Shown: piece after piece, positions 1-64,000 of the stretch | Layout of the letters: every line of letters starts with the position of its first letter | Position numbering within the stretch: position 1 is the first letter of the stretch | NCBI RefSeq assembly: GCF_000003815.2 | Contig: NC_049982.1 | Coordinates: 17,060,365 to 17,124,364 of the forward strand | Reading direction: 5' to 3' | DNA from: Branchiostoma floridae | Lineage: Eukaryota > Chordata > Leptocardii > Amphioxiformes > Branchiostomatidae | DNA: 64,000 nucleotides | Position numbers and translations under genes: made by a program | Notes under the pieces: model-generated | What the model saw: only the letters and a program-made list of their open reading frames with translations | Told to the model about the DNA's origin: nothing | Databases searched by the model: none

Positions 1-297
1 GAACGGAAATATCAAGATGAATTGTGACGAATCCGGAGGACACCTTAGGTATGGGCCTTTGGGGCTTTTAAAGGTTCTAGTGGAGGAAAAGGGGGTACTG
101 ATAACGCATTTCGACAGGATTTCGATCAGTCTTTTCCTTCCCCAGATAAAAATGGGGTCGCTGGATACAAGACAAAAAGAGAGTTCTAAGCCTTCAAATC
201 ACATATACATTTTGTTGCATTAAACAGTGCGTGGTGCAAGTTTTATGAATATTTTACAATATTGGCGTTCCATCACTACTTTCCTTCCTTGTGACAG

Positions 298-1710
298 GGT
301 ATGGCCACTCCACGCCCCGGACGCCCGGGGGACGGGTGTTCTTGATCTTCTACGCCATGTTCGGCATCCCGCTGATGATGACGTGGGTGAGTGACGTCGG
401 CGCTCAGCTGGACGCCGTTCTGCGGTACCTGGTCGGGAAGGTGAAGTCACGGTGCTCCAAGAAGGAGTCAGTAGTCCACAGGTGAACCTGCCAAGACTTC
501 AGAGCTGTATCTGTAGCTTTAGCAAATGATAAGGGAGAACACGTTTTGTGTAGACAATCGCGGTGCAATATTTTTTATTCAGATGCATGAGGTTCATTTT
601 GGATTTATGTTTGTGAATTAAGTCGCGTGCGCTGGACTACAGTTTCAGGGTAGTGGAAAAAGCTTGTTTGACATCATATGAATTTCACAGATAGATTTGC
701 AAAATATATTTATCATCTGGCATGTGCATGTTTTCCCTTCTCGCCAGCGTGCCACCCTGGGTCACCATCTTTCTGCTAGTTGTCTACCTTCTGCTAGATG
801 GCGCTGGGTTATCCAGCTGGGAAAATTGGAGCCTACTGGACAGTATCTACTACTCATACATTACAGTCACGTCAATCGGTAAGGGCTCGTGTAGTGAAAG
901 GTAAAATAATCGTTTTGTGTAGAATGATGAGACGTTCACTCTCTGGTTGCCAGCTCAAGACTGCTCTACAGACACAGGTTCTGGGCGTTATTCGCTCATA
1001 ATCAGTTACAGTTGTTGCTTTCTGTCTGGCTAAAACACATTCCATCTTTCAGATGCGCTCCAAACAGTTATATAGGAAATATTCGTCTGAATTCGGAAAC
1101 GTACACTACGATTGTTGAAATTTCAGGATTTGGTGATTTTGTGCCGACCAAACAACTGTACGTGATGTTGGGGCTGCCGTACGTGATGGTCGGGCTGGCG
1201 CTGACGTCCATGCTGAACGGGCTCACCGGACAGACGGTACTCTAATCACGTTGCTCTCTGTAGTCATCCATTTTCAAACATGATATAACGACAAGCTATA
1301 TCTCTGGAAATCACAAAATAAAGGACATCTTAAATCAGTTATGTCACGTTATGCAACGTGATTGTCTGAGAAGGGCTTCAATCTCGTACACGTAATGTGT
1401 AGTCATCGATACTTAACTTGCCTGTAGAGGAGGAGAAATCATGATGACGTGTGAACTCTTACAGATCATGCGGCTCAGTGCAAAATTATCCAAGTGCATA
1501 GAAATGATGTCAGGAAAGCCGTGTCCGTGCTGCGGGCTGACCAACGCCAAGCCCCTCCGGCCAGAGGACATCGTGCTGGTCAAACGGCTGGCCCTAAGAT
1601 GGCGTCACCGGTGCCGGGAGTCGGCCGTCAGGCAGAGACAACGGCGCGCACAGCTTCTGCCGGTCACGGTGGTCTGGGACATCAGCGACTCAGACGCGCC
1701 GCAGGATTGA
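298..1710 (+). CDS. Two-pore-domain K+ channel, gene A (3' part only)
   Basis: Four coding exons: 298-481, 748-878, 1127-1236 and 1465-1710 (TGA stop). Phases join as 1/2/1/0, each flanked by AG and GT, and the 5' exons lie before the window. The first exon opens inside the glycine codon of the first filter (GYGH) and encodes TM2. The second encodes TM3 and pore helix 2 up to SIG. The third completes GFGD and encodes TM4. The last encodes a 81-residue cytoplasmic tail with the motif CPCCG at 1522-1536, an RPEDxVLVxR block and a terminal LLPVTVVWD. The family forms dimeric background K+ channels in the plasma membrane. The second filter is SIGFG, a minor variant of TIGFG. It closely resembles gene B downstream (same exon sizes of 131 and 110 nt), so it is a tandem paralogue. 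The subfamily cannot be assigned with confidence; TM4-side residues look TRESK/TWK-like rather than TASK or TREK. Confidence 0.9.
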
Positions 1711-3355
1711 TTCACAGCACGCCAAGAACATCGCAACGCGCACTGCCACAAAGTTGGATCATGGTTCTAAGTTATGGTACTATAGGAGCAGTTATAGGCC
1801 ATTGTTAGGTATTGCCTTCTATACTAGCATTGTATGCTTCCATTGTGAATTTCATACAAGAGACATGAAACTTACCATTCCAATCCAAGTGGCTACAAAA
1901 TACCATATGTAGTAGAGTTGGCCACATTGGCGGAACGAGGTTTTTAGCACCAGTTAAAAGTCATGATGCATCCTATTACATACGCTCGAACCCTATCTGA
2001 GTGGTAGTGTACATGTGTTAGGTTACAGTTGACATAGACAAAATTCCTATGGGTTACATACGTACATACATATGAAGTGTCATAGGTATAACACAAGCAT
2101 TATGTTATGTCTTGGTTGTTTGTCTGTTTGTTAGTTTGTTTGTTTGTTTGTATAAAATCAACGCAATTGTACACAGTTTGTCGTTAGGTTCTTTCCACTT
2201 TTTTGTGTCCAGCTGTTTTGTGTCAATAAATCACGTAGGGCACCCACGGCGGTTGCTACTAAAAAATGACTCGTGGTCATACATGTCTATAAAACAATGA
2301 ACGTATTCCAATTTTGCGTGGTGTTTCAAACAGATTGAGGGGCCTTGTAAGGACTGGCAAGAACTAGGTAGAAGCTATGACAAGACACCAGCTACAATCA
2401 AAGTCTTAAGATATTTCACAGATCATCTCGCGATGGTGAATACGTAAGATGATTTGATCAATTATCTCTGATGGCGCAATTTGGGGCAGTAGTCTAGTAG
2501 TTTTTATCCACCGGACCTGACCCTTCGGATCTTTGTCTCTGCAAGACAAGAATCATTAAAACGTTTAACTGACAACATCCAGGGCTCTTCTTTTTTCTTC
2601 CACAAGCTCCACATTGATAAATTGACAATATGACGTAAATCGCCGACCTGTCTTATAACAATGATAAGAGCTATACCAACTTCCACCAACGGAGCAGGGT
2701 TTTAAACTCAATTTTACACCATGAACAAGATATTCCTGAAATGTACGTCTTAAACTGAGGGATATTTGCAAAACAGTTGGCAATACGAAAAGAAAAGAAA
2801 GGAAAAGAAAAGAAAAGAAGGACGTTACGTAATGTCACAAAATTTTGGAATAGCCCTTCCCTATCTATTTGTCATTGTTATTGAACCACCATTAATGAGT
2901 TTTATGGTCTGTAAAATGTTTGATGACCTAGCCTGATGTAACATGACAACATTTGATACGGTTGACGACACGCTTTGTGTCGGCTCCATTTTTCTCCCAT
3001 ACCAATCAGAGCTGAATTGCGCACTGTACATCAGGTACGGAATGTAATCAGCATATAAATGGGAAGCAGGCAAAAAAGGGGAAGTCACTGGCATATCTTC
3101 ATGGAATATTTTCTGGTGCCTAGACCATCGGTTTATTCCAGCAGCAACTGGACAAAATTGCGGATCTAGAGGCTAATATGGCCATTCCTAACCAATGTCG
3201 TTGAGGACTGGCGTTCGCTCACTACTTGTGGAATCAACAGCTCTGCCTACTGCCTTCGATTTTGGCCTCTCAGCGGAGAATAGAGTCTTCATAACCATTC
3301 AAGTGGCGGTCCCTCGCTGTTAATTAAGCAGTCATCGTCAGGTGTTCGAGTTAAA
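1711..3355. other. Intergenic region between K2P genes A and B
   Basis: The 3' flank of gene A and 5' flank of gene B. No exon-like reading frame with splice signals is visible. A purine-rich (GAAAA)n stretch lies at 2787-2820. The promoter and any 5' UTR exon of gene B should be here, but no clear TATA box or CpG cluster marks them. Confidence 0.5.
2787..2820. repeat. (GAAAA)n simple repeat
   Basis: Degenerate pentanucleotide microsatellite of GAAAA/GAAAG units between the two tandem K2P genes. Confidence 0.85.
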
Positions 3356-6300
3356 ATGTACGGGAGGGAGCGCAACAGCAACAGTGTCAGTACTAGTAAC
3401 CGTGATATTCGCAGATCATCCCGTGAGGATTTGATCCGACGGGACACGACACCCAAACGACTTCGTGTTCTTCCATTTAAAAATACAGACGAAGTCGAGG
3501 AAGAAGGTCAGAATGATACAACAGAAACAGCGGAGAAAGAAACAGGAGGCGAGGGATCGAACCCTGCCTGGTGCAGCTGTAGTGTGCGGAATGCAGCCTT
3601 CACCGTGTGGCCTCATCTGAAAATAGTCATCCTCAACGTGGCGTATCTCGGGTTCGGCGCCTGGGTCTTCTGCACATTGGAATGTGAAGGGGTAACTTCA
3701 TCAATTCAATTCAATATATTTGGACGATATATTACTGGTAGCCATCTTAATCGATGACCACCAAAAAAGCTGCAGCTTTCGTGTAAATTTGGTCAAAGAG
3801 AGTCATTTGCTGTACTAACGTCACAATATGCAGCTAACAGTAGTCCTAGTTGTTGAGTTGACAGTATATGATAATACGTAAACTGTTGAAACCATACTCG
3901 ACCATAAAAGGAATCTGCCAATGTCGGAAAAAATATTGATGGTCAACAATGCTACCCTAAACTTCACTCAGCAGCTAGAATTAATGTATTTACTATTGTA
4001 TCGTCTGTCACAGTAACATTTAAAAATTGAGGTGCTCTTTCTATTAATATTTTTGTTGAGACGTTATTGTTGTTATTCTCTTGAACACAGCAAAAGGCGA
4101 GGCATCCAGACCTGCCGGCCAGCCGCCATCTTGTCCTTGACAGGTTACAGGCCGCGGTGAACAACACCACCAGTTTTGAGAATTGGACAAAAATTGCAGA
4201 CCTGGAAATGGCGAGACACGAAGAGATGGTTGTTCAGGCACGACAAGAGTTTGTCTGGGGAACCAACGGCTCGTCCCCACCCTACCTGTCGGACCCTTCC
4301 CGGGCCGTGTTCTTTGCGGCTGTAGTGGTTACCACAATCGGTAGGGCTCTGCACCTTTTACAGCACCTCCATTAAACGTGTTCACGAAGACAACACCTGG
4401 ATATTTTGCTCCCTTGATTTTTCGTTTAAGTAAATGACTACTGTCGCTTTGAAGTCGGATTTTCATATATAGAATATCAGAATGTATCAGACCCCCTCCT
4501 CATACAGCCAACAATTCTACTTTTTAACCACAGGAGGTGAAACAATGCAAGAAAGTAGAAATTATTTGTACTCGAAATGACTTTAGTCTGTTCTATCGCA
4601 GGTATTTTCCAATTGTACATAACTACAATGTTTTTTTTAAATCGCGCTGTTTGTTCTGATCGCACGTACTTGTCAGTCATACATGTGACAACAATGTTTG
4701 TGAGCTGAAGTCGCACGTCATAGCTATGATTTGTCTGCCACATGACCTTTATTAACCCCTTTTAAAATGTCAACCAGGCACGCACCTTACTGGAACTTGT
4801 AGGAAAATGATGAGTCTATTCAATAAAACATTGGCAGACTGAGGGACGCTTGGTGTTGTCAACATTTCCACCTGTAGAGCATAGACAGGAAAAAGTCTCG
4901 GCCAGGAGTCTCGGCCAGGATAAGCTTCCTAGCTTTTACTCATCCATCCATCCACTCATTGCAAAAGGGCTAGACAATTTGCTCCAGAGATTAAAGAAAT
5001 TGCTGCCATTAAAGCGGTCCCGCCATAGATGGATGGTGTCATGGNNNNNNNNNNNNNNNNNNNNNNNNNNNNNNNNNNNNNNNNNNNNNNNNNNNNNNNN
5101 NNNNNNNNNNNNNNNNNNNNNNNNNNNNNNNNNNNNNNNNNNNNAAACGCAGTTGAACGGTGTCATTGACAGGAAAGACATTTTCATGTACATATACTAG
5201 GCTGTCTCGACCTTGTCTGTGTAACCCAAACACTACTATTTGTGGCTATAACGGGTCTCCGGACCGCTGTATTAACAAGAGTGATTTAATCAGGCTAGTC
5301 TCACTCTCTGTGTTGGCCCACTACAGGTTACGGCCACGTCACGCCCCAGACGACCGGAGGGCGAGTCTTCCTGATGTTCTACGCCTTGTTCGGCATGCCG
5401 CTGATGCTGGCGTGGCTAGCCGACATCAACCGTCTGGTGGGCCGCCTGCTGCATTTTCTGGTCGGGAAGATCAACTCGGTCGTGCGCCCGGAGCTGCCCG
5501 CCGATAAAGCACGGAGGTGACAACTGTCAGAAAGTTCCGCTCGATATTTGAATGTGTGGTCTTGTATGTACAGCCAATCACGTACTATGTTCATTTTGAG
5601 ACTCAGGAAATCAACTCAAACAAATAGGAAAAGCTAGTGTTCCAGTAGAAGTCATTCCGTTGTGCAGCGCGTTATGTGTTAGAATTTACCCCCAAATACA
5701 ACATAATGCATTTACGACTCATTGGACTTACTTGATTTGTCCTTGACTGAGAAATATCAAAACTTCATTTGAATGCACATGAAATACTTCTAAATCTCGG
5801 CTAGGCCACACTGACTTCGTCATATTGATGACATCTGCGTGCATCAATTTTCGTCCGTTTAAAAACGTTTAGGGCCATATTCTGGATTGTACAAAAAAGC
5901 TGTAAACTGAGGAAATATATGCTGTAAGTTCTAAAGGGATATATAAGAAAACGGATACATATGTCATATAATGCATGTCTCTTTTCCATAAAATTAATGT
6001 GTATAAATATATTGTTTTTTATATTTTTTAGGTTCGATCATTTTTAAAACTTTCCTAGCCATCTGTATTTCAGAATGAAGGAAAGTGGGCTCCGACCTTA
6101 GTACTGAATACTGATACTTCTTCTTAACCAGTTGATGATCAATTTGTCACTTTTAGTGATAAGTGTCCATAGTAGTCCAGATCAATTGTTTATTTCCAAG
6201 AGAAATGTCCGTCAGTAGAACACAGTAAGGGCGTGCCATCATCGACTGTTGACCAATCATGTGCAACCATCTTTTCTTGCGACCAGAGTTCCAGTGTGGG

Positions 6301-7996
6301 TGATCGTGCTGCTATTGGTCATCTACCTGCTAGTCGGCGCTGGTGTACTGTGCTTCTGGGAGGACTGGACGTTCATGGACAGCCTGTACTACACGTACAT
6401 AACCGCCAGCACCATAGGTGTGTTTGTAGCAACTTGTATGGTTATGTCATAGGTTAAAGGACGGCACAACAAGTTAGTTAGGACGTCTTTGTCAACATCA
6501 CGTAACATTGTGACAGTGTAAGTCAATCTGGATAGAGGCAGAAATCCTGTCCGAGAAAATTAAGAGGAACAGAGGAAGGCATTGATATCTGAAATATGAC
6601 AATGGCCTGAATATCTATCCCGACTGATGGTAAAGGTCACAGAGGCCAAGTACATGGATAATTTTCATGTTGTTGTTGTGTTGTTGTTGTTGTTTTTTTT
6701 TTTTTTTTTTGCTGTACAGCAAACATCTGCGCCAATAGCGGTACCTGGAGTAAGAGATAGAGCAAGATGAATTTAGTTGTTGGGGAGAGAAGAAATAAGT
6801 ACTCTCCAAGCAGAGGTCGAATCGCGCAGATATAGTAGTAGTGCAATTTTTTCGACTACTACCTGCGCGATTCGACCTCTGCTTGGAGAGTAGAAATAAG
6901 TCGATCGTGACGCCGGAAGTTCTCTAATTTGTGCCACCTGTTGCACTCCTTTGTTTCCTCTGCAGGGTTTGGTGACATAGTCCCCACCAAACAGCTGTAC
7001 GTGCTGATCGTGTTCCCCTACATCCTGCTGGGACTGTCCCTGGTGTCCAACTGCTTCAGACTCAACCAGGAGGCGGTAAGTTACCCAGCGTCTATAGCTT
7101 CGGTTAGGGAAGTCCATTGGATAGGACCTTAAATGGAGGTCCCGTGTTTGAGGAGAGCCAAGCCTCGACCACGTTAAAAAAAGTAGTGCCCATTCCGACG
7201 TAAGTGAATCATATAAATCTGTCCGGATATGCCGTTTAACACAAACCTGGTGTGATGTGGTTTACCGTGAATGCAATACAAACAAACAAGCACACAAGTG
7301 CAACGCACTAGTAATATGAGGAGCATAATATACGAAATATAAGAAAACCACATCTACGTGTACATGTATCGTTGTGTAAGATCTTATCCTCAGAAATATC
7401 AAGGCCTGTAAAATATACATATCCCTTATTGCTATATGGCTAGGTGACATTGATATCTATACACAAGTAATGCATTGCTGTATACAATGGAAGAAATCGA
7501 CCCTTCACAAGCGTATTATTTCCGTGGTTTACGTACACGGATGCCCAACATAGATAACTCCACAATGGTAACAGCCAGCGCTGCAACTTCAGACTTTCAA
7601 CATAAAATTCCACGTTCACCTTCAAACATACTATTAGTATAGTATATCTATAATTTTGTTTTATTCCATTTTATTTTGTTTATTTAAAAATGTCGATGCC
7701 TTTCCCCACATGAATAGGCCCACTGGGTTGACGAGCGTTTCTGCGGCGCCCGGCGGGTGTACCGGCGGGGCGCGTGCCCGTGCTGCGGGCTGCTCAACAC
7801 ACAGAAGATGAGACCGGAGGACCTGGTCCTGGTGCGGAGGATGGCGCTAAAGTGGCGCCGCATGTCCGAGCACCGTAAGCACACCGTGGTGTACCTGCTG
7901 CCCATGTGGATGGTGTGGGATGACTTGGAAGAGGACACACAGAACCAGACGCCTGCCGACTCCGGCCGCAGCACGGCTACCACCCCTGATCATTGA
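3356..7996 (+). CDS. Two-pore-domain K+ channel, gene B (complete, about 431 aa)
   Basis: Six coding exons with matching phases: 3356-3691, 4091-4340, 5327-5516, 6287-6417, 6966-7075, 7718-7996 (stop TGA). The product has a charged Ser/Arg/Glu-rich N-terminus, TM1 at about residues 87-108, an extracellular cap with sequons at N136 and N137 and another in TNGSS, filter 1 TTIGYGH (193-199), TM2, TM3, filter 2 TIGFGD (301-306), TM4, and a tail with CPCCG (bases 7775-7789), RPEDLVLVRR and LLPMWMVWD. Both filters are canonical, so it should conduct K+ as a dimer of two-pore subunits. The intron inside the first GYG glycine codon is the hallmark position of K2P genes. The first ATG in the open frame at 3356 was taken as the start; non-coding 5' exons are possible. 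A 100-N assembly gap lies in intron 2. Gene A is its nearest visible paralogue. Subfamily uncertain (TRESK/TWK-like). Confidence 0.93.
5045..5144. other. Assembly gap (100 N)
   Basis: Run of exactly 100 N inside intron 2 of K2P gene B. A round 100-N run conventionally marks a gap of unknown size. The coding exons on either side join in phase, so no coding exon needs to be missing. Confidence 0.98.
6669..6710. repeat. (GTT)n followed by poly-T
   Basis: Microsatellite of TGT/GTT units running into about 18 T, in intron 4 of K2P gene B. It may be the tail of an old retroposed element. Confidence 0.8.
6800..6892. mobile_element. 93-bp foldback MITE with 8-bp target-site duplication
   Basis: The arms 6800-6829 and 6863-6892 are perfect 30-nt inverted copies, with a further imperfect arm of TAGTAG repeats toward the centre. 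The element is flanked immediately by GAAATAAG on both sides (6792-6799 and 6893-6900), an 8-bp direct repeat as left by hAT- or P-type transposases. Known biology: non-autonomous elements of this kind are moved by a transposase encoded elsewhere. It sits in intron 4 of K2P gene B. No coding capacity. Confidence 0.8.
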
Positions 7997-10900
7997 CGGG
8001 TCGTTATTACTGCACCACTCACCAGTCACCACGCACGATAAGATTACCAGAAATATCAGAAGCCAAAAAATACTACCAACTCTTGCCAAGGAGGTTCTAA
8101 CAAGCATAAAGCCTACTTGCCCTCTGACAATCAGTTTTTATGTATCCACATATGTGGAACGACTGCTACAGACTGCTGATCGCCATTGGTTAATGACCGG
8201 TGCACGGGCAACTTAGACACCATCTTAGTCCCTCTTTGAGGGTATGGGCGACGTCCTAGCCTTTATGAAGTCTACATATGTACATTTTGTCACGGATAGA
8301 TATGGTAGACCTGAATTCACCTGACAAGCATTACCGACTCTAAAGCACTAGAACAGAAAACAATTAAGTGCACAAAAACCTTTATTGTTGCGCCATGACT
8401 GACAAGATAGACGTAAAAGTTACTAAAACAAATATGGAGCCCAAACACAGAAAATGTAAACATTGCCTTTATTTGTAGTAACGTTAAATTATGACAACGT
8501 TGATGTTTATAACCAGGGTCATCAATAGCGTTGGTAGTTTCCTACTACTGACAACACATTTCACGTATCTATTCGTGTGTGAATACTCAGGATAGTCAGT
8601 GACACCGACGTTATAGTGATAGCCTCGGCACCAGGCTAACGCTGGTTGCGAAACGCCGTTCTTCGGGTATGGTCCTTTGTTTGTTACCTTCCGGCCTCAA
8701 ACATGTACACTGCAGCCTCGGACACGCCCTGAAACTAATCTACACACCAGGAAAGGTTTCCATTGTCCGCCAGCTAACCTGCCTGGACAGTGCCAGGCCA
8801 CCCCGCACACAATACATCACTTGCTGTATTAGATATCAAATAACGTCATTCCTGATTAACTTCTCATAATCCTTCTTAATCCGAAGTACAAATGAAAAGG
8901 TTTTAGTGGTTGCTATGGTGACGAGCGGCACCTTGTCGGTAGAGGTCACGTGACTTCTCTTGAGCCTGATTAATGGTTGTTATTTTGTGTGGAAAAGGGC
9001 TTAAATGATAAAGTTGGGTCAACTCGATTTGAAGGAATGGCTTGCTGTGCATACATCACCATTAAACTGACATCGTACACCCTGTCATATTACCAAGGAC
9101 ACTTCTTATTTTGCCACAGCGCCGAAATGCTGTATATTTTATCATAAAGTTTCAGTTCTCAGAGAGAATTGTATGCAAAAAGTCGATCGATGCAGTGGTA
9201 TTTTCGCTGCCATCATTGTCATACATTCCATGATCACCCTTTCAGACTCCTCCAGAAGCCTGGATGCCGAGACTAACGTGACAATACCAGCTGTTACGAG
9301 CCCGTGGGATCACCGACACTTGTAGCCACCCGTCCACGGGCCATACCTGCCACTTCAGGTGCTCAACACTCCTGCAAATGTTTGCAAATGGCGCTCAGAT
9401 TCCGACAGATAAGGCGTTCTGTTACATGCTGCCGACCTGGACACATACGCCTCACAGTCACAGGCATGTTGTGTCATCCTGGTTCCAGACAAAGTAATTT
9501 TGTGGTCAACAAACTCGCGGTGTTGCGCAACGAAAACGTCATCGCATCCAGAACACAAATAGAAACATGTCATGGCGAACTTTCTTTTTGTCCGACATTA
9601 ATACAGTATGTTGTCAGATACAAAGGCGGAGCCACTGGTAGCGATCCACATACTCAGTTATCACGACCACGTATGTTTTACACAGCTGGACATGAAAATA
9701 CAGCTACAGACTGTCAGAACATCTATTAGTCAGATTGTTCACGTGTGACTTTCCTATCCTGTTCCCTTTGTGACGACGCCACTTTTGCAGGGTGCTCAAT
9801 TGGTTGCCAGTTCTTCCCTCCCTTCCACACCTAATCCACCTGTCTTTGACACGACTAAGCCGAGTGAGTAGGATTCGGGGTTGGGCAACTTTCCAGAGGC
9901 TGTTGAAAAGGGCGTCCAAATTGTCAAGTGTCACTGGGGAGGCGTCTGTCAGGCGGGGCAGGGATTATCGTCACTGAATAGAGCATCAAAACAAATCATT
10001 TGCACCCAGGTGTCACAAACAGGAATCTGAAATTGATAATGACTGCAAAACTACAAAGAAGAAAATTGTTTTTATGTCATGATTGTGAAGACAAGTGGAA
10101 CTTTAAAAAGTCGTTTGATATAGATTTTGTCTACGGTAATCTCTCATCCTAAACTGCCCACCACCGACATTCCCTCACACCCACACCACATTACTACATG
10201 TGTTGGGAAAAGACGAAAAACGAGGATGATCGAAAAAGAACGAGGATGTCTAGTGGTTAGTCCCCAGTTTTGAAGAGTGACTGAAGTGTGTACTTATGAC
10301 CTAATGAAGCCGTAACAATGCCCGGCGACTAATCTCTGAGCCAATATACTCCAGGCATGACACTAGACAAGCGACAATTATCAAGAAGTACGGCTGTCAT
10401 TCTGACAGACATCCTCTATTGTTTTGGTGACTGCTGTCAAAGGGATTAAACACAGACTGCTTCGCGTCATTTTCCCTTGCTTGATAGTATCGTGTGTGTA
10501 GTTGTTGTTCTTGTTTATCCATCTTGTTCCTGAATATTATATGAGACATTCAGTTGACAATTCTATGTGTCATCCCTTTTCAACTAGTATGGGCAAGACG
10601 TATTGGACAAGATAACACATATTTATGTGAAAAAACGCTTCCATTGTGAAAACCAGTGCATGGCTTGTTATGAATTCGAAGTTGATGGTTGCAGTTTTCA
10701 TGTATTTTATAAAAAGCCCATTGAAAACGTATTGGAACGAATAATTTGGTATAAAAACTAGAGCTGCATAGTTTCTTTGTACTTTTTGTAATATCTGTGC
10801 CTGTTCGTTGACGTTGACCAAGAGTGAGCCCATAGTAAGGGTAACATTTACCATTTGGTTTAAATTACTACTAGTATTTTCGGCCAATAGTTAGTCTGGT

Positions 10901-13900
10901 GGAAAAAAATTCTGTGTATCTTGAATTGTTTATTCTCGCCGTGTTTGTTGCTACATTGCTACATTGAGTGTTTTTAGATCTGTCAACACCTAAGCCACAA
11001 CTTTCCCGGATTTTCACCCCCGGAATTTTGACAGCCGCCGTAATACGACCCCCCATCCCGGACACAGAGTGGTCGAGAGGACCCGGAAACGTAAACCGAG
11101 CCAGCCAGCTTTTGGACACGGTTTAAGAGCACCAGCTTTCGTGTATCTGCTAACAATAATACTACAGGCACTCAGTAAAGACGTGTGTGCGTCCTTGCAT
11201 CAAAGAACCTTACACACCTGTCGTCATAATTACAGAGTCCGTCAATAAAGACCTGGCCCTTCACAAAGGATCATGTCGGACGGGAACATGTTTTATCTCA
11301 CTTTGTCCTTTTTTTCCTGAAAGAATGGCACGGTCGAAAAAACGGGCCAAAATAAAGGCCGGTCGCCTCGCGATCTGCGCTGCACCTGCCGCGGTGTAGC
11401 ACCGCAAACAAACTGGGTAGTGATAAGAACATGGCGCTGCTCGCGTTGTTTGGACTGGTGCAAGTGTGGGTGGCGAAGTTGTTTTTGCCGTCACAAGTAT
11501 ACGCCATGACAAAGGATACCAAAATGTGGTGTGATTCAAAAAGTAGCCGTGTTGTCGAGTAGCGTCGCATAATATTCACAATTTGAGACGTCCTTTACTC
11601 CTTCTCCTTGTTCTCCCATGTTATTGACAAGCCAATAGCTAGAAACTGTTATTGTCCCGTCAGAAGGAAACATAATCTTCTACCATGCTTTGGTGCCTCT
11701 TCGTGAATTTGCATACCAGAGCTAGATTTTTCGTTGACAAATGGGTTATGAAAAGTGTCGAATTAAAGGAGTGTCGAATTTATGGTTTCTGGCGTTATGC
11801 ATGTACCCTGTAAGGTTCAAACGTACAAAATATTTGCCATGGGCAATTAGAATTAACCGTCCGACAGCCATGTCAAGGACTGCATCCGGAGTATCTGTCA
11901 AACTTTAACCTGTCAGAACGGGCTAGAAATAAACTAACGTTTCAGTGTTGACAAAACGTGCACAGCGTCTCCTACCAACTTTACCGATACTATAGCCCCT
12001 TCTTGCACCTGTACATGTCTGTGGTATGTGGTGTGGGACAACACGAGATGTCCTCTGTCAAAATCCTCAGAACGTGAAAAAACACACAATCTAAGCTCAC
12101 ATTCACAGACGAATTGATAGAAAGATAGCGTGTAACTCATCTTACACATTCAAACCGCGCTAGCTACGGTTGCTGCTGTAGGGAGCGTGGTTCCAATTTT
12201 CCTGCATGACAAGTAGTACTATTGTCTGTATTGACATGCTTTTGGATCCTGGTTTCTAATATTAAATACCCCAACCCTGCCAAAATGCGCACGTCACGCT
12301 ATCGTGTTTCGCTAAGGTGGTAACGTTACAAGTGATTGTTTATGACTACTACATGCACTCACTGGAAAATGTTTGAAAATATGGCCAAATGATAACGAAT
12401 GATAGACTGAGCTCAGATGACGAGGATTTTATTTTTGGGCAAAACAAGTGCTGTCGTTACAGTTGTCAACAGGCTCCGGCTATCCGATGTCGCGAGGTCG
12501 GAAGATCTGGTGACAAGCTTGTTTGCCAGGCTACCTGTGCCCACGAAGAGAGCCGTGATTGGTCGGCCTGCAGGGACAATGACATTTATATGCGAGCACA
12601 TGGCACTCAAGCCCCGCCAGCTGTCAAACCCGCAGTGCCTCCCCGACAGCCGACCTCTGCGATCGTGCCCCGAAAAACAGCGACTGTCAGTCACTGTTGG
12701 TCAACAAGAGCGAGACTTTCTGCACTTGTCGTCTGATCGGACGCAGAAGAAGGATCCTGACGAAACCCAGGAAACTGTTTCCCGCCACGAGGAGAGGTCT
12801 CTACCATTCTGACAGGCGAGACGAGGAAGGCATGAAAGCACGCCGCGGTAGGTGCATTGTTGTCTTTGTCTGCCTACCTGGTTAAGTCTGGGTCCCGCTC
12901 GGGCGCACAGGTAACAACGTCGCAAATAAAACGATTAATCGGCCCCAGTCTAAGATTTTTCTTGATCTTGTTTGACGGAAATGTCCTGAGTGAACTTGGC
13001 AGTCGTTTCCTTGAAATCCTTCCCGTATTTGTGGGAAGGGGAAGTGGAAAACAGGAACCATCGGAATGGGAAAGGTTGTTTTTCTTTGTTTGACACCTGA
13101 AGTTTCCTATAATCAACACTGACGTTAGAACTAGACACGATCGCCAAGAATCTCAGATCGTCAGCTCTGCTGTGTGGTAATGTTATCAAAGCTCACAGTC
13201 AAATTGTCTACGCATGTTTTCATTTTTGTGTCTTATTAAGTGTTTTGTGTGCTCCCAGGGGAAATGGCAAGTATCGGTATGGCTGTCGTTCTTTGTTTTC
13301 GTCAAATGTCTTGAACCAGTCGGGAGGTTGTACACAATTCACTGTACCCAGGTACAACTGCCAAATCACACCAGCACTATAACAACTGGGCGTTATTTTA
13401 GTGTTTGTGGGCAGGGAAGTAGGCAGGGCCTGTGGTGTTGTTTATCTTTTACCTGTCTTCGCGGTGAGCCTGGTATTTCCGCCCACCCCTGCCACATATC
13501 TGGCCGTCACGTCCACCAGAAGTTATCGTATCTTTCTCTCTTAAATAGCCGAGGCAACGGCTGTTTCAACATCAAAAGGCAATTTAGTCAGACAGACAGC
13601 GAGATTCGATTTTGGATGTTTTGTAAGTATGGAGGTTGGGCCGCTAATTGCCAGACCACGAGGCTGTGCTGCCATTGTTGTCTTTGTTTGAGAAGTGTTT
13701 TACCTGCGGGGGTCATGCCGTGACAGTTGTAACAGTTGGTCGCCTCGAAATGTAGACCACGTGGCCTGGCAGGGTTCGCGGTATGCTATTTTCTTTCTTG
13801 GTTTGTAAGGTCAATGACGGAGTAGGGGCGTTGGGGATGGTAAAAATGTGGATATCATCTTACTGGCAAATACACCATCGGTCTTTATTGATGTTATTTA

Positions 13901-15330
13901 TAATCATTCATTAAGCTAATGACACCAGGAGGTTGAAAGCCCATCCCCTCTCTGGCAACGGTTTTGTGACATTTGTTATCCAATGTCAGAGGCTGACGTG
14001 ACATTGTAAAAATAAGATCGTGCACAAGAGGTCTTTATAGACTGGCGACACCTGCCATCGGCGAGCCCCTCAGAGAATCCTTCTTCATTGTAGAAACAAG
14101 TCCTGCGGGTAGTTGTCAACATTACAGCATAAGGTAGTTTGTCAAGTACAGGAATCTGTTTTTCATCAAACGCCTTGGTATTACACGGGGACAAAGCACC
14201 GAGGAATTTCAGCGTGAGCGTCAATACGCTATTTTGCTTGTTTTGTCCGCCACTTTTCACTTTGTCAATCAGATACGTCGTATCAAGGTCGACTGTGGTT
14301 TATTGTACAAAAACAGGACTTTGTCCGACCAAGGAGGTTAAGATATAAACCGTCCTTCGATGATCCGCCCCCAAAAGATCAACGCAACTGTGGAACCATA
14401 GCAAACAATGATATTTTGTACGGTTATGTCTTCAGATCTATAATCACTTTACAAACAATAACAACAATTTCCTCTATAAGTTGCTTCTTCCCCCAGTAAC
14501 GTCTGTATTCGTTGTGATCTTGTCTTTTTCTGTCATTTTGTGGAAGCGGGTTTTTCTTTAATTAATCAGCTGGAACACGGGATCCTTCAGTATCGGTTGG
14601 GTCAACAGCTATCAATTTCCATCTGGTTTCCTTTGTCTAGGAATTGAGCTTTAATTGGTCAGCAACAATAGAATGGGCGAGGCTATTGTTCTTGCCTAAC
14701 CGTGCTGTTCTGTTGAAACACCATCTGTTTTTGAAGCACTGATCATAATCAGGCATATTTTGTCTGGGAAATTGATATTGACCGCCCAACAATATTCATT
14801 CCTATCTTAATGCCCATTCTCATGATGAACTCATTTTACCTTTGTACAGTGATCATCTTATAGGGTTGTTTATGTACTTCTATTTGTAACCAGGGAAGCT
14901 CTTCTATAAAAGTGTATGACAAACCTTCTTGTTGTGACAAAGACGTTGATAAAATGATGACATACAGGTTTGTTGTTGAGTAACCACCGCTCCAGAAACA
15001 GGAACACGTATAGCAACTCAGGGTATGGTGGATAGATTCCCAAAGTTTGTGTTTTGGGTGTTCTAATGATACTATTATCTCTTGAAACTGCCATACCATA
15101 TGTTGTTGCACTTGACGGTTATTAAAAAGATGAGTTTTGTATAAGAGTTATAAGAATGACCCCCACATTCCGAATGGTATGTCCAGGTCGGTGAGAGTGG
15201 CGTCACTGCCAGCCACATGTGACTCGGTTCCTATATAAAACTTGTTGACGGATCTCCCTCATTCCTGACCTGCTATGTCATAATTGTTGCGCATATTCTA
15301 CCTTTTACAGCGTCCCGTGAAAATAAAGCC
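7997..15330. other. 7.3-kb gene-free region upstream of the TGIF gene
   Basis: 3' flank of K2P gene B and 5' flank of the TGIF-like gene. No reading frame here combines splice signals with recognisable protein sequence; open frames such as 9304-9729 and 13214-13723 lack both. A non-coding first exon of the TGIF gene must lie somewhere here, since the coding exon is preceded by a CCTTTTACAG acceptor ending at 15310. Several stretches at 10.3-13.6 kb contain TGACAG/CTGTCA motifs, the TALE/TGIF core, but enrichment was not measured. Confidence 0.5.
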
Positions 15331-16833
15331 ATGAAGTACCGCGAAAGGTTCTACGGAGAAGACGAGGAGTTGTTCAGTTCGGGAAGTCGTCGCCAGCGAC
15401 AGGACAGCGTGGCCAGGAAACGCCGGGGAAACCTTCCCAAGGAAGCTGTGCAGATCCTGCGGGCTTGGCTATACGATCACCGCTACAACGCCTACCCTAC
15501 GGATGCAGAGAAGTTGGATTTGGCTCGGGAAGCTGGTCTCACTGTGTTGCAGGTGAGTTCACCTGTGCAGTTTTGACAGCTGCCACTACCATGGATTAGT
15601 AGTGGATTTCGCTATATCAAAGAGGATTTTATATATTACCGAACTGTTGACCTGGATAACGACATAAGACACATAACAGATAGGAATATTTTTGTGTGTG
15701 TGCATGTGGCATCTACAATGAACGAATTCATTAGCTGGCTACGTTTTAGGGTTTCTGCAATGGCCCCGAAAGGGCTTGAATTCGAGAAAATTTTGGTGAT
15801 GACAGGAAACAGGGAAACTCGAGAAATCCTTTTTGTATCCCCAGATAAAGCTTGAACACGATACTTGGTAAAACTCCATATTGGGTTACAGGTGAGAAAG
15901 GCTCTTCAAATGGGGCCGTGTCAACGGTAAACTACTGGAGTGGTCCCTGAGTGCATGGGGGCGGATTTGTGATACATATAAAGTGTTGAAAATATAGTTG
16001 TTATCAGGTTGTTATGATGTTTTATTTATCTTTATCATGTGTTGTTTATGCAGGTTTGTAATTGGTTCATCAACGCCAGGCGACGTATCCTCCCGGACAT
16101 GATCCGGCGGGATGGTGCCGATCCAAGCGAGTTCACCATCTCCCGCCGCACCAGCGCCAAACGTCAGGGCAGTTACGCCGACACGTCCTCCGAGGACGGG
16201 CGGTCAAGCCCCGAGACGTCTCCAGAGCCGCCTCCTTACCCGACGTGGATGCAGGAGATGCTGGAGGGAAAAATGAAACAGTACAAGTCGGACGAGGACG
16301 TCCCGGGCAGCATGACGCCCCCTGACTCCCCACACCACCAGTCTCACCCACAGCCACAGCTACGCGCAGATGACAATTCCAACTGTCGGGAAGGGTTGCA
16401 CGAGGCTCTGGTCAGCAGGCTGGCGGAGAAGCTGAGGAGACAAGACCACTGGATCCACGCGCAGAACGAGGCACCTGTCCTGTCGTCACAAATACCTGTC
16501 AATCACGCCAGTAGGCTGCCCACCAGCGCCACTCCTCCAGCATCCCTCAGCTTGTGTCATGACGTCATTCGAGCGGACTGTACCACACAGACATCACCGG
16601 TGGACCTGACGACACAAAGAAAAGAAGTCTGCACTTCTTGTATGCTGGGAGGGAAGTGTCCATCACACGCCCAGCCTGTCGGACATGAGTCACAAACGCC
16701 ACCACCGACACCTCCCGGGGAAGAGGACGACATGTTCGGGTGCCTGCGCCTTCTGGTGGACGTGGCTGTCAGTCAGATTCAAGAGCATGCTGGGAAAAAG
16801 AACAACTCTGCTCCCTTTCACATCACTACCTAG
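15331..16833 (+). CDS. TGIF: TGIF-type TALE homeobox transcriptional repressor (about 333 aa)
   Basis: Two coding exons, 15331-15552 and 16054-16833, join in phase 0 between LQ and VCNWF, the usual TALE intron position. The homeodomain spans about residues 29-91, starts [20 protein letters not shown] and carries the three-residue TALE loop (NAYPTD); helix 3 is WFINARRR (78-85) followed by LPDMIRRDG and the FTISRR block, all typical of TGIF1/2. Further on are a CtBP-type motif PVDLT (256-260), [10 protein letters not shown] (from 290) and a [13 protein letters not shown] segment matching the conserved C-terminal repression segment of TGIF1. TGIF proteins bind TGTCA sites and repress TGF-beta/SMAD and retinoid targets in the nucleus. 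The start is the only ATG before the homeodomain in the exon, 20 nt after a good acceptor, implying an upstream 5' UTR exon. Confidence 0.95.
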
Positions 16834-19442
16834 TGCACGGCAGAAACGTGCAGGACAATGGGCTTTAATATAGGATCGCGCCAAATTTCGACGGAAGTTG
16901 CATAGACATTTTTAAAAGGTACGAAAACAAGTTCCAAAGTTGCCACATCGACTTGGCGCGGTCGTAAACAACGTAGCCCGAAAGACTCTCGCACCTTGGG
17001 ACCAAATAGAGAGCATGTGACGACGCACGCCTTGGAACCTCGCCAGCCCTGCCCCGCTCCGCACACAAGGCATCCGGGGAGCGGCTTGGGTCAACCACCG
17101 GCCAATATCAGATCGAGCGCTGAGTCAATAAGCAAGTCTCAGACGGGGTCCAGAGGTCGCTCAATAGTCCAGTAGTTTAACAAAACAACTTTTAATTGTT
17201 TAAACGTTGTCTGTTCTATACACTAAGTGTACGTTATTAGTGGCTACTTTGTTTTCTAAGCGGACTATTTTTTCATGTTTATAATATGTTGATTTATCGC
17301 AATGCTGAAATGACAATCGACGGAGTTGTAAATTTTAGCTTATACAACTGTACAAATGTTGACGCTCACCCTGATTTTTAAAAAATGTGAAATTCTAATG
17401 AAATTTAGAGCGGAGAGTACTACATGTAGTATGTTGTAGTAGCGATGTTCATTAGTGTCTTCTGTAAATATCTTCCCCCAGTTCAGGTTCCATAGGCTGT
17501 GGTGGGGTAGACATGTAACATATGTGGTGAAAATACACTTTAAAAACACATGCATTTGACAGCTTAATGTTTGAACATTGTATCAAGGTCTGTTGACACA
17601 TCTAATCACCCTCCCCCTAGCGTCTAGGTGTGCACTCTTTTGATGTTTGCCGTTCTACTTTCGTCCGGCTCTGTTTGCACATTTCACCCGCGTTAGACTG
17701 GCGACAGGGTTTCTACTCGTAAACAGTGAGAGCGGGCAAGGTAGCACACCTGCCGAGAACAAAGAACACCTACTACTGTACAAAGCGAACGTTCATTTAT
17801 ACCCAGGTGATTGTGACATGAGCCTGTACACAATATTGCTCCATGAAATACGATGTTAAGGGGAGAGTCAAATATAACATTAAGAATTCTTGCATTGTGA
17901 ATTTCTCATTAAATGGCAGTGGTCGAACCTGATATTAACAAATATTGATGATCTATCGTGTATATGTATCAGACGATTGGAATTTGTATAGTTGTCGTTT
18001 TGGATTGCTTTCCGAAATAAAGGAATGAATTGATATACGGAACTCAATTTTGTGTTAATCGCTATCATTGGCGTCACTTCACAAATTAGTACGTGATAGG
18101 TGAAGTTGGGGATAAAAAGGGGCGGGTCTGTTTTAAACACAAGTTGTTCCTGTTAATTGCATTCTCTAATGCTTAAGCTATATGCAAATGCAGATAAAAA
18201 ATCAAGTTTATATTCCCCTTGATAGCTTTATGGGTTGCACAAGTTTTATGAACTGTAAACAATGTCTACCGATATAGTTCCAAAGGAATGAAAACAAGTT
18301 TTATCTGGTGTCCATGGAGACGATAGTCGTCAGAGGTTCTGGTGCGGAGCGTGTACGGAGGAGGGTGATAAACAGCTGCAGGTGTTTCTCTTCCCTTCCT
18401 CTCGCGTTCCCGGGTCTTCTGTACATCATCGTCTTTCTAAACGTCAGCAGTTCAAGCCGAAATCTATTCATGCTGCTAAGGAGATGTCAGATTCTACAAA
18501 ATAAAGTCTAGTATTGAGCACATTATGACGGACTGTAAAGTCAAGGACAGGCTAAATCAAGGATCATTAAGGGTTGCTACTACCAAAATCCTAAATGGTC
18601 GATACCACAGCGCCACTTAGTGTACAATGGCGAAACCGCAGTCAGGAAGGAAGGCCAGTTGTGCGTCAAGATGTTTGTATACATAGGGAATGCAAATATC
18701 AACTTTTATTCACCAGGTGACCAATATTGGTGCAAAATCATAAATTTTTCCATGACGGCCTAGAGAATGTGCTTAGTAAGACCCCCAGGCTCCACACATG
18801 CCCCTGCTCTCTCAGTTGGTACACGAATATACAGATGTTATTCTTCAAGCAGAGGTTTCGGTCGGGGAGCTAGTGCCTACTAGTGGTGGTCACGCATTGA
18901 AGGGGGTTGACGGATCGTCATGATTTTTGGAAAGAGAGAACACAGGACATTATGCATATGAAGACCTAGTTTGCATATTCAAAGAGAAAATGCCTTAATC
19001 CCATTGTGGCAAATCCTTACTCATGACGGTTGGAAGTTTGGACATTAACTATGCAAATAAGGACAATTATTTGCATAAATTATACAAAATGCTTATGTCG
19101 TAGCCTTTCTTAAAGTAGATTGTGTTCGTCTGTTGTACCTTTAGATTAGCTACAAAGCAGCAACAGTTTCAAAGCTATAACGATACAAATAATCAAAACG
19201 CCTGCCACTTAGCCACATATACCATTGTGTTGTTTCCATAACAAGTAGTCCTTGGCTGATGATAACGCAAAGTTACCATTGTTCCATCACATGAATATTT
19301 CATTAGAAACTTTCAGTTAATTTCTTCTTTGTATTGTGGCGACCAGTTGTGGGTGTTAGGTCTCTACGTGCCATATCTTGAGTCGACCAGACACAAGAGA
19401 AAAATTTACTTGCTGTATTTCTTCAGTTTGTTGGTATAAGCC
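16834..19442. other. Intergenic region between TGIF and K2P gene C
   Basis: 3' UTR/flank of the TGIF gene and 5' flank of K2P gene C. No gene seen. A degenerate copy of the motif CAAGCAGAGG, shared with the arms of the 93-bp MITE, lies near 18850. Confidence 0.5.
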
Positions 19443-22090
19443 ATGTCATCTGAAGAATCGCCAGGGAAGTCTCAAGACCCACCAAACAACAACGTAGACG
19501 CAAATGGCGTAGATCTGAAGCCCCGGTCACCTGCAACGAAAGAAGGATGGACCGACGTAAAGGAAAAGAGACGAAAAAAATTAGTGCTCGCCCTGAAGGA
19601 GTCGTGGCCTCACGTCAAACTTGGCGTTATCCTCGTCATCTACGCCATGTTCGGCGCCGTAGGATTCTGGTTGATAGAATACCATCATGAACAAGCGCTC
19701 GTCGCCAACTTCACGGAAGCGAGGAGTCAGCTGCTGAGGGACATGTGGAACGTTTCTCAAGACTTCACCGGGGACGACTGGGAGGAAGAGATGACGACCT
19801 TGGTGATGAGGTACGAACACACCATTGTGGAAGCGTACGACGGCGGGATCGACCCTCGGGGGGTGACAGCAGGACAGGCTGAGCTGAAATGGGATATAGC
19901 CGGTTCTCTATTCTTCTCTGTCACTGTGTTTACCACAATCGGTGAGTTAAGTTAACATGGTCATTTTATCACTATGCCCGCCCAGGGAAGAAATGTCCTC
20001 AATAAGACTATTCATTACAGCTTTGTGCCTCTTTGAGAAAGAAAACGGCTTAATAATATCTTCTATCTGACACGCGTAATGTCTACTTTACCTAGCAGTA
20101 TTAGCATTATAAAAATATGCGTCCTACTTCCTTGTAAACCGTTATACATGAAAAAAAAATATTTGCACGGATTCAAAATCCTCAACTATGTGGTTCCAAG
20201 TATAACAAAAAATAAGATGAATTATTTTGTTGAATTATTAAAGAATCATCACAAGTTCTTTAGTACACAGACATTACAATGGACCAAATACAAGACATGT
20301 AACGTTATGTCCGACCCAAGCTGAAACCGCCCATGGCTGTTCGTGTGGTCAATCATCATATATCATTATCTTGCATGAGCAAGTGTAATAAAAATGTCGA
20401 GGGATAATGGGTTCGCTTTTCTCAGTGATCATGAAGAATAGACAAAATGTCAGCTGTGTTTTCTCGCAAACGAAGTCCAACCTTATTCAGGGCCTGGTTT
20501 ATACACGCCGTAGAATCGTTGTACGACCGCAGGCTAAGATTCATAAGGGCATTCTTGAGAAAGTCGTGCATATTCCCTTCCAAGTTCAGCTGTCGTTTTA
20601 AACGGAAAGGCTGCTCAAGACCTATTTCTGTCACAACCTGCTTTAAAATTCTACAAATTGGCACAACACCTTATGGTGAATGTGACGGCGCCGTAATGTT
20701 TACATGGATGGGAGGCTGTGTCTGCTAGGTGCAAGTCTAGTGACATTGGACTAGAAAATGGCCAAAATTAAGCGGAGGATCCTAAAGTGAAGTGTTGTAA
20801 CGTTAAACAAAGGAGGTGAAGTACCTGGCACAGTGCATCATGTCAAAATACTACATGAAACAGGAGAGCAAGCTTTAAGAGGCATAAAAATATCCGAATG
20901 GGAGGAAATAGTCGAACTGACCAGTTCAGTTTGTGTGTGCTTTTGGACATATGTGTGCATAAGAATAGATAAACAATAATTAATAAAACCTACATTGTGC
21001 TTTCTCCCAGGTTATGGACACCAGACTCCCGCCACGGTTGCCGGTCGAGTCTTCTGTATCTTCTACGCTATTTTCGGCATCCCCATCCTGCTCCTTACCC
21101 TGGGTGATATCGGCGAGCTCCTAGCGAAACTCCTGAGGTACATCGCTGCAGTCGTCAACTCCAAGCTGAGGCCCAACATGATGGAGTCAAGGTAATTTTA
21201 GAATTCTGTCAGTACTGTACAGACCTGTGGACTATCGTATTTCCTCTAATGTACATTGTCAGTGAGGGGCGTATCTCAAACGCTTCTCTCCTGAAGTAAG
21301 ATTTCAAAATAATTTAATCAAGGACCTCCTTGCTTTAATCATCGTCACAGTGCTCAAGCGCAGACTCTCATGTAACTAGCGTACTGTTAGTTACTACATG
21401 TAATAAGAAAAGCTACTAATGGTCGTGACATTGTTGAAGGTGAGACGTTGATAGAGTAAGACTGAATTAGGGCTATTCGCATAATCAGTGGGAAAAGATA
21501 GTGGACGTTTGTGAGTGCACCTCATCCAGTAGTGGTGTTTGATTCGCTAGCAAAGTTAGTCAGTATTCGTCTTCAATTATTATTCCTGCAGGAAGGACGA
21601 CGTGCCTCTGTATGGTATCTTCACCGTGGTGTTCTTGATCATGAGCATGGGGGCCGTCGTCATGATGCAGATGGAAGACTGGACTTTCGAGCAGTCCTTT
21701 TACTTCATCTTCGTCACCTTCAGCACCATCGGCTTCGGCGACTTGGTGCCGCACCACAAGATGTACGCCTTGGGGGCGTCACTCTACTTCCTCCTGGGCA
21801 TGTCACTCATCTCAACATCCTTCAGTCTGAGCCAGGAGGAAGTGGGAAGGCTGCTGAGGAAGTGGGATGTTCTCAAGGCGTCATGCAAGAGGAAGATGTG
21901 TCCGTGCTGCGCGAACCGCGTCGGTCCCCAGGAAGAGATGAACGGAGACCTGGAGCAGGACAACCCTGCTATCGGCGGCCAGGACAAGCAGACCCTGGTC
22001 CACAGGCAGACACAGATCGGCCTGCCCATCGGGATCATGAGGGGTGACGCTCTGAGCGAGGACAAGCCAAAGGAAGACAGGTTCCACTGA
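19443..22090 (+). CDS. Two-pore-domain K+ channel, gene C (complete, about 392 aa)
   Basis: Three coding exons join in phase: 19443-19941, 21011-21191, 21592-22090 (TGA). The N-terminal exon holds a Pro/Lys-rich cytoplasmic head, TM1, a long extracellular cap with sequons in ANFTEA and WNVSQD, and pore helix 1. Filter 1 TTIGYGH is at residues 164-170. Exon 2 encodes TM2. The last exon holds TM3, filter 2 TIGFGD (272-277), TM4, and a tail with CPCC (bases 21899-21910) but without the RPED and VWD blocks of genes A and B. Both filters are canonical, so a background K+ conductance is expected. Unlike genes A and B there is no intron in the second filter glycine or after TM4. The start is the first ATG of the frame, preceded by an in-frame stop. 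Subfamily not assigned. Confidence 0.93.
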
Positions 22091-22366
22091 GACGAACCAA
22101 ACACGCACGGTAGAAGAGCAACATTCCCTTTCAATTGCCCGGTCACCAATCTGCCATCTAGACGAATACAAGGCGATAGCAAAGACCAGTCAGTGTGATG
22201 AGACGCACAACACTTGACATTTTGGATTTGAAAATACATGTACTGGTAAATTTGAACATTTCTTTAATTTGGAACCGTACCATCTTGTCCTAGTATTTAC
22301 TATGGGTTTGGCATGGTTGGCAAGAGTAGGTTGTCTGTTATGTATGTTATCGGTTTTAGCCCAACA

Positions 22367-22372
22367 AATAAA
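22367..22372 (+). other. Polyadenylation signal of K2P gene C
   Basis: AATAAA 277 bases after the stop codon, followed by a T-rich stretch. It is the first canonical hexamer downstream of gene C. Confidence 0.55.
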
Positions 22373-22471
22373 GTTTTTATTGATTTGGCAAGTGTCTTTT
22401 CAAATGCTAACTGACCAGACCAAAGCGGTTTATACCTAAAGATCTGGTTACACATAGCCGACCATTGACTA

Positions 22472-22650
22472 ATGGCCACTCCCAACCTTCCTCCAACCAT
22501 CACCCATGGTTGGGAGTCGGTTGAGGGCAAGGTCGACTGTACCGTTTTCTTTATGTGTCGTGGCCTATACATAAAGAAAATGGTACAAAATAGCAGTCGA
22601 AGCCTAACCTCTGCTTGGAGGGTAAGCATTTTGAGCTTGGCCATTAGTAC
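22472..22650. repeat. Foldback (inverted-repeat) element
   Basis: The ends read TAATGGCCA and TGGCCATTA. Internally, about 22539-22586 forms a stem of roughly 20 bp (GTACCGTTTTCTTTATG paired with CATAAAGAAAATGGTAC), and CCCAACC/GGTTGGGAG form another. A CCTCTGCTTGGAG motif near 22609 is shared with the arms of the 93-bp MITE in K2P gene B. Probably a decayed MITE. Confidence 0.5.
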
Positions 22651-23013
22651 GTCATTCCAGTTTTCTTTTACTGGGAAATGGCTGTCGCCATAAGATAGAC
22701 ATGGCCTAAAATTGGTCAGACTTCTTCCACCCTACTACCAACCTTCACCGGCTAGTAGTCAGAAGATCCTGAATGTGTAACCAGGGATAATATATGATGA
22801 AACTATACAAGGAAGTTCCATTCAGTTTTAACTGGCATCCAGGATGTTTTTAGACTGCTCTCAATGCAATTAAATAAACCATGTATTGTAACATAGGCTC
22901 CACTGTCCTTACATTTACAGCTGTTTAAAGCAAGAAGTTAACCCTACATCTACTACTACCGGTAGTATATATAAGTCAATGTAGATGTAATATAAGAAAC
23001 CACTGTAATTTGT

Positions 23014-23150
23014 ATTTCTGGTGTTATCAATAGGAGCTGTGCCTTAGCTAGAGCTTGCACGAGCATAAATGTGCAATAAATGCCCATTTCTGGTGTTATC
23101 AATAGGAGCTGTACCTAAGAGCTTTCACGTGCATAAATGTGCAATAAATG
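23014..23150. repeat. Tandem duplication, about 70-bp unit
   Basis: Two diverged copies (23014-23082 and 23086-23150) both begin ATTTCTGGTGTTATCAATAG and end GTGCAATAAATG. AATAAA hexamers occur in each copy. Confidence 0.75.
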
Positions 23151-25703
23151 TCCTTCATTCATTCATTAATGCTTACATTCTAAGAGAAGGTGTGATGATA
23201 AAACATGTATATTGTGGCGCACAGTTGTATAGGCATCAGCAAGTTATGGTTTAGAGCTAGATTGTCAAGTTACTTAGTATATGTCTCCTAACAGTTATTC
23301 ATTCCTGATAGTGATAAGATTCCAAAGCTACATGTACAGTGTAATGCTCAACCTTGCACACTCCATGGATGCCAAGTTTTATTGGTTGCCTGGAAAGTCA
23401 TGAGCCTAATAAAGCCTGAAAGAGTGAGTGAGAAAATGCTTTAGCAAAACTGCTATTTTGCAGTAATGTACATTTTTGTCAAGTACTATTATTCCCTTAT
23501 AACGGAGATGGGCGCCACCCTATGCATCATCGGGCGCAGGAAGGACTTTGACTTATTCTTCCCTTGATACAAATGCATGCACCCCTCACTTTTTCAGGTT
23601 TGTTTGAAAGTGCATGGAATACATTATCCAACCGATTTCTGACATGCAGTGAACCAATAAGCGGTGTGATTTATTGAATACATGTCATGTGGTAGCATTC
23701 ATATCTGTAAGTGTAAGATAGAATGAAATCAAACTGAGAAGACCTAGGAAAAAAGTTTTCTGGTTAGCCCACCAAAAACCTGCTAAGCCTAGACTTTTTA
23801 GGGTTGATGAGTAATGAAGTTGAAAACTTCCTGGTTTGAGGCAAGAACAGTTGGAAGAATGTGTAGTAAACATTGTTCTTCTCTTTTTTTCAGTCTGTAA
23901 TTTTTGTGCTTGTATGATATCTGTATTGTTACAACAACAACAATATACATGTGCCAGCCTCCTGATGCATTTCGTTTCACATTATTAGACTGATTTGTTT
24001 ATCAAAATTGATTTTTTTCTAGGCCTTTTTTTATTTATGTTACATTTATTCTGAGCCAGGTACAGACAGTTAAGACTAGAATCCAGTCTTGTTTTAGTCT
24101 GCTTCCAGTGTCCCTACCCTAGCTGTAAAGCCAACAAGGCTAGGGACAACTACCCCCTGTATTGCCAAAATGTATCAAAATTGCATCATTGTAAACAACG
24201 TCTTTCAAAATTTCATGTTTCGTGGTTTACCACTGTGCACACTGTGACAGTAGATTTCTGTTCAAATATGACACAAATATCTCATAAAATATTCATAGGG
24301 TGATAATTTGGCACTGAGTATGCTTTGTTAAAGTATAGATGGCATCAAGGGATGGTACAGAAGCTTTAATTGCAAATGAGAAAATGTCCCATTGGTCAAC
24401 GTATAAGAATGCACAAGACATTTGACAGCTGCAATTGTAAATGAGCAATAATAACTTTGTGTAGTACTACTATGTGGAAAGTAGATGTATGTCATTTCCA
24501 CAGTTTGCTCATGTGTCCAGTGACATCTACACTGCATAAAACATTATACAGGTTCTGATGCCCTTACACCTGAACGGACCACTATTCTTGTCATTCAGGC
24601 TGATGGGTTACAACAGCATAAACTCTGCTGCCCTGAAAGAGGTTGCAATTGGTACTTTTTAGTGCCAACTATCTCATTCATTTGTTCAGAATTTTGTTAT
24701 TTTACTACAGATTCCTTATCGCCCCTGCTGATGAGATAACGTTTTTAATAGCATGCTCTTGAAATGTTTTTGTAAGTCTACATTGTTGCCATACTGTTTT
24801 GTTTGCAATGTTGACTTGAGATATTGAAAGGTACTCAGAAAGGAAATATTTTCCTGATGAGCTTAAAAGATTTCCATTTAATTTCAAAATGTCACCTACA
24901 GCTGTCCAATGTACAAAGTAAATATAGTGATTATGTTTTGCATGTGTAATCCAAAAGTACTTATTAGGTTGGAGTTATTTGTGATGTAACTGAAGGCATA
25001 TTATGTTTACAAAGGATTATACTTGCAAACTTGATGAAGAACATAATATTCAGCATGAAGCATATTTTGTAAAATTAGATACAGTCTAAAACTGTATTAA
25101 ATCCTGTTTTTCTACTCAATTCTCAAACATACCAACAATGTATATGAACATAAGGACAAAGTGAAAGATTGATAAAAACAAAACAGGAAAAACAAATGTC
25201 ACATTTGATGAACAGCCACATGTCAGCTGAGTAAAGACATTTTATAACACGCGAGCTTCCAGGAGATCAGACATTATCCATACCATACCACAAAAATTGC
25301 ACAAAATTTTCCTTGCAAATTGCATAGACTTCTTCTGTACTGCCCACTGGATCATATCCAGCCTCCATCACACTTGAATTTATGCCACTCATGATTCAGA
25401 AATGAATACATAGGAAGACAATTCAATTTTGGTAAAAGTCAAAATGTTTTATAAAATCAACGGTAACATTGCCATCTTCCTTCAAATGATCTTGATAGAT
25501 TAAGATAATAACTCCTTGTTGGCAGTACTGATAAAAAGCTTGGAAGTACATCCAAATAAGGACAATATTCTAACATCCCTACAATATCAAACTTAGATAG
25601 GCACAAGCTGCTCTAGTGGATAATGAAAGAAATCAACTGATCCATTGGGTTGAAAATTCACGTTTAAAAGTCCCAAATTAAAATGAATGCTATGTTGAGT
25701 CAT

Positions 25704-25885
25704 CTATGTGATGGAACATCTAGATGAAAATATTTGTGTCATGTGTTCCTGAATCCACTCCTCCATTACCCCTTGCATGTACCAGTGGTTATACAGACTG
25801 TACCCTAACAACACCACACCTAAAGTCCAGCCCATAATGGAGTGTAGACAGGGTGCACTGGGCTGTTCCTGCTGAGAGGAAGACC
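25704..25885 (-). CDS. Possible alternative 3' coding exon of DUSP11 (hydrophobic C-terminus)
   Basis: On the - strand a good acceptor (TTTCCTTTGCAG) ends at 25886 and is followed by 59 open codons and a stop. The peptide starts SSSQQEQPSAPC and contains a hydrophobic stretch MGWTLGVVLLGYSLYNHWYM, then an amphipathic tail. Its entry phase needs an upstream exon ending in phase 1. The DUSP11 tail exon has such a site at 26456 (TCAG followed by GTTACA), a weak donor. If used, the phosphatase would lose its last 20 or so residues and gain a tail anchor. No transcript evidence is available, and the frame could equally be 3' UTR. Confidence 0.3.
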
Positions 25886-26225
25886 CTGCAAAGGAAATAG
25901 GATAATTCAGAAATTCCTGTCCTTTGCTCAACTTTTCTATGAAGTGTTTGCTTTTAGCCTGATATCTATCTAATTTCCTATCCATGGTACCCTTCTTTAG
26001 TACCCATTGCCCTATCCTGAATCAGTGCCCTATCCAGAACTTGTTGCCCTATCTAGTACCCACTGCCTTTCCAGTACCAGTAAAAAAGGGTTCTTTGATA
26101 GGGACCAGGAAGCTAAATATGGATGGATACCAGGCTAGCATGTTTTGCCTGATATCAATGTACATTCCAATATCACCCTCTCCCAGCTGACTTTTGCTGT
26201 AACCAGTACAGCCTCTGGCATGGCA

Positions 26226-26239
26226 GGGGGGGGGGGGGG
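26226..26239. repeat. Poly-G tract
   Basis: Run of about 14 G in the 3' flank of DUSP11; possible source of sequencing error. Confidence 0.85.
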
Positions 26240-26393
26240 TTGTTAGAAGTAGGATGGCTGTTAATTATCATTAATGACGAGACAGATGCAGTGATAGACA
26301 TGGTACAGTGTATACCACTTAAGATTTTGTTTCACAGCACAAAATATCAAGAAATCAGACTTGGCTTTGGAAAACTTGGAAAAGGCACTTCTG

Positions 26394-29300
26394 TCACCAT
26401 TGATGGTCCCAACTTTGATGATACCTCCTATCCCTACTCCTATGCTGATTGTAACCTGAATGTCTCCATTGCATGTCTCCATTGTACTGACCACCACCAT
26501 AGTTTGAATGTGACTGGTCATCCCAACGTTCATAGTGAAAATTGTCCTCTGCCCAATTCCCTGAAGAGTTTCTGTGATAATCATAGTACATGTAGTTGTA
26601 ATCATGTTCTGTTCTCCCATAGTTGCCATAACCATCGTCCCTGTAGGGTCTATAATGGTAGCTTTCATAATGTCGTCCTCTACCCTCAAGAACATCGTGA
26701 GCACCTCCCGAGCGATGCCTGTCCCTTCTCCGTTGGTCGTAGGGAGCATAACGTCGTTCTCTGGAGGGCGGTTGGTCCCTTTCCCTTGTTGGTCCTTGTT
26801 TACGTGGTAACGGTAGCTTGGGAGGTTTAACCTCGCCACTTTGTACTCTGTACATCAATGACACATACAAGGTGATTATAATACTACATGTAGTAAAACG
26901 TATGAAGTGACATATTAATGACAGGTATGACAGGACGGATGAATGTTTCTACTATCTACTTAGACCAGTAGGCAGATATATATATAAATATACTACCCAC
27001 AATGCACTTCTCTGCTGCAGATGCTCCAAGTAGTTCTCCCTCTCCAAGTCATGTCCTCTGGCTTTATTAAAAGCTGTAAATCATAGTATATAAATTGTAA
27101 CTTTGCATTGAACATTTACAATGACTGGATGGGGATTCAGGATATACATGTATGTATCTACTATGAGCTAAAAAGGACCCGTGAAAGAGCAAGACAATAC
27201 ACTGATGCAAACAGTGAGTATTAATGCAACTGCCAGTTTAACCTGTACATTATACAATGTATAAGGATGAATAACTTTTTTAGAGGAACACAAGTGTGAA
27301 AGATGAATGATATGATTGTAGTGCCAGTGGAAGATCCATAATTTGGTATTGTTTTGTTGTTGTGCTTGTTAATTTCCATTTGAACTACTGTACATCAAAA
27401 CGCTTTATAAGACTATATGTGCCTATCATGCTTCTTACTTGTTAATACATATTTCAATTGCAAAATATATACAAGGTGAAAACAAACCTGCTATTGCTTT
27501 TTCTGCAGTGAAGTGCTTGTAATCTATCAGATACCTGTGTACATTTGTACAGACAAAATTAGTACTACATACAGCTATAAAATATTTTTTACTGATGTAA
27601 GATATCCTGTTTCCTACACCCATATTGCTTTATTTTCAGTTAACGGAGATGTTAATTCTAGACCTTTAATGTGGACACAAATGCAATTTACTCCCCATAC
27701 TTCTATGTAGTTTGGTGTCAAATGATATAGCAAAATTGAAGAGGATTACAAAGAAAACCCTTGCTCAGTGCCTTATTGGAGCTAGGAAAACTACACATTG
27801 TATACGCTGGATTCTAGTGTTTCAGCTTATGATTAACAGAAAAAAACTGGAATGTAAACACCAAGAATGGTGAAAGCAATCACGACTCTTACCTGCACAC
27901 CAAGTACCCTGTTCTGTTCACTCCATGTGTGCAGTGGACACCTATTAGGCTGTCTGTAACAGGGCAAATCAATCACATCTACATGTAGATCATTTGTACA
28001 TTACAATACAATAACTTTAGTTTAGGTATGCACATCAAAGATACTTGTGCCCACAACCTAGAAACAACCTAGCACAAAACTACACCTGTAACCTGAAATT
28101 GTTGTGACATCTACATGAAGTCAACATGGGCTATGTTTTACAATGTGGTCATGCCACCAGTAGTTGATTGAAGAACTGCAAAACATATACGTTTGTACAT
28201 GTATAACCAGACTTCTTTCTTTGTCTTCCCCATTGAATCCATCATCTATCAAAAATGCAGCTTTAAGGTACATGTAATTTCATCTCACTAAATTTCACAG
28301 ACAAACTAACAACTTATTGTATTTTTTGTTGACAAATAAGAATCAAGCATCCAACTAGTAAGTAATACATAATGTCAGTAATGTCAGAAAAAAAGTATCT
28401 TGAGCACTGCATCTACATACATTGATCTCAACCTTCACTCACCATCTTTATTTTCAGTCTCAAAGTTGTGGACTATACTTGCAAACCTGTTGTACATGTA
28501 CAAAGAAACAGTTAAAATTCAGTAACAGGGAATGGGTGAAAGAAGCAAAGTCCCATTCTTTCTTCAACTCTTGTGATACTTTTAAGTTTTGGTTTCCCTC
28601 AATGCAGAAACAGGATAGTTTCACATCCCTAAACAAATACTATTAGTATGGAACATGCAGTACCTTGTCATTGGAAATACATGTATGTGTGATTTTTCAA
28701 TTGGTCTGATAACAATCTGAAAGCTTCAGAGGGTTACTGGCAGATAAATAGCTTTAGATGTAAGTTCTGTCAATAAACAATGTGTTTCACTCACTCTTGC
28801 ACAACATCATCTGAGGGCACCTCTTTCCCAGCTGTGAAAATTTTCTCATATTTGATGCCAGCTTTGATAATGTCCTGTAAACAGAGGAAACCACTGTAAA
28901 AATATATAGGACAACCTAAAGAAAAAAGACAACACCAAAAGAAAGAGTGTAGACTAACCAGTTGCAAGACAATGATTGCTTGATCTGTTCATCTTCAATG
29001 TCAATGTTACCAAAGTGTCATATTGGAGAGATACATGTAACGTTATATTCTATATGACATTCACAACCATATTGTGGACTACATAAAGGACAAAGTTGTT
29101 ATGTACTAGATTCATTTTTGTTGGTACTACAAAACAAGCAGCACCAGTACCTGTTTATTGTAGTATCTGGTGGTAAAAGTGAGGTCTATAACCAGCCCAA
29201 GCCTGCCTCCCTGGTCTGATATACCCTGTATCATGTCAGGTACTGTGAAGCTGTGGAAAAATAAGACATCAAGTAATGCATGATAAATAAGACAAACAAG

Positions 29301-31651
29301 TTCTACAGTGTGTCAGGCTTGCCACTACCCACTGAGCCATATCATCAATGCATTGAATGATTGATTGGACATTTACTGATAAATGTATAAGGTATTCCTG
29401 TACTTCCTGTCAATAAGATCCTTGTGCACTATGGACAGAACACTATAATTTGACAGGACATTTCTGTCAGTAAGAACATTGATACTGTATGATACGTGTG
29501 CATATTCATAGTCATACTTCTGTAAAACTGAACTGTTTTGGCAAAAAATAGTAAACAAGTAATTCTGGTGTCTTCTTTTAATCGGTTTATGATAACCAAG
29601 ATCAGATATGGCTACCAACAGAAATATCTCACCTATCTTCACTTGGCAGATTTGAACAGATGCCCTGAAACAAAAACAAAAAATGACCTAATTGTCTTAT
29701 GACCTGTCTTACTAGTAACGGCACTGAACTTTAATCCAACGCAACTTTAATCCAACACTTTTCAGAACCCATCTGTCAGTCAAAAACTAGCCCCGGTATG
29801 CAAATTCCTTTGAGTGTTTTACAAAACCAGTAAGGTATACGACTTAAAACCTTGTAAGTTTGAGCTCACAAAGACCGCACGTTGCAGCGACTGGTTAATC
29901 AATCTTCTGGTATGTTTTCATGCCGTTAATCAAGCCGTGGGAGGAGGGCAGCGATTGTAATTTCAAGCAATTCTACTCTTTGTCCTCACATTACACATTA
30001 ATCATCACAGTAAATATAGTGAAATATTAATAAACTGTCCATCCAGCACAACCAACATGCCTTGAAATGTCCCTCTTTAAAGTACAGGGCCAGGCTTTGT
30101 TACACAAATTCAGTGGAAATCCGAACACACGCCATTTTGAATCATATTTCAGCACGCCCCTTCACCCCTATTTATGAAAGTGATCACATCCAAAGGCCAG
30201 TAGGACGGATCTCACTGGCGAAACCAACAGCCCCCACATGATGGACGTACTGTAGGGAGTTTGTACTGTGTTTTGCGGGTATATTTTTTGGGAGCCATTC
30301 ACAAACTACGTATTTTGCCACCATTTGCTTACCAAACAACTGATGAAAAGTTTCATAGAACGTCATAACTGTGTAGTAGAACAGCAGAACAGATTTGCCG
30401 CTGGTTGATGCATTTTTGGGCCGTGTTTTGATCGCGACTATCAGCAGTTTACTGACATGCCGATTTGCCAAACATTTAACCTTGAGTAAGTGCCTGCCAA
30501 TTGATACAAATTTGTCATTGTAAATATGAAATCCATAGATAAACAGCCTTGTTATATTATTGTGTTGGATTAAAGTTCCACTGGGAATAGAATCCCAAGG
30601 GACTTGCTATCCGTTACACTCTGTTTGAAGTGTTATTTTCTCGCGACAACACAGAAAGTTGCAGGCCAATGCATGTGTAGCAATAGCCGGAGAAACATAG
30701 TAAACAATACACTAAACAGTTTTTGGAATGCGCAAAAGCCCGCTCGTTTATTTATGGTTCAGTTTTGAATACGCTGGAACGTGTTGGATTAAAGTTCAGT
30801 GCCGTTACATCAAAGACCAACAACATAACTTCAAGTGAATTTCAGTTGATATTTTTCTACATCTGGTGTGCAATGTTACAATTTCAGCCAGCACAACAAA
30901 AAAAATTCCCCTGCTGCAGATGAATGTAAATCAGAGAAACATATCATGTTACAATACAATAAGGCCAATAAAATCAATTAAATCACCTGATTACATGTGA
31001 GGAGGCTTATAATTTTGACTACACTATGAAGATAGAAACCCAGTTCTTCAAATTATATCGCTCACCACTTTGAGAGGTACTTTGAAGGAGATAAACCTGG
31101 TCCCTTCCATTTGTCTTCCCATGGGACTGTAATCTAGCCATCTGTGGGGAGGGGGTAAATAAAGCTACATTATTGTCGGATTCACACATTACACTGTATT
31201 TACAGTCAATATAATACATATATACTAGTAATATCTTGTGGTGAAAAATTATGGGAACATTTTTTAAATTCTAAAAGTAATTGTCTATCAAGGGTACTAC
31301 AGTGAGTACTGACACTAACATATGTGTTACTGTACAACAAGCAGCTATCCTGTATTATCTTTTTACCACTCATTCCCCCCGGGGAAATACTAGTAATCTC
31401 CACTAGGCCCACTGCTATCCCCCGACCTAACCTGTGCTTGAAGAAATATTTTTATAATAGCTATATTTCGAAGAAGAAAGAAGGAACCAACAGACTGGAC
31501 CCTCGAGGCGAGGCCGGCCCTCCCCCCGCTGTGAAAAAAAAATCGTGACCACGTTGCGTTGACAAGCACAGAGATTCACAACTAGCATTTTCATGTTCCT
31601 TGTATATACAAGACTTTACACGAACCTGTCTGGTATGCTTCTTGGTGGCAT
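26394..31651 (-). CDS. DUSP11: RNA 5'-triphosphatase, dual-specificity phosphatase 11 (about 330 aa)
   Basis: Ten coding exons on the - strand, all with GT/AG borders and agreeing phases: 31651-31626, 31141-31066, 29664-29633, 29250-29151, 28874-28795, 28486-28443, 27953-27893, 27534-27488, 27073-27001, 26847-26394. The protein begins MPPRSIPDRWLDYSPMG, like the IPERW block of vertebrate PIR1, followed by GTRFISFKVPL and GLVIDLTFTTRYY. The P-loop is HCTHGVNRTG (C127 catalytic, R133 phosphate-binding), then FNKARGHDLERENYLEHL. Residues 181-330 form a disordered tail rich in Arg, Tyr, His and Gly. The family removes gamma and beta phosphates from triphosphorylated RNA in the nucleus, using the cysteine-phosphatase mechanism. 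Exon 9 uses a weak donor (TT followed by GTGGGT), chosen because it alone keeps phase. An alternative last exon is discussed separately. Confidence 0.93.
29717..30805. mobile_element. 1.1-kb non-autonomous TIR DNA transposon
   Basis: The ends are inverted copies beginning ACGGCACTGAACTTTAATCC (29717 onward and, inverted, ending at 30805), at least 23 bp long, each bordered by TA (29715-29716 and 30806-30807). A second copy of AACTTTAATCCAACAC lies just inside the left end, and an inverted one near 30567, giving subterminal repeats. A TA duplication suggests a Tc1/mariner-type mechanism. No transposase is encoded; the open frame at 30184-30471 has no recognisable domain. It lies in the second intron of DUSP11. 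Confidence 0.75.
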
Positions 31652-32406
31652 TTTGGCGCACTAAGAATCTCAAAGAATGGGAAAACGACTCTGAAAGTGA
31701 AACAGTCGGAGATGTCTCGAGCGCTGACGACACGACTACACAGGTTTCGGTGACGCCAGACTAATCTACTTTTACAGTTTTATAGGAGTCGACTGTTCCT
31801 CGATGAATCTCTATCTCTTTTCTTTTACATACGTACTAAAACATAAAAAGTGAATCTTGATACTCATATTTTGAAAATGCCAAGATTGATATCTGATTTA
31901 CAACATCTAATGTATGCTTGTCTCTTTTTACAATTTCCTCATACAGGAAGTAATGGCGCAACACCCTCCATGGTAAATTATAGTGGTATATTCCCACTCT
32001 GAGAATGATGGGAAATTTGTCATAGTCTATTTTAAAAGGGGGGAGGACAATGATGGCATATCGTATTGATGAAAGTAATAAACACACAGGATAGTAACTG
32101 AACACTCATAGAGTAAGGTAAACTTAAGCATTCTGAAGCAAAGCATGTTTCTTTGGATATCATGATATCACACTTCTGATACATTTGTACAAATCCTGTT
32201 ATCCATGATTTACCTATTATTTAACATAATGGTATGGTCCAACTGATGCCGCCATCTTTGAGAACAACCGACACGAGAACTTCTGAGAAGAGAGAAAGTT
32301 GAGTATAAAAGGTAATGAAATGACAGCCTCTTAAACAATTCTTCATCTTATCTGCGTGTATGTTAAGAACCATTAAATGCATATCTTATGTCATGGAGAT
32401 GCAAAA
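31652..32406. other. Upstream region of DUSP11
   Basis: Contains the DUSP11 5' UTR and promoter just above 31651. No gene seen. A shared promoter with BUB3 is possible, because the BUB3 start exon is preceded by a splice acceptor and so has an upstream non-coding exon, but its position was not identified. Confidence 0.4.
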
Positions 32407-33390
32407 CTACGAAAGCTTCACCCTCCTTTTTCAGCACTCGGTTCCAGTACTGAAGATGGCTTCAGCACTGGATTTCCAGTGCTGAATGTTCGTCAGCACT
32501 GGTTTTCCAGTGCTGACGCGCTCTCAGCACTGGAAAAGCCGGCGTCAGCACGGGAAACCGAGTGCTTGGACGATTTTCTGTGCTGGTAACTCAAATCATT
32601 TCCAGAAGGGCTGTAATTATGATTTGAAATCACACACAATAAATTTTGCAATCCATTGTTAATGACATTCTATCTTTTATAGATATAAATCCAATTCCAA
32701 CACGTTACACAACAATAACTCAGATTTGGACTTTTGATGAACTTGGACCATATCTATATTAGAATTTTTGCCAAGTACTGCTCTCAGTACTTTTACAAAA
32801 TTATATCTAACTCGTATACATTATACATATGTCAAGTTTCAATTGCACATCTGCACAACTTCGGTTTCTTGGCATCAGGTTACTTTTTTTTTATGCGAAT
32901 CTTCACCAAGTACCGCTCTCATCACTAGGACACTGCAGTTCTGGAAAGACTTCAGCACTGGTTTGAAGATCATTCCAGTGCTGAAAAGACGTCAGCACTC
33001 GTTTTCCAGTGCTGAAGATCCCTCAGCACTGGTGTTCCAGTGCTGTAAGTGTCCCTGAGCACTGGTAAATCCAGTGCGGAAGGTGAAGCTTTTGTATATC
33101 AGCACTCGGTTCCAGTGCTGACAGCGATTTCAGCACTGGGTAACTAGTGCTGACGGCAGACTAGCACTGGAAAACCAGTGCTGAAATGAGTTCAGCACTG
33201 GAAAACGAGTGCTGGAACAGTATTCAGCACTGGAATTCCAGTCCTGACGGAGCTTCAGCACTGGAACAGAGCCATTCAGCACTGGAAAACCAGTGCTGAA
33301 CTTTCTTCAGCACTGGAAAGCCAGTGCTGAGGGGGCTTTGAGCATTGAATCAGCACTGGAATACCAGTGCGGAAGGTGAAGCTTTCGTAG
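32407..33390. repeat. Palindromic 31-bp tandem repeat element, two clusters
   Basis: About 18 units built on CAGCACTGG-N4-CCAGTGCTG. Cluster 1 units start at 32432, 32463, 32494, 32524 and 32553. Cluster 2 units start at 32952, 32992, 33023, 33057, 33100, 33131, 33162, 33193, 33225, 33256, 33277, 33308 and 33351. The commonest spacing is 31 bp: a 22-nt palindrome plus a 9-nt spacer. Some stems extend into the spacer with matched changes: 32461-32486 pairs TTC with GAA, while 32491-32518 pairs CGTC with GACG. The whole block is bounded by perfect 16-bp inverted copies of CTACGAAAGCTTCACC (32407-32422 and 33375-33390). Between the clusters (32586-32940) is unrelated AT-rich DNA. No coding potential. 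Confidence 0.9.
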
Positions 33391-33675
33391 ACTTGCCATG
33401 GAGATAGATACACATCTTGCGTCATGAATGTGATTTAAAATCTACTATACTCTTTTATGTCGATGGGACTGTCGAGGGACTAAAACTTGAACAAAAGGGG
33501 GTGGGTAAACTTAAGAGAGACAAACTCTGTAGCCTAGATACCAGGCTGTTTCAAATACCTGCAGGCCAACTCCTCAGCTATAGGGCCAACATACCCCGGT
33601 GAAATTCTACATCTGGAACCCCTGAGTTACTTACTTAGAACATGCACAAGCACAACAGATATTTATATACGCTGT

Positions 33676-33730
33676 GGCTATTGACACACTCAGTGTGCCA
33701 ATAGCCAAACAGGCTATTGACACACCGAGA
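33676..33730. repeat. Palindromic array, 37-bp period (left part)
   Basis: One complete 31-nt near-perfect palindrome (33676-33706; GGCTATTGACACACT and its complement) is followed, after a 5-nt spacer, by a half unit starting at 33712. The half unit breaks off after GGCTATTGACACAC. The matching right half occurs at about 34537-34556. Confidence 0.85.
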
Positions 33731-33914
33731 TGCCAGTCAGCCAATCAGAGCTTGTAACATGCCTTTCCGGCAATATTTTACACAAGCAATAGTTGATTAA
33801 ACATTGTTCGGAAGATTAGACATTGGAATCTTTGAATCTAATGGAATGAACGGACGTATTCAAGTTATGCCCTACATTTGGATACCTAATAATACAGCCT
33901 TCATCTTGTATGTT

Positions 33915-33989
33915 TGACGTAGCGTAGTTGATAGAGCGTTGACCCGGGAATTCATGATACCAGCTCCTACCCCGTTCGAGTCCGCGCCG
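33915..33989 (+). other. tRNA-like sequence (tRNA-derived repeat or tRNA pseudogene)
   Basis: TAGCGTAGTTGATAGAGCG resembles a Pol III A box, and GTTCGAGTCCG (33974-33984) matches the B box, at a tRNA-like distance of about 54 bases. A T-rich tail with several T runs follows (33993-34019). Acceptor and T stems do not pair well, so a functional tRNA is unlikely; a SINE head fits better. Confidence 0.45.
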
Positions 33990-34533
33990 GAGTTTTTTTT
34001 AATTTTTTTGTTTTTTTGTTTAATTTTTCTTGTCCCTTTTTAAACATCCATTTGATATAAGAATATTTTATATATAAACAACTTTTAAAGTTTCTGTTAA
34101 CAATATAAACCAAAAATAACACTGACCACAAAACATGTCATAATTTTCGGCCGTGTGGTTCCGGCGCTATCGGCAGCGACTCGGAAGAATATTTCTTTCA
34201 CATTAAAAATAATGGAGGTAAAACAACAACTATAACTTCGCTTCCTTAGTGATGTAAGTTTTGAGGCCGAAAATTCTCCAATATGGCAGGAATTCGTCGG
34301 TAAACACAGCTCAAAACGTGTTCCTAACCGATCCAACATGGCTGCCATGATCACATGCGGTGACAGTAAAACTAGCACCCTATATGATGGCAGATTCCGA
34401 TGTTTAAAATTGTGCCGTAAACACGTGAAAAAGATCGTATTTTGGGTTGATAATGGACACAGGATGCCATTTGTATTTTTCAGAGTGTTGATTGTCAAAT
34501 ATAATCGTAAGATTTCCTCATTTTAGTGGTTTC

Positions 34534-34666
34534 TATCACTGGGTGTGTCAATAGCCTAAACAGGCTATCGCCACACTGAGTGTGCCAATAGCCTAAACAA
34601 GCTATCGACACACTCAGTGTGTCAATAGCCTGTTAGGCTATTGACACACTGGGTGTGTCAATAGCC
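34534..34666. repeat. Palindromic array, 37-bp period (right part)
   Basis: A half unit ending at 34556 is followed by three complete 31-nt palindromes at 34563-34593, 34600-34630 and 34636-34666. All are variants of GGCTATTGACACACT paired with AGTGTGTCAATAGCC, with 5-6-nt spacers. Confidence 0.85.
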
Positions 34667-34821
34667 TCGCTCATTTATCTATTCAAGTCTCAAGATGGAG
34701 GTCTGGCATCCGGGCTAAGATCAGTAAATGCTTTGCTTGAATTCATTATTTACAATTGTTTGAAAAGAAAATGACCCAGAATATTTTCCATTCCTTCTAG
34801 GAAACGTACCAGGCCACAAAT

Positions 34822-37800
34822 ATGCCGACTGTTGCCGAAACGCCGAACGAGTTCAAGTTGAACAACTGCCCGACAGACGGCATCTCAGCGGTGAAGTTCA
34901 GCCCAACCAGCTCCCAGCTGCTGCTGGTGTCGTCATGGGACTGTTCGGTGAGACTGTACGACGTGGCCGGGAACAACCTCAGGAACAAGTACACACATTC
35001 CAGCGCCGTCCTCGACTGTTGCTTCTTTGTAAGTCTGCAAGTTTTGTTTGAAAGTGACTAACCTACATTATCATATAGCCAGGCGCCGCAGACCATTCAG
35101 AAGGCCCCACGTTGGTTATGACGCCGTAACACATAGATTTCGGCCAGGCCGGTGTGTTAGCTCCTTCTGATTGGTGTGTAAGCTCCTTCTGACCGGCACC
35201 AGTGTCGATTTGCATCGACGCATTCTGACCAATTAGAAGGAGCGATACACACAAGAAATTAAGGGATATGCAGACATTGGCCAATCAAAAGGAGCAAAAC
35301 ATATGCCAGAGTAGAGGGAATAAGTACAGACTGCAAGGGGGGAATGGCTCCTTCTGTTAACATTGGTAATGCAGGGCTCGAAATTCATTTTTGGGATTAG
35401 GTGCACTGGTGCACCCAGCTCAACAAATTGGGTGCACCAAAATATTTTTGGGTGCACCACTTAAATTTAAGTAGAATGCCAAGAAAACCTAATAACAAAA
35501 CTGCTGCCCCTACGTTCTCAAGGCTATAACACTTAGACGTCAAGAATATGATCAGATGTATACTAGCATACTTGATATCTTTCCATACATAAACCTAAGA
35601 AAATATTTGGGTGCACCCAGTATTTCAAGCCCTGTAATGGGTTTTGTTGTTCTAAGACTGCAATGTTTCGAATATTTTCTTTTGGTTTTTGGTTTAAAAA
35701 TGCAATCTGTAATCTTACAAATGTATGTATCAAAGAACAAAGGTGAATTTTCAGAAATTCGACAAAGGAATTCACACGTATAGTACCAAGGGATCTATGT
35801 GTCATACAGGAGTTTGCAAGTTTGGGTAGACTATATGATAATAACTTTAATGACCCACCTGTTAATGACCCATCTCATAAAAGGTTTTATTTGGTGGTTA
35901 TAGCAAAGGACCAGGCGTTATGACACCATATACACCTCGGGGCAGGTCATTAACCCTTAAAAATAAGTTAATTGTTACTTTCAAAACTCTTAGAATTACG
36001 TATGATAATGAATTTGAGCTTTCAACATATATGGGATAGATCAGGTATCAAGGTTGGGTGAGTAATTTTGCCATCAGGTTGAATTCTTGGGGTGTTGAAA
36101 AGTACTGAAGAAAGTAGAAATATACGTATTTAAGCTCTTTCGCATATTCAACTACGTACGTATGCATGGGGACCAATGGACGCTAAACTGGATAGTACTA
36201 GTGAGTGAGTGAGTGAGTATGATTCGCAGGCGACAGGAACACCGTCTCCAGACTAGCCTTTGCCTTTGACATTTTACCCAGGGTTCCTGTTGCCTTGCAT
36301 GCATAGTCGATTAGCCTGTAACAAACAGGACGAAAGAACGTTCTGAGAAAACCATAAAGAGTGAAAATAATCCTCCACCCTTTCTATCCTTGACAGAGAA
36401 TCCAAGCATACAAGTATTTTGTTTGAACCTTTATTATCAGTTGACTTGAAAATGTAAGCAGATACACGTATTCACACCATTTGTTATAATACATGTATGT
36501 CTGGGTGTTACTTTACACCTCTGTTCAAAATCTGATTTTGGTTGTCCCCTTCCAGGACCCAGTGCACCCCTACAGTGGTGGACTGGACCAGATGCTGAAG
36601 ACATGTGACCTGAACACAAGCCAAGGTGAGATGGAACCAGAGGGGTCTGTGCTGTGATTGGTTGGATAAGAGGAAGGGGTTCATTGAGGGCATTGCCATG
36701 TTGTTATAAAATACAGCTATTGGTAAGATTCTGTCCTGATGCCTGCCTGTTCTTGCACCCAGAAACTGTTGTTGGGAACCATGATGCACCCATCCGCTGT
36801 GTGGAGTACTGTCCTGATGTCAACGTGGTCATCACAGGCAGCTGGGACCAGACTGTCAAGCTGTGGGACCCACGCACACCCTGTAACGCTGGGTCCTTCT
36901 CACAGCCGGGGAAGGTAGGATTGTGGAATGCTTCTGGAGAGCCTGTAACGTGTTTGAAATCAAAATCAAACTTCAGTGGTATTTTTGATAGGTGCTTGAG
37001 AATTGGATTGGTTTTGAAAGATAATTGGCAAGAAGAGTTACACCACTGTTGCCAAACTTGGTCATTCTTGTTGTTAACTAAAAGAGGTGGTATTTGCTTC
37101 CAGGTGTACACAATGGCAGTTACCGGTGATCGACTGATAGTGGGAACAGCAGGTAGACGAGTGTTGGTGTGGGACCTGAGGAACATGGGATATGTGCAAC
37201 AGAGACGAGAGTCCAGCCTGAAGTACCAGACCCGCTGCATCAGGGCCTTCCCCAACAAGCAGGGCTATGTGCTCAGCTCCATAGAGTGAGTACAGTTGCA
37301 CTTGTGGCCATGGAGTTTTTTTTTTTTTCTCCATAAAGTAAGTACATGTAGAGTTGCTTCTTTGAGGAAATCAAACCTGGTTTTATCATGGACCAGTGGA
37401 ACTTCCATACAGGTAGACATCGGAAATGCCTGCATAAATGCCTGATCAAAGAGTATATACATGTGTGTTTAATCCCTCATGCCTTGTCACAGGGGCCGGG
37501 TAGCTGTGGAGTATTTAGACCCCAGCCCTGAGGTACAGAAGAAGAAATATGCCTTCAAGTGTCATCGCATCAAGGAGGACGGAATTGAGAAGATCTACCC
37601 TGTCAATGCCATTGCCTTCCATAGCATGCACAACACATTTGCTACAGGTGCGCTAGTTCAGTCTAACAACGAGCCTACTCTTTCTGTAGTTTCAATGGTG
37701 TCAGTGAAGTGGGGAATATTACAGAGATTATAGTGTTGCTGTTTTTGTCATAATGGAAATAAGTCTTAGTTATCTCATGGCATGCATAGATACCTGTGTA

Positions 37801-39217
37801 CATACTGGTAGATGCATATGCATACAAAATTGAACTAAGAAGTGACTAGATAAAAAGGAGGACAGAATGGTTAGGTTAACAAATTATGTTAGGCATACTA
37901 GAAATATTTAACAAGTTACAAGTACTAGTATGTTTCTTCAACAGGAGGTTCAGATGGTTTTGTGAACATCTGGGACGGTTTCCACAAAAAGAGGCTGTGT
38001 CAATTCCACCGCTATCCCACCAGCATTGCTTCCCTTGCCTTCAGCCATGATGGCAGCGTCCTGGCTATTGCTTCATCCTACATGTATGAGGAGCTGGATG
38101 TGGAACATCCAGAGGATGCCATCTACATCCGTAATGTCACCGATCAGGAAACCAAACCCAAGTAAGCACAGATGTACACTTTCCATTGCAATTTGTCTGA
38201 TGGCACAGATGACTTATTACCTTTGCCAAGTAGGATTACCTTTGCCAAGTAGGTCTGGATGAGACCTGGAAATAATGAGATGTTGGGCCCCCTAGCGGCT
38301 TGCTACAGGACTGCAGATGAACTTCCGGTTTTGATATCTTGAGTTATGAACATGCTATGGTCATGATTTTTGAGTGGTGGATACTATACAATTAAAATAC
38401 TCACCCCTGATTTGGAGCAAGTCTCAGACAAAACTATGGAACTGAAAGGTAAAATGGATAATCTCAATAAAGTATGCATGCCTTCTCCACCAATCTTGAA
38501 CACATCTTGAACTGGATAAGTTAATATACATTATTTGTCCCTCTCTTCCTCAAGTACCTCAAGAACATCCAATGTCATTGTTTCTCTCTCTCTCTCTCTA
38601 CAAATGTATAAATCACTTACTGCATGTTTAAAAAACATTTAGAATAGAAGAAATATTGTAAACAAAAATAATGTGTATACAGTATAGTTTTTGCATCCTT
38701 TGTAGAAGTGAAGCACCACCTTGCTCTACTCTTGTCCTTTTCCCATTTATCCATGCAATAATATCAAGCAAAGTACACACCCCAACTTTGGCAACAACTT
38801 GCAACACCATTCCCAATTTTGAAGTTTTAAAAGCATGTTATCTATTTGAGAAAATTTGGTAGCTCTTGGTGGAAAGTTTGGACCCCTTAGCAGCTTTTTT
38901 GGAACTGCAGGGGCTGATTTTGTTTGGAGGAGAATAAGTTAGCTTTGCATGCATGTACAGAAATAGAAAGTGCTGTGTAGATTGTTCTAGCTGTGCTCAT
39001 GTTCTTGTACCTGTCCAAAGCGCCACCAGGTGGTCTGCTGTGGTACTGCAACTGCAGGTCTCCTTGATACCTGGCTGCAGCAGCCATTGTACATACAGTA
39101 ACTGTGGGTGACTTGCAATACTCGGCTCAAATATATTCCAGTAAAAATTTGGCTATGCAATAAATCCCTCTAATATACAAACATTTGCATTGCAGAACCT
39201 CAGGAGCAGCTTCTTGA
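34822..39217 (+). CDS. BUB3: Mitotic spindle checkpoint protein BUB3 (about 334 aa)
   Basis: Seven coding exons join in phase: 34822-35028, 36556-36625, 36763-36914, 37104-37285, 37493-37647, 37945-38161, 39196-39217. The protein is a seven-blade WD40 propeller, nearly collinear with human BUB3: EFKLN near the N-terminus, [13 protein letters not shown] (blade 1), [17 protein letters not shown] and [84 protein letters not shown] and [11 protein letters not shown]3 binds GLEBS motifs of BUB1 and BUBR1 and brings them to phosphorylated KNL1 at kinetochores. The last exon is only 22 nt and encodes TSGAAS; it is the least certain. The exon containing the ATG starts at an acceptor (CCTTCTAG, 34800), so a non-coding first exon lies upstream. 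Confidence 0.96.
35155..35300. repeat. Short inverted repeats, CTCCTTCTGATTGG family
   Basis: CTCCTTCTGATTGGTGTGT and TAAGCTCCTTCTGACCGG on one side face ACCAATTAGAAGGAGC and CCAATCAAAAGGAGC on the other, in BUB3 intron 1. Probably a foldback element; boundaries not resolved. Confidence 0.5.
35372..35634. mobile_element. 263-bp hAT-like MITE
   Basis: The ends are inverted copies, CAGGGCTCGAAAT on the left and, read inversely, CAGGGCTTGAAATACT on the right. CAGGGCTCGAAAT ends are common in non-autonomous hAT elements of invertebrates (from memory). The interior contains inverted GGTGCACC motifs. Flanks share TAATG (5 bp), not a full 8-bp duplication, so the assignment is tentative. It lies in BUB3 intron 1. 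Confidence 0.6.
36201..36219. repeat. (GTGA)n microsatellite
   Basis: Short perfect tetranucleotide repeat in BUB3 intron 1. Confidence 0.8.
38583..38599. repeat. (CT)n microsatellite
   Basis: Short dinucleotide repeat in the last BUB3 intron. Confidence 0.8.
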
Positions 39218-40305
39218 AACAAAAGCCACAGAGGACAACAATTCTGACTTTGTGCAGTTCAAGAAAGACAAGTACATAATGTAGTATGGTGCCAGCTTCA
39301 TTACAGAGAATGTTTCCCAAAACTACGTGGAAATTGAATTGCATGCTAGATACACTGTATAACAGAAGTACTGTACAGGTAGGCTTTATGATATATGATA
39401 GCTTAAAGAATAAGATAAGCAATTAATATACATGTAGCATATTCATAGACCTCTAAGTAAAATTAAAATAGCTGGAGTTTTTTCCTACATACAGAAAATA
39501 AAGGAAATACTTTGTACATATTGTAGTGTTTTGGTAGTACAATTAATTCATAATTGCATCTCAGGTGGATGTCATAAGTTTGATTTTTTATTGGCTTGGA
39601 ACTAATCATTTTTAGCTTGTATTTCAGTACTTATTATCCTCATACCTGGTAGTACTTAGGATAGGAGAGTTGTAAAGGTTGTACATGTACCATTAGGAAT
39701 CATAGGAGGAGTTGTGTGGCCATAACCTAAACAGAAATACAGAAGAAGATGGATAGGGAACTATATCTTACCGAAGAAACATATATGCTGTAGACCCTCA
39801 CCCTTCTCCCAAAAAAGAAATGTTTGCACTTGAATTCCTTGCCTCCAACATGATGTCCTGGTCTATTGTCAACATTTTCTTTTGTTACACGCTGTCACTA
39901 ATGTTGAATAAAGTACAGTTGTTTTCCTGATATGTATTGTGCCTTATGTAAACCTTGCATTTACCTTGTCCCATGGCATTGACACCCACAGCCTTTCATT
40001 TTGTGGGTTCAAAGACCAAGTAGCTCAACAACTGTACCCAAGCTTAATGAAAAAAGTGTCACCTACATAATGTTTCGAACAGAAAGTAAAGACAAGGAGG
40101 AAAAGTAGATAAATTGAATAGTCTTGATATTACCAGGTTAGTTTTATCTCCCTTTGTAGGGATTTCCCTATAGATTATATCAGGTCACCAGTTACCTGGT
40201 AACAGTCAAATGTGCATTTAGTTGCTAACCCTGTTATCTCATTTCATTGTTCTACCACCCGGCACCTTAGGCCATGGCTTGTTTGGTGACACAATTAACA
40301 TCTAA
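39218..40305. other. BUB3 3' UTR and intergenic DNA
   Basis: AT-rich, no gene seen. Confidence 0.5.
39907..39912 (+). other. Polyadenylation signal of BUB3
   Basis: AATAAA 690 bases after the proposed stop, followed within about 20 bases by a GT/T-rich stretch. An earlier AATAAA near 39160 lies before the last exon and is therefore intronic in this model. Confidence 0.5.
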
Positions 40306-40661
40306 TTTATTGGTCAACTTCATGGCAACATATTGTTTACACGGAACACAAGTTACGTCTGCCCAGCACTGTTGCCACGGCACGCGCACTCTATGGTTCT
40401 GGATATCACAAAAGGCCAACCGGCTAACCCTTGTCGAGGAACTAGGAATCCAGTGGTAGGAGTGGTACTTGATAGAAGTGTAAACCACTCCACAACTGGC
40501 ACCAATGGTCTGATTGCTGATGCTTTGAACTTAAATTATCAAGAGGAACCTTTGAAATACTTGACTTTGCTTTTCTCTCCTGGAGTGGATGAATATTTCA
40601 ACTTACAGCTCTGTTTTGGACAGTTGACGACATTTCTCTTGGGAAGGACACCACAGTTCAG
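40306..40661 (+). CDS. Possible 5' exon of the unknown gene at 41017-42181
   Basis: An open frame begins after a stop at 40303. The first ATG is at 40393, and an acceptor-like CTGCCCAG lies shortly before. It runs to a good donor (TTCAG followed by GTTAGT) at 40661. The peptide looks protein-like (for example GVVLDRSVNHSTTGTNGLIA and a Phe/Leu-rich segment) but I recognise no family. It ends in phase 2, whereas the next exon needs phase 1, so another small exon would be required or the two are unrelated. Confidence 0.35.
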
Positions 40662-41016
40662 GTTAGTCACAAGTTATAAAACATTCTATTTACACCCTGC
40701 CTTTGCAGCCTGTGCAGCAATGAACAAAACTGAAGCAAATAGTTGTTTGATTTGAAGCCATCACATCCTGTTTGTAGAGCTGTGTAATTGGCTATTTTCT
40801 CAACACAATGCCCATGTATTCAATTCTGTGCAGCCATACTTATGATGCAGCACAACCTTACTCTCCAGCTAATAAAAAAAGTCCTTTTTTCTATAGCTTC
40901 CAATAAAGCTTGATTTAGTGTACAGCCAGCAAATACTGCAGCAAATTTCCGATCAGTGTACCACAGTCTATTTTAAAGGGATTAACCGTAACATTTGAAA
41001 GGGTTGTTAGTTACAG

Positions 41017-42181
41017 GAATGGAAGAGATCCAGGAGGACCTGAAGGTACCAGAGTGGTTCCAGCAGTACAGGCATGCCCACCAGCGCCAGCTCAGTTACA
41101 AGGGGAAAGCCCAGCAACTTAGGAGGTCCTTACTTCAACAGGTGGGTGGGAACATGGGACTAGAACACAGTTTACACCAAGAATAGAACCATGAGAAATC
41201 ATGGTTGAATGCTCAGCTTAGACATTCAGAAGAGTTGGTACTGCCAACCTGTGCACAAGCTGCGGATACTTCTTTGAATCAATACTTTCATGTCTTTATC
41301 TTATAACTGTCTCTTTCATTTGCAGAATCAGCAGTCGCTGTCTTACGCCCTGGATCGAGTCAGGCAAGTAGAATTCAGTGGCAAGCATGCTGTTAAACCT
41401 GACCAAGACTTCCAGCTTGGTACAAATGGGCCAGCTGCCTTCCCCACACGTTCTGTTTCAAATCGATTTCATTTCAAACAGAAGCTGCCGAGACGACTTG
41501 AACCTATCAGGGATTCCAACAGAACTGCAGAAGTAAAGCTTAAGAATCAACAGAATGGGCAAAAGACTAGGGAAGAAACTTCAATGACTCATCAAGTAAT
41601 AGATGCTTACAGAAAGATATTACTGCCTTCTTGCAGCATCCCTCCTTCACATGGACAATTCCTACCACAGAGAGCAGCTGGAAAGTCAACTGTAAGTCAA
41701 TGTACAGACAAGCACACCATCATGTTTGTACATGGGAACCAAATGATCTGGAATACTGTCAAACAACCTGAGCAAACAATACCCTCTGTTACAGAGTGAC
41801 AAATAGATTATCGTGACCTTTTTCCACATGGAACACGATCAATGCTGCAGTCAAATGTATTGAAAAACATCTATTCTTTTGAATCATAAATGTCATGCTG
41901 CAGAAGTGATGACTGTAAAACATGGCAAGTACGCTTGTATCTTTTTAATGAACATTTTTAATTTGTTTCCACAGATACAGTCCAAATGGACTACTACACA
42001 GCTCTCATGTACTGTATACATAGAAAACTTTCAGCATAATCTAAAATATCCAAAGCATCAGAACAATATTACTAAAATTCATATGGTGAGCTATCTCTTA
42101 TTTACATCTGATTATACAGACACATGTCGAGTAGTGAAAGCTGACATCCCATTCCTAACATTGCAATCAGGTTCCACCTAA
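41017..42181 (+). CDS. Uncharacterized small protein gene
   Basis: Three exons with good splice sites join in phase 0: 41017-41141, 41326-41691, 41975-42181 (TAA). If the ATG at 41019 is the start, the product is 231 aa. The first exon's phase also allows an upstream coding exon. The N-terminal part is charged and helical (GMEEIQEDLKVPEWFQQYRH, rich in Gln/Arg), consistent with a coiled coil. The middle is basic and low in hydrophobics; the C-terminus contains TVYIENFQHNLKYP. No signal peptide or membrane segment. The strong donor GTAAGT at 41692 supports the second border. I recognise no family, so no function is proposed. It lies 3' of BUB3 on the same strand and converges with CCDC142. Confidence 0.6.
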
Positions 42182-43904
42182 GGAACTTACCTACAGCAAA
42201 GTACTCTAATGGAAATCATTCATATGACATTTACCATTACCAACTTAAACCTCAGATAAGTTAAAAAGCACAGAATGCTTTTCCCATACTTATACGCCAT
42301 CTTTATTGTATTATCATTGCTTTTTGTATTGTACTCTTTTGTTGAGTCTAAAACCAAACTATAGCCTGGTAGCCAGCTGTATCATATCTTCCGAGTCTCT
42401 TCTGTCTCTCCACATTTGCAGAGAGGACAGAAGAGACTCAGTAGCAATAATACTGCTAGATACCAGGCTAGCGTAACTAGTTAGTTTGTACAGGAATCCT
42501 CTGGACATTCCTGGTACATGTTCATAAATACACATAGACGTGAGTGGAGGCAAATAGTCACTTCTGAAGGAAAGAATAATAAGGAATGTTATGACTGAAT
42601 ATCAGCATGTGGTCGACATTATTTTGGTGTCTGACCTGTATTCTTTTTTTATTCATAAGGATTTGCAATAAAAAGAGCTCTGATGTTTACACATCGCAAC
42701 ATTTCTTTCTACAATATATGCACAGGTAAACATGTCCTGAGGTAGATTCAATCCACATAAAACCCTCTCACTTTTACATAGCGCACACAACACAAACGAA
42801 AATATAACTTTCACATCAAAGACCGAAAATATCTAGATTAATCTACATTTTTGTATTCATCACAATTAATGTCCTTTCAATAACTTTAAACCTGCAGTCA
42901 CTTTTTACTTCAATCTACATGTATTCCTGAAGAGCACATCATCACATTAACCTACATGTAGTAAACTTATTTTAGCCTCAACACAAACATGAAAGATAAC
43001 GATCACTTCACCAATGGCAACATGATTTCTGTATCTCTGTACAAGACCTGGCTCTTTTAAAACTATGTATCATAGTTCATATCAAAATTTATACATTTTA
43101 TTGTATTCATACATTGCAGTAGCTGCCCAAAGTATATTCACAAAACAAAACTTGACATGACATAGGAGGGAGAAACAAGTTTACTTCTAATTCACAAAAC
43201 AGTCTATGACTCTACATAAAACATAATACATGTACAGTATTACATGTACAGTATTTTTATTACAAAGCAGTGTAACGCCACATGACATGTACATCATACT
43301 TCACACTGATTATCTTGTCATCCCAAAACAAAGTTGAGTCAAACCTATGGCACAGCACTGATACATGTACTATGGTGTAGCTGAGTTCGTTATACACAGC
43401 TAACCCTACTCATGTTTGACTACATGTACATGCTAGGAAATCCTGGTTTCAATATACTTACATGTACTTCAATTATTATTCTGCACTGCAGAAAATGGAC
43501 TTACATGTAGAAGATGGTGCCTTGTATATATATAACTTACATTCCTTCCATCACAGACATTATATAATAACATGTTGGAAATCCAGCCCCTCCCCCCAGA
43601 AAATTCTTTGGCCATCCCATGTACATCCTGTATCTGCAAATCTTGATGACCAACACAATGTGGGCATTCATGGCTTTGTACAGTTTAGGGTCCACCAGTC
43701 AATTGCCTACAACAACCATGCCAAATATCAATGAGATGCAATGAATATTGACCAAAGAAATCATCTTTGCCACAGCAGTATAATCTAAGAAGGGAGAGAT
43801 CTTCCCCCTCTGGCAAAGCTCACTCTTTTGACAAATTTAAGTCAATACACATGAATGAGTTGCTCCAGCCTGACAAAGTCTTGCTGACACTTGCCCAGTT
43901 CAGG
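42182..43904. other. Convergent intergenic region / 3' UTRs
   Basis: 3' flanks of the unknown + strand gene and of CCDC142 on the - strand. AT-rich with many ACATGTA motifs. Contains the foldback element at 42362-42470. No gene seen. Confidence 0.5.
42362..42470. repeat. 109-bp foldback MITE with nested inverted repeats
   Basis: The ends are TAGCCTGGTAGC (42362-42373) and GATACCAGGCTA (42459-42470), inverted with one mismatch. An inner perfect 14-bp inverted repeat is GAGTCTCTTCTGTC (42393-42406) with its complement at 42426-42439. The end motif AGATACCAGGCT recurs near 33536 and, as GGATACCAGGCTAGC, near 26125, so it belongs to a dispersed family. Confidence 0.65.
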
Positions 43905-46900
43905 TCATAACACATCCGTCTGTCCTGACATGCAAGGGAAGGATGGCAGCTTCCACTGTCTCTCCCCACCATGCACCCTGAGGGCCAGCCATGCTTGGCG
44001 GTTGGGCAGGCGGTACAAATCCTCCTCACTGCCGCCCATGGCCACATCGCTGTCGCTGCCATTGGCGATAGGACTGTCGCTGCTGAAGCTACCGCGGTTG
44101 GACCCGGGGCCTGTACTGTGGCTGTACTCAGACACTGCAGCAATATACACATATGTATCATTATATTGCAGAAGTAACAGTGGGGTTTCCAGTGCCACCA
44201 ACTGACCAGTCTAACTGGTTGATGCATTGGGTTCCTAAGCTCGCAGGCCTAGGTTCGAATCCCAGGAGCCAGGTGACTGTATTACTTGCCTCGTGTTTCA
44301 CAGACATACTAGTACAAGTGTAAGTATTAACTATAGATAATCCAGATGTGATAATCTTGTAAAAATTTGGCTGGTTTCTAGAAAAAAGGTAAATGAAATC
44401 CTGTATTTTTCACACAAAGTACATGTATTATCGGTAGCAGTAATGGGTAGGAAGAGGGCCTAGCGAAGACTCATTGGAAGAAAAGAAAGAGGGATTGGAT
44501 AAGGAAAGTTTTGTTCCAATCTTCTACTGTGTTTTGCATCAAATAGTTGTAAAAACTTCCATCCACTCACTGTTTGACTCCAGAGTGTGGCTGAGTTTCA
44601 GGCCACCATCACTCCCTGTCTCGCTCTTCCCTTTCCTGCCAAACGGCTGTTTCTTCAGCAGTGTGACCACCCCCTCCACATGTTTGAAGGCATCCAGGGA
44701 GAGGATGCTCTGCTGGGCATCTGCAGACAGGCTGCTGAATTCTGAGGAGATGAAGTTTCTCACACAGCCGAAGTCCAGCTGTAGCTGATGCGCACCATGG
44801 TAACTGTGACAACAAAGTACATTTACCTATATGTGTGGAGTGTGTTTGTTGAGTAGTTAGTTGCCTTATTGTTGTTAATTTTAACTACGTATAGATAATG
44901 AATTTGTTATCAATTTTTCTGTATAACTATAAGTATTTTTCTGTAAAAATGTATAAGTAAATATTACAAGCCATCACAGTGAACAATGTTTAAGGACTAT
45001 AATACAGAAATACTTGAAATGAATTCCAATGTAAGTTCTTTAGCCTGTTAAATACAGTACACACCTGAACTTGATCCTCTCCTTCAGTATGTGGCTCAAC
45101 CAGGACTCCAACATGGCACTGACAGCAACTGAAACAGCCGAGATCTGGGCTGTTGTCTTCAGCTTGCTCACCCCCTCTGTGACAGGGAAAAGCACAGTCT
45201 CCACTGCCTGCTCAGCATAAGTATTGGGTTCCTCTGGAAGATCTACAATTCAACACAGGAGAAAATAACAACCATAAACAACAGAGCAATGACTACAGGC
45301 AAAACATACATCAGAGTATCTTCCCACTATGATTCTATCTGACAGGTCAATGAAACTTCAATGATACTTTGATGGTGTTACATCCGCAGGTTGTGACATT
45401 ACCACAGCAGGCAACATCATCTGTAACTAAGACACATTCAATAATCTACAACCCTATTCATAGACAAACTACAAACTTCAATTGGGATCACACTCCCATT
45501 CTATACATACATTTATACACATGTATAACCAACCAAGCAGAAAGATATGGAGATCCCCCTGAGGTCCCAATGGAGGGAAGGAACACAGGGGCAGGTTATA
45601 CTGCCAAAATGACGTACTAATTCTGTTTTCACTTTTTGTCACATCCTTGCTCATATTTTAGACATCATCATCACCATCTGTTCAATCCTCATTGACATTT
45701 TACTATCATCATCACTGAATAACTCCTTGTATTTCAAGATTTCTGTTGTAACTTTTGGCATCTACCACAGCCCATCTGTCTAATGTACAACATATCCTCC
45801 AGGCAGTTTTAGAGGTGAATGTGAGTGTGAAGGAGAATGCTATTCCTAGTAGACAGAATCCCCCGTCCTGATCCATTAACAGCCTGCCAGCCCAACCTGT
45901 GGTTACTCTGGCAGGAAGCTTTCACACATGAGTGCACCATTCCATGGATCACACAAGGCAAGGACATGCCAAGGTTGCTGTAGTGGCCACTTAATGAGTT
46001 ATTTTAAGGCCTCACTTTACACGCATACAGACGTCTTTGGTAAGACGATTTGGGAAATGGCCACATAAATCTTTAAGGAGATTTCCTGAGGTATCAAGGT
46101 GTGGAAAACATTTCATACATCAAGACATGGCAGCCCCACTGGCATCAATGGGTAAAAGACCAAAAAACGAATTCAAATTGAATTTCTTGCCCCAGTTTTT
46201 TTACATTGGCACACACATGGATCTTTTCACAATTGACTTCAGGAAAAAAACATAAGAAATATAAGTACAGTCAACTCAGCCCATTGATCACCCCAGTCAA
46301 TTAAACACCACTTGTACATACTAACATAGCTTGGATGTGCTGCTTGTGCAAGCTTTGACTGAACTTTATTTTGAAATACGTGTACAGAATGCAGAACATT
46401 TCACCATGAATTTGTACATTGAAATATATGCTTCAAGCTTATGTATAGCTAGCGACCACACATGGCCTGGGACACAGGCCAATGTGACCTGGCCCTCCAG
46501 CACATGAAGATTCACTAAATACATTGTGCCAACCTTCATTGTAGCAAAGAAAAAAGTTAAAATTAGAGTCAGGAGGTTGCTGTTTGAAAGGTGAGTGTTT
46601 TTGTTATATTTTGTGTGAATTTGGTGGTTGGGTCGAGTTGATCAGGGTGTTGGGCCGAGTTGACCAAGGCAATAGGCCAAGTTGACCAGGATGTTGGTCC
46701 AAGTTGTCCAGATACTGAAACTTTGTTAACCTTCAGCAATTGTCAACATATCCAAATTTGCAAATATGGGCATCTTTTTTGCCATCCTTGGGGATGCAGT
46801 GGATGCCATCCATAAAATTTACTTGCTGTGGCCTTACAAGAAAATTATCTTCTTCATGTACATTCCCTGCTGCTGAGATAGAAGTAGACCTGATCTAACT

Positions 46901-49900
46901 GCCATTTGTTCCAACAGGCCAAATGTTGGAAAAGATCTGAATTCCAGTCCAATAATCTATACAATACACACATGATAATAATGTGTACAAAAGTGTACAA
47001 CAGGAAATTACCCAGACTGCTCTTCTTCCTCCAGACCTTGCCTGTTGGCATACATTCCTGCCAGAAGTTAGTGGTCATCTTGGTGCAGTCTTGTGAGAAG
47101 GCTTGACTTGCTGCACTGGACAGGCACTGTGGGGGTACAAACAAGCTTTTAATACATGCTTCATACATGGGTCGATATACAATCTGTAGTCACGTTGTTT
47201 AACAAGAGTGACCTTATTTCAATAGTTCAAAGACAAGAATGAAGAAAGACAACAAAAAAATACTTGGTATAGACTGTGGCCATGCTATGGTACTTACATG
47301 TAGACCAGCACTGATGTGGTTGAGCTGCTGCACCATGTGGTTGAGCCTCAATTTGAGCTGGTAGTTTGCACCTCCTGATTCTGCCAGGATGTACAACTGT
47401 CTGCTCTGCTTCAGGGACATCACTGCTGTGTCAGTCAACACCTGGGCAGGGTCACAGGATAATGTACATCACAAATGGCATGCACACATGAGTAACCATA
47501 TAATTGCATGATTTAATTGATTTTTATATAACTCTATGTCAGCTGTCATCAGAACTATCATTTTCTGTCAGATGGTGACATAATTAAGCCACAATGTGGT
47601 ACCCTGTGCAGTCTTAAGAACCCCATTTCAAACAGACAGCTACAGTTTCACCCTTCCTTACGACTGTGAGGTCTCATCATTCAGCTCTGGGATGGACAAA
47701 CAACATCAATACCCCTGCTGGAAGTACGAAAATTATTGCTTAAGAGGTGTAGCAGGAATGCTGCCCTACCTTGAGATCTCTCTGTGACAGCAGTAAGAAC
47801 TTGTCCAGTGTCCATGACGACAGGTACAGGTTAGTCCTGGTGCTGAGCCAGTGTGAGGCAGACTGCAGCGTCGCCACCAGCCGGGCCAGAGTGGGCGGGA
47901 TGGACAGCAACAGCTGGGTCTGGTAGTTTGCCAGGGGAGGGATGACACCATTTTGTCCTGAAATAGTAAAGTGTTGGTAGAAAAATGTACACAGTTTGTT
48001 TTTTCTAGATAAGAACACATACAGATGTATGCATTGTGCTTTCTACCATGTTAACACCTGACCTCTGGACAGAGTGGTTAAGACGAATAGAGCTATGCAA
48101 CACAGTTTATTGACTTATTGATTGATTGGTTAGTTGCTGGCTGATTGGTTGGTTGGTTGGGTGGTTGGTTAATTAGTTGACCTTAGTTCAAAGGAAAATC
48201 TCTTACCTGAGGGATAGCCCTTCTGGAGGCTGTTCTCCACTGATTGCAGGACACTCAGAAGGGGGTAGCACACTTCCCGGCACAGCTGTACTGTCTGTGT
48301 GCCAAAGTCCCCAGGACCGATGGGTACAGGCACACACTTGTCTTTGGCAGATGTAGACAGCGCAGCACAAAATGCTGGAGGTATTCAAACAGTGGGCATT
48401 ATGAATATCTAACATATAGGCCTAATCATAAGTACCATAAGAGCAACTCTACTTCACTGATATTGGAGAAAAAATTGAATAGTTGATACATCTTCAACCA
48501 GCCATCTTCTGCAAAGCACTATATAGTACCCAAGTTTAGGAGTAAAATCACAAAGACAATAGGTTTCAAATGAATGTTCTTTGAAGTTTCATACAATACT
48601 ACCAATGGTTTAAGATGAAAAATCAACATTATGCCAACCAAGCTGTTGGAGAAATTCAAAGTGCAGAAAAGCAATGTGACCATTTTCAGGAATACCTGAA
48701 AATACTACAACCTTCTGGCTTGGATCTAATAAAGAGGCATGAAATTTAGCATTTTCAAATCAAACCCTGCCAGAGCATGTATGCAGCTTACCAGTATCCC
48801 AGTCCTGTATGGCAGCTGTGTGGTGTAAGCTATGTAGTACAGGCTGCAGTGCTGCTACTGCTGCTGTGGGGAGCATGTCTGTGCAAACAAAACATACAAC
48901 TTAATTTTGGTGAAAAGATCACCCTGATTTTCAAATGAAAACAAAATGAAACTGATGTTAGACTTGAAATAACATTCATAACACAAACGACTGCATAGTA
49001 CCATACTTGTTATACTATGTACTTCCTAGATTCCCTGAATATTTAAGTTCTTCTATCACTCTCATTATACTTTTAAGCAACTACTACTACCATAGCATTT
49101 TCCTCTTCACATTAATTTCACTGCTTACAATTTTAGTGTTATATTGAATCATGAATTGACAAAAATTCTTCTCAAGTTCTGAACTTCTGACGTTGATCAA
49201 CTTGATGTTCTTAAGTTGCTTTAAAATCTGATAATCATGGATCGCAATGAGTCATCCTCATACTCTGTAAGGCTTTCAAAGTGTGCATGTTATCAGTTCA
49301 TCTGATTATACTCAACCCTTGGGATCATAATATTACATTACATGTTGTCATGACATGACAAGCATACATTACAATTACATTAGGACTGGCCAATATAGTC
49401 TGTGGGAGCATCCTGTTATAAAAAAAAGTAGATAAACCTAATACACAAGTGAGTTTTCCATAACAAGCCAGCAAAAGACAGGTTTGATAATAGTTTCAAC
49501 AAGTTTGATTGGCTTTTTCCTACTTAAGTTGGCTCCCCAGACGAAGTGCTGCACATCAATGATCACCTCATCTCCCACACCTGACACTAGTCATTTGTCT
49601 TATCAAGCAAGATGACACCAGATAATGAGAACTTGTCTGAAAACACCTGTGCCACTGGTACATGTAGACAGGGTTATAAACTGAAGGTAATCAACTGTTC
49701 CCATTCAACTCATAAATCCTTGGTGACTTGCCTTTTCTTTCATTCACATTCAATGAATCTTTTCAGTAACATGTTGCAAATTAAGTCAAGATAAAACAGC
49801 CACTCTATAACCGTGTGAAATTCACGTAATTCCCCTTACTGATGGGATGACTTGCGTAAAAAAAAAGATGTTGAAACAATCATTCATATACACGCACATG

Positions 49901-51980
49901 GTCATTTGATTGCCTATTCTGTACGGCCATTTAATTGGCCATTTAGTATGGCTTTGTGATTACAAAACTAGTCAAGGGGCAGTTGATTGGCTATTCAGCA
50001 CCAAGGACAGTACTCCAGTGTTTTTCAAAATATTCTGTATAAAATCACAATGGAAAAAAGTGAAGTAAGTAAGTCACTAGAATGTAATGTATTTATGTGA
50101 TCTTCTTATAGTGCAGAAAGACATAAAAACATGCAATGCAGAATTGAATTGAATTGATTGAATGGAGAAAATAAATAATGGCTGGGCTGACCTTTGGAAG
50201 ACACCTGTGTAACCACGTGCAGCAGTAACATGGCTACTGTAGGGTTGTACAGGACAATGGGCCCCATTCCTGCAGGGTTCCCTCTCCACACTGGCTCCGA
50301 CACCATCTCTGCCAGGTTGGCACCAAAGCTCTGCCACACCATCTGTAAGTACTTCCCACGCAGGTGAACTCGTAGGCTGGAGTCCACACTGTCTCCCCAG
50401 TGCACACTCTTCCGTCTGCGCTGGCCGTTGGTAGAAGAGCTTGCATCTGTGTCCTCCCCGGACCAAGTCTCATTTAGTTTGTCCATTGATTTGCCATTGT
50501 GAAGGTTTTGTTGAGGAGTGGGAAACTTGTACTCACCAAACGTTAGAGTTCTGGCTTTCATGTTCCCTTCCGTTGCAACTGCCTTACCATCCGGAGCTGC
50601 TGGTTTCTTGGGAGTACGTCGTAAGAAGTTTGTGGACTTTGACACGACTTCTAAGAATGCGGAAATGAGGTATTCTTCCTCCTTTGTGAATTCAATCAAA
50701 GGAGGATCTTCTTTGGAAAGATCAGGAGCTTTCAGGTCACCGACCTTTAACATCATGCTTGTGGTACTACTCATTTGGCTTGCAGTGTCGCTATGGTAGT
50801 CCGAAGTATTGCTACTTTGACGACCATTTTGATCGTTGGGATAACCTTGCCAGTCAAATTTTGGCAAGTTAGGAGTTCTTACAAGGGACTGGAATTCAGG
50901 GTTCCCAGCGAAAAAGTCATGCACAATCTTTGCTGCCTTTTTAGAGTGTTCATGACTGAGGATGAGGAGGATTCTCTGCAGTGGAATTGGTTTTACACTT
51001 GTGTAACTATTGCACATATAATTAGACCTTGACACATGCAGGAGTGAGGAGTTGTCAGATTGGGAGGATGCACTGTATCTTGGTCTATGCCTGGAATGTT
51101 GGACCTGAGATACAAGGGAGTTGTAAACCTCAATCCCACGGGCCATACTCCACAAGCCTTTCTTGGACACTTCTCCCATCTCACAGTGTGCAAAGACGTG
51201 CAGACCCGTCATGATGAGTCTCTGTACCCAGTACAGGGCTTCATCACGTACTTGCAACAACATTTCCCGTACAGGAGACAGCTCTTCCTGCAGTCGCAGT
51301 ACACAGTCCCGCAGCCATTTATCTGTGTACATCCTTCTCTGTATGTCGTCCCAGTGTAATACGTGAGACCGCAAGTCGTCACAGATGCTGCCCAGGATTT
51401 CCAACCGGGAGCTTGTGCCTTCCACCTCAGTCTTCGCCTGGGAGATCTCCTGCCAAACCTTCAGCTCCTCATTCACCATGAGCTGGATACTCTGCACAAA
51501 AGTTGTTGCAGATGATACTCTCAGTCCGCAGTCTTTCAGTAGAAGCAAATGAGCCCTACTTTCCATTAAATGTCTCAGCTCAGAGTACTTCTTTGCAACA
51601 GTTGCCCCATTGCGACAATGTATGAATGAAACGCCGTGATCACGTCTTTGCAGGCCAATGTGACCAGAAGAATCTAACAAGCGGAAACAACTTCCCAGAA
51701 CTTCGGCTGTTTGTTCCACATCTTCTACGGCAAACACCGGCGTCGCCAAAGACCGCTCTGATTCGGATGATCCTGGTCGCATTGCGTCTGCCACGTGTAA
51801 GGTATATTTGGGTTGGAGGGAAGCCTGGTTTAGGAGAAGTGGTCCTGAGTCTTCTAAACTTGTGACTGAGATGGGAGGGAGGAACTGAGGGGGGTTGAGT
51901 GCGATCCCAGAGGACAGACCCCCTTTCAGGGGTGGGAGCCTGGAGAGCCCCCCTCCTTGTGGCAGACCTTCCTCTCCCAT
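43905..51980 (-). CDS. CCDC142: Coiled-coil domain-containing protein 142 (about 1043 aa)
   Basis: Nine coding exons on the - strand, all phases consistent: 51980-50192, 48878-48792, 48374-48207, 47957-47770, 47441-47298, 47126-47012, 45242-45065, 44803-44571, 44134-43905. Recognition rests on the C-terminal third. The segment LRLNHMVQQLNHISAGL followed by AFSQDCTKM, the AMLESWLSHILKERIKFSYHG block with LDFGCVRNF, and the final PNRQAWLALRVHG and WKLPSFPCM line up with vertebrate CCDC142 in the same order. The N-terminal exon encodes about 596 residues, longer than in vertebrates. It contains helical Leu/Glu-rich stretches and a Ser-rich low-complexity section. Function of the family is unknown. 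The start is the ATG at 51980 in an exon opened by an acceptor at 52007, so the first exon is non-coding and probably near 59.1 kb. An upstream coding exon cannot be excluded, because the frame stays open to that acceptor. Confidence 0.88.
44175..44295 (+). mobile_element. tRNA-derived SINE, copy 1
   Basis: Starts TAACAGTGGGGTTT, has a CTGACCA block, a B box in GGTTCGAATCCCAGG, and ends TTACTTGCCTCGT. It shares the same order of blocks with copies at 59778 and 60045. It lies in the last intron of CCDC142. It is the most diverged of the three copies. Confidence 0.65.
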
Positions 51981-54900
51981 GTCACATCTTTGGTAACTGT
52001 CACCTCCTGAAAAGCAAAACAATCATTATGTTACAAGCAAATGGAGATGATATGAAGAACAGCAAATAACCTACAGAAGCTCCAGTTGAACTGCTACCAA
52101 AAATGACAGCAAAACAACTTTTTTTAAATACAATGTATGCCCTGTATCCATTACTTACCTAACACAATACATTGGTGTACCTGAATTTCATCTCATGCAT
52201 TATACAACTTATTTCGGGATGCCATTGATTTCATAATATAAAAAACACACAGTGAAAACCACACCTACTGACATATTTGGAAATACATGACTTGAGCATG
52301 GAGGACTACTGACTGAAATGGGTTTATACTTTCTACCAAGCCATATTCCCTATAGAACTGTAATGTAATTGCTTGACAATTAGACCGACCAACCCAGACA
52401 TCCAGCATAAAGTCGTGATAGACATCAACATCATACATCGTGCACAGCTCCAATGGCAAAGCAACCTTTGAAGGTTTTAATGAATCCCCCTGGACTTGAA
52501 TTATTACTTATCAAATTCCATCTCAAAAACCTGCTTCACTGGGGAAAACTGCTGACATACTATCAACCCACATCAACACAACTGCACGGCCACAGAAATA
52601 AAGGAACTTTGGAACAAGTAGCCTCTTTATAATGCAGCTACATTTATGTAGTTAGGACTAGGAGTTCAGGGACTGTACATTGTGGGTAACATCAAAATTT
52701 CTGGTGGACATTTTCAAGTAAAATATCTTTAGAAGAAAATACCTACTACACGTAGAAGACATTTCTGATCGCTGATTGAACTTCAGTATGCAGTATGTAT
52801 TCAAGACAATGATTACTTTCTTCGTGTCAGAAGCATATTAAACAAGTTGTAATGGAAGATTTCTTTTTGTCCACCAGTTATCAATGTCAGTGAGCCTACC
52901 CTTTTTGATACGTGTCACCTTTTTAGGTCAACATCATGTGTGGCCTTACTGTTGAAACAGTACCTGACCTTGTCATGCTTTACTGATAGGACGTACTATT
53001 GCACTAAAACAATTATAGCAGTGAGTGTGACAGATCAATGTACAAAACATGTAATTCCTTACCCCAATAATAGTCTACGAACCGTGTCTTGGGTAATCCT
53101 TTCAATAAAAAAAAAAAAAAAATTAAAAGCAGATATTTTGCTGTGTTTCTTTTTCTGTCGGGTAGAAATCTACACGTGCAACAGTATTTAGTATGTTGCT
53201 CTTGTAAGATCTTCAATATCACATAAGAATAACTTATCATAATGGCCACGGCTATAATCATTTACATAATGTTACAATAAAAAACAATCATCATTCTTAC
53301 ATCTTTTACTGCTACAACTTACGAATGGACCTTACTTAGCAATGCTGGCATCGTGTAAACACTGTGCCATAGATCTTATAATGTATAAACTGACGTGAAA
53401 AAAGAAAATCATTAAGAGCTATTCTTAGCTCATACGATGTACGAAACCTTTTACTATAATTGCTCCTCTATTGCTCCATATGTGCTATAAATCATAAAGT
53501 TCAGTTCAGGCTTCCTGATCCAAGGTGGCCAGACTTGATGACATTATTGAAGACAGGGAATAGATAGCTTGTAAAACGTCTCTAAACATTACTTACAGAA
53601 ACTACACAGTTGCACATATGTCAAATCTACATTATACCCATCAAATCTTTGCGCTTTTATTAGAATAGATACAATGTACATACATGTACTAAATACCATA
53701 GAGTTAATCATATTTACATGATTCTTAATGTAGCACCAGCAGATTGTACACTACAAGCAGTGAAGATTTCTGGTTGAATGAGTACTCATCCCCAAGTTTG
53801 CTGCTAGTAACACCTGGATATGTCAGTGATTTCACTGAATGCTATTCAAAGACATGAAGTCATCACTAGCTACAGAAAGAATGTTAACTGTCCTAGATTG
53901 GTGGCTTTAGGTACCACTCTGATCTGTTGGGACTGTCCGACAATCTGCTAATTATGGAATAATGCCTTCTTGTCACGAACAAGGTTTAGGAAACAGGGCA
54001 CTTACAAACTACATAACTTTCATGTGGTAACAGCAAAAACACATCCAACTGCAAGATATTTCCCATTTATTTTGATTTAGTGAACTAGACACAATCAGTT
54101 ACCCCTTCTACTAGAAATGATTGCTAGAGAAGTACTGTATATTGAAAATCTTGAAAGGGATAACCGACTACTTCCTTTCCAACTTTAACAAGACAAACAT
54201 CTTGATTTTTCTTAAGTGCTGAGCATGGTTGTACCTGTAACTCTAGTTGACACATGTGAGACAACAGGTGTGATAAATTGACACCAGTGTACCTGCTATT
54301 ATTTCTTTATTAACAGGGTGAGCTGTTGACTTAGTGCTGTCAATAGCATTGCCATCACAGCAATAGCAGTGTCAGAGCCAGATACGGGTATATACATAGC
54401 CAGTCATGAAGAAAAACACTAGAGTGAAGGAGCTGCCAGGACCAAAAGAAAGACAAACTTTGTGACTGCTAAGGGTTTGTGTAGAGGACATAGGGAGACT
54501 GCTACACAAATGATCATACCACCTGTTTGCATTTTGGTTTTCCTCACAAGCAGTATATCTAACACTCACATATCCCATAGCATGCTTGGCTTTCATATTC
54601 GTCAAGCTAATTGCAGCATATCACATGTATATTTTATTTACAAGCAATACCCGACACCATGAAATTGAAAACAACGCAAGTTCTATTAAATTTCCAGAAA
54701 CACATGACTAAACATTCTCTCCAGGATCATCCTGACAGTTTATAAGTTGTTGGGCACCATTGTAGATGATTGAACTGTACTCCCAAACGACAAGAAAATG
54801 CTTAACAAAGGAGGCTTCTAGTACAGCACAGATAGCTAAAATTTTTATCAACGTTTCCTTGTTATGCTGAAACCTATTTAATGCCACCAAGATTACTACT

Positions 54901-57900
54901 TTTTTAAATAAGCAACCATTTGAAACACATACTGGAATAACCTATTTGGGAAATATCATGGTTATCTGTGACTTTGGTAGAAATATATCATTGCTCTAAA
55001 GTCTGAACCTTACAACAACATAAATTCAACATGTACATGTAACAGCTGTGAAATCAGAGAGCTAACTAGCTTTGGATATTCCAAATGTTTCAGGGGTAGC
55101 AGCCTAGCACCCTTCCAGGTGACAAAAGTAATGAGTAATTGTAGAGATCTGTGTCAGACAGGATCCTGACATTCTCCCAACATTTTTACAAGCTATTTGA
55201 CATTATCACTTTTGTTACCATGTCAGGTACAGTGCAATTTTCATGTTGATGGCATATACAATGCAGGAAAAATCTATTGTCTACTTTAAAAGGCAATGTG
55301 AAAATCAAAGCCATCATATCATACTAGTACGATTTAACTCCATTGCTAGCTCCATATCAAAAGATTTTGCATACATGACTTTTCTTTACAGAAATCCATG
55401 TGATATAGACACTGATACCACTTTCATAATGGTTAATCAGCATGGAAATCAGTAATTCAATATCTGGAAACATATATAGATACACTGGAGTGAAATTGAG
55501 CTATCTAAAACCAAGGATATAGTTTGCCGGCCCATGGAGATTTCACTACTTAAATACATTATGATTTTCCTACTTTACCTTAAAACACAACATATGCTCT
55601 GAGTCTGACATTACTTAAGCTACACAATCTTAAGACTCCAGTAATACAACAGAGAAACATGGATCTACAGAAGATGTACAGGTTTGACCTCAAAGTATCA
55701 AAAATGCAAAACTGTGTGTACAGAACGATCATCATATTAAGCAATATCTGCACACGGGTCACCGCAGCCCATTAATTTTTGAGACAACAATTCAAAGACA
55801 AACAACCCCGAGATAAGATCTAGACTTTACGATACCATGCTCCTACCATTGCTCTTGTTTTCAGTTCATCCGGGATCCCTGCACCTGTCTTTCCTTGCAG
55901 TTCATGAAATTCTCCAGTAAATCTGAATCCAATTTGTACAGCGGTTTGTACCAAACAGAAGGTGTTGCCAGGCCATCTGTTGTCTCCCACCCACCTACAC
56001 TATTGACCGATGGGCATGGACCTTTGCTTCAGCAAAGGTTCGTGTGTGTATTTTGCAGTAGTGGACTGTGCCATTTAGTCTCGAAGCAAAGGGGTGAAAA
56101 GCTCTTATTGCCCGCATATTCAACAATCAATTTTCTTGCTCCACATTTTCAATACCAACCAGACCATTATGAAGCATTATCCATACTTGACAATAATTAA
56201 ATGACTGGTCTTAAATAAATGCAATACAGGGATAAACTACATTTAATTGTAAAATCAACTGGAACAAATAAATCCAATATTTCAACTCACAATTTTCTAT
56301 GCACCACTTGACCTAGTTTTTATCATATTGGTGTTGTTAAGTAAGTTTTAAGATGACCTACCTCATAAATTTTCAATTATGAATGATAAAAGCCTCAACC
56401 CAGGTCCTGACAATCCTATCCCTATTATAAACAGAAAGGCCTCTGCTGACTCCTTTAATAATAATGTATAGTCACCGTCATGGAGGGCTGAATTATTTAG
56501 TACTACTGTAGTAGACCAAAATATATGGTGATCGTCACATGACACAGGACAAGGAAAATGGGACATGTAGCAAACTGGTGTTTTGTTCCCCTATGGAATA
56601 CGTCATATGACCACACCTGTAAGGGTTAAGCTCCCATTGACTTTTGTGTTGAGCACAATGGGTGGGAGTAGTGAGTAACTGGATCTGCTCTATGTGGGTG
56701 TGTCTACTGTCACAAGCAGTTTTGTACGACCCTAAAGCTGTCTCATACAATACAGAGTTGCATTCAATATAATCACAGTCTATTCATTAATAATTCTGTC
56801 ATTATAGTTTTTCCATGAAAAAATATATTACGCACCATTTTTCTGGGAATTCTATGTACCATTCATATGTGGGAAAGCACATGTGCACCCATACAAAGCC
56901 TGATGCCAAATTGTTATTGAAACTCTGTAAGGAGAAGGCCATGGTCTGGTTGAACACATAGGATACACATACCTCAAGTGCAGGGAGGATATCCTTCTAC
57001 AAGCACTGAGTAACTGTCATCACATTACATGAAACAGTTACTAGTACTTTGGAGGGCTTGAAGTGACATGGTTGGCAACTCAGACCAAATACCAAGTAAC
57101 ACATGCATTACAACATTGACAGACTGTCTTTGGCAGAAGGTGTACACTAAAAGGCATTTTTGTAATGCACTGCCTGAAGTTATAAGAAAAGTATATAGTT
57201 GTCAAAACAATATTAATTCTGATGACCATGAATATTAATCTTAATTACACTTGGATCATTGGTCTCATTTACTGACCATATACCATCTTGTCTTTATTCA
57301 ATGATGAGGTGAATGCAAATAGACAGTCCACAGTCTTCCTTAAGAAGTCACTGGAGATCATGAAATGGCATGAAAACATCAGAAGACAAAGGAGGCAACA
57401 GTCTCCAACAAAGCGTGTGCACTGCCCTGCATCACCAGATCAAGGCAAAGGAAACAGGTACACGTAGGAATCAACTTTCAAGAAGGAATTGTTTTGAAAA
57501 CAATAAAAGCAAAACATCAAATTAGGTTAAAACAATATTGACAGAAGATCCATAGCAAGAGAAAATAATAAACTTGTCAAATGCAAATGATGCCTGAGAT
57601 AGAAAATAGAAGGCATCTATCATGAGTGTGATCATATTTCCCTATAATCAAATAAAGGATAGCGAGTGAGTGAGTTTCTATCCTTTGTGTTTCCTATCCT
57701 ATACAATTCTACCACAGCATTGGTGTCCATCTATAGGGATCAGTTTCAGTCTCTTGTTGGTTCATGTTGTAATATCACTCCAAGATTTTTTTTTTACATT
57801 TACATTTTACAAGAAGGAAATTGGTACAATGTACAATGTACAAACATTTGGGCAACTCACAGTATAGGAATGCCAGGAATTTGCATTTACTTGTACCAAA

Positions 57901-59777
57901 TACTGTATACCAAAACTTCAAAAGAAACCTGATCATGATACCCCAAGTGATACAGAGCAGTGCACTAGTAGGTGAGTGCTATACATTGTACCATCACTTA
58001 TAGGCCTTGGAACTGATAAAATGATATGAGTCACACTTATCAACATAAATTTGGGCTCTGAGTGTGACAAAAAAATCTAAAACAGGTTTTAAGACTCAGC
58101 ATTATGAATATGATTGCAATGATGTTCACTTGATCAAACTGTGTCAGCACAAATGATATTCCTACATACTGTAGGCATACCATGGCATCACTTAAGATTA
58201 ATTGTGTTGTGTAACATACAATTTGAGATGAGTTTGTAACACTAGTAACTGTTACACACAGTAAATTATGAACAGATAATACAATAGAGCTAATGATTAT
58301 AAAACTGCTTAATATATATTTTTGTACATCATGCTATTTTTTTTACAATTACATTTTCAAGAATTTTCAATCTTTAAATTTCAACTAACATAAAAATGAT
58401 ATCAAATACTTTGTGACAGTACCAAAGTTGTTTGCTTTACCTTTACAATCTTGTGAGGCTATGGCTATTGACAGGATTAACTTGTAATCGTATATTCAAA
58501 ACGGGTAGGCAATTTGTCAAATTTATGCTCTACATGTACATCTGTCTCATGATAAATGCCCTGTAACAGATTTATCCATATCCATTCATACACAAAGGCC
58601 ACCCATAAAAAAGTCATATGATTTTCGGTGTGGGCATTATTGGTGTCATAGCCTGGTCGTAATGTTTACTTGAATATTGGATTTTTAAATCTAGAAGTAA
58701 ACACTACAAGTGAACATCACATGATGTTCATGTGTAAAACTACATGTATGTATAACGTTATGATTATGGCACATGCGCAGCTGATACCTCTGCTATGACA
58801 GGACGCCCCCTTACTAGACTCTACTGACATCGTTCACAACCCGGTGTATATAAACTGGAGTAAACAGAAGTAATTATTATATCAAATATCAAGGAAAATA
58901 GGAATCACCTGAAGGGAAAATTATTTTCTTGACTTTCAGACACCTGTTGTGATATTTTGTAAGCTCTTACTGGCGAAAGGCTCCCCCTACGACATTTTGC
59001 AGAACACTCCAACAGACCAACCGCTTTTAAGAACCAGAAAAGGAGGCCAAACACTCACCGATTGAGAAGAAAGTTACCGTAGATCGTCCAGAAGCCTGAC
59101 AAATTTGGCGGTCAGCACCTTTCCGCCGCCATGTTGTCACAACATGTCCAAATACCGTGGTGCATGGCGGGACACAGTCCTGACCTTTGACCCCGGGAAG
59201 GTAAGGCAGGAGTCACGAGGAAATTTGGTCATAATTTTTTGTTTGGTGCGAAACTACAGATTTTAGTACTGTCAGCTGTCGTCTTCCAGGTCAACAGGTC
59301 TGTAATAAACTCTGGAGTAGGTTAACATTATAGAATAGGCTTTGTCGCCATTCTAAATTATATTATTTGATTCAGCTGAGCTCATGGTCAAGTCAAGTCA
59401 AGTTTTATTGCGCAACGATTGTAGCAGGTACAATGTATGGCAAATAAGCTTAACAATTATAAACTATCTACAACAGTATACTAATCTAACAGTAGTACAT
59501 ACAAATGTACCAGCAAGGAGGTTAAACCGGTAATATGACTAAGGCCAAGGAGGTTTAAAAAAAAACAACATTTTTTAAAACCTCCTTGCTAATGGCCAAT
59601 AAGGATGTGGTCATGAGAAATTGCCCTCACTATATAATCTCGACAAGTGGTACAATTCTGATGTAAAATAGAGCTTTAGTAACTAAAGATATGCACGACA
59701 AAGCTATGTATGCCATATTTGTCTAGCATAAGCCGCCCCCCTCCCCCCCATAATTTGTTCTAAAATGTAGTGTACTG
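51981..59777. other. CCDC142 5' intron and shared upstream region
   Basis: About 7 kb of AT-rich DNA between the CCDC142 start exon and its probable first exon. No other gene seen; open frames here are short and lack splice context. An A-rich run lies near 53105. A short inverted repeat occurs at 59543-59597 (GGCCAAGGAGG with CCTCCTTGCTAATGGCC). Confidence 0.5.
59059..59200. promoter_or_regulatory. Bidirectional promoter with YY1 site
   Basis: GCCGCCATGTT at 59125-59135 is an exact reverse complement of the YY1 consensus AANATGGCGGC. Toward the - strand a donor (CAATCG then GTGAGT, at 59058) could end the CCDC142 first exon. Toward the + strand a donor (CGGGAAG then GTAAGG, at 59201) could end the first exon of the membrane protein gene. 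Both putative exons contain only short upstream frames, so they would be 5' UTR. Inference from motif and geometry only. Confidence 0.55.
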
Positions 59778-59903
59778 TAACAGTGGGGTTTAAGCGCTGC
59801 CAAACTGACCAAACTGTTGTGGTTGGATTTCTAATCTGCCGACCCGGGTTCGATCCCGGGTGTCGGCATGTTTGTTTCTTTCTCATCTTACTCGCCCCTC
59901 GTA
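59778..59903 (+). mobile_element. tRNA-derived SINE, copy 2
   Basis: TAACAGTGGGGTTTAAGCGC at the 5' end, a tRNA T-arm with perfect stem CCGGG/CCCGG around GTTCGAT, and a common 3' end CTCGCCCCTCGTA. It is nearly identical to copy 3, but lacks about 28 bases in the middle. Confidence 0.8.
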
Positions 59904-60044
59904 TTTCTACATTGGTTCCCACACCGGCCCTGTGAGTAACAGGCTAGAAATGTGCAACGCAGTGAGTAGCAGGCTAAGATGTGCCACACAGGGATGTCGA
60001 TCTCGGAGATTTGAGGACGAATCTTGAAAAGAAAAGGAGTAGTG

Positions 60045-60198
60045 TAACAGTGGGGTTTAAGCGCTGCCAAACTGACCACTCCAATGGCTCTAGAGCTATT
60101 GGTGTTGTGGTTTGCACGTTGGATTGTAATCTGCCGACCCGGGTTTGATCCCGGGTGTCGGCATGTTTGTTTCTTTCTGTTCTTACTCGCCCCTCGTA
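60045..60198 (+). mobile_element. tRNA-derived SINE, copy 3
   Basis: Same family and orientation as copy 2, 140 bases downstream, with a longer tRNA-like part (GTTGTGGTTTGCACG, B box GGTTTGATCCCGGG). Both copies lie in the presumed first intron of the four-pass membrane protein gene. Confidence 0.8.
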
Positions 60199-60326
60199 AA
60201 TGTAATAATAATAATATCGGGTGTATTAGCTGCCAGTAGGTACCCAATGTTTAGTTGAACAGGTAACTGTTATCATATCTGTGATGTCATGACTCTCTGT
60301 GCTATTTCCTCCTGACAGAACCAGAC

Positions 60327-61129
60327 ATGGCCCTGAAAGGGTGCCACCCCACCACCCTCAGAGTGGTGTCCTTCTTATGCACGTTCCTGACATTCAGCAG
60401 TATCCTGCCTGTGTTCCTGGATGTATCAGATGACTCCCTGTATGTGCCAATAGCAACCATCTCTCCTTCAGGTGTACCGGTAAGTCTCTGTCGGACCTTT
60501 GGCAGACCCAAAACATCTAACTACTGCAATTGTGAACTCCTAATGCTACTTAATAATATCTTAATCTAGATAGACAATAACTTATTTTAGATATCAGTAA
60601 ATCAAATTGAATGGTACCTGTGTTGCAGGAAAATACTACAAAAGAGGTGGCAGTATGTTGGAACTGGAACATGGAGCTGGACCAAGATGGCCGCTGCCCC
60701 TTCTCCTTCCTGTTTGCTGCAGTAGCGATCAGTGGGACTGTCATTCTGTGTTCGGTACTGTCCAACCTGGCTCGACGATGCTGTGACTGCTACCAAGGTG
60801 TATCCCGCCGCCCCTGCCTACGTTACCTGTTCCAGTTTTCTGCTTTTGTTGGCAACCTGATGACATTCCTCCTCCTGGCTGCTTTTGTTGTTCTGATGTT
60901 GGTTTTCAGCTTTGCGGATGAAGTCAGTAAACAGCGACTTACAGATAAGATCCTTGCCAAGATGTATCACATATGGTTTGCCCTAGTGTGTCTTGGAACT
61001 CTGCTGTCTTTCACAGCCACGGTGCTGAGTGGCGTGGAAAGTGTGCAGCGGCGCTCGTCTGACTGGCTGGAATACTCTAATTCTCAGTTGCTGATGTACC
61101 ATGCCAGTCTTAACTACGGTGACTTCTAA
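60327..61129 (+). CDS. Four-pass membrane protein, TMEM179-like topology (217 aa)
   Basis: Two coding exons, 60327-60479 and 60629-61129, join in phase 0 between GVP and ENTT. The start is the first ATG after an acceptor at 60318, implying a non-coding first exon. The protein has TM1 at about residues 11-32, an extracellular loop with sequon N53-T-T and cysteines at 61 and 74, TM2 about 75-97, a Cys/Arg-rich inner loop (RRCCDCYQG), TM3 about 113-140, TM4 about 162-184, and a short Ser/Tyr-rich tail. The order of segments (TM, loop ending GRCPF, TM, TM, TM) resembles TMEM179/TMEM179B and other claudin-like tetraspan proteins, but I see no family-defining motif. Function unknown; plasma or endomembrane location inferred. 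Confidence 0.75.
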
Positions 61130-64000
61130 ACATTCCAACTTGTGTGGAAATGAAAAGCAGCTTTAATTTCTAAATTTCCCGTTGGTTTTCAGAAGCCAGT
61201 AGAAAATGCCTTAAGATAATAGCTTATCCTTTTTTTTTAACGAGTGTTCAGAGCAAGGTTATTATACCGCTTCAAGGCAATGGACGAAGAAGTAAGAAAT
61301 AATTCTACAAGAAGAAACAGTAGACATTTGATTTGAAGGCTGATAAGTCTTAGACAAGAGTGTAACAGTTGTCGTTGAGAGAGTTCCATAGTTTGGCTGT
61401 CCAGGAAAAGAAACTGTTGCTGTAGAAAGACTTTGAGACCGGCAATTGAATTATATGTTGGTTTATGATATATCAAAGGTTGTTGATGGCTAACTAGGAT
61501 GAAGTGTATACTGCTCAGAATTTTCTATAAAACCTGTACTCAGATGACTTGAGGAAGGTGTGTACTTCTAGTCTATGAAAGTACACACTGATATGACTAT
61601 GAAGAATGAACCTTGCAAAGCCTTTCTAATATTGGGTTCTTGCTTTTGTACCACAATGCTGAGTTTCCTTTCAGCATCTTTTTGTTTTGATCTAAGATTA
61701 TTTTTGTAACCATGACTGTTGCATATGATTTATGTGTTTCTGAGGACGCCCGAGTGCAATGACCACTGATGTATGTGATATGATAATGGTATTTATGTTG
61801 TGAGACAAACAGCCTGGCAATGATCACAAGTTTACTTTGGTACATTTTACATGTAGTATGAACTGCAGTTGTAGATATTCTTACAAGTCAATGTACATAT
61901 TTATTAGCAGTCACAAAATGTTGACTTTATCATATGCATATTGATGAAGAGTTTATGAACTTAATTTAGACAAGTACTTAGTAGGAAGAATATAGCTAGA
62001 CATATACATGTATGTACTTTCAGACAAGAAAGATGAGAGGGCACAGGACATCTCTTCATGCTCTTGTACACATTAGTTTGAAGGAGTCATGATGTAAGTG
62101 ATGCAGAAATTTTCCCAAAGTTTTGGTTCTGTATTGACAGAAGCCGATAGGTTCAGCATTAATGCACTGTGAAGTGTTTTGACAACAAAATTGTGCAAGT
62201 ACAGGCCAATGTGTTTCAGTTTTTGAGCCTACCAGTTATTGAACTGCAATTTAATATTCCTGAATGATGACATGCTGAAGTGACCACTTCTATTTAGGGT
62301 CCATTTTGTAATTTCAAATTCAATGTGTAAAATATTTGTCTTCCAACAGAAATCTGTTCCTTTGTTGCATTGGAATTTTCTTGTAAGTTTAATAACCAGT
62401 GGTGTTATACTATATGGAAATGGCATTATTCATAAGGACTGTATAGTAAGGCTTTGATGAGTTGAAGTTGAGCCCTCCATACTTACTGATAAGTACACTG
62501 TAAGTCCCAATGGGTAATCCATTCCTAGTTCATGCTAGCCCCTAGTAAGCCTTAAGATAGTTGAGCAGCCTTGGATGTACCTTGGTTGAATGAATAAAAT
62601 AATGACCACACATTTCATCCAGTTTTCTTCTATATTTGACAATTCAATGCACCACAACATTTGTATTACTGGTAATTGATAAAAGATACAGTGGATTTCT
62701 TTCAATTAGCTTATATATATACATTCTTTCATAGATTATTTTGCTAATAAACTACTATACACTTGCGACTGCAAACAGAAGTTACGTTACATGGTATATC
62801 ACCTATTCACTGGCTTGAAAGTGACTAGAAGGCAAACTAATTTGGAGGATCTGTTCTACATGCAGACACCAGCAAGGATGATCTGTTCATTGAAAAGGCT
62901 CATAACATCAGGAATAAACTTGGTAAACTATCCATATGCTTTTCAATTATCTTAGATGTACATGTATATGCATCACCTTGCTTTCACGCTACTTGATTAA
63001 CTGGCTGTTACACAAGTTATACATATCTGTCTTTGCTGAGGTAGCAATATAGCTACTACCAATAATATAAAATACAATGTGATATCTATCATGTCTACAT
63101 GTCTTTGCCATCTCAGTGTTGCTTCTTCCAAGTGCAGTGCATTGGATTCTATCTCAGACAAGCAGCACTGTGATGTGTCTTATCACAGAATCCAGACTGA
63201 ACTGTGTTGCAGTACTACCAATATCAGGTAGATGGCATTTCTGATTGGCAAGAAAAGATGAGTAAGTACTAAAACTTGTATATAGCAAGTCTTTATACAG
63301 ATTCCTTTAACTTTGCTGTCCAAGTACAAGACCCACCTTACATCTTAACACCGTTTCTCCACTAAAAGCTGCAACCAATGAGCAACCAAAAAATGAATTT
63401 CGTACATTGAGAACAATTTTTTGTGTTTTGTCTTTCAAATCATACATGTACCTTTGAAATCATACCCACTGCCTAAAATCATGCATTGATTCCAATTTTA
63501 GAGCTGCACAAAACCAGTCTTGGTCACTCAACAGTCTTCCAACAGTTGCTGTCTTGTGGAAAAAGCCCAAGCAGTTCTGGGTGTCCATTACTGCTGTCAG
63601 GTAGTTACAAGTATTCTTCCTAACCATAGGTTTAACTGATCCGATGCCAACATCAGCAACATTTTCACTATACCAATGTTACCATACAATGGAACCTGCC
63701 CATGAAAAGCAGTTTTTTAGGTTGCCTTGCTATTTAGATTTGTACAAAAGATCAAACAGATTTTTTACAGGTGCCTTATAAGAGTCAAGCAATTTAAAAA
63801 CAATTAGGGATGGACCAGATTAAGGATTGGTGAGGGCTATTCATGTTGAGATGTTCTTTGTGGTTTATGAAACTTTTCTTTGTGGAAAAGGGGGGTTCTT
63901 GCACTGTCTTGGGAACAGGTTTATGTGCTTGAAAAACGTGTGCATGCACGTGAACAATTTGCAGGTGACAAAATAAAGATCTCAAAACATGTCAGAAAAT
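61130..64000. other. 3' UTR and intergenic DNA to the window end
   Basis: AT-rich; no exon-like frame or RNA gene seen. Confidence 0.5.
62593..62598 (+). other. Polyadenylation signal (candidate) of the four-pass membrane protein gene
   Basis: AATAAA about 1.46 kb after the stop, followed by a T-rich stretch (CAGTTTTCTTC). It would give a long 3' UTR. Confidence 0.35.

Follow-up and report, generated by a model that had tools for sequence, protein, structure and literature searches.

A non-autonomous, probably Mutator-like transposon family in Branchiostoma floridae carrying an ordered array of palindromic repeats predicted to bind a dimeric protein

A 996-bp non-autonomous DNA transposon was identified at positions 32401–33396 of the window (the whole stretch of Branchiostoma floridae DNA that was analysed, 64,000 nucleotides long), with an array of short palindromes, repeated mostly every 31 bp, in a subterminal position within it. 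The family is probably of the cut-and-paste type, and the pattern of conservation among its copies makes it probable that the phased palindromes are sites for dimers of a protein encoded by the element. More tentatively, and at rather less than even strength, the family may represent a chordate transposon lineage in which a dimeric element protein coevolves with its sites, set out in an ordered and helically phased array, with the half-site, both terminal inverted repeats (TIRs) and an internal TIR copy having switched while the geometry of the array was nearly kept.

The element is bounded by 22-bp TIRs at 32401–32422 and 33375–33396 that agree at 20 of 22 positions, and an exact 9-bp target-site duplication (TSD) lies outside both. 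A first-pass annotation of the window had placed the repeats inside 16-bp inverted ends; inverted ends do exist, but the 16 bp correspond to the inner part of the TIRs, and the TSD was absent from that account. In a scan for exact duplications of 8–10 bp outside TIRs with no more than 4 mismatches in 22 and ends 150–3000 bp apart, one such structure was found in the window and none in 20 letter-shuffled windows.

The array itself was as the annotation had described it, with 18 half-sites, mostly at 31-bp steps and in two clusters. Each unit is a 22-bp palindrome consisting of a 9-bp half-site, about four A/T-rich bases and the inverted half-site. Between 32432 and 33351 there are 18 left half-sites with at most one mismatch to CAGCACTGG; a right arm (at most two mismatches) is present in 16 of these units and absent in two (32525 and 33256). 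Of the 17 distances between successive starts, 9 measure exactly 31 bp. The two clusters lie around a middle with 67 % A+T. Twelve of the 22 perfect hairpins (stem of at least 9) in the 64 kb were inside the element, and ten letter-shuffled windows had a mean of 3.6 overall. Aligned as inverted repeats, the left and right arrays scored 101 (reached by none of 300 controls); the direct orientation scored nearly as well (96, reached by 1 of 300) because the units are palindromic. The longest stop-to-stop frame in the window copy was 105 aa, two tested ORFs overlapping the element matched no Pfam family, and no viral contig matched a pattern made up of a unit and the half-site that follows it. 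The features of the element and its flanks are as follows.

32392–32400, plus strand: left copy of the TSD, CATGGAGAT, an exact 9-bp match to 33397–33405 that abuts the TIR.
32401–32422, plus strand: left TIR, GCAAAACTACGAAAGCTTCACC, agreeing with the right TIR at 20 of 22 positions; an identical or near-identical left end is present in 25 copies.
32432–32567, no strand assigned: left subterminal palindrome array, with units starting at 32432, 32463, 32494, 32525 (one-armed) and 32546.
32590–32940, no strand assigned: A+T-rich noncoding core, the left part of which is unmatched in the core of most copies from other subfamilies.
32953–33079, no strand assigned: inner right array of four units, at 32953 (with a 13-nt centre), 32993, 33024 and 33057.
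33071–33096, minus strand: internal copy of the right terminal block, identical to 33364–33389 at 25 of 26 positions.
33100–33372, no strand assigned: outer right array, with units at 33100, 33131, 33162, 33193, 33225, 33256 (one-armed), 33277, 33308 and 33351.
33375–33396, minus strand: right TIR, reading GCAAGTCTACGAAAGCTTCACC on that strand and agreeing with the left TIR at 20 of 22 positions.
33397–33405, plus strand: right copy of the TSD, CATGGAGAT, an exact 9-bp match to the left copy.

Several other features were observed nearby. A second element, at 33671–34671 of the window, has palindromic tandem units at both ends, each approximately GGCTATTGACACACT-N-AGTGTGTCAATAGCC plus a spacer; this spacer is mostly TAAACA and is kept, unlike the spacers of the main element. 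The second element also has inverted ends and a possible 3-bp duplication, GCT. Inside it, at about 33918–34010, a tRNA-like stretch followed by a T run was noted by eye and is perhaps a SINE; ARAGORN called no tRNAs there or elsewhere in the window. About 1.4 kb downstream of the main element, at 34822–35028, lies an exon that starts with ATG and encodes part of a WD40 protein, which looks like BUB3. A 22-bp repeat, GGTGTGTAAGCTCCTTCTGATT, is present in two copies at 35151–35192.

The past mobility of the family is demonstrated by its ends, its TSDs and its dispersed copies. A search of the assembly (513 Mb, 431 contigs) with the element gave at least 189 matches (the best 40 of 489 candidates were scored), and the copy set comprised the window copy and 38 further copies that were fetched. 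Both ends were found in 25 of this first set of 39, and of those, 16 had a perfect 9-bp TSD and 2 a TSD with one mismatch. Extending 12 of the 14 incomplete copies to 10 kb showed 5 of them to be complete, each with a perfect TSD. The two-ended copies examined thus numbered 31, of which 21 had a perfect 9-bp TSD, 2 a TSD with one mismatch, 3 a TSD offset by a few bases (L009, L029 and L035), 2 a TSD with two mismatches and 3 none (L014, L030 and L083); random flanking 9-mers were identical 5 times in 12,500 draws. The two copies with two mismatches, L040 and L042, share the same imperfect TSD and are probably a single duplicated locus. L083 is a two-ended copy of 1893 bp that was checked for ends, TSD, units and open frames and stands outside the 30-copy position count given below. 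The sequence of the TSD differs from site to site. Full copies with the same ends and a TSD were what the first-pass annotation had advised looking for, and their presence elsewhere in the genome bears out its suggestion of a transposon carrying a hairpin-like array.

The ends of the family are conserved and asymmetric; facing inwards, they are GCAAAACTAC and GCAAGTCTAC. An exact match to the 16-bp inner TIR occurs at 86 sites in the genome, 43 on each strand, and a reversed control pattern at none. Neighbouring TIR sites within 15 kb formed 32 convergent pairs and none in any other arrangement, and 28 of the 32 pairs were less than 2 kb apart. The internal TIR copy was present in 29 of the 30 copies examined for it, and an accidental or nested origin of this block in the window copy alone was rejected on that ground. 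The number of units per copy was 7–20 (one counting rule, 25 copies). Some copies have been interrupted: L013 by about 3.4 kb, both insert ends beginning with AGGTATTCCAAC inwards, and L048 by sequence with a reverse-transcriptase ORF. Two long TIR pairs, of 7.7 kb on C19 and 11.8 kb on C5, look like family copies split by insertions, and the longest frame in the 3 kb read of the C19 pair was 168 aa.

None of the copies examined yielded a transposase of the family. Scans of three long ORFs located within or next to copies gave the nested reverse transcriptase in L048, C2H2 zinc fingers in L054 and no Pfam match in L047; one of the five copies completed by extension holds a reverse-transcriptase ORF. 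The frame in L054 (L054:2346–8474) is open for 2043 codons, encodes many C2H2 zinc fingers and lies beside the transposon copy. The MULE domain, PF10551, had 27 matches in the genome, all above the curated cut-off and several in frames of 352–1748 codons. Twelve of these 27 loci (L071–L082) were inspected, and neither an array nor a paired TIR of the family was found within 1.5 kb; the stray matches there were one unit-like match in L074 and single end-like decamers in several loci. A MULE-domain match is by itself no proof of a mobile element.

The 9-bp TSD of the family falls within the range of 8–11 bp given for MULEs in the available text of PMC6446971, a length that is not exclusive to MULEs. 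Because a superfamily is defined by its transposase and none was found, the family is classified as non-autonomous (MITE-like) TIR transposons that bear an unusual array and are probably Mutator-like. The 9-bp TSD and the repeats near the ends are in keeping with Mutator/Foldback-like elements such as Tm1 (PMC3169594), and the family may also be Foldback-like. The 27 MULE-domain matches bear on whether chordates host MULEs, since a 2019 survey, in its available text, reports that no MULE transposases were detectable for B. floridae (PMC6446971). No description of the family was found in the literature searched; most subscription papers and Repbase lay outside that search, and the family may already be named there.

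To compare constraint along the element, the copies were aligned and divided into arms, unit centres, spacers, TIR copies and core. On these alignments, half-sites and TIR copies were shown to evolve at a lower rate than spacers and core. From unit to unit of the window copy, the arms are 90–92 % identical, and the 7-nt interiors of eight 9-nt spacers are 26.5 % identical, compared with 23.8 % for shuffled letters. Unit centres are also richer in A+T than spacers (63 of 72 versus 44 of 89 letters, p=3e-7). A contrast between arms and spacers was also found in a set of seven same-subfamily copies, consisting of the window copy and six copies 90.2–98.3 % identical to it at ungapped columns. Here the variable columns were 0 of 44 in the TIRs, 0 of 17 in the internal TIR, 35 of 274 in the arms, 45 of 193 in the spacers, 15 of 64 in the centres and 71 of 313 in the core (arm versus core, p=0.0018; arm versus spacer, p=0.004; spacer versus core, p=0.91), in a test that omits L013 with its insertion of about 3.4 kb, L015 with its shortened right array and every column in which two or more copies have a gap.

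Among 16 copies from other subfamilies, 14 differ from the window copy at 4–12 % of arm positions and 25–32 % of spacer positions (p<=0.0012 each; as in all these comparisons between copies, the p-values are not independent because the copies share ancestry). The other two, L040 (p=0.64) and L042 (p=0.33), show no contrast between arms and spacers. Within the window copy's own subfamily, the contrast is present in L011 (p=0.047), L012 (p=0.0016) and L016 (p=0.0046) but not in L014 (p=0.14), whereas L009 and L010 are too similar to the window copy for it to be judged, and L015, which is badly aligned and has a shortened right array, shows the reverse (arms 0.39 versus spacers 0.27, p=0.063). 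CpG decay was rejected as the source of the contrast, which persisted after removal of CpG columns in all 12 copies chosen for retest (p<=0.022), a choice that excludes the six contrast-less copies L040, L042, L014, L009, L010 and L015. In the 14 other-subfamily copies the core stretch near the spacers differs at 32–53 % of positions. Spacers therefore change less than the adjoining core across subfamilies, which suggests that they may not be wholly free.

The positions of the units are conserved as well. Measured from the left end, units stand at exactly 31, 62 and 93 bases in 24 of the 30 copies; measured from the right end, they stand at 45–46, 89, 120, 172 and 203–204, again in 24 of 30. 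Irregular steps recur across copies too, such as the step of 52 caused by a one-armed unit. In the 14 contrast-showing copies of other subfamilies, 1–2 of 135 spacer positions are gapped. Whole blocks have been gained or lost in some copies: 8 of the 12 CpG-retest copies have 55–94 indel columns, and L016 has 137. A distance of 31 bp is about three helical turns of DNA, so the dyads of successive units would face one side of the molecule. Half-site letters and unit positions that are kept while spacers drift are consistent with the protein-binding array that the first-pass annotation had listed as one option.

Two classes of inner TIR were found among 30 copies, GCTT in 24 and ACCT in 6. In the 29 copies having an internal TIR copy, the two classes are never mixed among the left, right and internal TIR; the right TIR of L040, TCTT, is one letter off GCTT. 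The six ACCT copies do not necessarily represent independent events, and gene conversion among TIR copies could be an alternative source of part of this co-switching.

A more extensive switch separates the family from a sister family, which was first met in L058. A search with the right array of the sister family gave at least 69 matches (the best 40 of 191 candidates were scored). Its left end is GCAAAACTAC, its right end is GCAAGGCTAC in 6 of 8 copies, and the interior of its TIR differs from that of the main family. All 12 sister loci are two-ended, 8 with a perfect 9-bp TSD, 2 with one mismatch, 1 with a TSD offset by a base and 1 with none. The sister copy at L059:1053–1851 has its left end repeated in tandem 72 bp apart, with a 9-bp TSD flanking the outer one.

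The sister half-site is CRTCACTGG on both arms, compared with CAGCACTGG in the main family. In the 12 sister copies 200 half-sites were CRTCACTSG and 8 were CAGCACTSG, whereas in 30 copies of the main family the counts were 3 and 846 respectively. The sister motif occurs on both sides of the unit (72 left and 60 right arms in 8 copies). The half-sites of the sister family keep to main-family positions: 31, 62 and 93 counted from the left end (9 of 12 copies) and 46, 172–173 and 203–204 counted from the right end (12 of 12). A search pattern of the sister TIR type detected an internal TIR copy in each of 8 copies. The outer triplets of the two arms are complementary in 299 of 383 main-family units versus 11 of 121 sister units, the other 110 sister units being non-complementary. 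In the sister units, half-site identity and position are thus kept and pairing is not. In the copies compared, half-site and TIR were shown to differ jointly between the families.

Under the reading that we consider probable, each palindrome would be the site for a dimer of an element-encoded DNA-binding protein, either the transposase or a VANC-like accessory protein, which would be supplied in trans by an autonomous relative. The 31-bp period would set the dimers on one face of the DNA, and the ordered array, the TIR and the internal TIR copy would together build a recognition or synaptic complex. The array may serve in end recognition, synapsis or anti-silencing. A shift in the specificity of the protein would be expected to carry the half-sites and the TIR copies along with it.

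Among the alternatives, the least improbable, though still unlikely, is that, in the manner of VANC, an accessory protein and not a transposase binds the array and lifts silencing from the element. Tandem short motifs in Arabidopsis VANDAL elements are bound by VANC and vary by family, according to the available text of PMC5735166. The switch of motif between the main and sister families resembles a change of this type; however, the units keep nearly constant distances from the ends, an arrangement that suits end recognition at least equally well. To our knowledge, moreover, there is no VANC-like gene outside plants.

We consider it very unlikely that the palindromes are a functionless tandem array that grew within a transposon, its units being alike through slippage and gene conversion. 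Unit number does differ among copies, as noted above, and Foldback-like internal tandem repeats can spread as satellites, as with Tetris in the available text of PMC4079207. Slippage and conversion would, however, homogenise the spacers too, and these are near random between units. Among close copies the spacers vary like the core while the arms do not, and the unit positions recur in other subfamilies and in the sister family. According to the first-pass annotation, unpaired substitutions, a lack of other copies sharing the ends and a lack of transcripts would together have pointed to a decaying local satellite. The substitutions are indeed unpaired, as described below, but copies with shared ends do exist, and the large number of these copies together with the conserved half-sites indicates that the array is not a decaying local satellite.

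That the array was co-opted near genes to bind a transcription factor or an insulator protein of the host appears highly improbable. Palindromic, helically phased sites look like dimer sites, and the WD40-protein exon starts 1.4 kb downstream, but the array travels together with the element, and two families that are otherwise laid out alike have different motifs in one genome; a host factor that tracked the TIR type would be unexpected.

Least credible of all is a hairpin-RNA or small-RNA locus in which an RNA or DNA stem is under selection. The units can fold, with many stems predicted for the whole strand, and the first-pass annotation had proposed both a small-RNA locus and covariation of the flanking bases such that the pairing itself is kept. 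It was found that outer positions 2–6 pair in 20 of 80 cases in the window, versus 21.0 expected when units are swapped, and that 14 of 288 arm letters deviate there with none compensated. Across the seven copies, 33 arm pairs are variable: 30 combine one Watson–Crick type with other combinations, 3 have none and 0 have two types, so that no compensatory change was seen. Nine of the 33 involve a one-sided change to G-T, which RNA pairing can tolerate. Selection for pairing was therefore rejected by the unit shuffles in the window, by the pairs across seven copies and by the non-complementary outer triplets of the sister family. No Rfam match was found in 31500–36000, which leaves the proposed small-RNA locus without support, and stems of 9–12 bp are short for Drosha or Dicer substrates.

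A CRISPR array, which would require a prokaryotic locus with unique, independently acquired spacers, was rejected for this 513-Mb genome, where spacers align in order between dispersed transposon copies and the window contains animal-type genes; the first-pass annotation had called the resemblance superficial.

Returning to the probable reading of dimer sites for an element-encoded protein, sequence alone was here sufficient to separate constrained half-sites and spacing from drifting spacers. The existence of two families with a switched site and near-intact geometry makes the binding of the repeats, and their coevolution with a protein, directly testable; the available text of PMC3688188 calls the role of Foldback and Phantom repeats as binding sites untested. 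If true, the more tentative proposal of a coevolving lineage would represent, in an animal, the equivalent of specificity switching in VANDAL/VANC and would lend support to a disputed report of Mutator-like elements in lancelets.

Known systems share parts of this organization. Minisatellite-like tandem repeats have been described in amphioxus as 'mirages', but these duplicate exon/intron boundaries in units of 10–160 bp, and the available text of PMC3087553 does not mention palindromes or TIRs. Rehavkus and Phantom MULEs have TSDs of 8–10 bp, and Rehavkus and some Phantom elements have a minisatellite near one end; they are, however, placed by transposase sequence, which is missing here, and Rehavkus is listed from arthropods and annelids (PMC6446971, available text). 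The ends of Galileo and Foldback of Drosophila are internally repetitive, and the Galileo repeats hold extra transposase (THAP) sites (PMC3688188 and PMC4079207, available text). For Galileo there is experimental evidence of multiple transposase sites in such repetitive ends (PMC3688188). Galileo differs in belonging to the P superfamily, in its TIRs of more than 1 kb and in having three sites reported in the end studied (PMC3688188). Tm1, a Mutator/Foldback element of root-knot nematodes, has mostly 9-bp TSDs, composite TIRs in which tandem repeats come after short, asymmetric terminal motifs, and mostly non-autonomous copies of up to about 1 kb. Its repeats are instead 13–15 bp long and of one motif, phased palindromes with variable spacers are not described in the available text, and it has a copy with a Phantom-type transposase, of which none was found in the amphioxus family (PMC3169594). 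The motifs of VANDAL elements differ from the present units in being 8–9 bp long and non-palindromic by eye, the elements measure several kilobases and the binder is an anti-silencing factor. VANDAL elements nevertheless resemble the amphioxus families as transposons with repeated short motifs that vary between related families, and coevolution of these target motifs with the protein has been proposed, according to the available text of PMC5735166.
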